46,648 nt of DNA, taken from a virus. The notes under the pieces are model-generated. The model was given only the letters and a program-made list of their open reading frames with translations, was not told where the DNA came from and searched no databases. Made by a program: the position numbers and the translations under genes. This document shows positions 1 through 46,648 of this stretch, piece by piece. Positions within the stretch are counted from its first letter, which is position 1; the number at the start of each line of letters is the position of its first letter. The stretch is from positions 1 to 46,648 of IMG/VR virus record IMGVR_UViG_3300037502_001380; one strand, 5' to 3'.

Positions 1-2113
1 TGTTTTGCTTAGTAAACGTCAAAGACATCTGTGCTTGGTCAGTACCATTCTCTTGATAGTGTGCAAGGCCAAAGTTAGTCACTTGCAAGTTAGGGTCTAT
101 CGTATAAGTACCATCTGATTGTCTTTTAACGCCTAATGCTTCACGTGTAGTCTCATCCAAGTAGTTTAGCTTAGCAGACGGTATTATTCCTAACAATGAA
201 CCTGGTTGGCCTTTGAGTTGCTCTAAGAAGTTTTCGTCAAACTGCTTAGCTACACCACCAGAGAATGAATAACCTTTGACTAAATGCGTGTAGTTCTTTA
301 GTTTGTTCTGACCTAAGTAGTTAGCTACTGCATCTACCACTGCTGGGTTGCCTTTCTTGAACTCTGCTTGTAGTTCTTGTGGAGTGTATTTGGTATAAAC
401 CGAAGTTTGACCACCAGACATTTGAGTTGTTGCAATGGCTCTAGATTTTGTAACATTCAATTTATTCCAATCTACAGCCTTATCTTTTTCAACAGCATTT
501 GCAAACCTGTCAATCACTGCTTTGCTGTCCATCATCATAGCGTAACTAGTTTGCAAACCTATGCTGGCATTCTCCAACGTGTTTATTGTGAACTCACCAG
601 TGTTGAACTTCTCTACAAAGTTTTGCCAGTTTACAATACTACCTTTATACATAGGGTTTTTGTTGCCATCTTGAAACCCATTCTGTTTCATAACCTGACT
701 AAACACGCTATAGTCTACTCTACCTGACAAGTTTGAAGCCTGACGCAATGCATCTACAATCATTGGCATAGCTTCACCATAACGCCTGTCACCTGTCATA
801 GACTTGATAGCGTTACCTAGTACTGGGTTTTGCCTAAAGAAGTCGTTGTATTGTTGTTTGTATACATCAGAGTGTTCTTTAGCTGCTTGTGCAATGTTAG
901 GCATCGTAACAGGTATTACAGCAGTACCACCAAAGTAAGGTGCTTCTGGTATGTTTTTTAGACTGTATTCGTAATTTATTTCTTGCTTTCTATTGCTATG
1001 ACGCAGCATTTCTATCTGGTCTTGACGTGCTACTAGCTTACCATCTTTTTGAGAGAACGCATACCTGTCAATGACACTTCTTTCTAATGTCCTTTCCAAT
1101 CTCTGCTTAGCCAGGTTAGTCAAATCGCCTTCCATGTAAGCTTGTTTGACTTTCTCTGAGTTCTCTGTCAAAGTCTGGTTTAGTTCTTCATACGCCTTTC
1201 TTGTGTTGTCACCTACAATGCCGTCATCTTTGACACCCAGTGCTTTTTGCGCTCTTCTAATTTGTGCAGGGTTATTAGAGTCCAACATGGTCTTGATAGC
1301 AGACAGCGAATCTTTGCTCTGCTTGAATGAACCTTCAGCGTCTTTCAACATCAAATCCCTAAAGGATTGTTCTTGTTCTGGTGCTAAGTTGCCTACTTCA
1401 TACGCAGCCTGTATGCCTAGATGCGCTTGTATCTTAGGCGAAGAGATGTAACTACGCCATGCAGACTGTACTTCTTCTTCACTAACTTTCTTTTCAGTAC
1501 CTACCCAGTAGTAGTAGTTACCTACTTTTTTCATTCCTACAGTTTGGTCTGCTGCACTACCCCAACCTTCTGCAAACTTGCTAAACTCTGTGATGACATC
1601 TAGTTCTTTGACCATGTCAGGTGCAGCTACAGTTTTACGCTTGCCTGTCAGTGGGTCAAAGCCTGAACCTTGCTCTGCTGCTTTCTGCACTGCTCTTTGA
1701 TAGACAAACTTATATGCAGGGTCAGTATTGCCTTTGGTGAACTCTTCCACTTCCTGCATGGCTTTCTGATAGTCTTGGTAGAACCCTTGCACTGCACCAA
1801 AGACACCTGTTGGTTTCCACATCTCGCTAAGCACACCTTTAGCTTGCCGTATACCACGCATAGCATCTGACACCTTACCAGTAGAGTAAGCGTTAGATAC
1901 TCCTTCTACCAGGCTGCTGACTTCTTTCAGACCAGCTTCTACCAATGGTTTATCTGCTGACACGTATTGAGGCATCATACCTTTCATAGTGTCATACGTA
2001 TCTTTCTCCTGTTGCATACCTTGCATCTGAGCATACATCTGCTCAAAAGGTAGTTGCAACTTAGGTATCTCAAATGTAACAGGTGTTAGCCTTGTTCCTA
2101 ATGCAATTCCCAT
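1..2113 (-). CDS. Large internal virion (cargo-like) protein with peptidoglycan-binding-like motif, partial
   Basis: An open frame begins at ATG 2113 and runs off the window edge after 704 codons without a stop, so the C-terminus is missing. It starts MGIALGTRLTPVTFEIPKLQ and is rich in Gln, Lys and Glu helices. Around residues 281-310 is the string AQIRRAQKALGVKDDGIVGD, followed by NTRKAYEEL. This closely matches the PG_binding_1 pattern (Q-x-aL-G-v-x-x-DGi-G-xxT), a peptidoglycan-anchoring helical module. The gene is the last of the leftward block, 3 bp after its neighbour. In crAss-like phages this position holds large internal or cargo proteins ejected with the DNA; that role is inferred here from position. 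A wall-binding segment would suit a protein that must cross the periplasm at infection. A tail-lysozyme-like protein is an alternative, but no catalytic motif was seen in the visible part. Confidence 0.7.
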   Translation of the reverse strand, partial: MGIALGTRLTPVTFEIPKLQLPFEQMYAQMQGMQQEKDTYDTMKGMMPQYVSADKPLVEAGLKEVSSLVEGVSNAYSTGKVSDAMRGIRQAKGVLSEMWKPTGVFGAVQGFYQDYQKAMQEVEEFTKGNTDPAYKFVYQRAVQKAAEQGSGFDPLTGKRKTVAAPDMVKELDVITEFSKFAEGWGSAADQTVGMKKVGNYYYWVGTEKKVSEEEVQSAWRSYISSPKIQAHLGIQAAYEVGNLAPEQEQSFRDLMLKDAEGSFKQSKDSLSAIKTMLDSNNPAQIRRAQKALGVKDDGIVGDNTRKAYEELNQTLTENSEKVKQAYMEGDLTNLAKQRLERTLERSVIDRYAFSQKDGKLVARQDQIEMLRHSNRKQEINYEYSLKNIPEAPYFGGTAVIPVTMPNIAQAAKEHSDVYKQQYNDFFRQNPVLGNAIKSMTGDRRYGEAMPMIVDALRQASNLSGRVDYSVFSQVMKQNGFQDGNKNPMYKGSIVNWQNFVEKFNTGEFTINTLENASIGLQTSYAMMMDSKAVIDRFANAVEKDKAVDWNKLNVTKSRAIATTQMSGGQTSVYTKYTPQELQAEFKKGNPAVVDAVANYLGQNKLKNYTHLVKGYSFSGGVAKQFDENFLEQLKGQPGSLLGIIPSAKLNYLDETTREALGVKRQSDGTYTIDPNLQVTNFGLAHYQENGTDQAQMSLTFTKQN

Positions 2114-2116
2114 GTG

Positions 2117-3562
2117 TTATAGTTTTAAGGATGCTAGCCAGCCTCCCTTGCTTTTAGTCTCTTTAGTCTCTGTAGGTTTTTTGACTGCTTCTGCCATTCG
2201 CTTATTTAGTTCTTTCAAGTAAGCATCTTGTTCTTCATCGCTAGATGTTGTAAATGCAATCAAGTCATCTTCAGATAACATGCCCATTTGTCTTGCTTTA
2301 TCAAATATGGATTTAACATCTTGCATGGCAAAGTTCTTAGTCTTCAACGTAGATGCAAGCAGTTGTTGTTGTGCAACACTAGCCCTAGCATTGGTAATCT
2401 CTTGACCTGCCTGACCAGTAGCACTCAACATGTCGTTAGCAAAAGATTGCAGTTGCGCTTTAGAGGCAGTAGTCAGGTTGCGTGACATCTCCCTGGCTCT
2501 GACTTGTTCTGCACCTAAGCCTTGCAAACCTGCTGCCCTAGCTTGTCTGTATTGGTTTTCTTGCTGCTGGCCACTAAGCATAGCTTCTTGTGTCCTACCC
2601 ATTATCTCACTCTGCGTGTTTTGCAATAGAGCTTGACGTACAGCTTCATTCTGTATGCCAGCTACAGAAGCCCTACCTCTAGCACCTTCTTGCTGCAACC
2701 TTTGCTGTATAGGTGTAATGTCAAATCGCATCTCTTCCAATTCACGTCTAGACTGAGACTCGTAAGGATTCATAATAGGGCTGTACCTATCATAACCTGA
2801 TGAAGCCATTAGACCTTTACCTAATAGTTCTGCTGACTTACCTAATATCATAGGAGACAACATATCAGACAAGAACTTAGAACGCTGTGTGTCTTTGCTA
2901 GTCTGTGCTGTGACTACTGCATTCTGACGTAGTGAAGCCATTGCATTCTGTCCTGCTGTAGCTAGACTGTTTTGAAAACTGTTGTCTAGATTGTATTGTG
3001 GGAATGCGCTTGGTAAAGTAGCTAACGGTTTACTGAGGTTGCCATCAGATATTGTTCTGTTTATCTTTGTAAGGTCAGTTGCAGTAGCAGGTTGTGTAGT
3101 AGATGTTGCCGCTACAGAAGTGTTAGTTACTGGCCTTGCAACAGGTCTTACGCTGCTTACAGGTCTTGCTGGTTGTTGTACAGCCATAGTTGGCATTGCA
3201 ACAACATTGTTTGGTGCCATAATCCCTACTGTCTGTGCAAGTGACATTGGCTGAACCATTGGCTGCTGGTATGGATTTGTGAATGCAGGGTTTACCGTGT
3301 TTGTACCTTGTATAATCCAACCACCACCTTGCAACTTACCACCATACTCTTTTAACAACCTTCTATTTTCTTGCATCGTGTCAATAGCAGCTTCCTTAGC
3401 ACGTACAACTTCTTGCATACGGATAAGTTCTTCTATCTCAGCTAAGAAAGAACGTTTAGACAAAGGGTTCAAGTCTCTGTCTTTGTACTTGTCGCTTATC
3501 TTCTTAGAAGCTTGTGCAAATGTCTTACCACTATATTTAGTAGAGATGTGTTTCTTTTTCAT
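2117..3562 (-). CDS. Internal virion or cargo-like structural protein
   Basis: This 481-residue protein is largely helical and low in aromatics. Residues about 20-80 are charged helix, about 95-165 form a Pro/Thr/Val/Ala-rich low-complexity linker (TSVAATSTTQPATATD), and about 270-400 are a long Gln/Ala/Arg-rich coiled-coil-like stretch (QQRLQQEGARGRASVAGIQN). The C-terminus is basic. Such composition is usual for ejection or cargo proteins held inside podovirus heads. It overlaps the preceding 202-residue gene by 4 bp and is followed after 3 bp by the large partial gene, so the three are probably translated together. I recognise no enzyme motif. The assignment rests on position downstream of the tail stabilization protein plus composition. 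Confidence 0.6.
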   Translation of the reverse strand: MKKKHISTKYSGKTFAQASKKISDKYKDRDLNPLSKRSFLAEIEELIRMQEVVRAKEAAIDTMQENRRLLKEYGGKLQGGGWIIQGTNTVNPAFTNPYQQPMVQPMSLAQTVGIMAPNNVVAMPTMAVQQPARPVSSVRPVARPVTNTSVAATSTTQPATATDLTKINRTISDGNLSKPLATLPSAFPQYNLDNSFQNSLATAGQNAMASLRQNAVVTAQTSKDTQRSKFLSDMLSPMILGKSAELLGKGLMASSGYDRYSPIMNPYESQSRRELEEMRFDITPIQQRLQQEGARGRASVAGIQNEAVRQALLQNTQSEIMGRTQEAMLSGQQQENQYRQARAAGLQGLGAEQVRAREMSRNLTTASKAQLQSFANDMLSATGQAGQEITNARASVAQQQLLASTLKTKNFAMQDVKSIFDKARQMGMLSEDDLIAFTTSSDEEQDAYLKELNKRMAEAVKKPTETKETKSKGGWLASLKL

Positions 3563-4167
3563 ACCAATAGTTTATCGCTGAATATGTATGTGCCTCCTTT
3601 GCGCAAGTACCTGGTTTCACCACCTTCTACTTCTGCTACAGCTTTTTTAGCAGGCGTACCTTTTGCACTTACCATGATGCCACCAGTACTGTGTTTGCGT
3701 CCTTTGTAGAATGTCAAATCATCTGCACCTTGCAGTGTGCCACCAAATTCCATCTTAGCTTTAATCTTGCGTTCTTGTTCTAACATCTGCTTGGTAGGTT
3801 TCTTACCAGAACCTTTGTTAGCCCTGATGTTATCCCATAGACCACGTTGAGAATAAGAACCATCTTTACGCTTTATGAGTCCACCCTTAGCCATCATAGG
3901 CGTAGAGGAATACATCTTGTTAAATGAACTCCTTGCTGCTTGTTGCGCACTGACAGCTTGCAGGATAGGTGCAGCTACAGATGCAATTGCACCAGGTATA
4001 GCACCTACGCCAGGTATAGCACTTGCAATGCCACCTACAGCAGATATAGTATTAGCTAAGTTAGATAGCTGACCACCGTTTTGATAACGTTTAGTAAACT
4101 TACCACCCTTACCATATTTCTTCAAGTATTTCAATGGGGGAGGTCCCACAACCATTCTAGTTTTCAT
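3559..4167 (-). CDS. Small virion-associated protein with hydrophobic Gly/Ala/Pro segment
   Basis: This 202-residue basic protein has a Gly-rich N-terminus (KYLKKYGKGGKFTKRYQNGG). A hydrophobic Gly/Ala/Pro segment at about residues 43-72 (GGIASAIPGVGAIPGAIASV) could insert in a membrane. The C-terminal part reads KHSTGGIMV, then EVEGGETRYL, then YIFSDKL, a pattern I associate with conserved proteins of crAss-like phages in this cargo region. The gene sits 11 bp after the small basic 103-residue gene and overlaps the next by 4 bp. A role as an internal protein that perforates a membrane during DNA ejection is possible, but it is inference from the hydrophobic segment and neighbours. Confidence 0.55.
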   Translation of the reverse strand: MKTRMVVGPPPLKYLKKYGKGGKFTKRYQNGGQLSNLANTISAVGGIASAIPGVGAIPGAIASVAAPILQAVSAQQAARSSFNKMYSSTPMMAKGGLIKRKDGSYSQRGLWDNIRANKGSGKKPTKQMLEQERKIKAKMEFGGTLQGADDLTFYKGRKHSTGGIMVSAKGTPAKKAVAEVEGGETRYLRKGGTYIFSDKLLV

Positions 4168-4178
4168 GTCGTTTAGTT

Positions 4179-4490
4179 TTATTTAGTTTGCAGTAGAGGT
4201 AGGCTACCACCCATTTCCCACTTACCAAGTCTTTTATGCCAGTATAATGGTGAAAACTTGTCGTTAGCTTTGCTGGAGTTCTTACCTCCCATTCTATTCC
4301 AGAAGTTCTTCCTGCGTTTCTCACTACCATGCTGGCTAAAGTCTTTCATCTTGCTGTCACCACCATGCACTACTTTGTACTGGTCTCCTTTCTTAGCAAG
4401 CACCATCCATTTCTTACCTGGTCTAGAAGATTGTTTCTTTTGTCCAACCTTGCTGAAACCCATGTTTTTATATCGGTTAGGTATTGCCAT
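4179..4490 (-). CDS. Small conserved basic phage protein
   Basis: A 103-residue, strongly basic protein. It contains YKVVHGGDSKMKDFSQHGSE followed by KRRKNFWNRMGGK and FSPLYWHKRLGKWEMGG. This signature (VVHGG, MKDFxQH, KRRxNFWxRMGG, SPLYWHK) recurs in small proteins of large Bacteroidota phages and other phages. I know of no demonstrated function. It lies between the tail stabilization gene and the cargo genes, 2 bp after the 60-residue Cys-containing gene, so it is probably a minor DNA- or virion-associated protein. The assignment is by recalled sequence resemblance only. Confidence 0.6.
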   Translation of the reverse strand: MAIPNRYKNMGFSKVGQKKQSSRPGKKWMVLAKKGDQYKVVHGGDSKMKDFSQHGSEKRRKNFWNRMGGKNSSKANDKFSPLYWHKRLGKWEMGGSLPLLQTK

Positions 4491-4492
4491 GA

Positions 4493-4675
4493 TTAACGAT
4501 TTTTAGCCATCTTACGAAATGTTTTTGCAAGGTTGTATCTGCGACTTCCTGAGGGACAACTTGAACTACCAAACTTAGCACCAGTACACACTCCCTCAGT
4601 GCCTCTACGTTTAATGCTAGCAGTGGCTTTTTGAATCCAACCTCCTTTCTTATATTTCAACATCTTGTCGTTCAT
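4493..4675 (-). CDS. Tiny conserved basic Cys-containing phage protein
   Basis: A 60-residue protein of pattern KKGGWIQKATASIKRRGTEG, then CTG, a short spacer with SSC, and RRYNLAKTFRKMAKNR. It resembles the family of tiny phage proteins with the motif WIQKA-x(n)-G-x-C-T-x(n)-C-x(n)-R-x-x-LA-x-x-F-x-x, common in many large phages. Two Cys and many Lys/Arg suggest a small nucleic-acid-binding or packaging-related protein, but this is not established. It follows the 1300-residue tail gene after a 62-bp gap, one of the longer gaps in the block. Its leader contains AAAACTAAATACT directly before ATG. Confidence 0.6.
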   Translation of the reverse strand: MNDKMLKYKKGGWIQKATASIKRRGTEGVCTGAKFGSSSCPSGSRRYNLAKTFRKMAKNR

Positions 4676-4737
4676 AGTATTTAGTTTTACTTTGTCACAA
4701 TTAAATATTTATGGTTACGTTTAGTTAATATATAACA

Positions 4738-7700
4738 TTACCTATTCTGTGGTAAGTTAGTGTATTCTGTGATATAAAGCAACATCTTATGTTTAGCAGC
4801 TTTAAACATTAGACGCAATTCAATGAATTTGTCTCTAAACATAACCTGTTCGTGTTGTGGTTTGTCGTAATCTACATTCACAGGTACCACATCTTGATAG
4901 CCTTGTTCGCCATTGTAATAAGTCTGCCTGTCTGTCCAATTGGTTGACAACACACCATCTGCTATACTCATATCCCTAAGTCCACCAATGCGGTAATTCC
5001 TGTCTGCTTGCACCACTGTCTTAACCCTCTCATTCCAAGTGATGATTTCAGTAGGGTCATTGGTTAACAACAGATTCACCATGCCAGTGCTTTGTTTCCT
5101 GGTATATGCAAAGGCTTTGTCAAAGGTCTTGTTTAACACATCAGACCATCTGTTGTTTTCCCATTTCATCACAGGTGCATAATAGTGTACGCTATGCCAT
5201 TGCATAGTCTGTGCGCCATTGTACACCAGACCTACTTGAAAATCGTATTCCTTACCATAAAAAGTGCAAAAGGTATGTCTGTCATCATGTGCATACAGTC
5301 CATTTTCAATAGAAGAGTAAAACACACGATTCAGATAAAACATGTAACCTGGTTGATAAGCATGAAAGCTAACCCACGCTTTAGCTACCATAGAGTAAGA
5401 CACTGTAAACGAATTGACTTCTTTACCTGTCACATGCCTTCTATGTACCAACACCCTCTCATAGTAAGGGTCATAACTCAGTTGCACATAAGCTCTGTCC
5501 TGCATCACAGGTTGGTCTGCAAAGAAGTTGTACATGCCATTCCTAGATAGTTCTGTCACTTGTCCTGCATAGCCAAACACTTTACCTGCATCTTCATCAT
5601 ACCAGAACAAACCACTAGGTGTGACTACACTAGCTAACCTGCCTTGCTGACCACCATAACCACTAGCATCAGTAGCAATCTCTTGCGCTGGCACACCTAA
5701 GAATTGCGGATTGCCTAAGTACAAGCTAGCACCACTCATCTCTATGCGCTGTGGGTCAGGTTGCAACAAGAACACACCTCTGACCATCCTGGTGACTAAC
5801 ATACCACCTGTGTAATCAAAAGCTGTGATAGCACCCCTGTGCGCTGGTGTGTCTTGGTAATTCAAAGGTGCATAGTAACGCCATGCATCTGACTGTTGTT
5901 CTTGTGAGTTGACATCAGAAAAGATAATCCTGTTTGGATAATGACCTCTGCAATCAGAACAATAATTAAAACTAATAGGTAGTGGATATGATATGCGCTG
6001 GTCTGCAATCACACCAATGTCTTTCAACACATCGTACCTGGGTTCATGCACACTCTCTCTTAACACATAAGATTCATTGCCGCCATCAAAGACTACATCT
6101 GCTATCATCCTAGCTGCGTAATTGCGTATTACTTCTTCTTGACCCCACGGAAACACTGTAGTAGTGGCTGTAGGTACTCCTTTACCATCGTAGTAATAAA
6201 CATTATCAATAGTGCTAAAATCATAATTGCTTTCTACGGGTAAGTTCTGTATGAGTTCGTATTCGTAGTTTATCTGTTTGGTACCAGACAATTCAATGAA
6301 TGACACGTTGAACACGTTGACATTGCTAATTTGTTTTTCTCCAGCATATAGGATGTTAGACACACCTGTCAATGGAGAAGAGTTCATAAACCTATACCGT
6401 ATAGCTTGCACACTTTGAAAGACAGCACCAAAGCGTTTAGCATACGTATACCGCATATTGGTAGTATTGCTAAAGAACTTGGTAGGCAGCCTGTCTAACT
6501 CTATCAGATTCATACCATGATTCAAAGACCTGTTAGAAAAGCCTTGGTACTCAGATGTCCTATAGGGTACGTAGTAGGATTCTAAGATAGGCAACACTTC
6601 ATGGTAGGCTTCAAACGTATCTCCAAACACATGCCCTTTGCCATAGTGTTGTAAGTCTTTGTCATCTTCAAAGAACTTATCTTTCTTAGTTCGTATGTCT
6701 CTATAGTTGATAGTTTTTAGTTCACCGTTGACTTTGAAGTAAGAGGCTTTGACTGCTTTCTTGTCTACCAGGCTGTTAGAACTAATAAAGTTCTGTTTAG
6801 CACTGTTGTAGAACTTGTTGAACTGGTCTTTGCTGTTTGGTAGATAATGTATGAACCTACCCCTGTGATTAGCAGGGAAGCCTTGCAATTGTTCATTGTT
6901 GTATGGCAGCAAATAACCACTACCTCTAACTGTCTCAGCAGAAGAAGTTACAAAAAAGTGACCTACCACATCTGATGTAGGGTAGCTGATGTTTGAAAAC
7001 TGTATACCTATATATCTCTTTTTAGTGCCATTCAATAGTCTTTCTTTCTCTCTGCTAGGTATCTTGTGATAGCGCACAGGTTTACCTTTTAGACTAACAT
7101 TGTTTGCATCAACACCCCAGTAATCTGTACCACAAAAGTTCACAGGGTCAGCATACAATTCATCACTCTGCCAATATCCTAGTTGTTTAGTAGAAGTTAT
7201 GCTGGTATCTTCCACCATCCATCTAGGTACAGTGTCTTTGTTGTCAGGTAATACTTCTATGCGCTGTGGTGTAACTGTGTAAGATTCTACTAACGTGCTG
7301 TATTTGATACCACCCACAGAGAAAGTAAGTGTGATATTGAATGATTTTTCTCCGTATTTTTTATCAGGGTCAGGTATTTGCAATATTGCAGTAGTTGGAT
7401 TTTCTCTATGCGTATAAGTGAGTCCATCTGGAGTGACTACTGTCCACAACACGTTGTCTAATAGATTGCCAGTAGAAGATATAGTGAATTGCAAATACCA
7501 AGACTTTCTGTTTCTTTCACCTCTATACCAGGTGTACACATCGTAGTCTATCTCTACGCCTTTGACATCTGATTTCACAGGACTCTCTACGCTAATCAAA
7601 TCAGTGTCTAACACATTCCTACCTGGTATATGAAACACTGGACTCAGTGAACCATTCTTCATCAAGTAGACTATGCCATACGCTTTGACCTCATCCCCTT

Positions 7701-8640
7701 GTTCCGTGAATAGAGCATCTTCGCTTTCTTGTATAGCATAGTTCGTCTTAATCTTAGAAGCCGATTTCTGAAACTGACTGTAATCATAAGTTTTCTCGCT
7801 TAAATTACCTCTTAACAATCTACCATGCACAGACTCCATGAACCTGGACGTATCATAAAACACACCTGTAGACAACAAACTTTTAAAGTCTTTAGGTACT
7901 AACCCTCTGCCAGTATACACCCATCTGACATAAGAACCTCTGACAGGTATGACATCCTCGTATTCGTAAGCATCCACTGTCACGCCATTGTTAGATGTAT
8001 AATGCAATGCACTTACCCTGACATAACTACCTACAACGTCATAAATATCTAACTGTATGGCTTGACCTTCTTCTACCACTCTTATAGGTTGAGATGGTAT
8101 AGTCTTTATAAGAGGGGTCAAATTGTTATCCAACACTTCTACCACAAACAGATAAGTGCCTTTATTCAATTCACCTCCTGCCACATTCTCTCCAGTAACA
8201 GTAGGGTATGTTGTGTTTGGCACCAATCTGAAATCATCTACTCCTACAAACAAGCCACTGTCAAGATTGTAAAACCTGTCTTCATGATAACCATCATTCC
8301 AGTATACAGACCTTTCACAACCATTGACTATTTTGTACTTACCTTGTATAGGATACTGACGTTGAAAATCCAATTCAGCAAGTTCTATCAAAGTAGTTAG
8401 GCTTTCAGACTTCTGGTCATACAATACAATGTAGCCTGGTTCACAAAACAAGATAGCTTGTTCTCCATCCATTGTAATGCTACCCACCAGTTTGCCAGGC
8501 AAATCACTTACTTTCCTGTTAGCAGGTTCAGTAGACAGCGCAAACTCATTAGGTTCTTTGACAGCATTGATAGCCATCCTGTAAGTACCTTCAGGCTGTG
8601 CTTCTGGATTAGCGTCTAACCATAGTCCTTTAAATGCCAT
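4738..8640 (-). CDS. Tail stabilization protein (P22 gp10-like, crAss Tstab candidate)
   Basis: This 1300-residue protein begins MAFKGLWLDANPEAQPEGTY and is beta-rich and aromatic-rich throughout, without obvious repeats or enzyme motifs. The N-terminal pattern (short strand, then PEGTYRMAINAV) is what I expect of large phage tail-hub proteins that report on their own ordered loops. In crAss-like genomes the long gene directly after the tail tubular protein is the tail stabilization protein, which extends the podovirus tail nozzle. Here it starts 1 bp after the tubular gene. Length is within the range I recall for this family. The call rests on position, size and composition; a tail spike or hub is the alternative. 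Confidence 0.65.
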   Translation of the reverse strand: MAFKGLWLDANPEAQPEGTYRMAINAVKEPNEFALSTEPANRKVSDLPGKLVGSITMDGEQAILFCEPGYIVLYDQKSESLTTLIELAELDFQRQYPIQGKYKIVNGCERSVYWNDGYHEDRFYNLDSGLFVGVDDFRLVPNTTYPTVTGENVAGGELNKGTYLFVVEVLDNNLTPLIKTIPSQPIRVVEEGQAIQLDIYDVVGSYVRVSALHYTSNNGVTVDAYEYEDVIPVRGSYVRWVYTGRGLVPKDFKSLLSTGVFYDTSRFMESVHGRLLRGNLSEKTYDYSQFQKSASKIKTNYAIQESEDALFTEQGDEVKAYGIVYLMKNGSLSPVFHIPGRNVLDTDLISVESPVKSDVKGVEIDYDVYTWYRGERNRKSWYLQFTISSTGNLLDNVLWTVVTPDGLTYTHRENPTTAILQIPDPDKKYGEKSFNITLTFSVGGIKYSTLVESYTVTPQRIEVLPDNKDTVPRWMVEDTSITSTKQLGYWQSDELYADPVNFCGTDYWGVDANNVSLKGKPVRYHKIPSREKERLLNGTKKRYIGIQFSNISYPTSDVVGHFFVTSSAETVRGSGYLLPYNNEQLQGFPANHRGRFIHYLPNSKDQFNKFYNSAKQNFISSNSLVDKKAVKASYFKVNGELKTINYRDIRTKKDKFFEDDKDLQHYGKGHVFGDTFEAYHEVLPILESYYVPYRTSEYQGFSNRSLNHGMNLIELDRLPTKFFSNTTNMRYTYAKRFGAVFQSVQAIRYRFMNSSPLTGVSNILYAGEKQISNVNVFNVSFIELSGTKQINYEYELIQNLPVESNYDFSTIDNVYYYDGKGVPTATTTVFPWGQEEVIRNYAARMIADVVFDGGNESYVLRESVHEPRYDVLKDIGVIADQRISYPLPISFNYCSDCRGHYPNRIIFSDVNSQEQQSDAWRYYAPLNYQDTPAHRGAITAFDYTGGMLVTRMVRGVFLLQPDPQRIEMSGASLYLGNPQFLGVPAQEIATDASGYGGQQGRLASVVTPSGLFWYDEDAGKVFGYAGQVTELSRNGMYNFFADQPVMQDRAYVQLSYDPYYERVLVHRRHVTGKEVNSFTVSYSMVAKAWVSFHAYQPGYMFYLNRVFYSSIENGLYAHDDRHTFCTFYGKEYDFQVGLVYNGAQTMQWHSVHYYAPVMKWENNRWSDVLNKTFDKAFAYTRKQSTGMVNLLLTNDPTEIITWNERVKTVVQADRNYRIGGLRDMSIADGVLSTNWTDRQTYYNGEQGYQDVVPVNVDYDKPQHEQVMFRDKFIELRLMFKAAKHKMLLYITEYTNLPQNR

Positions 8641-8641
8641 A

Positions 8642-9385
8642 TCAGTTTCGTTTCCAGTTCATAAATTTATTTCTGCGCATCACAAAAGCATTGTGTTTGC
8701 CTACGTTGATAGCAGACAACAGATACCTACCCTTAAACGATTCCAAATGCGCTCTGCTTTTGACGTGCATAGAGTCTGCTATCTGAAATGCGTTTTGTTC
8801 ATGTGCGTAAATCTTATCTTCCCAATACCTAGATTGCACAAAGTAAGAAAGACCCATCATCAAATCTGGGTCATCAGGTATCATCAGCTCTCCATCTTCT
8901 TCTACTAACGTCTTGTATATCACTGACACTTCACCATCAGGATAGTCAATAGTCAGACAGGTCATGGTGTGGTCTATGGAGAATCCGGTTTCACACTTGT
9001 TGCAGTACAGCGTTTCTTCTACTAACACATGCCTGTTTTGACCTAAGTACTTCAATGGTTTAGCTTGTTGATAAAATGGACTAGAGAAATACACTTCTTG
9101 CGCAATGATTAACCTGTAATCGCCATAATCTCTAGTGATAGCTTTAGGCACATCTACACCAGGTGAAGTATGTCTTACGTCAATGATGCGCAACACATTG
9201 TCAGGTAGACGTACCTTGTGATTGGTTACAGGTATCGTTGCAATATGCAATGCTTCTGCAATAGGCAACTGATAAGTCCTGTAAATAAGATAAGCCCATG
9301 ATAATATTTGAGCCTTGTCTACTTGTTGCCGTATGCTATCTGGCAGATAGTTCATCACAGCTTCCATAGGTACGTATTTTACCAT
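8642..9385 (-). CDS. Tail tubular protein (P22 gp4 / T7 gp11-like candidate)
   Basis: A 247-residue protein of mixed helix and strand: MVKYVPMEAVMNYLPDSIRQ, a helical start (WAYLIYRTYQLPIAEALHIA), a strand-rich middle (VRLPDNVLRIIDVRH) and a helical C-terminal part. A conserved-looking Cys pair sits in YCNKCETG near residue 130. This layout is typical of head-completion or tail tubular proteins of short-tailed phages, which join portal to nozzle. In crAss-like phages it is paired with the tail stabilization protein that follows here after 1 bp. It overlaps the IHF-like gene by 7 bp. Assigned by position and architecture. Confidence 0.65.
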   Translation of the reverse strand: MVKYVPMEAVMNYLPDSIRQQVDKAQILSWAYLIYRTYQLPIAEALHIATIPVTNHKVRLPDNVLRIIDVRHTSPGVDVPKAITRDYGDYRLIIAQEVYFSSPFYQQAKPLKYLGQNRHVLVEETLYCNKCETGFSIDHTMTCLTIDYPDGEVSVIYKTLVEEDGELMIPDDPDLMMGLSYFVQSRYWEDKIYAHEQNAFQIADSMHVKSRAHLESFKGRYLLSAINVGKHNAFVMRRNKFMNWKRN

Positions 9386-9897
9386 CTCTGTACTTTGCTT
9401 AACGAGTTAACAAACATGTTATCTGAGTAAGGGTCTTTATACCACTTAAACACACTGTACGGGTCATCTTTGACTAATCTAAACAAACGCATGAAAGTAG
9501 GTCTTGCAAATTCCAATCTCAAAATGCGCTTGTTTCTTATGGTGCAACCATACCCTTTCTTTGCTTTGAACCAGAACAACGTAGGCACATAAGCTGTGTT
9601 GTCTCTACCTTTGATGCGTTCTGTTTTCAATCTGCGTATCACACCTAATCTGATACCACCCATACCCATAGGTAGGATGAGTTCTTCTCCTGTCATAAGG
9701 TGTTGCAGTATCTCTTCAAAATATACAGATAGAACTTCTTTCCATTTTTCGTAAGTGAGTTGGTAAGGGTGTTCTATCACCTGACTCTTGTTGATTCTAG
9801 GGTGTTGCGTTCTATACACTGGATACGAGTAAGTCTGATAGAAATGCCTATCCGTTATCTTACTCGTATCCTTAAACACTTCGCGTAATGGTTTCAT
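9379..9897 (-). CDS. IHF/HU-like protein of the structural block
   Basis: The core at about residues 45-85, YEKWKEVLSVYFEEILQHLM then GEELILPMGMGGIRLGVIRR, matches the HU/IHF start pattern (amphipathic helix pair, then xLPxxLGxxxI) used to annotate the IHF-like subunits conserved among crAss-like phages next to tail genes. The length is 172 residues. I chose ATG at 9897 (MKPLREVF) over an in-frame TTG one codon earlier because that ATG shares one base with the preceding stop (TGATG), giving translational coupling. The expected role is DNA bending or a structural derivative of it; whether it binds DNA or is a virion component is unknown. The C-terminus is aromatic and basic. Confidence 0.65.
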   Translation of the reverse strand: MKPLREVFKDTSKITDRHFYQTYSYPVYRTQHPRINKSQVIEHPYQLTYEKWKEVLSVYFEEILQHLMTGEELILPMGMGGIRLGVIRRLKTERIKGRDNTAYVPTLFWFKAKKGYGCTIRNKRILRLEFARPTFMRLFRLVKDDPYSVFKWYKDPYSDNMFVNSLSKVQRW

Positions 9898-10565
9898 CAA
9901 CTGGTCTCGTTTATTCTATCACTTGGTACTTGCAACGCAATATTCAACTTGCTTAACACCATCTGATAAGCACTGTCTACTAAGTCTACGTCAATAGGAA
10001 AACTGTCTTCATAAATACTGTAGCAGTTAGTGCCTGTCTGATTTCCGTTGTTATCGCATATAGATTTGCCAGCCCACTCAGTAATGTCTTCAAAGTAACC
10101 ACCTATCAGTATGGCTTTTGGTCTTTTCAAATCAGTACCCCACAACACAATGTGTTTGTTCAAGAAGCTGTAATGCACTTTGCCTTTGCGCATAGGGTCA
10201 AAAGACAATGCTTTAGCGGCACTGATATCTACGTAAGGTATCTCTTCGTGACCCAGTGTAAGAACCTTCATGTAAGGTCTGTATTTGCCTTGCACTGGTT
10301 TAGGTATCTCATATACTGTCTTGAGTACTTCACAACCAGCACCTATGCAGCCACAGTCATGTGCAGTACCTTTCTCTGTACCTACACAGAAGTAGCGCAT
10401 ATCCCATACAGGCAAGGTGTTGTTGCGTTCCCTTTTGCGTATTACCAATGTGTTGGCAGCAGATTTAAATAGATGGTAGAGCAACTCATCAGAGTAAGGC
10501 GCTTCATCTTCAGCAAACTGGTTTATCATTGCGCGTATAGCCGCAACATGTTCAGCTATTGTCAT
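9897..10565 (-). CDS. Putative head-tail connector/ring protein
   Basis: A 222-residue protein starting MTIAEHVAAIRAMINQFAED, with a helical N-terminus typical of phage adaptor proteins (YSDELLYHLFKSAANTLVIR), a strand-rich middle and a cluster of Cys (HDCGCIGAGC near residues 89-98, plus SICDN and TNCYS). The C-terminus has the helix DVDLVDSAYQMVLSKLNIAL. Adaptor proteins of this type sit under the portal, and crAss-like genomes have such a gene between the nuclease and the IHF-like gene. It overlaps its upstream neighbour by 14 bp and its downstream one by a single base. Connector identity is inferred from position and helix pattern. Confidence 0.5.
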   Translation of the reverse strand: MTIAEHVAAIRAMINQFAEDEAPYSDELLYHLFKSAANTLVIRKRERNNTLPVWDMRYFCVGTEKGTAHDCGCIGAGCEVLKTVYEIPKPVQGKYRPYMKVLTLGHEEIPYVDISAAKALSFDPMRKGKVHYSFLNKHIVLWGTDLKRPKAILIGGYFEDITEWAGKSICDNNGNQTGTNCYSIYEDSFPIDVDLVDSAYQMVLSKLNIALQVPSDRINETS

Positions 10566-11214
10566 CTCTCAACTTTTTAATTATTTGTCTAGCTTCTCGT
10601 TCCATGTATGGCACTTCATATACCGTGTAATCTGTCTCCGTAAAATGTACCACTTCCATCTTGTATACAGGTAAGTCAAGCAGTACACGGTACATGGATA
10701 ACTGCAAAGCGTAGATGTTGAATTTGCAATCATCTAAGTAGTCGTAAGGCACTTTCAACTTGTACTTGCTGCTAGTAGTAAATTCTTCGTTGGTCTTCCA
10801 ATCTTTCAAGATGTACATGCCATTGCGCAATGCCAGGTTGTCAAAGGTGCCAGCAATACAGTCATTGCCTACAATCATTTCACAGGCAATAGTCAAATCA
10901 TTCTTGTAATCTTCTAAGTACTTGTCAGCAGAGATAAACTTGTCTTTGGTTTCCACCATCTGCAACTTGTCTTCAATGTACTTGTGAAACCTGCTACCAT
11001 GTGCAGCGGCTTTGTCTCTCTTGTCATTCCATTGTTTTTCCAATTCTGCCTCACTAAGACCTAACTCTTTTGCTTTTCTAGGCAACCAGTACGCTTTGTT
11101 AAACGGATTCAATTTACCTAAGACCGTAGTCACACTAGGTACTTTGCGCTTAATTTCTGTGTTGTAATAAGAATGTGTAGCTTCATCAAATTGTATGAAG
11201 TCAAACTTTTTCAT
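10552..11214 (-). CDS. PD-(D/E)XK superfamily nuclease
   Basis: A 220-residue protein with the recognisable RecB/Cas4-like core: a helical H-x-x-G-type segment (AHGSRFHKYIED, His72 and His77), the first acidic residue in AGTFDNLAL (Asp125), then ILKDWKTN with Asp138-x-Lys140, which is the D-x-K catalytic pair, followed by a helix with Gln/Tyr (YALQLSMYRVLLD). These residues coordinate metal in PD-(D/E)XK exonucleases. A nuclease of this superfamily sits in the structural block of crAss-like phages near the tail genes, as here. Possible jobs are packaging-linked DNA trimming or recombination. The start overlaps the adhesin gene by 4 bp (ATGA-type). No Fe-S Cys cluster was seen. Confidence 0.8.
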   Translation of the reverse strand: MKKFDFIQFDEATHSYYNTEIKRKVPSVTTVLGKLNPFNKAYWLPRKAKELGLSEAELEKQWNDKRDKAAAHGSRFHKYIEDKLQMVETKDKFISADKYLEDYKNDLTIACEMIVGNDCIAGTFDNLALRNGMYILKDWKTNEEFTTSSKYKLKVPYDYLDDCKFNIYALQLSMYRVLLDLPVYKMEVVHFTETDYTVYEVPYMEREARQIIKKLRDDNS

Positions 11215-12764
11215 ATAGTGATTTGAATTTGTGACGTTGCTGTGTTTCCATCTGCGGTTACGGTTACGGTGTATGTGCCAGAGTCAAGTACGTTTACAGA
11301 TTGCGTGTTGCCAACATATCCTTGTGGCCCTGACCAACTGTAAGTAGGCGACAGTACATTGTTGCTTACGGTAGCTGTCAATGTCTTACCTGCGCAGTTT
11401 TTAGACCTGATGTAATCATTTGAATACAACAATGACACAGGTTGCGCAATAAATTGTAAACTGTCGTATGTTGTACCACCTGCAACTAAATTGTCTGCAA
11501 CTACACTTCGTATCATTGCTTGTAACAATCCAGGACAAGTATCGTTTAACTGTTCTGTAATTAAAGACCTGTTACTTTCTTTAAGTATTGTCTTATTTGC
11601 ACTCATAGTAAACGTAGTATCCACACCATCTTTTTCCACTGTAAAACTGTGTATTCCATATACTGTACTCGTTGGTGTATATGGCGCATAAGAACCAATA
11701 CAAACAGTAGCACCTGTTGACACAGCACCAACTAAATAAAACTTAAAATTGTCCAGTGGTATAGCAGATAACAAACTAGAGTTCTTAAAAACAGTAGTCA
11801 GTGAATTTACAAAATTGGTCTCAGTAGTAGTGCTTATTATCAAATCCGTTGCTTGCACTGTACCATAAGCACCACTCAAAGTAGCTGTAGTAGGACTGGT
11901 AGGCACTGTAATCAAAGTGCCATTTGCACTGTTCATTACTACTATGGATTTAACAGCAGACCCTATAGTTGCAAATCCAACACTGCTACAAGGCCCTACC
12001 CAGCCTTTTACACCTGTAACTAAAGGATAGTCTGTAACAGACTTCCAAGACTGACCACATTTACTTACATCGTAATCTATTTGCAACTGCGCTTCTGTAG
12101 CGTTGGCAGAGACTACAATCTTACCTTGATTTGCCACCGCTGTGTCAGGATGTTTAACAATAATCTCAGAAGTACAAGAAGGTACGTCAACAGATGAGAC
12201 TGCTACTACCAGATTAGCTGTTACGTTTACAGTGACTTGACATTCTTGTGGGGGACAAAAATCACAAGACTTGTTTACAAACCCTGCTTCCACAAGAGAA
12301 TACTTAAACACGTATACACCAGCAGCAAGACCATTCAAATCTAACACACCTGTTGCCGTGTTGAAGTTACTGCCTGGACTACCTGAGACCACTGACCATA
12401 CACCACCATTATCTACTCTATACACATCTAAGTCAATAGTATTTGTGCTGCCTGCTGCCACAGATACAGTGCCGCCACCACCAGCATTGACTGACCTGCT
12501 AACTACCTTGATGATGAAGTTGTATGTACTGCCATTTAATGCGTAGGTGAACTTGTGATAACCTGTTGAGGCATTGTCTGAGTCTACTGTAAAGTCATCA
12601 CCAAAACTTAACAGTTCAGTGTTCAACCCTACTGGCACTAAAGGAGTAGCAGGCAACTGGTTAAATGGTCCTACATTGCTGGAAGGATGGTAGCCTACAA
12701 ATGTCCATACCCCACCACCAGGGTAGTTAGCCAAATCACTTCTTATAGATACGTAACATCCCAT
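11211..12764 (-). CDS. Ig-like/PKD-like multidomain adhesin-type structural protein
   Basis: A 517-residue beta-rich protein of Ig-like units. The N-terminal part repeats the pattern of short strands with Gly/Asn turns (TNTIDLDVYRVDNGGVWSVV, then CQVTVNVTANLVV), and the C-terminus ends with YSWSGPQGYVGNTQ and SGTYTVTVTADGNT, a clear PKD/Ig-like ending found in Bacteroidota surface proteins and phage decoration domains. Several paired Cys occur. There is no signal peptide. It is placed between the endolysin (3 bp) and the nuclease (4-bp overlap). Likely role: virion surface binding to host glycans or mucus; this is inferred from the fold only. Confidence 0.6.
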   Translation of the reverse strand: MGCYVSIRSDLANYPGGGVWTFVGYHPSSNVGPFNQLPATPLVPVGLNTELLSFGDDFTVDSDNASTGYHKFTYALNGSTYNFIIKVVSRSVNAGGGGTVSVAAGSTNTIDLDVYRVDNGGVWSVVSGSPGSNFNTATGVLDLNGLAAGVYVFKYSLVEAGFVNKSCDFCPPQECQVTVNVTANLVVAVSSVDVPSCTSEIIVKHPDTAVANQGKIVVSANATEAQLQIDYDVSKCGQSWKSVTDYPLVTGVKGWVGPCSSVGFATIGSAVKSIVVMNSANGTLITVPTSPTTATLSGAYGTVQATDLIISTTTETNFVNSLTTVFKNSSLLSAIPLDNFKFYLVGAVSTGATVCIGSYAPYTPTSTVYGIHSFTVEKDGVDTTFTMSANKTILKESNRSLITEQLNDTCPGLLQAMIRSVVADNLVAGGTTYDSLQFIAQPVSLLYSNDYIRSKNCAGKTLTATVSNNVLSPTYSWSGPQGYVGNTQSVNVLDSGTYTVTVTADGNTATSQIQITI

Positions 12765-12767
12765 GTC

Positions 12768-13208
12768 TTATGCTTTGCGGTTTAACCTGCGATAACCTAA
12801 CACTCTGTCTTTAGGAAACGCAGCAATGTTAACCTGATTACTCTGATTACCACCTAGCAAGAATACATGTGTAGCATTCTCTCTGATGAAGAATCCCACG
12901 TGTCCTGTAGTAGCATTAATGTTACCTCTCCACAGCACTACCACATCGCCTAACATGGGAGTTTCTACAACATTGCCTTTGTGCAACCACATGCGTGCTA
13001 GTGCTGAACCATGCCCCTGATTGAAATGTTCATAACCAGCTTCTAGAGCAATACCGTTTACAAATGCTGAACACCAAGGTATTTCATCTGCTTTAGCCCA
13101 CGGCAAAAGGTATTGAATCCATTTCACAATGGTAGGGCTGTTCTTAGCCTCAGTAGCTTGTTCTGTAATACCGTAGTATTTCAATGCGGTTTCGATTAAC
13201 TTTGTCAT
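12768..13208 (-). CDS. Endolysin, NlpC/P60 or CHAP-type amidase (TIGR02594-like)
   Basis: This 146-residue enzyme has the cysteine-peptidase triad pattern of the TIGR02594 family: IPWCSAFVNG with Cys46, GHVGFF with His103, and LGGNQSNQV with Asn121. The linking motifs are also present: GSALARMWLH, MLGDVVVLWR and a final VLGYRRLN. Such proteins cleave peptide cross-links in peptidoglycan. It has no signal peptide or transmembrane helix, so it needs a holin or another route to the periplasm. The start overlaps the phosphoesterase stop by 4 bp, so they are co-translated. The family call is strong; lysis role rather than tail-associated wall degradation is inferred from small size and lack of fusion. 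Confidence 0.88.
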   Translation of the reverse strand: MTKLIETALKYYGITEQATEAKNSPTIVKWIQYLLPWAKADEIPWCSAFVNGIALEAGYEHFNQGHGSALARMWLHKGNVVETPMLGDVVVLWRGNINATTGHVGFFIRENATHVFLLGGNQSNQVNIAAFPKDRVLGYRRLNRKA

Positions 13209-14977
13209 GCTAGTTCTGCTTTTACTTTTATTTTTTCAATGTCTTTACCACCACTTGTTTCTCGTTCATGGTCTATGTGCAACCAGACACCACCTAATGA
13301 TTTAGGAGGATGCCCTTTTTCTATTGCCCAGCCATTGCCTTCTGTGTACTCATCTTTGTATGTGCCTAGTTTGAGGTGTAGCTGTTCTGCCATAGTCTGT
13401 TTACCAGTAATGTTATTTAAATGTGCGCGTACAATAGGAAATACCCATCTATCATGTGTATTCTGCGTAATGACCACGCAACCATTTCTTCTAACTACCA
13501 ACGTACCATTGTCTACATTTACACACCAGACCTTACCAGAATAAGGTACTACCTTATGTTTGACTTTTGACATTATTGTAGTGCTTTTGGTAGATACATT
13601 TAACCTGTTTACACCACGCTTGTCTAATTCATAATACAGTGTAGACTTTCTACCTACTTTAATACACATAGACTGCAATACAGATAAGTTTTCGTCATTA
13701 GTGCCGTATAGCACATAAGAATCATGCGTCTCTACAGAGTGACCATCTGCATACCTGTATTCGTTAAGCACCAATTCACACTGCCTTGAATTTAAGAAGT
13801 AGTACTTGTTTGAAAAGTTTTTACCGTCTAGTTGCATTTTATTTTTTAACAAGTTGCTAGCTTCAACAGTCAAACCAATCTTTACAGAATTGTTTGCGCC
13901 TCTTATACCTACGTTGTGTTCTAACCCTGCTTCTTTTAATAATTGACTTACTCTGTCTATCTTACGTTGCTTTCTAAAATGAAACCTGATATGGTTGCCA
14001 TCATAGGTACCATCAGACACTACCCAAGCAGCCAACTTCAAATACTTGTCGTCAATATCTACAGTATACTGATTAAAGTACTTACACGAGTTAAAAACAC
14101 TAACATGACTCTTGTTGACAAATTTGGCCATAGTACACTTAGCTATTTTCTTTGCTGTATTCAAGTACACCATGCCGTGTTCATCTGTAGTCATTATATC
14201 TACACCTTTGTGTTGTACATGTATCAACTCTTTGTAGTCGTCATAGATATGAATAGAATTTACTTTCTGATACTCCATAGCTCTGGTCTCTAAATTCATT
14301 GTCGCTACTCTGGTATCTTTTGTAATGTCTTCATATCGTATCCAACCATTCTCAGTAAGTATCTCTGTTTCTTCGTCAAAGCAATGTCCAGATACTACTA
14401 TATCTGCATCGGGAAGATATACTGCCTTTCTAGACGCTTGTATAACATCCTTGGTCACAGGCCCACCACCACCATAACCATGATGATAAGACATGTTTAC
14501 GATTCTTGTACTAGTACCTCTAACTACATTAAACAACACCCAGCCACTATACGCACCTGTTAGACAACCAACCCCTTGTGTGAAACGATATATTATATCG
14601 GTTTCTTGTCTTTTTAATAGGGAACTTTCATGGTTGCCTGGACTTACATACATTATATTCTGTGCGTAAGGTTTAAAGTAATCTATAGCATCGTCTACAA
14701 TCTTGTCTAAGTAGTTAGCTACATTATGTTCTGGTCGTATACCAGCTTTACTTCCTCTTGGGTCATACTTACCTTGCATAGCGCAAAACAAATCACCAAA
14801 GATTAGTATGCCAGCGTTTCTCGTCATTGCTTCGTCTAAATGTCGTTTCAGCAAATCTCTGTCACAGTGCGGATTATCCCAGTGTACATCAGATAACAGT
14901 AAGAATGTTTGTCTCTCATTAGACTTTACTTCAAACTTAATCTTGCAAGTGTACGGTGTTAGCATCTCTGCTGTCAT
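13205..14977 (-). CDS. Calcineurin-like metallophosphoesterase interrupted by an intein
   Basis: The 590-residue precursor contains all five metallophosphoesterase motifs once the insert is removed: LLLSDVHWDN (Asp30, His32), IFGDLF (Asp62), VSPGNHES (Asn115, His116), SYHHGYGG (His165/166) and GHTH, whose GH (197-198) is separated from its TH (507-508) by a 308-residue intein. The mature protein would be about 282 residues, normal for SbcD/YfcE-like phosphodiesterases acting on DNA ends or small phosphodiesters. The substrate is unknown. The unspliced protein lacks the last metal-ligand motif in place, so activity should depend on splicing. It lies directly upstream of the endolysin (4-bp overlap). 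Its start overlaps the end of the small coiled-coil gene by about 40 bp; ATG 14965 is an alternative start. Confidence 0.9.
   Translation of the reverse strand: MTAEMLTPYTCKIKFEVKSNERQTFLLLSDVHWDNPHCDRDLLKRHLDEAMTRNAGILIFGDLFCAMQGKYDPRGSKAGIRPEHNVANYLDKIVDDAIDYFKPYAQNIMYVSPGNHESSLLKRQETDIIYRFTQGVGCLTGAYSGWVLFNVVRGTSTRIVNMSYHHGYGGGGPVTKDVIQASRKAVYLPDADIVVSGHCFDEETEILTENGWIRYEDITKDTRVATMNLETRAMEYQKVNSIHIYDDYKELIHVQHKGVDIMTTDEHGMVYLNTAKKIAKCTMAKFVNKSHVSVFNSCKYFNQYTVDIDDKYLKLAAWVVSDGTYDGNHIRFHFRKQRKIDRVSQLLKEAGLEHNVGIRGANNSVKIGLTVEASNLLKNKMQLDGKNFSNKYYFLNSRQCELVLNEYRYADGHSVETHDSYVLYGTNDENLSVLQSMCIKVGRKSTLYYELDKRGVNRLNVSTKSTTIMSKVKHKVVPYSGKVWCVNVDNGTLVVRRNGCVVITQNTHDRWVFPIVRAHLNNITGKQTMAEQLHLKLGTYKDEYTEGNGWAIEKGHPPKSLGGVWLHIDHERETSGGKDIEKIKVKAELA
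13460..14383 (-). other. Intein with LAGLIDADG-type homing endonuclease domain
   Basis: The insert covers residues 199-506 of the precursor. It begins with Cys199 in CFDEETEILTENGW (block A) and has VDIMTTDEHGMVY with the T-x-x-H of block B at 264-267. It ends VWCVNVDNGTLVVRRNG then VVITQN (blocks F and G). The terminal Asn506 is followed by Thr507 as the +1 nucleophile. The usual penultimate His is Gln505. The central part has two LAGLIDADG-like helices, LKLAAWVVSDGTY (Asp322) and VLNEYRYADGHS (Asp411), so the endonuclease may be active. Removing the insert restores the uninterrupted motif VVSGHTHDRW, which is the best evidence that splicing occurs exactly here. Confidence 0.93.
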
Positions 14978-15131
14978 TAACTTTTGTTTTTAAGGTTACT
15001 TGTTCTATGGTTCTTTTAGTTGCAGCTATTTGTTTGTTGTTCTCTTTGATTTGATTTTTCAGATAAGCATTCCAATTCTTCAAACCTTCAATTCGCTGCT
15101 CTAAATGATACACCACATATTTAATGTCCAT
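14937..15131 (-). CDS. Small coiled-coil protein
   Basis: A 64-residue protein starting MDIKYVVYHLEQRIEGLKNW at ATG 15131. An in-frame TTG seven codons upstream is possible, but the ATG follows an A/T-rich leader. The sequence NAYLKNQIKENNKQIAATKR has heptad-like spacing of Leu, Ile and Ala, so a short coiled coil is likely. It lies between the fibre module and the phosphoesterase, whose start it overlaps. I do not recognise it; a lysis accessory protein or a trimerising fibre chaperone are both possible. Confidence 0.45.
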   Translation of the reverse strand: MDIKYVVYHLEQRIEGLKNWNAYLKNQIKENNKQIAATKRTIEQVTLKTKVNDSRDANTVHLQD

Positions 15132-15163
15132 AACAAAATAATTACAGCGCAAGATACGTAATT

Positions 15164-15796
15164 TTACCTTACAATTTTAACAACCATTTCTTTATCATAA
15201 GAAGTATATGTCTGAGGACTAGTCCTAAACAAATCCAATGACTTACCTGCTGTAGGCCATGCAATAACTCTAATCCAATTTTCTGCAAACACCTGCACTC
15301 TAAAACCAACATTTCCATATAGCAACCTCAGATTGCCTTGTGCATTTTTAACTATGTCACCTGGTTGCCAAGCTTGACCTACTAACTTGATTCTGACATC
15401 ACCAATAAACTGGTTTTCAAAAGCGTCTTGTGTAATCTTAGACAATGGAGTCAAGCCTTTATTAATCATTTCGTCATTTATAGCATACCAGTCTTTTACT
15501 ATTTGTGCTTTATCCATGCTGCGCGCAGTGATACCTGCAAGACCATTCATTATACCTACTTGTTCCATGTACAATGAATACGTAGCTGATGAAGAATCAC
15601 CTAGCAAGGTAGACTTCTGAGAGTACGTTGAATCTTCAAATTCAAAGTACACATGTTTAAAATAGGTCAATGTCCTAGTAGTTGCGCCAGTTGTAGTTGT
15701 AGTAATGTAGGCTTGATTGGAAAGCCAAAAAGAATCTCTGACCACTTCTTGTGAAAATAGAATGCCAGGTAGAAATAGAAAAATGATAGTTCTCAT
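15164..15796 (-). CDS. Exported or virion fibre-module protein with signal peptide
   Basis: I place the start at ATG 15796 (MRTIIFLFLPGILFSQEVVR), which lies 11 bp after the upstream stop and begins directly with a signal peptide; an upstream in-frame ATG at 15823 would add nine hydrophilic residues. The protein is 210 residues. Predicted cleavage is before Gln (ILFS-QEVV), the Bacteroidota Q-rule form. The mature part is beta-rich, with polar Thr-rich strands early (ITTTTTGATTRTLTYFKHVY) and a compact C-terminal domain ending QTYTSYDKEMVVKIVR. No known domain is recognised. It is the last of three consecutive fibre-module genes with the same type of signal peptide. Confidence 0.55.
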   Translation of the reverse strand: MRTIIFLFLPGILFSQEVVRDSFWLSNQAYITTTTTGATTRTLTYFKHVYFEFEDSTYSQKSTLLGDSSSATYSLYMEQVGIMNGLAGITARSMDKAQIVKDWYAINDEMINKGLTPLSKITQDAFENQFIGDVRIKLVGQAWQPGDIVKNAQGNLRLLYGNVGFRVQVFAENWIRVIAWPTAGKSLDLFRTSPQTYTSYDKEMVVKIVR

Positions 15797-15807
15797 ATTG
15801 TATGTTT

Positions 15808-16746
15808 TTAATTTGGTATCCAACTAGAATAATTTTCAAAATAAGTGTGCAACTCTATTGACCTAACTGCTGTAGTAGAAACCCATGCAAATTTAATGTA
15901 GTTTATACCGCTGTATGTCAAGTACGTATCTCCTGTATCATCTAAATAACCCATTAAGGTATATCCAAATACTGTAGTAGGATTATACAATGCACTGGTA
16001 GCTGTAGTTATAGAACCATTTAACCCTAAACCAAGATTGGAACTAGCTTGATTTAATCTAGTAAGCGATATTGTTCTGGTTAACGTGTTAGTTCCTAAAT
16101 TATTGCTAGCAAGCATAGATGACGGTGATATGTAATCAGAATGTTTTATACCTCTAAATACAGTTTCACCACTAAGTTTATTTAAAAGCGTGTGTCTAGA
16201 AACACCAACACCTCTTAAACTTGCACCTAATAAATAACTGCCTATTATTGGGCCAGTTTCAGATGATGACATTGAGTTAGCATCTAACACCACACCTACA
16301 GTCTCATAAGGTTCTGCTGTATGGTTTATATAATAATATTCAAATCCAAATGTTTTATTTCTAATTCCAACATTCCTAGCAAAGTCTATATCTGAGTTGG
16401 TTCCAAAAACACCGTTATTTTGAATTAACCCGTTAATACCTAATGCACTAGGGTCTTTTAAATTGATTTTTGAAAAATTCAAATTCCCATCATGTTCAAA
16501 ACAATGCAATACTTTAATGTTTGTCCAATAGCCAGCAGTTTTTAAATCGTCTATCAATCTTTGTAAACAACGTAATGTGTATTCTGTAGGTAATGCTACA
16601 TTGTTAGATTTAGCCACTGCTATTACAGCATCCATCTCAGTGCCATAACTCCTAGGTTTTGATGCCCAAAACATTGCTGGTGTCTGAGCATTTAAAGATA
16701 ATGAAAAGAGTAGTAGACTACTCACAAACAAATTGCGTCCCATCAT
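15808..16746 (-). CDS. Fibre-module protein with signal peptide, possible receptor-binding or surface protein
   Basis: A 312-residue protein with the N-terminus MMGRNLFVSSLLLFSLSLNA followed by QTPAMF, a textbook Bacteroidota signal peptide with Gln after the cleavage site. The mature part has an N-terminal region reading AVIAVAKSNNVALPTEYTLR and CLQRLIDDLKTAGYWTNIKV, then a beta-rich body (FEYYYINHTAEPYETVGVVL) resembling lectin-like or concanavalin-like folds seen in Bacteroidota phage and prophage structural genes. No catalytic motif is visible. It overlaps the long fibre gene by 29 bp. A receptor-binding tip or a protein displayed on the infected cell are both possible. Confidence 0.5.
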   Translation of the reverse strand: MMGRNLFVSSLLLFSLSLNAQTPAMFWASKPRSYGTEMDAVIAVAKSNNVALPTEYTLRCLQRLIDDLKTAGYWTNIKVLHCFEHDGNLNFSKINLKDPSALGINGLIQNNGVFGTNSDIDFARNVGIRNKTFGFEYYYINHTAEPYETVGVVLDANSMSSSETGPIIGSYLLGASLRGVGVSRHTLLNKLSGETVFRGIKHSDYISPSSMLASNNLGTNTLTRTISLTRLNQASSNLGLGLNGSITTATSALYNPTTVFGYTLMGYLDDTGDTYLTYSGINYIKFAWVSTTAVRSIELHTYFENYSSWIPN

Positions 16747-19700
16747 AGTAACATGTTATTATTGTAGGCGTAGTATACACCCTGGTTCCGTAATTAGTTG
16801 AAGCCGTTAAATCTTTAAAATTAGTAGGCCATTGTACTGTAATCTGAATGGTGTTACTAGCATTTTGTATATGAAACGCATATATACCTCCAGTAACAAA
16901 GTTACTTACCGTTACATTGGATATGTTAGTTGTAGAATTGTTTGTAATTCTGTAAATACCAGATGACCTATAATTAACATCCCATACAATTGGGTTGGCA
17001 GTACTTGCTGTATACAAACTTGGAGTCTGTCTTGTGTAAGCATCTGTGGATGTAGTATTGTTATTAAATAGCACTAAGCCATTACTGTTTACCGCGCCTA
17101 ACCCAGTACCACCCTCAGATACTGGTATTGTGTTTACTACAGTATAAGCAGCACCTGTACCTTTTATATACCCAGTTGCACTGTTCAGACCAGTGCCGCC
17201 ATTTGCAACAGGCAATATACCTGTTACACCAGGAGTAATATTTGCACTACCATCAAAAGATGCAGCTGTAGTTGAACCTAAATTAGTTTGAATAGTTCTA
17301 GCTGTGGTCAGTGTTGCTGCACTACCATTAGTGTTACCAGTACCGCCATTTGTAATAGGTATAGTACCAGTTATAGCTATAGTAGGGTTGCCACTGACGC
17401 CATCACCATTAGTTACTGAAATATTTGAACCACCAGTAATAGTTCTAGCGGCTACAGTACCAGCACCAGTTCTTGCAATCAGTCCATTAGTGCCTAAGTT
17501 ATGTAGTGCTAATGCCTGGCCAGTCAACGCAAAAGTGTGTGTTGGAGATACCGAACTTATAGATATGCCAGCACCCTGCGTAAATGTTTGAACAGATGCA
17601 GATAGTCCATTTAATGATGTCAACCCTGTTGCACCACTACCACCTTCATCTGTGCCTGCATACCACTTTGAACCATCCCATTTCAATACTTGGCCTGTAG
17701 CAGAACCTATTAAAGAACTAATTTCACCAAGACTTGCACCACTACTCGTATTTCTAAGTAATAGCTGATTCGTATTTGAGGCGATTGCTGGAGGTGTACC
17801 TTTTAAAAACAGACTTCCTGCTGGTAGGTATGTACCTAAAGTAGCGCTTACTCCTTCCCTAGCAGCTCTTCCTATTGTAATAGTATTATCTCCGTTACCC
17901 ACAGCTCCAGCACCTATCACTATCATATTTGTTGCGTTATTTTTTCCTGGATACGCAGCAGCACCTATATACACACTTTCAGATGAATTTGTTACCTCCG
18001 TGCCCCATGTTACAGTTTGATATCTTCCAGCGTTCCAGCCTATTGCCACGTCAAAACCACCAGTAGTTTTAGCATATTGTACACCATAGCCTATACCAAC
18101 ATTAGATCGACTATTGGAATTAAAAAACGCCCCAAATCCTATGGCGACATTTTCTTCGCCAGAATTATTGTAAAACATTGCTTGAGAACCAATTGCAACA
18201 TTTTGATAGCCTGATACATTTACTCCAAGAGTTTGATTACCGACACCTACATTATCTGAGCCAATAGTATTGAGTTGCAAAGACCTACTGCCAATAGCCA
18301 TATTGCCAAATCCTGTTGAATTGTTAAATAGCGCTCCTCCCCCCAAAGAAACGTTATAGGAACCTTGATATGTTAGTGTAGACCATGTACTTGATTGACC
18401 ACCATTTCCTATCCATATATTATCTCCTTCGCTACCAAGTGCATAATAATTATTTATATTGGTAAGAAATCCATTAGTATTCACCGCCAACATCGTAGCC
18501 TTCGCCGTACCTGTTACGTCAAGTCTCTCAGTTGGTGCAACAGTACTACCAATTCTCATGTTACCTGCTGGAACGTAAGTTGCAGTTGTACTACTATTGC
18601 CTATTGTTGTAGTGTTAGAGCCATTGCCTGAGTTTGATGCACCTGAAGTACCAGAGCCTATTACAATCTCATTAGTTACATCTGTAGTGCCAGCACTCAC
18701 ACCACTATATGCACCTATGTATATACCACGTGTCAACGCTCTGTTATTACTCACTGTGTTGGCTGCGCTTCTACCAATAGCGACATTTGATGATATGTCT
18801 ATGTTGCCTGCTGTACCTGCTGTACCAAATGTCTGTAATGTTCCTGCGCCAATAGTAACATTGTTAAGTACACCTGTCCTATAACGAGGTAAATTAGGAT
18901 TAGGGTCAGTACTTGCTAAAGAAGCATTTCCAATAGCTACATTAGCTTCCCCTTCTGAGTGTCGCATGGCATTTACACCAACAGCTGTATTTTCATTACT
19001 GTTTTTAGTAAATATCATTGCACTGCCGCCAATAGCTGTGTTACCTGCAACTGAGGCAGCCACGTCTTTTACAAGTGAGTTTAGTGCAGAGCCACCAATG
19101 GCTGTATTATTACCAGTGCCACCACCTGTAGTCACTATAGCATAGTTTCTTAAAGCTGAAGCACCAATTGCTAAGTTGTTAGAAGCTATATCATTTGTTA
19201 AAAGTGCATTTGCACCAATAGCTACGTTGTTTGTGCCTGTTGTATTTGCATTAAGTGAGTTATTGCCAAACGCTAAATTTGTTGTTATACCACCTGACCC
19301 TAACCCAATACGCGCACCATTTATAAGTGCATCACCAGCAACATCAAGTTTAAAAGTTGGTACTTTACCTATACCAATATTATCAGACGATTCTTGTATA
19401 ACTGAATTGCCTAGAGCAGTAGTCGTAGTCCATTTTGGAATCTTATTCACATCGCCAGTACCAGTTACAGTACCACCGCTGTTAGTAGATGATATAGTTA
19501 AGTTATTTCCTGTCTGAGATAATGATACATTACTACCAGCAGTGATAGTGACATCAGTTCCAGTAGAAGAATTTAACGTTACAGGAGATGTCGTACCTGT
19601 AAATGACAAGTCGGTATTACCAGTTATTACAAGACTGTTACCTGATAATCCGCTAGGTACACTTACTTCTTGTACAACGCCATTATCGTTTACACCTAGT

Positions 19701-20887
19701 AGTTTTGTAGTAGTAACTGGCTTGTTTGTATTTCTAACTCTCAGAGTACCATTCACATCTAGTTTTTCAGTTGGTGTTATATCAATTCCTATGCTACCCG
19801 TGCTTTCCTTAACAACACTGTTGCCTATTGTAATCTCGCCTGTAGCCACATCTGTACCTTTAAATTTAACCAGGTAATCTTCATTTCCAGTTGCAATAGT
19901 TGGTATTTGATTAGTTGTAGCTTTCCATTTTACGCCATTCCATAACAGCCCACTGTTGATTATCCTACCTGTAACGTTTACATCAGACAAATCATCTAGC
20001 TTAGGTGCAAGCCAAGGACGTACTAAAATAGTAATGTTGTTATTGTTACCATTTGGCTTTCTCACAACTAACGCAATACTGCTTTTATGACTTGGTGAGC
20101 TTGGTGCAATGTCTGTATACCTACCAGGTTGTGTTGTAGATGGATACAATATGTCACCTATGTCTAATGTAATTCCTGTTTGCGCAATCTCAGACTGTTT
20201 TAATTCAGAAACATAACCAAACCAGGTAATTAGGCCTGTTGAGTCATTTTCAATCTGACTTGCTGCTACACCCATGATTGTAGTAGAAGGATATGTACCA
20301 TTGTTTACAGCAGGTACTACTCTAATATGGTCTCCAGAAATAGGTGTCACTGGGTCAACCATAACTAGCTGTCCTTTTAAAATAGCAGAACCCGATTTAT
20401 TAATAATAATAGGATAAAACAATTCTTCGCCTAATTGATACCTAGTGCCACCATTTATAATAGCATTAACAGTTTCGCTATTTGCATCAAACCACATAAC
20501 ACCTAAAGTGTCGAAAGGCGGTGTATATGTAATGTCAAACCTGACCCTATCTACAATGCCTAACTTGTTGTTTGCAATAGGCCCTACTACCTCACCATTC
20601 AACACAGCAGGAGGTACATTTATTGGAAATATCTTAACCCAGCCAGAATCTGCATTTGTCGAGTCTTGCATGTATGTCCATATCCTAACATTAACAGTGT
20701 CAATGTGCATGAATGTACCATGTCTGCGCAATGAATCAGTAGGTGTGTAATTTGGATAACCATTACCCCTAAAAAACAAACCTTCTCCAGATGTCTGGTA
20801 TCCAGTTTGAATGTTTCTCACATTTATAGGGTATTGACCAAATGCAACAATTGGCAACAAAAACAAAACAATTATTATGTGTCTCAT
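16718..20887 (-). CDS. Long fibre protein with YadA-like head repeats and GGTG repeats
   Basis: A 1389-residue fibre. It opens with a signal-like MRHIIIVLFLLPIVAFGQYP. The body holds two blocks of about 14-25-residue repeats with the consensus N-V-A-I-G-x-x-A-L (about residues 530-710 and 840-960), the pattern of the left-handed beta-roll of trimeric autotransporter heads. WNGxxW-type turns flank them (GLLWNGVKWK, LKWDGSKWYA). Residues about 1180-1270 carry ANGGTG/EGGTG repeats typical of phage tail fibres. The C-terminus is short and beta-rich. A trimeric side or tail fibre that contacts the host surface is likely. It overlaps its neighbours on both sides (4 and 29 bp). Confidence 0.8.
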   Translation of the reverse strand: MRHIIIVLFLLPIVAFGQYPINVRNIQTGYQTSGEGLFFRGNGYPNYTPTDSLRRHGTFMHIDTVNVRIWTYMQDSTNADSGWVKIFPINVPPAVLNGEVVGPIANNKLGIVDRVRFDITYTPPFDTLGVMWFDANSETVNAIINGGTRYQLGEELFYPIIINKSGSAILKGQLVMVDPVTPISGDHIRVVPAVNNGTYPSTTIMGVAASQIENDSTGLITWFGYVSELKQSEIAQTGITLDIGDILYPSTTQPGRYTDIAPSSPSHKSSIALVVRKPNGNNNNITILVRPWLAPKLDDLSDVNVTGRIINSGLLWNGVKWKATTNQIPTIATGNEDYLVKFKGTDVATGEITIGNSVVKESTGSIGIDITPTEKLDVNGTLRVRNTNKPVTTTKLLGVNDNGVVQEVSVPSGLSGNSLVITGNTDLSFTGTTSPVTLNSSTGTDVTITAGSNVSLSQTGNNLTISSTNSGGTVTGTGDVNKIPKWTTTTALGNSVIQESSDNIGIGKVPTFKLDVAGDALINGARIGLGSGGITTNLAFGNNSLNANTTGTNNVAIGANALLTNDIASNNLAIGASALRNYAIVTTGGGTGNNTAIGGSALNSLVKDVAASVAGNTAIGGSAMIFTKNSNENTAVGVNAMRHSEGEANVAIGNASLASTDPNPNLPRYRTGVLNNVTIGAGTLQTFGTAGTAGNIDISSNVAIGRSAANTVSNNRALTRGIYIGAYSGVSAGTTDVTNEIVIGSGTSGASNSGNGSNTTTIGNSSTTATYVPAGNMRIGSTVAPTERLDVTGTAKATMLAVNTNGFLTNINNYYALGSEGDNIWIGNGGQSSTWSTLTYQGSYNVSLGGGALFNNSTGFGNMAIGSRSLQLNTIGSDNVGVGNQTLGVNVSGYQNVAIGSQAMFYNNSGEENVAIGFGAFFNSNSRSNVGIGYGVQYAKTTGGFDVAIGWNAGRYQTVTWGTEVTNSSESVYIGAAAYPGKNNATNMIVIGAGAVGNGDNTITIGRAAREGVSATLGTYLPAGSLFLKGTPPAIASNTNQLLLRNTSSGASLGEISSLIGSATGQVLKWDGSKWYAGTDEGGSGATGLTSLNGLSASVQTFTQGAGISISSVSPTHTFALTGQALALHNLGTNGLIARTGAGTVAARTITGGSNISVTNGDGVSGNPTIAITGTIPITNGGTGNTNGSAATLTTARTIQTNLGSTTAASFDGSANITPGVTGILPVANGGTGLNSATGYIKGTGAAYTVVNTIPVSEGGTGLGAVNSNGLVLFNNNTTSTDAYTRQTPSLYTASTANPIVWDVNYRSSGIYRITNNSTTNISNVTVSNFVTGGIYAFHIQNASNTIQITVQWPTNFKDLTASTNYGTRVYTTPTIITCYYDGTQFVCE

Positions 20888-21183
20888 AAGAACATGATTA
20901 TAGTGTAATAAACTGCTGGAAGTGGACTTAATATGGTTACAGTAGATTGACCTGGTGCCGTGTTTCTAGTAATGGTAAACTCAGCACCATATTCTTTTCT
21001 TACTCCATTGGCATACACTTCTAGGTTATATTGTGGATAATCAGGAAGAACACCATTGTTTAAATCCCATATAAGTACACCAGTGCCAGTGGCATCATAT
21101 ACGTTTTTAACCAACCTGCTAGAACTACCTGTTCCTACTGTGTTGGTACAATCTGCATAAACAGTAGATACTATTGTAGGCAT
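20884..21183 (-). CDS. Small beta-rich fibre-module protein
   Basis: A 99-residue protein starting MPTIVSTVYADCTNTVGTGS at ATG 21183, which overlaps the upstream stop (TAATG); an in-frame TTG two codons earlier is less likely. It is a single beta-sandwich-sized unit ending VTILSPLPAVYYTIIMFL. It resembles an Ig-like or fibre-attachment domain (GVLIWDLNNGVLPDYPQYNL). The function is unrecognised; position between Ig-like genes and the long fibre suggests a fibre base or adaptor. Confidence 0.45.
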   Translation of the reverse strand: MPTIVSTVYADCTNTVGTGSSSRLVKNVYDATGTGVLIWDLNNGVLPDYPQYNLEVYANGVRKEYGAEFTITRNTAPGQSTVTILSPLPAVYYTIIMFL

Positions 21184-21881
21184 TAGCAAGAACTTTTTAA
21201 AATGATATAATACTTACCTTTTACTAAGGTAGCTACTCTAAATCGAATGGTGTAAGATTGGCCAGCTGCTATATCCATTGCAAGCAATAACTTTTTACCA
21301 CCTGCTTGAGAAGCTAAACTTCTAAATAACACATCGCTAGCACAAGTAGTATTGCCAGTGTTGGTGTACACTTGCATAGCTAAACCTGATGCGGCATCAT
21401 CATTGAATCCAGTACTGTCTAATTCAATAGTCACTGTGTAAGGTAGTGACCTGCTTGGTACTATGAACCTGTACCACAAATCACCACTGTAAGTACCTTG
21501 ATTCCACTCAGTAGGATAGTCCAATGGATTTGGTATAGATGGTACTTTAGTATTAGGGCAGTCATCCAGATTGTCGTCTTCTACTGTAATTTCAAATGAC
21601 TTAGTGCTTACATTTGTACCTGCAATATCAAATGCAGTAGTACAGGTGTCATTTACCCTATTAGGGGCAAGCCCTTGCCAAACCACTGTCACAGTTGATT
21701 CATCTGTCACGCCACTTGATGTAACTGTATACTTGTACACGTAAGACCCAGGTGCAGTACTCACAAAGTCTATGCTTGCGTTATACGTTATAGGTGCAGC
21801 AGGGCCACTAGCACTTACTCTAGTCCACGTACCAGATGCAGTTGCATTGTCTAACGAATTGTATAATACTATTGCACTCAT
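21183..21881 (-). CDS. Ig-like beta-sandwich structural protein
   Basis: A 232-residue protein with an N-terminal Ig-like unit (YNASIDFVSTAPGSYVYKYT, then VTSSGVTDESTVTVVW) and a C-terminal jelly-roll-like unit (GDLWYRFIVPSRSLPYTVTI, later GQSYTIRFRVATLVKGKYYI) like those in Bacteroidota surface proteins that present a carbohydrate-binding face. Paired Cys (NDTCTTAF, DDCPN, TTCASD) may form disulfides, which would need an extracellular site. It has no signal peptide. Its start overlaps the upstream stop by one base. Probably a virion decoration or adhesion protein; inferred from fold and neighbours. Confidence 0.5.
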   Translation of the reverse strand: MSAIVLYNSLDNATASGTWTRVSASGPAAPITYNASIDFVSTAPGSYVYKYTVTSSGVTDESTVTVVWQGLAPNRVNDTCTTAFDIAGTNVSTKSFEITVEDDNLDDCPNTKVPSIPNPLDYPTEWNQGTYSGDLWYRFIVPSRSLPYTVTIELDSTGFNDDAASGLAMQVYTNTGNTTCASDVLFRSLASQAGGKKLLLAMDIAAGQSYTIRFRVATLVKGKYYIILKSSC

Positions 21882-23341
21882 TAGTTACAAAGTGTTATGC
21901 TTAAATCACTACCTGCATTTATCACCGTCACTGTCACCGTAGCTTCATTGCTTGTCACTCCTTGCAAATTCTTCACCGTGTACTTAAACACCTTAGTGCC
22001 AGACATACCAGCAGCAGCTACAATAGTCACTTTACCATCTGTAGTCGGTGTTATAGTCAAACCACTGTCCACTGAGGTAACTTGAATAGTCTTTGGGTCT
22101 AAAGCAGAACCTGTAAACACATCGTTTAATGTCACCGCAAAAGAGGTTGTTGAACCAGCTACCATGCTTAGCGCATCATTGTTAGCTACTGGCTTAGGTA
22201 CGCACTTTATAATGGTGTACAACACTGGTCTTGCAGCAGCGCCAATGTCATCTGACACTGTCCACGAAAAAGCATCAACACCTAAGTTGGTAGGCACTGT
22301 GTACTTAATAACTCGCTTACCATTGTTTGAACCCAATACAATGCTAGGAGACGCAGAAGTAGGCGGTGTAATAATTTTAAACGTAGACCAATCAATAGAC
22401 CTGCCTGAGTCAATCACGTACCTTGAACCATCTTCTAACGGAATATCCAACACACTACCAGCAGTGAGTTCACAAGGGATGTTAGTGCTATATGGTATCA
22501 AGTTGATACTGTAACCCGTAGTGTCTACTATGATAAAAGACAGTGATGCTTTGTTAGTGATACCGCCAAAGTTGTCACGCATAGTGTAATACCCTTTTTG
22601 CAAAGTTGTCTTATCCGCTGTAGTAAACGTGTACTTTGTCTTAGAGGAATCTAACGGGTTCAACGTAGCTATCATACCACCTGGCAATTCAAGATTCACT
22701 TCAGAACTTGCAAAATCTAAATCTGGTGCAAAGAATGCAAAATCAGTCAATGCTGACACATAGTTACCTGTGCTGCTTAAATTGTCTTTAAACAGATAAA
22801 TTACTTTGTCTTCAGCAGATGCAGGTTTAAACACGTAAGAGTAACTAGATGATTTAGTACAACCTTTGCAGTTTTCTTTAGCTATGACAGAGATAGACGT
22901 AGAACCAGGTACATACTGCTTAGGTCTCAACGTCAACACACTGTCATTAGAAGAGTCTACCTTGCTGACTTGTTCCCATACAGCAGTGTCAAATGACCAA
23001 GTAAACTGTATGTTGCTGCAATTAGCACCACCTGACGTAACTCTAAACGTTTTGTTCTGCGCTGTTGTAATCACACTAATAGGTGAAATCAACATCGAAT
23101 TGCAAGGGTTGCTGGTGTTCACTGTCAATGTCTGCGTGTTGCCACAATTAGCAGTCACCGTCAACGTAGCCGTAGTAGCATTGCAAGCCACATCAGCAAA
23201 CTGAAACACGGTTTCTACCACATTACCAGCAATCACACCAGATGCTTTATCAAAAGTCAAACAGGAACTAGCTGTACTCCACTGATAGAAGTAAGGTGCT
23301 TCACCTCCTGTTATCTGTATTTTCTTGTTTATGGTAATCAT
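21881..23341 (-). CDS. Multidomain Ig-like protein with Big_9/cadherin-like domain
   Basis: A 486-residue protein made of successive beta-sandwich units. The first third is Cys-rich (ATLTVTANCGNTQTLTVN, NPCNSM). The C-terminal third has the Big_9/cadherin-like order VANNDALSMVAGSTTSFAVT, LNDVFTGSALDPKTI, then FKYTVKNLQGVTSNEATVTV, a family common in Bacteroidota surface proteins (N-D-x(n)-V-L-x-N-D). There is no signal peptide. Such modules on virions are thought to bind host glycans or mucus. It lies between two small Cys-containing genes and another Ig-like gene, so 20.9-23.3 kb is a decoration module. Confidence 0.6.
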   Translation of the reverse strand: MITINKKIQITGGEAPYFYQWSTASSCLTFDKASGVIAGNVVETVFQFADVACNATTATLTVTANCGNTQTLTVNTSNPCNSMLISPISVITTAQNKTFRVTSGGANCSNIQFTWSFDTAVWEQVSKVDSSNDSVLTLRPKQYVPGSTSISVIAKENCKGCTKSSSYSYVFKPASAEDKVIYLFKDNLSSTGNYVSALTDFAFFAPDLDFASSEVNLELPGGMIATLNPLDSSKTKYTFTTADKTTLQKGYYTMRDNFGGITNKASLSFIIVDTTGYSINLIPYSTNIPCELTAGSVLDIPLEDGSRYVIDSGRSIDWSTFKIITPPTSASPSIVLGSNNGKRVIKYTVPTNLGVDAFSWTVSDDIGAAARPVLYTIIKCVPKPVANNDALSMVAGSTTSFAVTLNDVFTGSALDPKTIQVTSVDSGLTITPTTDGKVTIVAAAGMSGTKVFKYTVKNLQGVTSNEATVTVTVINAGSDLSITLCN

Positions 23342-23344
23342 ACC

Positions 23345-23662
23345 TTAACTTATATCGGTTAACGTAAATGCTGCACACACTGGTTCACCAATGGTGGCAA
23401 ATGTCATAGTGCATTCTTTGCTGACCACAGTAGTAAACCCTGTCTCATAACATGGTGCGTCAGGCAACCTTCGATATTTTGTATCTATTGCCGTTTTTAC
23501 CTTTGTAAAATTGTCACAGGTGCTATCTAAATCTAATGCAAACAGATTAGACATGTCCTGACAAAAGGTAGTTGCACCACAAGACACCATGTAGTCATAG
23601 TTCTTAGCCAGGTTGACAGTTTGTTCAATAACCTTAGCAGTTAGTTTTGCTTTAACATCCAC
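23345..23662 (-). CDS. Small Cys-rich protein of unknown function
   Basis: A 105-residue protein. It has an N-terminal helix (AKLTAKVIEQTVNLAKNYDY) and six Cys spread through the chain (VSCGATTFCQD, DSTCDNF, APCYETG, KECTMT, PVCAAF). The C-terminal half is beta-like and ends FTLTDIS. It overlaps the 167-residue gene by 11 bp, and the Ig-like gene follows after 3 bp. The Cys content is shared with the following adhesion-type genes. I do not recognise the family. Confidence 0.45.
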   Translation of the reverse strand: MDVKAKLTAKVIEQTVNLAKNYDYMVSCGATTFCQDMSNLFALDLDSTCDNFTKVKTAIDTKYRRLPDAPCYETGFTTVVSKECTMTFATIGEPVCAAFTLTDIS

Positions 23663-24155
23663 AGTTCACCTCCGTTTCTAAAATGTCAGACATGGTGTTA
23701 AACAATGTACACGCATTGGTGTAACTCCCCTCATCGCAGTATTGCACTCTAGCCAATAAGTAATGAAAGCTAAAAGCCCAAAACTTAAAGTCTTCTTCAC
23801 ATGGTTTGTCTAGACAGTCTACTTTAGCTGCCATTAAATCCACTAGTTTACAGTTAATACCTGTGTCAATGTACAACAGGCCATTGTCAATCTGCACTTG
23901 CGTAGCCAGGTACGACAACTGGAATCTGTAAATCCCTACTGTAAACGTACCTGACTGCGACAAGGCAGCTGGGTTTAGTACTACTTTACCGTTGGCTATA
24001 TACGTAGCCTGGTTAGCAGCCGTAATATTTATGACCACTGGCGTACCACAATTCAACCACACTTCCAACTTTAACGTCTTCGTGTTATCTGCTATGAATG
24101 AGGTTATTGTCGTACTGGTAATCTGAATCTGTGTGGTAGTCCAAGTGAAAGTCAT
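23652..24155 (-). CDS. Unknown structural-module protein, beta then helix
   Basis: A 167-residue protein with a Thr-rich beta N-terminal domain (MTFTWTTTQIQITSTTITSF) and a helical C-terminal half containing a Cys cluster (VDCLDKPCEEDF, QYCDEGSYTNACTLFN, and a final EVNCGC). The order, an all-beta domain followed by a helical Cys-bearing one, suggests a virion protein with disulfides or metal sites. It sits 2 bp after the 178-residue gene. No family recognised. Confidence 0.45.
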   Translation of the reverse strand: MTFTWTTTQIQITSTTITSFIADNTKTLKLEVWLNCGTPVVINITAANQATYIANGKVVLNPAALSQSGTFTVGIYRFQLSYLATQVQIDNGLLYIDTGINCKLVDLMAAKVDCLDKPCEEDFKFWAFSFHYLLARVQYCDEGSYTNACTLFNTMSDILETEVNCGC

Positions 24156-24157
24156 AG

Positions 24158-24694
24158 TTACTTTTTAACGATGTTATCAAATGCACTGTCAAGAATCTTC
24201 AAGATAGAATCTACTGCATCACTGTCCTTAATCTTCTTTTCCAAGATAGGGCGAATTGCATTTTGCAACAGCACTTGTTCTGTAGCAGGGTCTTCCAACG
24301 TATTTTGCATCAATGCTTTCAACTGCACATTGTTTTGCAAGTCATTATCAGAATACACGCGAAGTACACCAAGCACCAGGTTCTTTGCAAACAACAGTAG
24401 TTTCTCTACGTTCTCGTCATCATGCTTCAAGATAATCTCAGTAAAGATTTCATCCAGGTAGTCTGCTAGTGGGCCATTTACCCAGTCTAGCGTAACCTTT
24501 GCAACTTGTTCTTTGTTGGCAGCGTCATCATCGTTGAGTACCGTAATCGTGTTGGTAATGGGAATAAAAGCTACTTCCACACCGCGTTCTGCTTTGACGT
24601 TTCCTTTTACACGTTTAAGCACTTGTGATTTGAAGAAAGAAAGCGTCATGTTCAACACACCACGCAAAACATCACTGACTGGTTTAGTCTTCAT
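24158..24694 (-). CDS. Unknown mostly helical protein
   Basis: A 178-residue protein with a basic N-terminus (MKTKPVSDVLRGVLNMTLSF, FKSQVLKRVKG) and a long acidic helical C-terminal part (DEIFTEIILKHDDENVEKLL; IRPILEKKIKDSDAVDSILK). A short beta segment (GVEVAFIPITNTITVLNDDD) lies between. It is preceded by a leader with AACTAAACAATCAATT before ATG, one of the few non-overlapping starts here. Location after the cupin gene gives no clear clue. Confidence 0.45.
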   Translation of the reverse strand: MKTKPVSDVLRGVLNMTLSFFKSQVLKRVKGNVKAERGVEVAFIPITNTITVLNDDDAANKEQVAKVTLDWVNGPLADYLDEIFTEIILKHDDENVEKLLLFAKNLVLGVLRVYSDNDLQNNVQLKALMQNTLEDPATEQVLLQNAIRPILEKKIKDSDAVDSILKILDSAFDNIVKK

Positions 24695-24708
24695 AATTGA
24701 TTGTTTAG

Positions 24709-25185
24709 TTATTTACGTAATTCAACAATAGCAAAACCATCTTCTAACGGTATAAAAGAATGTAGTTGCAAAGCAGGGACAATCTGTGTTTCCCCTTCAT
24801 TGTATACCACATTGTTTACACCGTCTTTGTAACTGCCTTTTAAGCATCTCAATGTTTCTTGCATCTGGTGAGAGTGTGCAGGAAAACCTTCACCTTGGTC
24901 AAACTTCACTGCCAATACAATGTTCTCGTCAAAGTCAATGTTCTGAATGATAGTGTCAGCACAAGATTCATAGTCAAACAGAATGTCATTTTCATCTACC
25001 ATCTGCCTGACAAAGATGTTGTAACGCAACTCCACATATCTGTCATGTGGTATCTCTAGTATAGACGTATTCAACGACCCTTGGTAACTTAATTCTACCT
25101 GTTCTAGTTTCTCGATTACGTCTTCCAAAGCCTGTAACGCTGCTGATTTCTTAAACCGCAATGCGTTTGCGAATCTATTTTTCAT
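24709..25185 (-). CDS. Cupin-fold protein
   Basis: A 158-residue protein whose C-terminal part has both cupin motifs: EGFPAHSHQMQETLRCLKGS with metal-ligand candidates His104, His106 and Glu110 and the usual Gly117, and ETQIVPALQLHSFIPLEDG with His142. The N-terminal 60 residues are helical. A metal-binding cupin could be a small-molecule enzyme or a structural or sensing barrel. In a head-tail gene cluster it may be a virion component; nothing in the sequence indicates substrate. It overlaps the membrane protein gene by 11 bp. Confidence 0.7.
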   Translation of the reverse strand: MKNRFANALRFKKSAALQALEDVIEKLEQVELSYQGSLNTSILEIPHDRYVELRYNIFVRQMVDENDILFDYESCADTIIQNIDFDENIVLAVKFDQGEGFPAHSHQMQETLRCLKGSYKDGVNNVVYNEGETQIVPALQLHSFIPLEDGFAIVELRK

Positions 25186-25519
25186 CTTGCAGTGATTGGC
25201 GTATTGTTTCTAATAAACCCTTCAACTCTTTAATGTCAGAAACATGCTCAATCAGTAAATCAAGCTTCGAGGTAAACTCCAGTACCTTACCTTGACTTTT
25301 CAGTTGGTCTTCTAAACGAAGATGCACTGTAGCCAAAAGTTCTGTGGCACGTAGACTCTTCTCTGCCCAGGCATGGTTAGCTTTGCGTTCATTTCTGTAC
25401 ATCAGATAGAACACTAACGCTATACCTAGCAATAACAGCAGGATAAGAGAATACACCACTTCGGAACCAGGAGTAGCCCTCGAAGCCTGTTCTACTATAG
25501 TATTTGGCAGTTTATCCAT
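25175..25519 (-). CDS. Single-pass membrane protein with coiled coil (holin or spanin candidate)
   Basis: A 114-residue protein with a short N-terminus, one transmembrane helix at about residues 22-42 (VYSLILLLLLGIALVFYLMY) followed by RNERK (positive-inside), and a long amphipathic helix with heptads (LRLEDQLKSQGKVLEFTSKL; IKELKGLLETIRQSLQ). This topology fits a phage holin-like or inner-membrane spanin subunit, but also a membrane-anchored assembly factor. It starts at the base where the 473-residue gene ends (TAATG). The nearest lysis gene, the endolysin, is 12 kb away in the same transcription direction. Confidence 0.5.
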   Translation of the reverse strand: MDKLPNTIVEQASRATPGSEVVYSLILLLLLGIALVFYLMYRNERKANHAWAEKSLRATELLATVHLRLEDQLKSQGKVLEFTSKLDLLIEHVSDIKELKGLLETIRQSLQDEK

Positions 25520-26940
25520 TAACTAAACACCGTTGTTGAGTCAGCCTGACCTTTGTATTCAATACCAGCATTACTACGCAGCCATACACCTACGGATTCT
25601 TCTAGACCACTGATAGTTGTCGTGTTTATAGTAAACCCGACTTCTGCTTTAACAGTAGTGCTGGCAATTGTGACTGGCACACAGATGTACAGGAATGCCA
25701 CACTCTCCGTGTCATTGACAATCTTGTTGTCAGTGTCATAGTACTCAATCACTGTCACTTGGTAATTGGTAGCCGGATTAATGTAACTTTCCGGTACAGG
25801 GTAAGGCTTACCGTCTACAGGCCAGTTCTGCAAGTTAAAAATCATCTGTGCAGCCCTGTCTTTGTAACGCAAGTCTAGTTGACGTCCAGAGTTGGTACCT
25901 TCAAATGGCTTGCACACATGGTTCAACGTGTACGTAGGCTGCGTAGTGCCAAACTCAGAACCAAAGTTTACATCTAGACGAATGCTTTGTTCCTTTACAT
26001 CATCGTAAGCTGCAATAGGCGTTTCACGCAAAGCTACAATGAGCAGACCATCAATAGTAGCCGCAGTGCCAGGAGTTACAGAACCTAGTTCAATAATCTT
26101 TGCTGTGCCTATTGCAGGTACACTGCCAATGGCTTTATTCAAGCTATTGACAAATTCAATGTCAGGCGTGTACTCACAAGTATGCGTAGTGCCTGCAACT
26201 GTATACCGCGCAAAAGCTTTTGAAGCTAGTAAAGCCGTAGTAATACCAGACGTTGTAGTGATGTCACCAATATCATCAGCCTCTCCTACTGCATCAGATT
26301 TTACACCAAAAGCAATGATAGGCTTGGTACCAGCAAAACCAGTATTGGGATTGACAAACTTGCTCAGCTTGTTAATGCTCAAACCCAGGTTCTGAAGTAC
26401 AAAGTCTGCTGCCAAAGCATTGCTACCAAATGCAGTAGACGGTGTCTTGACTACTTCGCGGATAACTTCGCGGTTCATACCATGCGTAGTATCAATGCGC
26501 TCACCTTCCATAGTGAGGTTAACGTAGTACCGCGTACTTGTTGCAAGACCACTGACACCAGTAAGATACCACACACTGTACTGGGGCAGTTCATACTTGT
26601 ACGTAGCAATACTGCGAATCTTGTCTTTGCGAATAATACCAGAACGTACTAGTGCTTTGTGACCAATACCAAACGCATTGACATTAGACAGGTTACTAGA
26701 GTTTGGCGTACCCTGTACAATCTCTACAGCGCGTACTACAGAAGACGTATCTCCAGCAGTAATAAATGTACCAGGAGGTACAGTGCTGTCAGGGTCAACG
26801 CTCACAATACCTAGCTGACCATTTGAAATAGGTAGTGAGTTGCCAGCAGCAGCCATATTACCAGAAGCTACTGAACCTGTCACCGTACCTACAAGAAAGG
26901 TCTCCATAGGAGCTTGATTCTTATTTGACTTGTTTAACAT
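25519..26940 (-). CDS. Virion structural protein, candidate auxiliary capsid or tail component
   Basis: A 473-residue beta-rich protein. Its N-terminal region METFLVGTVTGSVASGNMAA then SNGQLGIVSVDPDSTVPPGT reads like a shell or sheath protein; a middle domain carries YKYELPQYSVWYLTGVSG and YYVNLTMEGERIDTTHGMNR; the C-terminus ends VGFTINTTTISGLEESVGVW. The gene lies 10 bp after the connector-like 230-residue gene and before the membrane protein. Size and Gly/Ser/Thr-rich composition suit a protein made in many copies (auxiliary capsid, head fibre base or ring). A contractile sheath is unlikely in a podovirus-like genome. No firm family. Confidence 0.5.
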   Translation of the reverse strand: MLNKSNKNQAPMETFLVGTVTGSVASGNMAAAGNSLPISNGQLGIVSVDPDSTVPPGTFITAGDTSSVVRAVEIVQGTPNSSNLSNVNAFGIGHKALVRSGIIRKDKIRSIATYKYELPQYSVWYLTGVSGLATSTRYYVNLTMEGERIDTTHGMNREVIREVVKTPSTAFGSNALAADFVLQNLGLSINKLSKFVNPNTGFAGTKPIIAFGVKSDAVGEADDIGDITTTSGITTALLASKAFARYTVAGTTHTCEYTPDIEFVNSLNKAIGSVPAIGTAKIIELGSVTPGTAATIDGLLIVALRETPIAAYDDVKEQSIRLDVNFGSEFGTTQPTYTLNHVCKPFEGTNSGRQLDLRYKDRAAQMIFNLQNWPVDGKPYPVPESYINPATNYQVTVIEYYDTDNKIVNDTESVAFLYICVPVTIASTTVKAEVGFTINTTTISGLEESVGVWLRSNAGIEYKGQADSTTVFS

Positions 26941-26950
26941 GTTTCAAAAA

Positions 26951-27643
26951 TTAATTGATGATAGAATCTATTTTGTTTACACTCAAAGCTATGTTTTGTT
27001 GGCCTAGTACACGTTGTGCTTCCATAACTGCTGCATCTACTACCCTAGCATGATACGCTTCATGTATCTCGCAATCTTGACTAGGGCTGTTGGAAGATAG
27101 ATACGTAGAACAATCTGCGCCTGCTGTCTTCTTGCAATTCAGATATTCTAACGTATCATACCCACCAAAGAATACAGGTTTTGGATATCGGTAGTAGTGC
27201 AAGGTAATAGTAGGTGTGACACCCTCGCTGTAAATACGTATGCCGCCATTTTCAAACGTGGCAATGGCCCTACGCCACTTGTTTGACGGTTTTTGAAACG
27301 CATCTACTAAGATGTCACCCAACCTGCCTTGGCCTTCTACAATAGCTTTTATAGGGCCACACTCCGTGTTAGCCACAATACGTTTTGAATAGAAGTAAGG
27401 TTGCACTAATTGTTTCAAGTCAAAAAAGTTGTCTTGTCCTGTCAACACTTCACTTACCAACAACGGATTCATCATGTCAAAAAACAACTGCTTGTCTTCC
27501 CTGTCAGAATGTTTTTGCAACAATGATTCCACAGCGTCATTGATAAACTGGTCTATTTGCATAGGCGAATAGTCAGGGTAGAAGTTTGTAGACGACCTGT
27601 TAAACCTCTCTTTGAAAATCCAGTGCATCTTACTTATAATCAT
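26951..27643 (-). CDS. Putative portal-adjacent connector/ring protein
   Basis: A 230-residue protein starting MIISKMHWIFKERFNRSSTN with FYPDYSPMQIDQFINDAVES, the helix-bundle start typical of crAss-like head-tail connector proteins. The middle is beta-rich (RIYSEGVTPTITLHYYRYPK, PVFFGG), and the C-terminus returns to helix (YHARVVDAAVMEAQRVLGQQ). The related layout of the 222-residue gene at 9.9-10.6 kb suggests two ring proteins of similar architecture. It overlaps the 374-residue gene by 4 bp. Assigned by pattern and position three genes after the capsid candidate. Confidence 0.55.
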   Translation of the reverse strand: MIISKMHWIFKERFNRSSTNFYPDYSPMQIDQFINDAVESLLQKHSDREDKQLFFDMMNPLLVSEVLTGQDNFFDLKQLVQPYFYSKRIVANTECGPIKAIVEGQGRLGDILVDAFQKPSNKWRRAIATFENGGIRIYSEGVTPTITLHYYRYPKPVFFGGYDTLEYLNCKKTAGADCSTYLSSNSPSQDCEIHEAYHARVVDAAVMEAQRVLGQQNIALSVNKIDSIIN

Positions 27644-28764
27644 ACTCGTACTCCTCTAGCTTCAAGTTCTTTTACCAATTCAGCATAATAGTTCAAACTG
27701 TTGTCTTTGTTAGTGCCTTTCTTAGGAGCAACCTTTTGATATTCCTCTTCCAAGAAACTAACAAAAGCTTCCGTTGAAGTCCAACGGTATACAGCAGCTT
27801 GTTCTACTTTGCTCTTCCAATACAAATACCCATTGTCAAAATACAGCAGGTTCACGTTGATAGCTTGTGTCACTGCAAATAGTACCGTAAACCTTGCTTC
27901 TTGCTCTTTGAAAAGCTGTACGGTGTGCATGAACTTTTTGATACGTTGTGCTTTGTCGTCAGCCTTGTTTTTGATATAACGGTTCAACATGTCTTTGACA
28001 ACAAGGGGAGACATCTCTCCTTTTGCAAGACCTAGAATCACCGCTAACCTGTACAACCTGTCCTCTGGCACATTCTTCTGCATAGAGGTCAGTTCAAACA
28101 AAGCATCATTCTCCATGTCATCCACTTCTACACGTGACAGTTCTTCTTCATCTTCCAAGGCAATGTACCAGTTGTGTACCGTAGAGTTGTAGTTGTCTTT
28201 GTTCAATGCCACTACAGGGTGATTGCGCAATAACTGTATTGCCATGCGGGAACGTGAATGGTCCCACAGAAATACGTTAGCACCATCTACCAAAGTGACA
28301 TTAAACGTTTCAATAAATGTCCTAGGCGTTTTTTCTTCGTTAGTCACACGCATAGGGCCAATCAATTGCACATTCTTGCTCATGGCTGGCGTGTAATACC
28401 CTGGCTCAGTACCGTCTAAAATCTCATACCACGTTTGGCGTGTAATCTCAGACTGCTTAACGACAACAGACAATACATTATCCCAGTTATCGGATAGAAG
28501 ATACTTGCCTTTTAAAACAAGTACCTCCATATCCTTAAATGGGTTTACGACCATCTCTTCTAAACCAGTGTCATAACGACCTTTGGACAAGTTAGGTACA
28601 AACTGCAATACTTCTACAGCACCTTTGGCTTTTGTCTGCCCTGTTACCTGACCTGTTTCAATCATCATTTTGCGTTCAGGGTCCCACACCTTTACAGGGT
28701 TGAGGTGCCTACGCTGTACTGATTCTCTACCTACTGGCTTTACAATTATCCTAAAACCTTGCAT
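27640..28764 (-). CDS. Head-associated protein of unknown function following the capsid gene
   Basis: A 374-residue protein, beta-rich in the first half (FRIIVKPVGRESVQRRHLNP; VEVLQFVPNLSKGRYDTG) and helical in the second (MLNRYIKNKADDKAQRIKKF; VSFLEEEYQKVAPKKGTNKD). The gene directly after the major capsid protein in crAss-like phages is a conserved structural gene of comparable size; function is not settled to my knowledge. It follows the capsid candidate after 30 bp. The charged C-terminal region could contact the capsid interior or DNA. Confidence 0.5.
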   Translation of the reverse strand: MQGFRIIVKPVGRESVQRRHLNPVKVWDPERKMMIETGQVTGQTKAKGAVEVLQFVPNLSKGRYDTGLEEMVVNPFKDMEVLVLKGKYLLSDNWDNVLSVVVKQSEITRQTWYEILDGTEPGYYTPAMSKNVQLIGPMRVTNEEKTPRTFIETFNVTLVDGANVFLWDHSRSRMAIQLLRNHPVVALNKDNYNSTVHNWYIALEDEEELSRVEVDDMENDALFELTSMQKNVPEDRLYRLAVILGLAKGEMSPLVVKDMLNRYIKNKADDKAQRIKKFMHTVQLFKEQEARFTVLFAVTQAINVNLLYFDNGYLYWKSKVEQAAVYRWTSTEAFVSFLEEEYQKVAPKKGTNKDNSLNYYAELVKELEARGVRV

Positions 28765-28794
28765 TCTTGCTTTCTTTTAAGGTTTATGAACGAA

Positions 28795-30393
28795 TTAAGA
28801 TGCTAGATAAGGCATGGACAAAATACGAGACGTATCCCATACTGCCAATGCACAAGAAGATTCACGGTAAATACCAGCTTCCTTGTCAAGGACTGCCACA
28901 GTTTCACCAGATTTCTTAGCACCATTCATAATGTCGTATACGTTAGAGACCATGAAGTAGGACTCATAAGCATCTTCATACACCATTGCAATGTTGCTGC
29001 GAGTACGCGCACCAGAAGGAGCAGCATCAGTATTACCAAGGTCAAGCACATCAAACGTGAAAGACTCGTAAGAGTAATTTGTTCCAGGCACTTTCTCAGG
29101 GTAGTAACGTGGATTATCTTTGGTTGGGTCATACATCACTTTCAACGTAATACCGTTAGGCATCAAGATTTCAGTGAACTGTGCGCCAAACTTCAAAGAG
29201 TTGGGGCTGATCTCACTCTGAGTGCGAGATACAAAGAAGCTGTCCAGCAACGTGAATGGAGATAGACCTGCCTCATCTTTCACCAAGCGAGAGAAGAACT
29301 CAATACCACCTTTGCCAGTACGCAGGATAACCGTAGGCTCACCTACACCATAGCGCGTAGTGAAGATAGTCTGAATGCGGTCATAGATGTCATACAGCGT
29401 AAGTGAACCGTTATGAGGTTTGAAGTGACCATCTTTACGAATTTGACGCCACCCTGGAGCAACCTTCATAGGACGCTTATTCACTGGGTGATAGCTGACT
29501 TCGTTTTGACCAAATTCCATCATAAAGTTCTTGTCTTCGCTGAGGCGCTCTGCAAGACGTGCTTCTGCCATAGAGATAAAGCTGCCTTTCTGTAGCACCT
29601 TGCTAGTCGTCTTGTCATCTAGACCAGGCTGATACAGGTAGCCAGAACTTACTGCCTTACCATCTTTGTAAGTACCACCATTGCCAGAGATACCGTAACT
29701 CATGTTAGCAGACTTACCATCCATCTCAAGACGGATAAACTTGTCTGTAACTTCTACCTTACGTGCAACATAACCAATGTGGCTCATCAGTTCAAACACG
29801 CTGCCAAAGTAGTCACCACCATACTCATAGTTTAGTTCATCTACAATGGAAGTACCACCATCAATAACACGGCGGTTAGGTTCCAAGTACTTAGGGTCAA
29901 GCCATGCATTAGGGTCTCCAGTCTGAAGCTGCACCACGTATTCCCATTCAGTTGCACTAATCTGCGTGGGATGACCAATGATACGAAGCATAGGTGCATC
30001 AGCAGAATCCGTCTTCAAAAGAACAGGAGCATGGAACCAACCACGGTCAAGATAAATCTTGAACTGCGTGTTGCCTTTGCCTGGGTAAGAACCAAGACCA
30101 GTAGCTACACGAGTAACACGCGCATCAGTTTGTACATCTTCAGCTAGCCGCCAGCAGAAATCAGTGTGACCAGGCTCAGTAGTCATGGCATTGCCTTGCG
30201 CCATAGTCAACCACACCCAGGGCTTGTTGATGATGTTTGAATCAATTTCCGAGCTAAAGAGTTGCGCATCTACCATACCAAAATATGTAGGGCCATAGCT
30301 GCGGAAAAGTTGTGCATGGGTAAAGGAGTCTGCATAAGTACCACCCCACCCTGTACGCACCACTTTTTCAAGGGCACTTCTACGTCTTAACAT
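28795..30393 (-). CDS. Major capsid protein candidate (HK97-fold, crAss-like)
   Basis: A 532-residue protein beginning MLRRRSALEKVVRTGWGGTY, with an N-terminal arm and a mixed alpha/beta body (TDFCWRLAEDVQTDARVTRV; WFHAPVLLKTDSADAPMLRI; EFFSRLVKDEAGLSPFTLLD). Length and position, after terminase, portal and the acidic scaffold-like gene, match the crAss-like major capsid gene, which is about 500 residues. Codon choice looks more regular than in neighbours, as expected for the most expressed virion gene. No other gene between portal and tail has suitable size and composition except the 473-residue protein, which is the alternative. Confidence 0.75.
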   Translation of the reverse strand: MLRRRSALEKVVRTGWGGTYADSFTHAQLFRSYGPTYFGMVDAQLFSSEIDSNIINKPWVWLTMAQGNAMTTEPGHTDFCWRLAEDVQTDARVTRVATGLGSYPGKGNTQFKIYLDRGWFHAPVLLKTDSADAPMLRIIGHPTQISATEWEYVVQLQTGDPNAWLDPKYLEPNRRVIDGGTSIVDELNYEYGGDYFGSVFELMSHIGYVARKVEVTDKFIRLEMDGKSANMSYGISGNGGTYKDGKAVSSGYLYQPGLDDKTTSKVLQKGSFISMAEARLAERLSEDKNFMMEFGQNEVSYHPVNKRPMKVAPGWRQIRKDGHFKPHNGSLTLYDIYDRIQTIFTTRYGVGEPTVILRTGKGGIEFFSRLVKDEAGLSPFTLLDSFFVSRTQSEISPNSLKFGAQFTEILMPNGITLKVMYDPTKDNPRYYPEKVPGTNYSYESFTFDVLDLGNTDAAPSGARTRSNIAMVYEDAYESYFMVSNVYDIMNGAKKSGETVAVLDKEAGIYRESSCALAVWDTSRILSMPYLAS

Positions 30394-30399
30394 AGGTTT

Positions 30400-31368
30400 T
30401 TAATTTACAGGTTTAAAAGATGACCAGAATGAACCAGAGGAACCTTGCTGGCCTGTTTTCAAATTAGATAAATGAGAGGAAATCTTATCCCCTTGTATCT
30501 TCGTCTTTTGTTCTTCTAGCTTCTTTGACATTTTGCGAATACCAAATTGGCTGAAGTCAAACTCTCCTTTCTCTTCGTCAAAGTAAGAATATATGTCTGC
30601 CAACTGCACTACAGCTTTAGGTGACTGCATGATAAGTGAGTTCTTTCTTTGCACTTCATCAGGTCTCAAATTGTCTAAGATGACATTCTTCCTGTCCTTA
30701 TCCCAGTCCAATTCTTGCACGGTGTCATACAATTGCGCATAGTATTCTTTCTGTTGTTCTACAGCTTGCTCTTTTGCTAGCTTCACTTGTTCTATTTGTT
30801 CCTGCATCTCTGCTGCTCTGGATTCCTGGTATTCGTTAAACAACTCTTTTGCTTTGTCTAACAAAATTCCTTCTTCCAAGAGTTCCTGTAAGTACTTGTC
30901 AACCTTAGCTTCTGTAGGAAACAATTTGTTTTCCATAAGAATAGGTTTCAAGTAGTCCATAGCTTCTTCATCAGTATCTGGTTCTGCATATTCAGCAGGT
31001 TCTACATACTTAGAAAAGAACTCAGACATGTCACTGATACTTGCTTGTGGATTGTTCATGCCGTATTCCAGCAACACTTGCAAATGTTCTGGTAAGTTAG
31101 ACACGGCTTGCATAAAGAAATGTTCTGGTAAGGATTCTACCAGTTCTTCAAAATGCTCTACAGTGGGTTGAAAACCTTCCACAGAATCAATGACGTTGGT
31201 ATCTACCAAAATATCATAGAGTACTTTTACCCTATCATCCACTTGGTAGTCTTCATCTGACCCTGTTTCTTCGGTCTCTTCCTCTTTAACTGGAGTCTCT
31301 TCTACCTCTTGTTCTACGGGTAGTGGTTCATTTTCTCCAATCAAATCATCAAATAAAGACTTGCTCAT
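30400..31368 (-). CDS. Acidic scaffold-like protein upstream of capsid
   Basis: A 322-residue, strongly acidic, almost wholly helical protein. It has a disordered Glu-rich N-terminus (LPVEQEVEETPVKEEETEET), helical repeats in the middle (EHLQVLLEYGMNNPQASISD) and a Gln/Lys/Glu coiled coil (EMQEQIEQVKLAKEQAVEQQ). The C-terminal tail is basic and Ser/Gly-rich, ending SGSFWSSFKPVN, a form typical of phage scaffolds whose C-terminus binds the capsid protein. It ends 6 bp before the capsid candidate and follows the portal after 40 bp, the classical place for a scaffold gene. Confidence 0.65.
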   Translation of the reverse strand: MSKSLFDDLIGENEPLPVEQEVEETPVKEEETEETGSDEDYQVDDRVKVLYDILVDTNVIDSVEGFQPTVEHFEELVESLPEHFFMQAVSNLPEHLQVLLEYGMNNPQASISDMSEFFSKYVEPAEYAEPDTDEEAMDYLKPILMENKLFPTEAKVDKYLQELLEEGILLDKAKELFNEYQESRAAEMQEQIEQVKLAKEQAVEQQKEYYAQLYDTVQELDWDKDRKNVILDNLRPDEVQRKNSLIMQSPKAVVQLADIYSYFDEEKGEFDFSQFGIRKMSKKLEEQKTKIQGDKISSHLSNLKTGQQGSSGSFWSSFKPVN

Positions 31369-31408
31369 TGTACAAAATTAAAAGGGTTATCAATAAGAAA
31401 CACGCTCT

Positions 31409-33925
31409 CTATTGTGCTTTAGACTTACTTTCTTTAAGACGTACCACTTTTAAATCATGGTCTCTGTCTAACTGCTTTTGTTCTGCTTCAAAGGCTTGTT
31501 GTTCCCTCTGACGCTGTATCAAATCGTTTTCTTGGTTCTTGTCAATGTCGTACTGGTTAGCCAATGACTGTGCTTGTATCTCTGCTTGTTCTTTGTTGCT
31601 GATACGTTGTTCACGAATACGCACAAGGTCAGCATCCAACTTCAATTCAGCACGGTAAGCTTCCATCTCCATAGCAGCCTTTTTCCGTTCTTCAAGTATT
31701 TGCTGTTGCTGTTGTTGTTGTTTTTGCAACCTCTCCTGCATCTCTCTGGCTTCTACTGCAATAATCTTGTGCATCTCTTCCACACTCTGAGCAGATGTCA
31801 ATGCTTTTAATACAGAAGATACTTGTTCTATACCTTGACCTGCATTCTGTGCAAAAGAGAATACGTTTTGCAACATATACTGAAAATACATTTGTTCCCT
31901 ACCATTGTCAAACAGATACAGACCTAAGTCTTCTATTTTGGATAGTTGTTCTCGTTGCACTATGAAGAACTCCTTAGTACCATCAGGTAACACGTATTCC
32001 ATTTCAAAACCTTTCAGATTGTCATTGTCTTCAAGGTAGTTGTTGATGTAAGTACGTAGATTGATAAGGTGTTCATTCAATGCTTTAGCCCACACCCTGT
32101 CAATAGTAAAGAATAACGTCTGCGTAGCTAGACCAGATTGCATCAATGCTTGTCTGTTGTCACTCACATTTGTGTTAGGCACTACAGTAGCTTCCCTCTG
32201 TGGAGAGATACCCATACGCATACCTGTCTCTACATCTAACATCTGACAAAACTGTTGCAAGTTCATCAGTGCAGGTGTCGTATCTACAGTAGCGTAACTG
32301 ATACCTGCTGACCTAGTAGGTGGTGCAGGCAAACCATTTGAACTCCTACTACCAGAATAAAACCTGGTACCTGTCTTCCTTGCAATAATGTCTGCTCTTA
32401 GTGCTGGGTCAACATCCATTTCTCCATTGCGTTCATGGTCTGTGCCAATCATGTCTGGTATCTGGTCAACGTCTACAATGCGTTCTTGACCTACATACTT
32501 AGCCATCTCCCTATCCTGCAACCTCTTAGCTGCCATGTACTGAAACGCACTAGGCATAGCACGTTGTACTAGGCTCAACCATTTAGCATTGCGGTTATAT
32601 AATATGGTGCCTTTGTAGCTTAGTTCAAACTTGCTGAATGGATTCTCGCCGTAATCAGGTTGAAAAGGTACTTCTCTAAAATCTACTAGTACATCAGTGC
32701 CTAATCGGGTAACTTCATAACGCCTAGGTATCTTGACAATTTCCGCTTCCATCTCCATACCTGACTCATCTACCCACACATATTTCTCACTTTCTTCAAA
32801 CCAACGATTAGTGTATTTGACTTTAGATGCAGTCTCAGGAATGATGTCTGCATCAGAGCGCAATGTAAGATGTGTGTTGTATTCGTCTTTTACTTTTACA
32901 AACATCACTTCTTGAAAAGCCCTAAATTCCAAATGCACCCTTTGCATAGTCTGACGCAAGTTGTAATTAGTAAGTTGCGTACCTTGGTGTGTACCTATCC
33001 CTTTTCGTCTAAACTCGCCTAGTGATTCCAACATGCTGTAGTACTTGGCATGGTCAAAGACAGGTTTCTTGATGTGTGCTTCTGTCATTGGATTCATAGA
33101 ATAACCATAGTCCAAAAGTTTCTGTATGTCTTCATCATCTAACCTATTCTGATATTCTTGCAAAGCATCTGCTACTGTAATCTCATCCCAGTAGAATACA
33201 AAATCGCCTTTTTCAATGTCAGCTACTTCTGGGTTCTTGTTGAAACCTACATGCAAAGGATTCAACACTTTGATAGCTGGTCTGCCATTTTTCCAACCTA
33301 CATGCAAGAACACTCTACTCACAGTAACCAAGTCTTCCAAGGTCTCTGTTTTCTTCAACCTCACATCTTGGTCTAGCAGTGTGTACTGCATTAACTTGTT
33401 GTAGATGATTTCAGATTCAGAAGAGAAGTTGCGCACTTGAATATCTTTAGGTTCTAATGTGGTGCGCATTTGTTCTATCATCTGGTTGGCCTGTTGTTCA
33501 TCCATGCCTTCCATGACAGCTTGTTGTTTTTGCACAAACAAAGCCAGTTCTTCATTGACGCTAGCTTTAATGACATTCAACAGTTCTTCATTCTTATCCC
33601 TGACTGCTTTGGCAGTGAGCAACATGACTTTGTGGTTCAGGCCCCTAGACAATAAGTCTCCTTTCAACACTTCTATCTTGTTGGGTATAGGGTTGTATGG
33701 TACTAACGTTTCTTCAGTAGCACCATATTCTTCTAATGAACCACAATAATAGGCAATGTCGTCTTTGAACTTAGTCAAGTCGTTGTTGACAAATTCATAT
33801 AGACGTTTCATTTCCTCATAGTCTTCAATGATAGGTATGATGGTGTGTGGTACATATCTGTCTAGTTGATACTTGTACCACTCTTTGTCTTTCTTTTCTT
33901 CATTTAGTCTTATAGTATCTCTCAT
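31409..33925 (-). CDS. Portal protein
   Basis: An 838-residue protein starting MRDTIRLNEEKKDKEWYKYQ. The clip/stem/wing layout is suggested by a central beta-rich region (VFLHVGWKNGRPAIKVLNPL; HVGFNKNPEVADIEKGDFVF) and later long helices (TLFFTIDRVWAKALNEHLIN). The C-terminus is a long coiled coil with a run of Gln (RLQKQQQQQQQILEERKKAA) and ends in charged sequence; such tails line the internal barrel. Size, position right after the terminase (26-bp overlap) and before the scaffold-like gene match the crAss-like portal of about 800 residues. Confidence 0.82.
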   Translation of the reverse strand: MRDTIRLNEEKKDKEWYKYQLDRYVPHTIIPIIEDYEEMKRLYEFVNNDLTKFKDDIAYYCGSLEEYGATEETLVPYNPIPNKIEVLKGDLLSRGLNHKVMLLTAKAVRDKNEELLNVIKASVNEELALFVQKQQAVMEGMDEQQANQMIEQMRTTLEPKDIQVRNFSSESEIIYNKLMQYTLLDQDVRLKKTETLEDLVTVSRVFLHVGWKNGRPAIKVLNPLHVGFNKNPEVADIEKGDFVFYWDEITVADALQEYQNRLDDEDIQKLLDYGYSMNPMTEAHIKKPVFDHAKYYSMLESLGEFRRKGIGTHQGTQLTNYNLRQTMQRVHLEFRAFQEVMFVKVKDEYNTHLTLRSDADIIPETASKVKYTNRWFEESEKYVWVDESGMEMEAEIVKIPRRYEVTRLGTDVLVDFREVPFQPDYGENPFSKFELSYKGTILYNRNAKWLSLVQRAMPSAFQYMAAKRLQDREMAKYVGQERIVDVDQIPDMIGTDHERNGEMDVDPALRADIIARKTGTRFYSGSRSSNGLPAPPTRSAGISYATVDTTPALMNLQQFCQMLDVETGMRMGISPQREATVVPNTNVSDNRQALMQSGLATQTLFFTIDRVWAKALNEHLINLRTYINNYLEDNDNLKGFEMEYVLPDGTKEFFIVQREQLSKIEDLGLYLFDNGREQMYFQYMLQNVFSFAQNAGQGIEQVSSVLKALTSAQSVEEMHKIIAVEAREMQERLQKQQQQQQQILEERKKAAMEMEAYRAELKLDADLVRIREQRISNKEQAEIQAQSLANQYDIDKNQENDLIQRQREQQAFEAEQKQLDRDHDLKVVRLKESKSKAQ

Positions 33926-36275
33926 GTTGTTTGAATATTCGTTGGTTATTTAAATAATAGCTAAGCACACTGTTTTCTTGCCTACGCCTTTCTCTATTTG
34001 TATCTGAAGATAGTTTTGTTTCGTATTCCCTTAATCCTAACACACAACCTCTGAATCCATCAAAAGCGTCAAAGTTGTCATCTAAATTATATCCAATCAT
34101 TTGACGTATTAAAAACAAACAAGGTACACGTTCAAAGTTTTTCTTTATGCCGTCATACCAATTATTGCCACAGTTGATTTCCACTTCTTCCAATAACCAG
34201 TCTCGCATCATTTTAGCTAACCTGAGTTTGGTAATGCGATTACCCACTACATAGCCAAAACTTTGAATATTCCTTTGCATAACACTAGAACCTTCTTGAT
34301 ACTGTGGTGTGAGGGATAATAGTTGCCCTTTGTGTTTTCTAATGTAATGCGCCCTGCAATCCTGTCCTCTGTTTTTTTCAAACCATAAGCCTTGGTTAGG
34401 ATTACCATACATGGTCAACAATTTCTCTTGGTTTTCGTAATACTCATCTAAACCATTTAAAGGCTTGTCAATGTAACTAGCCACAATGACATTGCCTGGA
34501 TAACCATTGGGTATATAAGCTGGATTCATCAATACATAAGTGCTGCCCACAGAACCACCTCTAGTAAAGTCTTCTTCTACGTAAGGGTCATGGCCTACAA
34601 ATTGGTACATATCATTAGGTATGACACCATTTACAGTACGTGGAAAATCATATATCACCACACAACCTCTAGGGTCTTTGCGCTTGTTGATGTTTAATGG
34701 CCATTCAATGTAGGGTTCTAGTTCCCTGTCAATGACGTAGTCTACACCATTAGGTTTGTCGCTATCCCACAGCAGTTTTACAGGAGTGAACAGTTCTTGG
34801 TACTTGTTGTACATCATCAGTTTCTTTTCCTGCATCTGCAATTCTTCTACAGGCATCAGTTCTTCTTCAGAACCAATCCACATCTCATCAATAAAACATG
34901 GCCTGTTTATCTTTTCGTTTCTGAGTACGTTAGCATCATTGGATTTAGCAAAGTCTTTTCTACGTGCATTGATTTTGGAACACACCATGTCAAAGTCTGT
35001 GTTGCCGTGTTCATCTTTGCAATCTCGATACACCATATAGTTAGGTAAGAAAAAACCAATCTTACCTTCAGCACCTTCTGTACCATGTCTGTTTTCTCTA
35101 CTGACAATACCATAGTCTTGTGGTGATAGAAACATTTTCTTGGCACCTACTACACGGCTAAGATTACCTGATGTACCTAAATATATCTCTGTACCAAACT
35201 TACCATCCCTAGACAACGTAGCTTCATTGGCTGCATGTATATCTAATATGTTAGGTACTAAACCAACTTCTTCCACAGCAGATAATAGATAACGACCACC
35301 TACAGCAGCTTGTGAACCATCACCTTTGTTCAAGGAATAGTTTACATGGTACATGGTAGAGTTAGTACCTTTCTTTACCCAGCCTGAACCAGAACTAACT
35401 TTGTATTCGTGTCTGAATGGATTATTCTTGTTAGGTGCTTCAAGACTACCTGTCATATCTTTGTAGAATGGACATGGTGTGAAGTCTTCATCACCTGGTT
35501 TACCCCATACACCAAACTTTCTACCTATGACAGGGTCTGCTTTTGCAGCTATACTCTTCTTTACTTTGTTAGCTAAGTCAGAACTTTTTTCCACTACAGA
35601 TGAACCTAACACTGTCTTAGCAGTCAGTTCACCATGTATGAAATCCGTATTGTATTCTATGGCACCGTCAAAGATAAGCCTGTATTCAAACAGACCTGCT
35701 ACGATGTAAGATTTACCACCACCACGAGTACCAAACAGGATAGCGTTCTTAGCTTCATTTTCAAACAAAGCCTTACCCATTGGTTTGTCAAACAACTGTT
35801 TTAAATACAGTTCAGCAGGCACATACTGTTTTAACTTGCCATCTTTTGTTACAGCGTTGGGGTAATTGTCTTTGATAAATTGTTCGTCTATGTCTTCTAT
35901 GAGCAACCTAAGACAAGACTGCTCAGTGTCTTTTTCAAATCCGCTAAAACCAAAGGCTTCTAAGAAATAGTACACTATCTCCCATTCTATATCGTCAATC
36001 TTTGGCACTTCATACTTGGTGACTTTGCGTTTTGTTGTAGTCTCCAGTATAAAGAAGTTACCATAATAATATAGGAAGCCAGGGCAATAACGCCACTTGT
36101 CAAACATCTTACCCCATACACCTTCAATGCACCTTCTAAATTGCTTAGACCAAAATTCCATGTAGTCCATAGATTCTGGATGCAGCATAGGCACATCTAT
36201 CAAGAACTGGTTGCGGTTTTCCAGTTTGATGTAGTTGGTGTTTATTGCCCTGTCTCCTATAAAATGGTTACTCAT
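33900..36275 (-). CDS. Terminase large subunit
   Basis: This 791-residue packaging motor has a Walker A ATPase motif AILFGTRGGGKSYIVAG (Gly182 to Ser189) and a likely Walker B with catalytic Glu in RYLLSAVEEVGLVP (about 330-337). A C-terminal RNase H-like nuclease begins near MYQFVGHDPYVEEDFTRGGS, where the first Asp is the metal ligand, and ends with a further acidic DNFDAFDGFRGC. The length is typical of crAss-like large terminases. The start overlaps the stop of the upstream 192-residue gene by 8 bp, which therefore may be its small subunit. No intein or intron interrupts it. Confidence 0.92.
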   Translation of the reverse strand: MSNHFIGDRAINTNYIKLENRNQFLIDVPMLHPESMDYMEFWSKQFRRCIEGVWGKMFDKWRYCPGFLYYYGNFFILETTTKRKVTKYEVPKIDDIEWEIVYYFLEAFGFSGFEKDTEQSCLRLLIEDIDEQFIKDNYPNAVTKDGKLKQYVPAELYLKQLFDKPMGKALFENEAKNAILFGTRGGGKSYIVAGLFEYRLIFDGAIEYNTDFIHGELTAKTVLGSSVVEKSSDLANKVKKSIAAKADPVIGRKFGVWGKPGDEDFTPCPFYKDMTGSLEAPNKNNPFRHEYKVSSGSGWVKKGTNSTMYHVNYSLNKGDGSQAAVGGRYLLSAVEEVGLVPNILDIHAANEATLSRDGKFGTEIYLGTSGNLSRVVGAKKMFLSPQDYGIVSRENRHGTEGAEGKIGFFLPNYMVYRDCKDEHGNTDFDMVCSKINARRKDFAKSNDANVLRNEKINRPCFIDEMWIGSEEELMPVEELQMQEKKLMMYNKYQELFTPVKLLWDSDKPNGVDYVIDRELEPYIEWPLNINKRKDPRGCVVIYDFPRTVNGVIPNDMYQFVGHDPYVEEDFTRGGSVGSTYVLMNPAYIPNGYPGNVIVASYIDKPLNGLDEYYENQEKLLTMYGNPNQGLWFEKNRGQDCRAHYIRKHKGQLLSLTPQYQEGSSVMQRNIQSFGYVVGNRITKLRLAKMMRDWLLEEVEINCGNNWYDGIKKNFERVPCLFLIRQMIGYNLDDNFDAFDGFRGCVLGLREYETKLSSDTNRERRRQENSVLSYYLNNQRIFKQHERYYKTK

Positions 36276-36846
36276 AGTCTTCTTTTACGATGACCAAGTC
36301 ACCTTTCTCTCTCAACGTTTCTTTTCTACCACCAAACACTTTGGGGTTTTTCACTTCAATCTCAAACAGTTTTTTGACTTCATCATACTGTTTGTAGACT
36401 TTCAATGTGTCAGCCCTCATCTTGTCAATGCGTGATAGTAGTGCTTGCGTTTCTTTCTCTGCCAACACCATAGGGTTATCCATGCTTATCCTGGATAGTT
36501 CATCTTGCACCCTACGTATCATGTTAGACCTGTGAATCAAACTTTCTTCTTCTTCCTTAAACGCTCTGGCAGCAGGAGACAAATAGTGCAAGTTATACGC
36601 ATCAATCAGTTCCAAGATAAAACTGTCTTCTAAATCAAATTTTGGATAATACCTTTTCACACTGTCCAACTTGATGTCGTGGCTTAACCTGTACATCTTA
36701 TTGTCTGGGTCTGGGTCTGTCCATAGCCATATAGCCCACATCAACTTTTGGTCTTTCACCTTATTGAAAGGTTCAATGTACTTGTGTTGTGGATTCAATT
36801 CAAAGAAGTTGTCCTTGTCTATGTGTCCTGCTCTTGAAAATGCCAT
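36268..36846 (-). CDS. Putative small terminase subunit or terminase-associated protein
   Basis: A 192-residue protein starting MAFSRAGHIDKDNFFELNPQ. The second half is a long helix pair with heptads (AARAFKEEEESLIHRSNMIR; TQALLSRIDKMRADTLKVYK), ending in a basic-then-acidic tail (GRKETLREKGDLVIVKEDYE). A coiled-coil protein directly before, and overlapping, the large terminase is a usual small terminase arrangement. I see no classic HTH, so the alternative is an unrelated conserved crAss-like protein of this position. Confidence 0.45.
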   Translation of the reverse strand: MAFSRAGHIDKDNFFELNPQHKYIEPFNKVKDQKLMWAIWLWTDPDPDNKMYRLSHDIKLDSVKRYYPKFDLEDSFILELIDAYNLHYLSPAARAFKEEEESLIHRSNMIRRVQDELSRISMDNPMVLAEKETQALLSRIDKMRADTLKVYKQYDEVKKLFEIEVKNPKVFGGRKETLREKGDLVIVKEDYE

Positions 36847-36848
36847 CG

Positions 36849-37562
36849 TTATAGGTTAAATGCTTTCAAACTGTATTCAAATGGATTGCCTGGTATCTCT
36901 CTTACGCATTGCACCATATCTTCTACTACCCTGGCTACTTCACGTTGAGAAGCAGTTTTCAGATTGCGCTTTGCATACACTTGCATGAGACCATCAAAGT
37001 TCAAACATTTGACAGTGTTCATTTGCGAATTGTACATCTTAAAATACCTTGCTGTTTCCTTGGCTCTTGCTTTGCTCATACCATCAGCTACAAGGTCTTC
37101 ATAGCATTGTAGATACAACTGATTGTTTTGTTCAGATATGACGCGCAACTTGTTAGCCCACAACTTACCCATAGGCGTGTTCTCCCAGTCATAAGGTATG
37201 TAGTACTTATTGTCTTTGATAACCTTGTACCTTGCACTCTCACCATTGTTTACAGGTATCGCTACTTTGTGCGTTAGTAAATGTATGTGTGTTGCAATGT
37301 CGTTGGTGATACCATACATCAGAAATGAAGCTCGAAAAGGTGACGTATGCCCTTCAGCAGCTAAGTACTGCAATAGTTGTTCTACATTGCGTATGCGTTT
37401 TGAATTAGCCAAAATGTATTCCACAATTTTGTCTACACGCATGTGAATGTCTTCAGGCATGTCCAGTTCCAATTCAAAGAACGTACTTGCCCAGGCAGTA
37501 AGCGCATGTGATTTGTCCCCGCCACCAAATTCTAAGAGTTCTACTGTGTTGTCTTTTTGCAT
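36849..37562 (-). CDS. thyX: Flavin-dependent thymidylate synthase (ThyX-like)
   Basis: This 237-residue protein has the ThyX layout: a helical N-terminal half with GHTSPFRASF (the H-x-SP-x-E/R-type signature, His72), then the FAD/dUMP motif region HLLTHKVAIPVNNGESARYK. The canonical RHRxxSxNxxSxRY appears in modified form, T97-H98-K99 replacing RHR and two extra residues before NNGESARY. The C-terminal helix NLKTASQREVARVVEDMVQC matches the usual ThyX ending. ThyX converts dUMP to dTMP using methylene-tetrahydrofolate and NADPH, supplying phage DNA precursors. The altered motif may mean changed activity. Unusually it lies in the structural transcription unit, just before the terminase genes. 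Confidence 0.8.
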   Translation of the reverse strand: MQKDNTVELLEFGGGDKSHALTAWASTFFELELDMPEDIHMRVDKIVEYILANSKRIRNVEQLLQYLAAEGHTSPFRASFLMYGITNDIATHIHLLTHKVAIPVNNGESARYKVIKDNKYYIPYDWENTPMGKLWANKLRVISEQNNQLYLQCYEDLVADGMSKARAKETARYFKMYNSQMNTVKCLNFDGLMQVYAKRNLKTASQREVARVVEDMVQCVREIPGNPFEYSLKAFNL

Positions 37563-37849
37563 TATTTCTGTAAGATTGCCTTGATAGTTAAAGTGTGTTG
37601 ACCTTGTTTTGTACTTACCTTCACCGTCTTTACATCTACAGTTTCCGTGATACCCATTGCAGGAAGATGTTCTGGAAATGCAGGTGCTTTGTATTTTACC
37701 GTAATCGTTTTATCTGTATGTGATGCCACAGAACACTGACAACTGGTTTCTACTTTTTCAATCTTACCAGCGCCTAAGTAGTTAAATGAAGCAAAGTACT
37801 CATTGCCTTTTTGTACTACACCAAAGTTGTATTCATTCTTGTCCCACAT
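37562..37849 (-). CDS. DUF1573-like Ig-fold protein
   Basis: A 95-residue single-domain protein: YNFGVVQKGNEYFASFNYLG, then KIEKVETSCQCSVASH, then ITVKYKAP. This is the DUF1573/ASH-like pattern (F-G-x-V-x-x-G, F-x-x-x-N-x-G, S-C-x-C), common in Bacteroidota. The Cys pair in SCQCS is conserved in the family. The cellular role is unknown; in phages such domains are found as virion or small accessory proteins. The stop touches the ThyX start (37562, one-base overlap), and its start overlaps the Cys-rich gene by 17 bp. Confidence 0.7.
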   Translation of the reverse strand: MWDKNEYNFGVVQKGNEYFASFNYLGAGKIEKVETSCQCSVASHTDKTITVKYKAPAFPEHLPAMGITETVDVKTVKVSTKQGQHTLTIKAILQK

Positions 37850-38057
37850 CTTTCTTGCATTTATAGTCTGACAAAAATAAAGGCCCTACAGCGCAACCAC
37901 ATTGTTTGCAAAAACCATTCTCATAACAGTCCATGCAATCCATACTGCGGTTTAAAAACTTCAGTATATGTTTTTTGTACAGATACCAGCGTATCCAACC
38001 TTGCACATAGTACCAAGCCCGCATAGGTTCTTTTTTCAACAAAGACCAATATCTCAT
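37833..38057 (-). CDS. Small Cys-rich probable zinc-binding protein
   Basis: A 74-residue protein, basic and aromatic at the N-terminus (MRAWYYVQGWIRWYLYKKHI), followed by a Cys cluster DCMDCYENGFCKQCGCAVGP and a last Cys in DYKCKK. The spacing C-x2-C-x6-C-x2-C-x-C suggests one or two metal sites. Similar mini-proteins of the form DCxxCxxxGxCxxCGC occur in large Bacteroidota phages, but I know of no function. It overlaps both neighbours. Confidence 0.55.
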   Translation of the reverse strand: MRYWSLLKKEPMRAWYYVQGWIRWYLYKKHILKFLNRSMDCMDCYENGFCKQCGCAVGPLFLSDYKCKKDVGQE

Positions 38058-38665
38058 AGCAATACTTTGATACGATTAAAAGGAACTAGTGCGTAACCAA
38101 AGTGACGTGATTCTACGCTCTTAGGTAGTTCTCCCAGTTTGTATTCTGGATGCGCATAACCATTCTCATAATGCACCACTTGGTCTCCTACTACTTCAGG
38201 ACGTGGCCTAACCACTTGCACCATATCTCCAGGTTTGAGTTGTGTGTCGTAGTGTGGAACTGCTACAATGACTGCTACAGAGTCAAAGTCGTAAGGGTTG
38301 CGGATAGCATCTCCAGGAGTATGTGAACCAGGACGTACACTTTGCGTCATATCAGGGTTCACAATTAGCAGACCTGTCTTGCTCTCTACGTATTCCCTTA
38401 CACTCATGCGAATAATGTAACCATCCAATGGTTTAAGGTTAGCATACAATGGGTCAACTTCTTTTAAGTTGTCATTGTACCACTTCCTTTTTTCAGCGTC
38501 ATCTGTAAATGCTTTGACTACTGCTTCTTTCTGCATCCAGTCATAGTTGAGACTCTTTTCAGCAGCTTGTGCAAAAGACACGCTTACTGGTTTGTCTTTC
38601 TTGCTTTCAATGAAATCTTCCAATGTTGCTTCTTTCATCTTCTTTTTTCCTTGATGAATGTTCAT
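38054..38665 (-). CDS. Unknown protein, possible GroES-like beta-barrel
   Basis: A 203-residue protein. Residues 1-75 are charged and helical. The C-terminal two thirds carry KPLDGYIIRMSVREYVESKT, GLLIVNP, a Gly/Pro loop, and VAVIVAVPHYDTQLKPGDMV, QVVRPRP. The order (PL-x-x-x-I-I-R, K-T-G-L-L-I, V-I-V-A-V, L-K-x-G-D-x-V) is that of GroES-type co-chaperonins, though the loop is long and identity low. A phage GroES relative would help capsid folding by the host GroEL. I chose ATG 38665, coupled by ATGA to the upstream stop; ATG 38638 is an alternative. Function is tentative. Confidence 0.4.
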   Translation of the reverse strand: MNIHQGKKKMKEATLEDFIESKKDKPVSVSFAQAAEKSLNYDWMQKEAVVKAFTDDAEKRKWYNDNLKEVDPLYANLKPLDGYIIRMSVREYVESKTGLLIVNPDMTQSVRPGSHTPGDAIRNPYDFDSVAVIVAVPHYDTQLKPGDMVQVVRPRPEVVGDQVVHYENGYAHPEYKLGELPKSVESRHFGYALVPFNRIKVLL

Positions 38666-39024
38666 ACTTCTTTTTTTAATGTGATGTTAAACTTTTTTTC
38701 GTATAGTCTTTCTAATCTTTCCGGTGTCTTACAGTGTGGTTTCGTGTACTTGGTTTGTTCAATGGTAGTGGCCAACGTCTTATAGTATGCTGCTAATTTT
38801 CTAAACTTGTTGTAGTCTGAGTTAGCATACTGATACGACAACCTTTTTACCATCTTATACCTGACTGTCATCTTTAACACATTGCCAAGTATTACAGAAG
38901 CTAACATGTTATGTGGTTGGTATGTCAACCTTTTCACATCACGCCACAAGTCGTGTTGCACTTGACGTATCACTTCTACAGGTACACCTGTTTTTTCACT
39001 TACACGTTTAAGAATTTCCTCCAT
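38662..39024 (-). CDS. Small helical protein, possible DNA-binding
   Basis: A 120-residue basic helical protein: MEEILKRVSEKTGVPVEVIR then QVQHDLWRDVKRLTYQPHNM. The start (helix, turn TGVP, helix) resembles an HTH or HU-like N-terminal pair; the rest is charged helix ending KTPERLERLYEKKFNITLKK. It sits between the winged-helix regulator (17-bp overlap) and the GroES-like gene. Similar short genes with V-S-x-K-T-G starts occur upstream of crAss-like terminase genes; no function known to me. Confidence 0.5.
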   Translation of the reverse strand: MEEILKRVSEKTGVPVEVIRQVQHDLWRDVKRLTYQPHNMLASVILGNVLKMTVRYKMVKRLSYQYANSDYNKFRKLAAYYKTLATTIEQTKYTKPHCKTPERLERLYEKKFNITLKKEV

Positions 39025-39355
39025 ACCACAAAGATACTTTTACTTCATACGTGCCTTTGTTCACTTCAGTCTGCATAGCGTCAATGTGTTTCTCCAGCAA
39101 ACCATTGTCATCTAGCCAACCTTTTACTTTCAACCTTTTTAGATGCGCACTCAAAGATTGCGATGAACATTTAATCTTGTCGCACAGTTCTTTTCGCAGT
39201 TCACCTTCTAACGGTTTCATCTTGGTCAGCATAAACAATAACACCGTTTCTTCAGTAGGCGTAATTTGTTTTTCAGCAGGCAACATGCTACTTAGCAACC
39301 TGATACTAGACTGATAAAATAGTTCCTTGTTTGTAAAGTTCTTTTCTATTTTCAT
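39008..39355 (-). CDS. Winged-helix (MarR-like) transcriptional regulator
   Basis: A 115-residue protein with a winged-helix core: an N-terminal helix (KELFYQSSIRLLSSMLPAEK), helix 2 at ITPTEETVLLFMLTKMKPL, the HTH pair ELRKELCDKIKCSSQSLSAH followed by LKRLKVKGWL, and a wing (DDNGLLEKHI). It is the first gene of the 39-kb leftward block and faces a divergent promoter pair. The 9-bp inverted repeat around those promoters is its natural operator candidate, so it may repress itself and the rightward gene and thus control the early/late switch. Ligand or partner unknown. Confidence 0.65.
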   Translation of the reverse strand: MKIEKNFTNKELFYQSSIRLLSSMLPAEKQITPTEETVLLFMLTKMKPLEGELRKELCDKIKCSSQSLSAHLKRLKVKGWLDDNGLLEKHIDAMQTEVNKGTYEVKVSLWYGGNS

Positions 39356-39363
39356 ACGTTTGC

Positions 39364-39395
39364 TTTGTAATCTTTCACAAAAATAGTTAACTTTA
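39364..39395 (+). promoter_or_regulatory. Rightward promoter for the 60-residue gene
   Basis: TTTG (39364-39367), 20-bp spacer, then TAACTTTA (39388-39395), which differs at one fixed position from TAnnTTTG. The start would lie near 39401, some 20 nt before ATG 39421. It overlaps the leftward promoter almost completely, so the two are probably mutually exclusive. Confidence 0.5.
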
Positions 39396-39409
39396 TACCA
39401 GAAAGCAAA
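39378..39409 (-). promoter_or_regulatory. Leftward Bacteroidota-type promoter for the structural block
   Basis: On the minus strand TTTG (39406-39409) is followed after 20 bp by TATTTTTG (39378-39385), a perfect TAnnTTTG -7 element with standard Bacteroidota primary-sigma spacing. Transcription would start near 39372, about 17 nt before the winged-helix ATG. It is the only clear leftward promoter I saw, so it may drive much of the block, with internal promoters not excluded. Confidence 0.65.
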
Positions 39410-39420
39410 CTTTAAAACTT

Positions 39421-39603
39421 ATGTCTATGATTAACGTACAAGGCGCAGTCATCACTTCTGTCAAAACTATGGCAGACAGGTCTATCAGAGCAACCATTGA
39501 TTTTGGTGAACTTGTCAAGTTGGGAGAGTTTGAAGACCTTATCCAAATGCCTATCAGAATCATCATTGCAGTAGAAACTGATTTGCAACCAGACGAAGAA
39601 TAA
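39421..39603 (+). CDS. Small acidic protein, first gene of the rightward block
   Basis: A 60-residue protein MSMINVQGAVITSVKTMADR followed by SIRATIDFGELVKLGEFEDL, ending PDEE. The pattern (xGxIxSVKTLADxxIRxTxDxxEL) recurs in small phage proteins of Bacteroidota, but I know no function. The second Met (codon 3) could be the start. The gene is alone: a promoter about 20 nt upstream and a terminator 28 bp after the stop make it a single-gene unit controlled from the divergent operator, a plausible early regulator or antirepressor. Confidence 0.6.
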   Translation: MSMINVQGAVITSVKTMADRSIRATIDFGELVKLGEFEDLIQMPIRIIIAVETDLQPDEE

Positions 39604-39630
39604 CCCATTGTAAAATTTTTGTTTAATCTG

Positions 39631-39660
39631 AGGGGTAGCAGTTTTGTTACCCCTTTTTTA
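39631..39660 (+). terminator. Rho-independent terminator after the first rightward gene
   Basis: AGGGGTA (39631-39637) pairs with TACCCCT (39648-39654) around a 10-nt loop and is followed by a T tract to 39659. Confidence 0.8.
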
Positions 39661-39739
39661 TTTAGTTCCAGGGTCAAATGTTAAAGTTTTGTTAAAATTA
39701 GTCCAAAGGGGCCATTTCGTGAACTTTTGTCAATTTTTT

Positions 39740-39770
39740 TTTGTTGAATAAGCAACAACTTATTCCTTTG
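39740..39770 (+). promoter_or_regulatory. Candidate promoter of an ncRNA gene
   Basis: TTTG (39740-39743), a 19-bp spacer, then TTCCTTTG (39763-39770), one mismatch from TAnnTTTG. It lies 80 bp after a terminator and no ORF follows, so it probably starts a non-coding transcript near 39776. A perfect 10-bp inverted repeat GCAACAACTT / AAGTTGTTGC (39752-39761 / 39790-39799) spans the -7 element and start, an operator-like arrangement. Confidence 0.5.
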
Positions 39771-39775
39771 CGATT

Positions 39776-40102
39776 TACTATTATTCTTTAAGTTGTTGCG
39801 ATGGTACGAAGAATGAGTAACATCTAGAAAGAGGCTAATACCAGATATTCAACTAAAAAAAGTGAGAGGTTCTATTTCCTCTTGGGAAACATTAATTAAA
39901 TATCTGGCATTAGCCGACTACCTTATTCTTTCAGAGGCCAAGGTCTATCTTGTTCTGAACACCCAAGATGATTGTATAATTTGCTGATTTTCAGTTGTTT
40001 GCAGATTGTCTGCTGGTCTTTGTCTACAGATTTGAAGTTGTATTTTTGGTTGTATATAAGGTTCATTGTAGACCTGGGTCAATTTGGCTCAGGTCTTTTT
40101 TT
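39776..40102 (+). ncRNA. Putative independent structured ncRNA
   Basis: About 325 nt lie between a promoter-like element and terminator 40070-40102 with no credible ORF. A long hairpin forms from 39833-39849 with 39899-39915: GGCTAAT-A-CCAGATATT against AATATCTGG-C-ATTAGCC, 16 pairs with one A-C mismatch, enclosing a smaller hairpin AGAGG (39865-39869) / CCTCT (39878-39882). A third, ATCTTG/CAAGAT, follows near 39948-39971. The region 39660-39740 before the promoter shows only A/T-rich sequence. Function unknown; a regulatory RNA or a replication-associated transcript into the adjacent repeat array are both possible. Confidence 0.5.
40070..40102 (+). terminator. Rho-independent terminator of the ncRNA unit
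   Basis: GACCTGGG (40071-40078) pairs with CTCAGGTC (40088-40095), one G-U, loop of nine, followed by a run of seven T. No gene precedes it, supporting a non-coding transcript. Confidence 0.8.
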
Positions 40103-40198
40103 GTATGCGACATAAACCAAATTGCTTACCTTCGCATAAGTTCATTGACATATTGGTCATCTATCCCCCTACATTAGCAGATGGTTTCTATTCCCCCC

Positions 40199-40645
40199 CT
40201 GTCTGCGATTCATAGTTGTAAGCAGATTGTCTGCGATTCATAGTTGTAGATAGATTGTTCACAGACTGTCTGCAATTCATAGTTGTAAGATGAACAATTG
40301 CCCATGTATGCAAACTGTCTGCAATTACGTAGTTGCGAAAGAATTGTTCACATATCTGAAACTAACTGTCTGCAAGTGCATAGTGGTAAAGGTTAATCAA
40401 ATCAATTGTCTGCATATCTTCAACAAGCTGCCTACAGTTACATAGTTGAAGATTCATAAGTCCAGACTGTATGCAATTCATAGTTGTGAAAAGTTATACG
40501 ATAACTGTCTGCATATATATAAGGTGTGAAAGGTACGAGGTCTAAGCTGTCTGCTAATACACAGTACTATGAAAGAGGTACAGGGGTTTAGGCTGTTTAC
40601 TGGTATAGAAACTATAAAAAGGATACGGGGGTTTAGGCTGTTTGC
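40199..40645 (+). repeat. Degenerate tandem repeat array of about 12 units (iteron-like)
   Basis: Units begin with CTGTCTGC or a close variant at 40199, 40227, 40266, 40315, 40366, 40406, 40428, 40467, 40505, 40547, 40593 and 40638, spaced 22-51 bp. Better-kept units continue AATTCATAGTTGTRAA (units 1-4 and 8), others keep only the head or a degraded ATAGTTG. Weak relatives occur near 40013. It lies in an otherwise empty 640-bp stretch (40103-40742). Irregular period and divergence argue against CRISPR. Iterons of a replication origin or binding sites for a phage regulator are the best guesses. Confidence 0.6.
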
Positions 40646-40730
40646 ATATATACGAATACAACAGACAGTAGCGGGGGTTTAGGCTTCCCCAATTCAACCC
40701 CCCCTTGTACTTGGCAGGCATTAAACCCCC
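40583..40730 (+). promoter_or_regulatory. Three GGGGTTTA copies and one complementary TAAACCCCC before a start codon
   Basis: GGGGTTTA occurs at 40583-40590, GGGGGTTTA at 40627-40635 and 40673-40681, each followed by GG. The sequence TAAACCCCC (40722-40730) can pair with any one of them; the nearest gives an 11-pair hairpin including GC (40671-40672) with GC (40732-40733). It ends 12 nt before ATG 40743. Competing pairings could control translation or transcription of that gene; regulatory role is inferred. Confidence 0.4.
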
Positions 40731-40742
40731 TGCTGAATCGCT

Positions 40743-41036
40743 ATGACTGCTGCTGAATTCCTACGGAGCCTTGACGAAAACTCCGTAGAAGAAAAACTGA
40801 AGTTCGTCAAAAAGAACGCGGAATTGAGGAGTATTGTACTCCAAGATTCCGCTGAAAAAACTTACGCTGTCAACATTGACCATGTGACAGAGATGGGTGA
40901 CGCCATCTCAGTGGTCAATGAAGACGACAATGTCTACCTTGTAGCCAAATGGCGCAAGGTGAAAGAAGGTAGCTTCTGGGTGCGCTGTGATAGCGCAAAG
41001 ACCCGGAAGTTGACCCTGGCTGACATTATGGGCTAG
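40743..41036 (+). CDS. Small unknown protein with own terminator
   Basis: A 97-residue charged protein: MTAAEFLRSLDENSVEEKLK, a beta-rich middle (LRSIVLQDSAEKTYAVNIDH) and KWRKVKEGSFWVRCDSAKTR, ending LTLADIMG. I do not recognise it; the helix-then-small-barrel form could be an RNA- or DNA-binding unit. Its base composition is more G+C-rich than its surroundings. It lacks the TTCACTT leader of later genes and is preceded by the GGGGGTTTA hairpin; a strong terminator begins at its stop codon, so it is expressed alone. Confidence 0.6.
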   Translation: MTAAEFLRSLDENSVEEKLKFVKKNAELRSIVLQDSAEKTYAVNIDHVTEMGDAISVVNEDDNVYLVAKWRKVKEGSFWVRCDSAKTRKLTLADIMG

Positions 41037-41069
41037 ACCTGGGGCTGCTACGGCAGCTCTGGGTTTTTT
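41037..41069 (+). terminator. Strong rho-independent terminator with TACG tetraloop
   Basis: ACCTGGGGCTGC (41037-41048) pairs with GCAGCTCTGGGT (41053-41064) as 12 continuous pairs with G-U, closed by a TACG (UNCG-type) loop and followed by a T tract. It starts one base after the stop of the 97-residue gene. A further hairpin ACTCTGC/GCAGAGT (41085-41091 / 41103-41109) follows. Confidence 0.9.
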
Positions 41070-41136
41070 CCCTCAACTACAACAACTCTGCTGCTAACTG
41101 TGGCAGAGTCTACGCTATAAATGAAGTGAATTTTTA

Positions 41137-41271
41137 GACTGACTTGTTGGCAATCTACAGATTGTCAGTGAGTTATACGCGGCCAGATAGTCTGAAAAGG
41201 GGCTATCACAAATCCACTGAGAAGGGCTATTTTCCAACCCTTCATCCTATAACTCAGGTGGCAAGCCAGTC
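41137..41271 (+). ncRNA. Multibranch structured RNA
   Basis: A closing helix GACTGACTTG (41137-41146) with CAAGCCAGTC (41262-41271), nine of ten paired, encloses CAATC/GATTG (41151-41155 / 41160-41164) and a 9-bp helix TGAGTTATA/TATAACTCA (41169-41177 / 41248-41256). The latter encloses GATAG/CTATC (41186-41190 / 41203-41207) and AAGGG/CCCTT (41222-41226 / 41238-41242). All helices are compatible. It is followed by a TTCACTT element at 41275 and a perfect hairpin GCCTACA/TGTAGGC (41291-41309), then TCAAGG/CCTTGA (41316-41334). No ORF is credible here. Confidence 0.5.
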
Positions 41272-41501
41272 ATTTTCACTTCAAAAGAGCGCCTACATTC
41301 AATGTAGGCAAACAATCAAGGTGAGAATCCTTGAAAGTTTTTGAAGGTTTTTGCATGGCTTATATCTGTACTTGATACAGTATTAGTGCTTATATAAAAC
41401 TTGTCGCGAGAGGTAGGCGTGATAACCTTATTCACTTCAAAAAATAGCCAGAGTGACGTACTGGCTAAACCTAAATCCTCTAAAATCGTTGAGGTGATTG
41501 T

Positions 41502-41780
41502 ATGACAAACGAACTAGTACCAGCCATCACTCAGGAAGAGATAGAAGTGAATGAATGGTGGTTGTCACCGTTTTGGGCTCCAGGGTTCAACCCTGCAAAT
41601 CAAAACAAAACGCATGAAGAAAAGTGCGCCTTGTTAGATGAAAAGATAGGACCCGTAATAGATAAGGTAGTCCGCTTTTCGCTGTACGGCGAAGAGTTTG
41701 ACGCCATAATAAAAGGAGTATACGGGTCTTATTTGGTTCTAGACAGAATCAAAGAGATTCCATATTTTCACGAACTGTAG
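41502..41780 (+). CDS. Small unknown acidic protein
   Basis: A 92-residue protein MTNELVPAITQEEIEVNEWW then LSPFWAPGFNPANQNKTHEE, ending in a beta-like KVVRFSLYGEEFDAIIKGVY and VLDRIKEIPYFHEL. No family recognised. Its leader is unusual: TTCACTT at 41431-41437, then a 7-bp hairpin TAGCCAG/CTGGCTA (41445-41451 / 41461-41467), with the ATG 64 nt after the element. The mRNA 5' region is therefore structured, and the element is more distant than for later genes. Confidence 0.6.
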   Translation: MTNELVPAITQEEIEVNEWWLSPFWAPGFNPANQNKTHEEKCALLDEKIGPVIDKVVRFSLYGEEFDAIIKGVYGSYLVLDRIKEIPYFHEL

Positions 41781-41786
41781 TCACAT

Positions 41787-41873
41787 GGCAAGGTAGTGCA
41801 AGATGCACAAGCCTAACGAAAGGTTGCGAAAGAGAGACCCTCTATTAGCTGTGGTAAAAGTCCACGCCTTGCC
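41787..41873 (+). ncRNA. tRNA-like structured RNA
   Basis: A 7-bp acceptor-like helix GGCAAGG (41787-41793) / CCTTGCC (41867-41873) encloses GTGCA/TGCAC (41796-41808), a 5-bp arm AGCCT/AGGTT (41810-41825) with a 6-nt loop, a possible long variable region, and an arm TGTGG/CCACG with a 7-nt loop (41850-41866) abutting the acceptor strand exactly as a T-arm does. Total length 87 nt fits a class II tRNA. The loop TAAAAGT is not a normal T-loop and the anticodon loop is the wrong size, so it is either degenerate or a mimic. No CCA follows. Confidence 0.4.
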
Positions 41874-41883
41874 AGTGATTAAT

Positions 41884-41966
41884 CCTACCTAAACTTGGTA
41901 GGCTACATACTGATTACAGTAGGTATGTAGTAAGTACTGTAGGAACATATAGTGATACACTATGTT
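41884..41966 (+). ncRNA. Run of three adjacent hairpins
   Basis: CCTACC/GGTAGG (41884-41889 / 41897-41902) is followed without spacing by CTACATAC/GTATGTAG (41903-41910 / 41923-41930) and then AACATA/TATGTT (41944-41949 / 41961-41966). The first resembles the hairpin at 42633-42661 in sequence as well as shape. No coding potential seen. Confidence 0.35.
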
Positions 41967-41988
41967 GCCGTCAATGTATCAGTATTTT

Positions 41989-42038
41989 TGCTCTAACAGT
42001 AATGGAATGTTAGTGTGAGTTCGAGTCTTACTGGAGCA
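41989..42038 (+). ncRNA. Minimal tRNA-like element with canonical T-arm, no anticodon arm
   Basis: Acceptor-like TGCTCTA (41989-41995) pairs fully with TGGAGCA (42032-42038) allowing one G-U. The T-arm is canonical: GTGAG, loop TTCGAGT, CTTAC (42015-42031), joined directly to the acceptor strand. The only other arm is AACA/TGTT (41995-41998 / 42008-42011, sharing one base with the acceptor) with a D-loop-like GTAATGGAA. There is no room for an anticodon arm in 50 nt. It lies 6 bp before the tandem RNA array. Confidence 0.45.
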
Positions 42039-42043
42039 ACAAA

Positions 42044-42168
42044 CCTTTGCGTTTTAGTTACACGACAACAGTATACTACCACTTAGTAGAAAGGTAGAGG
42101 TGGTTAACCACTGAGGGTATAGTCCATAAAACCTGATGAGGACATGTTGTGTAGCTAAACGCAGAGGG
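42044..42168 (+). ncRNA. Tandem structured RNA, unit 1
   Basis: The 5' strand (42044-42070, beginning CCTTTGCGTTTTAGTTACAC) pairs almost throughout with the 3' strand (42145-42168, ending GCTAAACGCAGAGGG), a basal stem of over 20 pairs. The head has CTACC/GGTAG, a hairpin GTGG-TTAA-CCAC, the string GAGGGTATAGTCC, and CCT-GATG-AGG. Flanks AAACCTTTGC and AGGGTATA are shared with units 2 and 3. No ORF or Shine-Dalgarno is present. Confidence 0.55.
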
Positions 42169-42177
42169 TATAAAAAA

Positions 42178-42304
42178 CCTTTGCAGTTTAGTTGTGATGT
42201 TATGCAGCGAGACCTTGGAGATGTTTCTCCCGTCTATGACCTGTGAAAATCCCAATGTGGTATAAGTAGTATAAAAGATACTATATCACAGCTAAACGCA
42301 AAGG
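42178..42304 (+). ncRNA. Tandem structured RNA, unit 2
   Basis: The basal stem pairs CCTTTGCAGTTTAGTTGTGAT (42178-42198) with ATATCACAGCTAAACGCAAAGG (42283-42304), closely similar to the unit 1 stem but with compensating differences. The head differs completely: nested AGAC/GTCT and GGAGA-TGTT-TCTCC (about 42210-42235), then AGTAT/ATACT near 42268-42282. It begins 9 bp after unit 1. Confidence 0.55.
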
Positions 42305-42315
42305 ATATACACAAA

Positions 42316-42417
42316 CCTTTGTACAAACCTGGCTTGTCAAACAGTTGTACTACGATACAGTACATAACAGTAAGAATAGTAAATTCTATTGAAGTCTGTT
42401 ACAACTGAGTGCAAAGG
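42316..42417 (+). ncRNA. Tandem structured RNA, unit 3
   Basis: CCTTTGTAC (42316-42324) pairs with GTGCAAAGG (42409-42417) and an inner 8-bp helix CAGTTGTA/TACAACTG (42342-42349 / 42400-42407) continues it. The head contains GTACT/AGTAC and AATAG/CTATT hairpins. Shorter than units 1 and 2 (102 nt), same flanks. It ends 9 nt before the TTCACTT leader of the next gene. Confidence 0.5.
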
Positions 42418-42451
42418 GGTATTTGTTCACTTCTTAAAAAAACAAAATCGC

Positions 42452-42622
42452 ATGAAAGAAAAAGAAATAGATTTTGCCTTATGGGCATTCGTGTCCATAA
42501 TGGCTCTTATTATTGGCGTGAAAGCTGCAAATTGCGGCGAGTACGCTATAGCATTTATGTTTTGTTTTATCGCTGTTGTGTCCGCATCTTGCATGTGGAT
42601 ATGCAGAGATATATACAAGTGA
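42452..42622 (+). CDS. Small membrane protein, two transmembrane helices
   Basis: The start at ATG 42452 (MKEKEIDFALWAFVSIMALI) is chosen because the TTCACTT element (42426-42432) and an A-rich tract precede it as for neighbouring genes; an upstream in-frame TTG at 42389 would run through the tandem RNA. The 56-residue product has two hydrophobic segments, about 9-24 and 31-50 (YAIAFMFCFIAVVSASCMWI), with a short polar turn. Small two-helix phage membrane proteins may be holins, superinfection exclusion factors or defence inhibitors; no motif decides. Confidence 0.6.
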   Translation: MKEKEIDFALWAFVSIMALIIGVKAANCGEYAIAFMFCFIAVVSASCMWICRDIYK

Positions 42623-43074
42623 TTTTGAGAATACATACCTAAAGAAAACTGGTAGGTATGTTAAAATGTGTATGCTACGCGCTTGAGTTTACCTCATCTG
42701 CTGTAGTTCCCAGACAAGTACACATCTGAAAAGGCTGCTTCGCACTCCAGCAACGATGGAAGTTAACGTTGCAATAACAAGAGAAAACTTCCTGCACCTA
42801 TGCGATGGTGCAAGCAATTGAAATCAATAGGCTAGTTGCTACCTACCCTAACATGATGAATCTGATTGCTACAAAACTTCTTCAACGGTGGTGTAAAACG
42901 TTGAAAGGAGAATCAAGAGAGAGACACCTGCTTACTGATTAGTGGAAGGTATATGCTAAGTGCATTTTACCGAGGTAACTATCTAAGTATCTACAGAATC
43001 TTTAGTCAACCTGCTGCTTCCAATGCACCTAATCACTGACGAAAAGAGAACCTTGTAGTTTTTGTTTGTATTAT
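42623..43074 (+). ncRNA. Non-coding stretch with several strong hairpins
   Basis: About 450 nt without a credible ORF. Helices seen: ACATACCT/AGGTATGT (42633-42640 / 42654-42661), ATGTGTA/TACACAT (42666-42672 / 42719-42725) enclosing CTAC/GTAG, GCAACG/CGTTGC (42750-42755 / 42767-42772) competing with GGAAGT/ACTTCC (42758-42763 / 42787-42792), TGCACC/GGTGCA (42793-42798 / 42807-42812), TTCAACG/CGTTGAA (42881-42887 / 42899-42905), and TGATTAG-TGGAAG with CTTCCA...CTAATCA (42936-42948 / 43017-43035). Whether these are one RNA or several is not clear. Confidence 0.4.
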
Positions 43075-43096
43075 ATCACTTCAAAATAAAAAGACA

Positions 43097-43387
43097 ATGA
43101 ATTGGAAACAAACAATCACGGAAGAAGAAAAACTTAATCTTCCATTTAGCTTAGAAAATTTTTGGTGGGCGCCATACGAAGACTTGAATGGCTCAGGTAT
43201 AAAGTTCTCTTCGGAAGAAGAAACAGACCACGATGTATTAGTTTTTGTAGAAACACGAAGCGAAGACAACAGGTATATGAAAGGAGGCTCATTCTCTGAT
43301 TTTGGGAATGTTTACGGCATGAACGTAAACAAGTTTCAAGAGCTTTTTTCTATGAACCCGGAAGACGCTGGCTTTGAGCCAATCTAA
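43097..43387 (+). CDS. Small acidic protein
   Basis: A 96-residue, strongly acidic protein: MNWKQTITEEEKLNLPFSLE, SEEETDHDVLVFVETRSEDN, ending NPEDAGFEPI. The leader is ATCACTT (43075-43081), an A-rich tract and ATG 15 nt on. Small acidic proteins of phages often mimic DNA or inhibit host factors, but composition alone is the only hint here. Aromatic residues cluster near ENFWWAPYEDL. Confidence 0.6.
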   Translation: MNWKQTITEEEKLNLPFSLENFWWAPYEDLNGSGIKFSSEEETDHDVLVFVETRSEDNRYMKGGSFSDFGNVYGMNVNKFQELFSMNPEDAGFEPI

Positions 43388-43395
43388 CAACGTAG

Positions 43396-43433
43396 ACCTG
43401 AATTAACAGGTGCAAGGGCAGTAGGTACTGTCC
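43396..43433 (+). ncRNA. Intergenic double hairpin
   Basis: ACCTG/CAGGT (43396-43400 / 43407-43411) is followed by GGGCAGTA-GG-TACTGTCC (43416-43433). There is no T tract, so it is probably an mRNA processing or stability element rather than a terminator. It lies just before the TTCACTT element of the next gene. Confidence 0.4.
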
Positions 43434-43461
43434 ATATCTATTCACTTTTAAAAACAATCTA

Positions 43462-43914
43462 ATGGTAAATGAATGGGGGATTGAATGTCCTGTGAATTGG
43501 GACAACGTAAGGCCAGAACACAACTGGGTTGCAGTTAATGCTGATGGCAAAGTATGGTCTTATAACAAAAGACCAATTTTGCATGAAAACATGTGGAAAG
43601 CATCTGATTTTGGTGCATCACACATTAGCACAACAGAATACTCAACACTCAGTGAATGGATGTTTATTTGGGAAAGGCCAAGAGTAAAGTACTTGGCTGT
43701 AGTAAAAACAGAATACGAAATTAACTGCTACGAAACTACAGTCATTGAATTATACGAAAAGCCAACAACTGAGCAGTTTGAAAAACTAAAAAACATTATG
43801 ATACAAGATTATTTTCTTCTTGTTCATGGTGAATTGGCTGACAAACTAAAAGTTAGTCACATGAAATACCGAATCTGGAAGAGTATTGACATTAAAATAT
43901 ACGAATTGTTGTAA
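43462..43914 (+). CDS. Unknown 150-residue protein
   Basis: It starts MVNEWGIECPVNWDNVRPEH and continues NWVAVNADGKVWSYNKRPIL, a small Trp-rich beta region, then FIWERPRVKYLAVVKTEYEI and helices (KPTTEQFEKLKNIMIQDYFL). I do not recognise a family. The leader is TTCACTTTTAAAAACAATCT then ATG, nearly identical to those of the next two cassettes, so they may be co-regulated or copied together. Confidence 0.6.
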   Translation: MVNEWGIECPVNWDNVRPEHNWVAVNADGKVWSYNKRPILHENMWKASDFGASHISTTEYSTLSEWMFIWERPRVKYLAVVKTEYEINCYETTVIELYEKPTTEQFEKLKNIMIQDYFLLVHGELADKLKVSHMKYRIWKSIDIKIYELL

Positions 43915-43943
43915 AATCTATTCACTTTTAAAAAAACAATATT

Positions 43944-44639
43944 ATGCTAGAAGAAATTCTAGAAGAAATCTTCAAAAACATGGTCTTTGTCAAAGGTGGT
44001 ACATTGATGATGGGCCGCACTCCAGAACAAGGAATCAATGTTTTCCCAGGAGAACGTGATTACGATGATTTTGTAGCCTGGGATAGTTATACAAAGCATA
44101 TACACCAAGTAACGGTATCGGATTTCTATATTAGTAAGTATCCGGTTACGCAGAAACAGTGGCGAGAGGTGATGAAACACAAAGCGCAGTATGTAAGAAC
44201 CTGCGACAATTGCCCAGTACAATATGCAACCTATTATAAGATTGAAAAGTTTCTGGCTAAGATAAACAGAAAAACGGGTCTGAAATATCGCTTACCTACA
44301 GAGGCAGAATGGGAGTTTGCAGCACGAGGTGGTTTGAAAACCAAAGGATACAGGTACGCAGGCAGTAATAACTTGTATGAAGTTGCTTGGTATAAAGGTA
44401 ATTCTGGGAACAAAATACACCCAGTGGGACAAAAGAAGCCTAATGAGTTAGGGCTTTACGACATGACTGGAAATGTTGATGAGTGGTGCGAGGACATAAT
44501 AGATTATTCCAAATATAAAGGAATTCCTATCCGGGCATACCGTGGTGGTGACTATTGTAGCCCTATCATAAACTGCCGCATTGTGTCTCGCTTTATTTGC
44601 GGGTCTTCAAATGGCAATGGATTTCGTTTGGTATTATAA
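43944..44639 (+). CDS. FGE-sulfatase/SUMF1-fold protein with DGR-like C-terminus
   Basis: A 231-residue protein with the FGE-sulfatase (C-type-lectin-like) signature: MVFVKGGTLMMG, HQVTVSDFYISKYPVTQKQW, YRLPTEAEWEFAARGG, HPVGQKKPNELGLYDMTGNV-DEWCED, then YRGGDYCSPIINCRIVSR and NGFRLVL. The last 35 residues match the variable-region pattern RGG-x-W/Y-x(6)-C-R-x(3)-R-x(n)-GFR-L/V of retroelement-diversified proteins, with many NNC/NNT codons between the fixed positions. Catalytic Cys spacing of true FGE (C-x4-C) is not kept (C-x5-C), so it is probably a binding protein. The leader is TTCACTT at 43921 and ATG 16 nt on. Confidence 0.78.
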   Translation: MLEEILEEIFKNMVFVKGGTLMMGRTPEQGINVFPGERDYDDFVAWDSYTKHIHQVTVSDFYISKYPVTQKQWREVMKHKAQYVRTCDNCPVQYATYYKIEKFLAKINRKTGLKYRLPTEAEWEFAARGGLKTKGYRYAGSNNLYEVAWYKGNSGNKIHPVGQKKPNELGLYDMTGNVDEWCEDIIDYSKYKGIPIRAYRGGDYCSPIINCRIVSRFICGSSNGNGFRLVL

Positions 44640-44665
44640 TTTATTCACTTTTAAAAACAAATACA

Positions 44666-44902
44666 ATGTTTGCATTGATTATCAAAGATGAAAATAACAA
44701 CACAGTGCTTGAACACGTCTCTGTATACGAAGATGACGAGATTCATGTACCAAATGCAAACACGCTCAGCATGCCTTCTGAATGGAGGAAAGCTTGGCAC
44801 CTCATTGAATGGGTCAAAGAAAACAGACCAGACTGGAAAATTTACACGCAGACCTTTGAAATTGCTGTTTCTTCAAATAGCAATTCAATTGAATTTGCGT
44901 AA
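44666..44902 (+). CDS. Small unknown protein
   Basis: A 78-residue protein MFALIIKDENNNTVLEHVSV followed by YEDDEIHVPNANTLSMPSEW and RKAWHLIEWVKENRPDWKIY. ATG 44666 is chosen because TTCACTT (44644-44650) precedes it by 15 nt; an upstream in-frame start at 44597 would overlap the FGE-like gene. The form, two short strands then a helix, is a small alpha/beta unit with no recognised family. Confidence 0.6.
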   Translation: MFALIIKDENNNTVLEHVSVYEDDEIHVPNANTLSMPSEWRKAWHLIEWVKENRPDWKIYTQTFEIAVSSNSNSIEFA

Positions 44903-44946
44903 GATTTCTTAGTAACTCCAAAACTTCTTCTTCGAAAAGGATAGGG

Positions 44947-44965
44947 CAGCACAACTTCAGTGCTG
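44947..44965 (+). ncRNA. Intergenic hairpin
   Basis: CAGCAC/GTGCTG (44947-44952 / 44960-44965) lies in the gap between two small genes, followed by ATTCAACAAGCTGTTAGG, which resembles ATTCAACAAGTTGTTGG in the junction RNA at 46243-46316. No T tract follows. Confidence 0.35.
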
Positions 44966-45013
44966 GAAATATTCAACAAGCTGTTAGGAATTACTTTTCA
45001 CTTTGTAAACAAC

Positions 45014-45307
45014 ATGAATATGATAACTAAACAATCAACTACAGAATTAAACTCACTTCTCAAGTCTTACGAAAAGGCGATGAAATTTAAAACTATTGAC
45101 CTTGTTCTTAATGAAAAGGGAAACGAGTTTTATCTCTATGATGGTATATTGAAAGGAATTTCGTTTCTTGAGAAAAACCCTGATGGTAAGTATGTTAGAC
45201 AAGTTGTATGGATTGGCTATCCTATAACTGTAGAAGAGATTCTTGCATACGCTGATGTGTTTGCAAGGATTCCGCATACTATCAAAGTCAAGTTAAATCC
45301 GGCATAA
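45014..45307 (+). CDS. Unknown 97-residue protein
   Basis: MNMITKQSTTELNSLLKSYE followed by KAMKFKTIDLVLNEKGNEFY, a beta-rich middle and ITVEEILAYADVFARIPHTI. ATG 45014 (or 45020) is preferred because TTCACTT (44997-45003) stands just upstream; a longer frame from 44960 would pass through that element. The helix-beta-helix pattern is not a recognised family. It ends 2 bp before the second FGE-like gene, so the two are probably translated together. Confidence 0.58.
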   Translation: MNMITKQSTTELNSLLKSYEKAMKFKTIDLVLNEKGNEFYLYDGILKGISFLEKNPDGKYVRQVVWIGYPITVEEILAYADVFARIPHTIKVKLNPA

Positions 45308-45309
45308 GC

Positions 45310-45978
45310 ATGGAATTGATACACATTGAGGGCAACGAAAAAACCAAGTCATTCTACTTGGGCAAATACCTTGTCACCCAGCAAGAGTGGCTTGCAATTG
45401 CAGGTACTTCTGATTGGGATTTTAAAGGTCCTCGCTTTCCGATAACTGATGTTAGCGTTGCAGAAATATTAGGTTTTTGCAATCTGCTATCTCAGTCTGA
45501 AGGTTTGACACCTTGTTACTATGCAGACGACAAGTTCACAAAAGTATACGGTAAAAAAGGTAAAGACCAATCTTATCCTGATGAAGTATACTGGGACAAA
45601 GCTGCTAACGGATACCGACTGCCTACTGAAGATGAATGGGAATACGCATTAGAAGGAGGTAAAGAAAGAACATTTAAATACCGTGAAATGGACATTGATG
45701 ATGTTGCATGGTATGCTGAAAATAGCAATTCAGAAATTAAGCCAGTAGGTCAAAAGCTACCTAATGAATTAGGGCTTTACGATATGATAGGTAATGTACT
45801 AGAGTATAGCGTGATTTGGTCAAAGAAAAACATTGTAGAACACTTACGAATACAAAGTTCTCCGTTTGAATTGCTAAGCAAACGTTATATGAAACATTCA
45901 TATAATACACGTATTGAGCCGTATTTACATTTTGGTCACTTTACTGTTGGTTTCAGGGTAGCTAAAAACGCAGAGTAA
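45310..45978 (+). CDS. Second FGE-sulfatase/SUMF1-fold protein, diverged paralogue
   Basis: A 222-residue protein with FYLGKYLVTQQEWLAIAG, PITDVSVAEILGFCNLLSQS, a YRLPTEDEWEYALEGG block, and IKPVGQKLPNELGLYDMIGN. The last two are nearly identical to the protein at 43944-44639, also at DNA level (CTAATGAATTAGGGCTTTAC), so the two genes are duplicates. Its C-terminal part has lost the RGG and Cys pattern and reads RYMKHSYNTRIEPYLHFGHF then VGFRVA, keeping only the final GFR strand. Probably a binding protein like its paralogue. No TTCACTT leader; the start lies 2 bp after the upstream stop. Confidence 0.75.
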   Translation: MELIHIEGNEKTKSFYLGKYLVTQQEWLAIAGTSDWDFKGPRFPITDVSVAEILGFCNLLSQSEGLTPCYYADDKFTKVYGKKGKDQSYPDEVYWDKAANGYRLPTEDEWEYALEGGKERTFKYREMDIDDVAWYAENSNSEIKPVGQKLPNELGLYDMIGNVLEYSVIWSKKNIVEHLRIQSSPFELLSKRYMKHSYNTRIEPYLHFGHFTVGFRVAKNAE

Positions 45979-46235
45979 TGGCGAGAAAGCTAATCATACC
46001 TACTGAATTATATGATGTATATCTTCACGAAGGTCAAACTCGTTTTCAAGGCTGTCAGTGTACAAAAGACTGTATTTGTCACGAAGATTTTAAACCAAGT
46101 GAATATAAATACTACACAGTGCATAGGAAAATTGGTAGGCATAAGACTACCAGGCATGAGACAATGGAAGAAGTGGAAAAAAGGATTCAGTTACTTGAGC
46201 AATTGGCAAAGGAGAAGATTAACAAAAGTGCATGA
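45978..46235 (+). CDS. Small Cys-rich basic protein
   Basis: An 85-residue protein MARKLIIPTELYDVYLHEGQ, then a Cys/His cluster FQGCQCTKDCICHEDFKPSE and a basic helical end (MEEVEKRIQLLEQLAKEKIN). The C-x-C-x3-C-x-C-H arrangement suggests a metal site. The start overlaps the stop of the FGE-like gene (TAATG). No family recognised; small zinc-binding host-takeover proteins are common in phages. Confidence 0.55.
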   Translation: MARKLIIPTELYDVYLHEGQTRFQGCQCTKDCICHEDFKPSEYKYYTVHRKIGRHKTTRHETMEEVEKRIQLLEQLAKEKINKSA

Positions 46236-46242
46236 TAGCAGC

Positions 46243-46316
46243 CAGGCAGTCTCAAAAACCTTTTATAAGTACAGCGCGTACTAAAGGTTATTCAACAAGT
46301 TGTTGGAGACTGCCTG
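46243..46316 (+). ncRNA. Three-way-junction RNA between genes
   Basis: A perfect 11-bp closing helix CAGGCAGTCTC (46243-46253) / GAGACTGCCTG (46306-46316) encloses AACCTTT/AAAGGTT (46257-46263 / 46283-46289) topped by GTAC/GTAC (46269-46281), and a hairpin CAACA-AGT-TGTTG (46293-46305). Total 74 nt. No T tract follows, so it is not a simple terminator. The shape (acceptor-like stem with side arms, tRNA size) recalls the elements at 41787 and 41137. Confidence 0.5.
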
Positions 46317-46358
46317 CCTATAAAATTGAATGTTCAAAATTTAATATTAAGAAAAAAA

Positions 46359-46648
46359 ATGAGGACACAGGAACAAAACGATAAAATCAACAAACTAATA
46401 TCAGGATTACCTGATGACCTTCTGAGAAAAGTGTTTCACGAGATGTTCATGTTCAACACTTTTAAAGAAAAAAGTGAAGACATGCCTTGTGAAAATACTG
46501 AAGTACTTTTGGAAGTAATGGCAACAATAATGCAAGCAGATTTTATTAAGAAATCAAACAACATCAAAAAAGAAGATGAAGAAATGTTTGATATTATTTA
46601 CGCTTTGACATTATTTGAATTTACTTACAAAAAGGTTACTATGGAATT
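46359..46648 (+). CDS. Unknown protein, partial at window end
   Basis: The open frame from ATG 46359 runs past the window: MRTQEQNDKINKLISGLPDD, then LLRKVFHEMFMFNTFKEKSE, and an acidic helical continuation with LLEVMATIMQADFIKKSNNI. It is all-helical in the visible 96 residues. It is preceded by an A-rich leader (AAGAAAAAAA) without TTCACTT. No family recognised. Confidence 0.55.
   Translation, partial: MRTQEQNDKINKLISGLPDDLLRKVFHEMFMFNTFKEKSEDMPCENTEVLLEVMATIMQADFIKKSNNIKKEDEEMFDIIYALTLFEFTYKKVTME

Follow-up and report, generated by a model that had tools for sequence, protein, structure and literature searches.

The sequence analysed here, which we call the window, is a 46,648-base virus fragment from IMG/VR. 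Its TerL is 30.6% identical, at 92% coverage, to that of Cellulophaga phage phi14:2 (Crassvirales, Steigviridae), and by the membership criterion that we used, a crAss-like terminase, portal and major capsid, the window phage is assigned to the Crassvirales. The minus strand carries the structural genes, which extend to about 39.4 kb; small genes without known function begin on the plus strand at about 40.7 kb. Between the two gene blocks, at 40190-40560, lie irregular direct repeats around CTGTCTGCAATTCATAGTTGTAAG, which look like replication-origin iterons or a regulatory region. Elsewhere in the window we noted a phosphoesterase gene (13205-14977, minus strand) that is apparently interrupted by an intein (CFDEETEILTENGWIRYEDI...VITQNTHD), and two closely spaced genes for proteins with FGE-sulfatase domains (43944-44639 and 45310-45978), the first of which is 81-82% identical in contigs L123 and L124. 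A noncoding segment at 41313-41443 is about 95% identical in the same two contigs (L123 2042-1951, L124 2251-2126), even though the terminases are only 73% identical. It is followed at 41446-41501 by a two-hairpin leader (AGCCAGAGTGACGTACTGGCT, then CCTCTAAAATCGTTGAGG) right before the ATG of ORF 41502; the first stem of this leader is compensated in L122 and L123, and its loop GTRACGTA and second hairpin are conserved.

The array under study, consisting of three RNA units, sits on the plus strand between ORFs 41502-41780 and 42452-42622. The other features described here for this intergenic region are on the same strand. It begins with a closed structured element at 41780-41879 (TGGCAAGG...CCTTGCCA; fold z of -4.2 for 41785-41880), followed at 41907-41985 by a second (ATACTGAT...ATCAGTAT; fold z of -2.8 for 41880-41985) and at 41986-42041 by a tRNA-like element that ends about 6 nt 5' of the first unit. 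This last element has a complete acceptor (TTGCTCTA/TGGAGCAA) and T-arm (GTGAG-TTCGAGT-CTTAC), but the space is too short for a D-arm plus an anticodon arm; ARAGORN finds no tRNA or tmRNA in the window and Rfam none either, so that neither calls it. A tRNA-like element stands in the equivalent place, about 6 nt before unit G001d, in the related contig G001. Downstream of the array, the ATG of a small ORF (42452-42622, 56 aa, no Pfam or PHROG match) lies 35 nt past the third unit. Beyond it, at 42633-42725, is a second conserved structured RNA, an ACATACC..GGTATGT hairpin and then TGTGTATGC...GTAGTTCCCAGACAAGTACACA, which is also present in L123 and L124 with its stem compensated (ACATATC/GATATGT).

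The preliminary description of this locus reported three tandem units of 125, 127 and 102 nt with spacers of 9 and 11 nt, and the sequence confirms these coordinates: unit 1 (U1) at 42044-42168, unit 2 (U2) at 42178-42304 and unit 3 (U3) at 42316-42417. All three are closed by CCUUUG/CARAGG. U1 runs from CCTTTG to CAGAGGG, its last stem pair ending at 42167, and both U2 and U3 run from CCTTTG to CAAAGG. U1 is of the type that we call A, has no P2 hairpin (defined below), and consists of the 5' arm CCTTTGCGTTTTAGTTACACGACA, a head at about 42067-42145 and the 3' arm TGTTGTGTAGCTAAACGCAGAGG; in U2, also A-type, the 5' arm CCTTTGCAGTTTAGTTGTGAT and the 3' arm ATCACAGCTAAACGCAAAGG enclose a head at about 42198-42284. 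Stems of at least 20 bp are common to U1 and U2. The claim that differences between them mostly keep pairing holds for the inner pairs P16-P20, which read ACACG/UGUGU in U1 and GUGAU/AUCAC in U2, with 5 of 5 pairs changed and 5 of 5 still paired. The U1 stem covaries with relatives as well as with U2. U3, which is B-type, comprises P1 (CCTTTGTAC/GTGCAAAGG), an insert hairpin (ACAA-ACCTGGC-TTGT), P3 (CAGTTGTA/TACAACTG), a head at 42350-42399, a bulged A and a 3' GGGG tail. The 16-17 nt insert separates its basal stem from its inner stem, so the three units are not plain duplicates; U3 is no simple copy of U1 or U2. The three heads are completely different from one another. Folded alone, U1, U2 and U3 reach -47.8, -46.0 and -26.3 kcal/mol, with z-scores of -5.9, -6.8 and -2.3 against dinucleotide shuffles.

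Known RNA families do not account for these units. Rfam 15 gives nothing above the gathering threshold in the window, in agreement with the earlier remark that no known phage RNA family suggested itself, and a permissive scan yields chance matches only, all outside the units. In L155, which contains units G001b-d, only tRNAs exceed the threshold. U1 contains CTGATGAG and was considered as a self-cleaving ribozyme, for which we found no hammerhead or other ribozyme match. Our searches of openly available papers turned up no description of the scaffold.

We collected relatives of the window phage through terminase and capsid searches. Syntenic contigs had terminase identities of 84% (G001), 73% (G002 and G003), 71% (G006) and about 55% (others), and the matching intergenic regions of G001, G002 and G003 contain units of the same kind. 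G001 has four copies, some after a true tRNA-Arg and another after a tRNA-like element; one of them, G001c (98499-98645), is a relative of U2.

The 3' arm of U3-type units, the 18-mer TTACAACTGAGTGCARAG, served as the key for a wider search. It matches more than 119 IMG/VR viral stretches, and only 8 of 84,980 bacterial and archaeal genomes (one per species). The paired 5' arm CAGTTGTAA, or a near variant, lies 22-220 nt upstream in 121 of 121 assessed viral units and is missing from 7 of the 8 genome matches, L315 alone having it; the family appears to be specific to viruses. For comparison, the listed matches of the 15-mer AGCTAAACGCARAGG (the A-type 3' arm) outside the window had no convincing paired 5' arm; they are thus chance matches and serve as a negative control for the 18-mer search. 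A match in G008 was dropped from the family because it has no 5' arm. Because a covariance model of the joined arms (R1) misses units with long heads, including those of the window itself, we used direct pairing scans, which gave 158 matches on the same strand versus 40 on the opposite strand and 20 in reversed sequence. A search of 50,697 deposited phage records for the 5' scaffold found nothing, and BLASTN of the window region against deposited phages gave no match. The proposed family, with its common stem and unrelated heads, extends well beyond three units, and the window units belong to a large and apparently undescribed RNA family of uncultured crAss-like phages. U3 is, by its 3' arm, a member of the branch that is most widespread elsewhere, and this arm defines the widespread family.

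The phages that carry units are diverse. Carrier contigs reach 127 kb. One of them, L254, includes a terminase, and this TerL, 38-40% identical to those of gut crAss-like phages, places it in the Crassvirales. Only 7 of 30 carriers have a capsid that matches the window, which indicates that they span distant lineages; Crassvirales status would accordingly be that of the classified carriers, not of every one.

The scaffold consensus is AAUGCACCA-nn-CUCAC-UUCCCAAGG-GUGAG-CAGUUGUAAU [head] AUUACAACUG-A-GUGCAGAGGG, made up of a basal stem P1, a hairpin P2 whose loop is usually UUCCCAAGG, a stem P3 (CAGUUGUAA/UUACAACUG) that holds the head, and a 3' GGG. P3 of the AGUUGU/ACAACU type, with the 3' strand ARCURARYGCARAG, lies under the head in all three window units. 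P1 in the form UUUGCAC/GUGCARA or its covariants occurs in U1-U3, G001b-d, G002a, G003a, L278 (UGCGU/ACGCA) and L289 (UGUGU/ACACA), and is missing from G001a. P2 with the UUCCCAAGG loop is present in most IMG/VR members and absent from U1 and U2; U3 has a different small hairpin.

The preliminary description had made compensation among aligned relatives one of the points on which its reading would stand or fall, and the stem mutations of relatives are compensated in P1, P2 and P3. For eight arms from three phages, in an alignment that is gapless once bulges and the U3-type insert are removed, 15 of 20 pairs have changes on both sides and 92% of cells are paired, compared with 73% in shuffles and 31-43% when the arms are slid; this count leans towards structure, because some members were found by pairing. 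G001b and G003a were also recovered by a sequence-only search with the 3' strand. Among 22 diverse arms, 15 of 19 P1/P3 pairs change on both sides with 92% paired, while 0 of 500 shuffles did as well and slid alignments were 28-41% paired. Compensation in P1 extends beyond the search key (UGCGU/ACGCA, UGUGU/ACACA, UGCGC/GCGCA, CCAUUG/CAAUGG). P2 is the cleanest covariation test, since it lies outside the key: both sides change in each of its five pairs, 98% of cells are paired, and the loops are UUCCCAAGG and, in two units, UUCACAAGG.

The P2 loop also covaries with the 3' end. Of 79 distinct units with a CCC loop, 75 end in the G tail (GGG), an association with a Fisher p of 6e-4, and a CAC loop (L263, L282) is accompanied by a GUG tail. 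It would seem that the loop CCC and the 3' GGG base-pair, in a probable loop-tail pseudoknot. In many units without a UUCCCAAGG-type loop, P1 starts with CC or CCC and is able to pair with the same GG or GGG; in U1, U2 and U3, P1 is lengthened by CC/GG instead of the loop-tail pairing.

Long palindromic arms, at which heads are swapped, and the iteron-like repeats nearby could also be read at the level of DNA, as inverted repeats acting as recombination sites or origin hairpins. We consider this highly improbable and largely refuted. Stem cells contain 44 G-U against 6 A-C combinations on the coding strand (p 3e-8), which indicates selection on the plus-strand RNA; moreover, the unpaired loop is conserved, loop and tail apparently pair, and the strand of the units follows that of the genes. 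These comparisons establish the scaffold, as a predicted fold, to be a conserved, strand-specific RNA with compensated stems P1, P2 and P3.

About 119 heads of 22-164 nt fall into 92 clusters, and no common motif rises above shuffled heads. In six independent pairs (L219/L275, L221/L274, L194/L206, L193/L201, L226/L294 and L211/L220), the same or a near-identical head is found on different P1/P2 scaffolds. Recurring heads are mostly about 93-99% identical. A given head can precede genes of different families, and genes of one family can follow different heads. At the level of sequence, this shows that heads are exchanged modularly across phages and are not linked to the neighbouring gene.

Single units or small arrays of them occupy the gaps between genes (median gap 587 nt), and the flanking genes are on the same strand for 107 of 112 units downstream and 93 of 103 upstream. 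A downstream start codon follows within 80 nt in 39 of 112 units, U3 included (ATG 35 nt on), which would also fit a leader element. The heads might accordingly be riboswitch-like leaders, sensing a ligand or protein and controlling the next gene. We regard this as quite unlikely: no start codon lies within 80 nt of most units, many of which are in arrays, and one head precedes different gene families while one family carries different heads. Cis-regulation of one neighbouring gene was rejected on the same grounds, as heads do not stay with particular genes.

The main competing account is that the scaffold alone matters, as a cis-acting intergenic element that stabilises or insulates polycistronic phage mRNAs or marks their cleavage, much as a sealed 3' end or an RNase III site would, with heads as neutral filler that drifts and recombines. 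The position of units between co-directional genes, with the 3' GGG sequestered in P1 or in the P2 loop, agrees with this, as do the units close to start codons. So do the heads, which share no motif and fold only modestly better than mononucleotide shuffles (median z about -1.1). We also asked whether heads are antisense to their own genome, and complementarity to their own contigs was not above control. Of the earlier reading, the family with a shared stem and variable heads is strongly supported, and small RNAs with distinct targets would be a candidate role only. However, filler need not recur, mostly at 93-99% identity, on different scaffolds and beside different genes; this recurrence speaks against neutrality, and arrays hold several side-by-side units with different heads. 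Some head hairpins are compensated, for example in L211/L220 (CCGUA/UACGG to CCACA/UGUGG). Across related heads, only 15 of 27 changed pairs keep standard pairing, four of them by double changes; these numbers are at most suggestive of pairing retained within heads. On balance we find the scaffold-only account doubtful, though one to be reckoned with.

The explanation that we favour, at about an even chance, is that the units are modular noncoding RNA cassettes, co-transcribed, trimmed to stable RNAs and acting in trans through their heads. P1, P2 (its loop CCC with the 3' GGG) and P3 would form a compact, end-sealed base, or in U1 and U2 one long P1-P3 stem would do so instead, and the base would display an independent, exchangeable head of about 20-165 nt. 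Each phage would carry several cassettes on the coding strand, grouped into intergenic RNA arrays that often include tRNAs or tRNA-like elements. They would be transcribed together with adjacent genes or tRNAs and then cut or trimmed, the sealed 3' end would give a stable RNA, and each head would bind a different host or phage factor. The function of the scaffold as a processing handle, which had been put forward for the window, is no more than a suggestion. It draws on tRNAs or tRNA-like elements that stand 5-6 nt from certain units (in L238, a tRNA follows the unit at about 5 nt) and on the hatchet ribozymes that some contigs have upstream. Of 40 unit contigs tested, 5 have a hatchet about 1-1.5 kb upstream of a unit and on its strand, too few for a general processing device. 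They are separate elements, and the units do not match the hatchet model (RF02678).

As to what the heads would do, hypervariable, swapped modules are typical of arms races, and for that reason our guess is a role in host defence or host RNA metabolism. More tentatively, and with less confidence than in the cassettes themselves, the units could make up an RNA arsenal of the Crassvirales, in which an end-sealing scaffold presents effector heads that are interchangeable and number in the dozens. Recombination would spread and reshuffle the heads, and each of them would neutralise or recruit a host factor of its own. Such an arsenal would parallel, in RNA, the exchangeable protein modules of tail fibres or of anti-defence. 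Few known viruses match the crAss-like phages in abundance, and their accessory genome is largely unexplained. A constant scaffold with hypervariable, swappable heads would be a new, protein-free way for a phage to diversify function. The high conservation of the scaffold means that any metatranscriptome can be screened for the family and that its members can be retrieved as one class, which makes its function directly testable.

Several known systems resemble the units in part. The stable RNAs C and D (species 1 and 2) of phage T4, whose role is unknown, are encoded in a tRNA cluster. They too are small noncoding RNAs among tRNAs of a lytic phage, but they are two single RNAs with no shared scaffold, no exchangeable heads and no evident sequence relation to the units. 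In flaviviral xrRNA, a three-way junction with a pseudoknot seals the RNA end; the likeness is one of architecture only, for xrRNA belongs to another virus world and has another sequence, and in the units the sealed end would be the 3' end. GOLLD and ROOL are structured noncoding RNAs that occur in phages. They are hundreds of nucleotides long, constant throughout and present in Rfam (PMC12286853), where the units have no match. CRISPR arrays and ToxI share with the units a constant repeat with a variable part, or tandem RNA units; however, the units have no spacer-like regularity, are about 100 nt or longer and have their own fold. No Cas or ToxN gene was found among the neighbours searched, and a ToxIN type III toxin-antitoxin system was rejected because the heads are unrelated where near-identical repeats would be expected.

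RNA anti-CRISPRs (Racr), small structured phage noncoding RNAs that are solitary mimics of CRISPR repeats (PMC10651486), come closest to the possibility that the units are inhibitors of defence, mimicking host RNAs as CRISPR-repeat mimics or as decoys for RNA-sensing nucleases, with the scaffold as stabiliser. Like Racr, the units would be small noncoding RNAs of viral genomes, and their hypervariable, swapped heads fit an arms race. Unlike Racr, they carry long variable heads, and the conserved 3' arm, which occurs once per locus, is part of no repeat array in the 84,980 genomes. The scaffold is thus no CRISPR repeat. We judge this specific role unlikely.

The same intergenic regions contain further elements. 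The hatchet ribozymes mentioned above (77-82 bits) are at L193 5635-5767, L197 2975-3112, L217 46-208, L292 3088-3239 and G012 33058-33196, and their association with units may point to the setting in which this ribozyme naturally occurs. Another RNA element with a variable head, a CUCAAUAA-hairpin and CACCAGUUUCUUUGAU [head] AUCAAAGUUUUAGGUGU, is often directly 3' of a unit (G003 75150-75030 and G008 18560-18395, both minus strand, L203, L275 and L292). A recurrent element ACTCTCATCCAA...AAGGGTTGCAACCTTGTGAGAGT was seen at L217 889, L247 11660 and G008 17710-17810 (minus strand). Finally, tRNA-like genes in G001 (101497-101602), L172 (near 1-600) and L238 have a good D-arm, T-arm and acceptor, with an odd anticodon and variable region.
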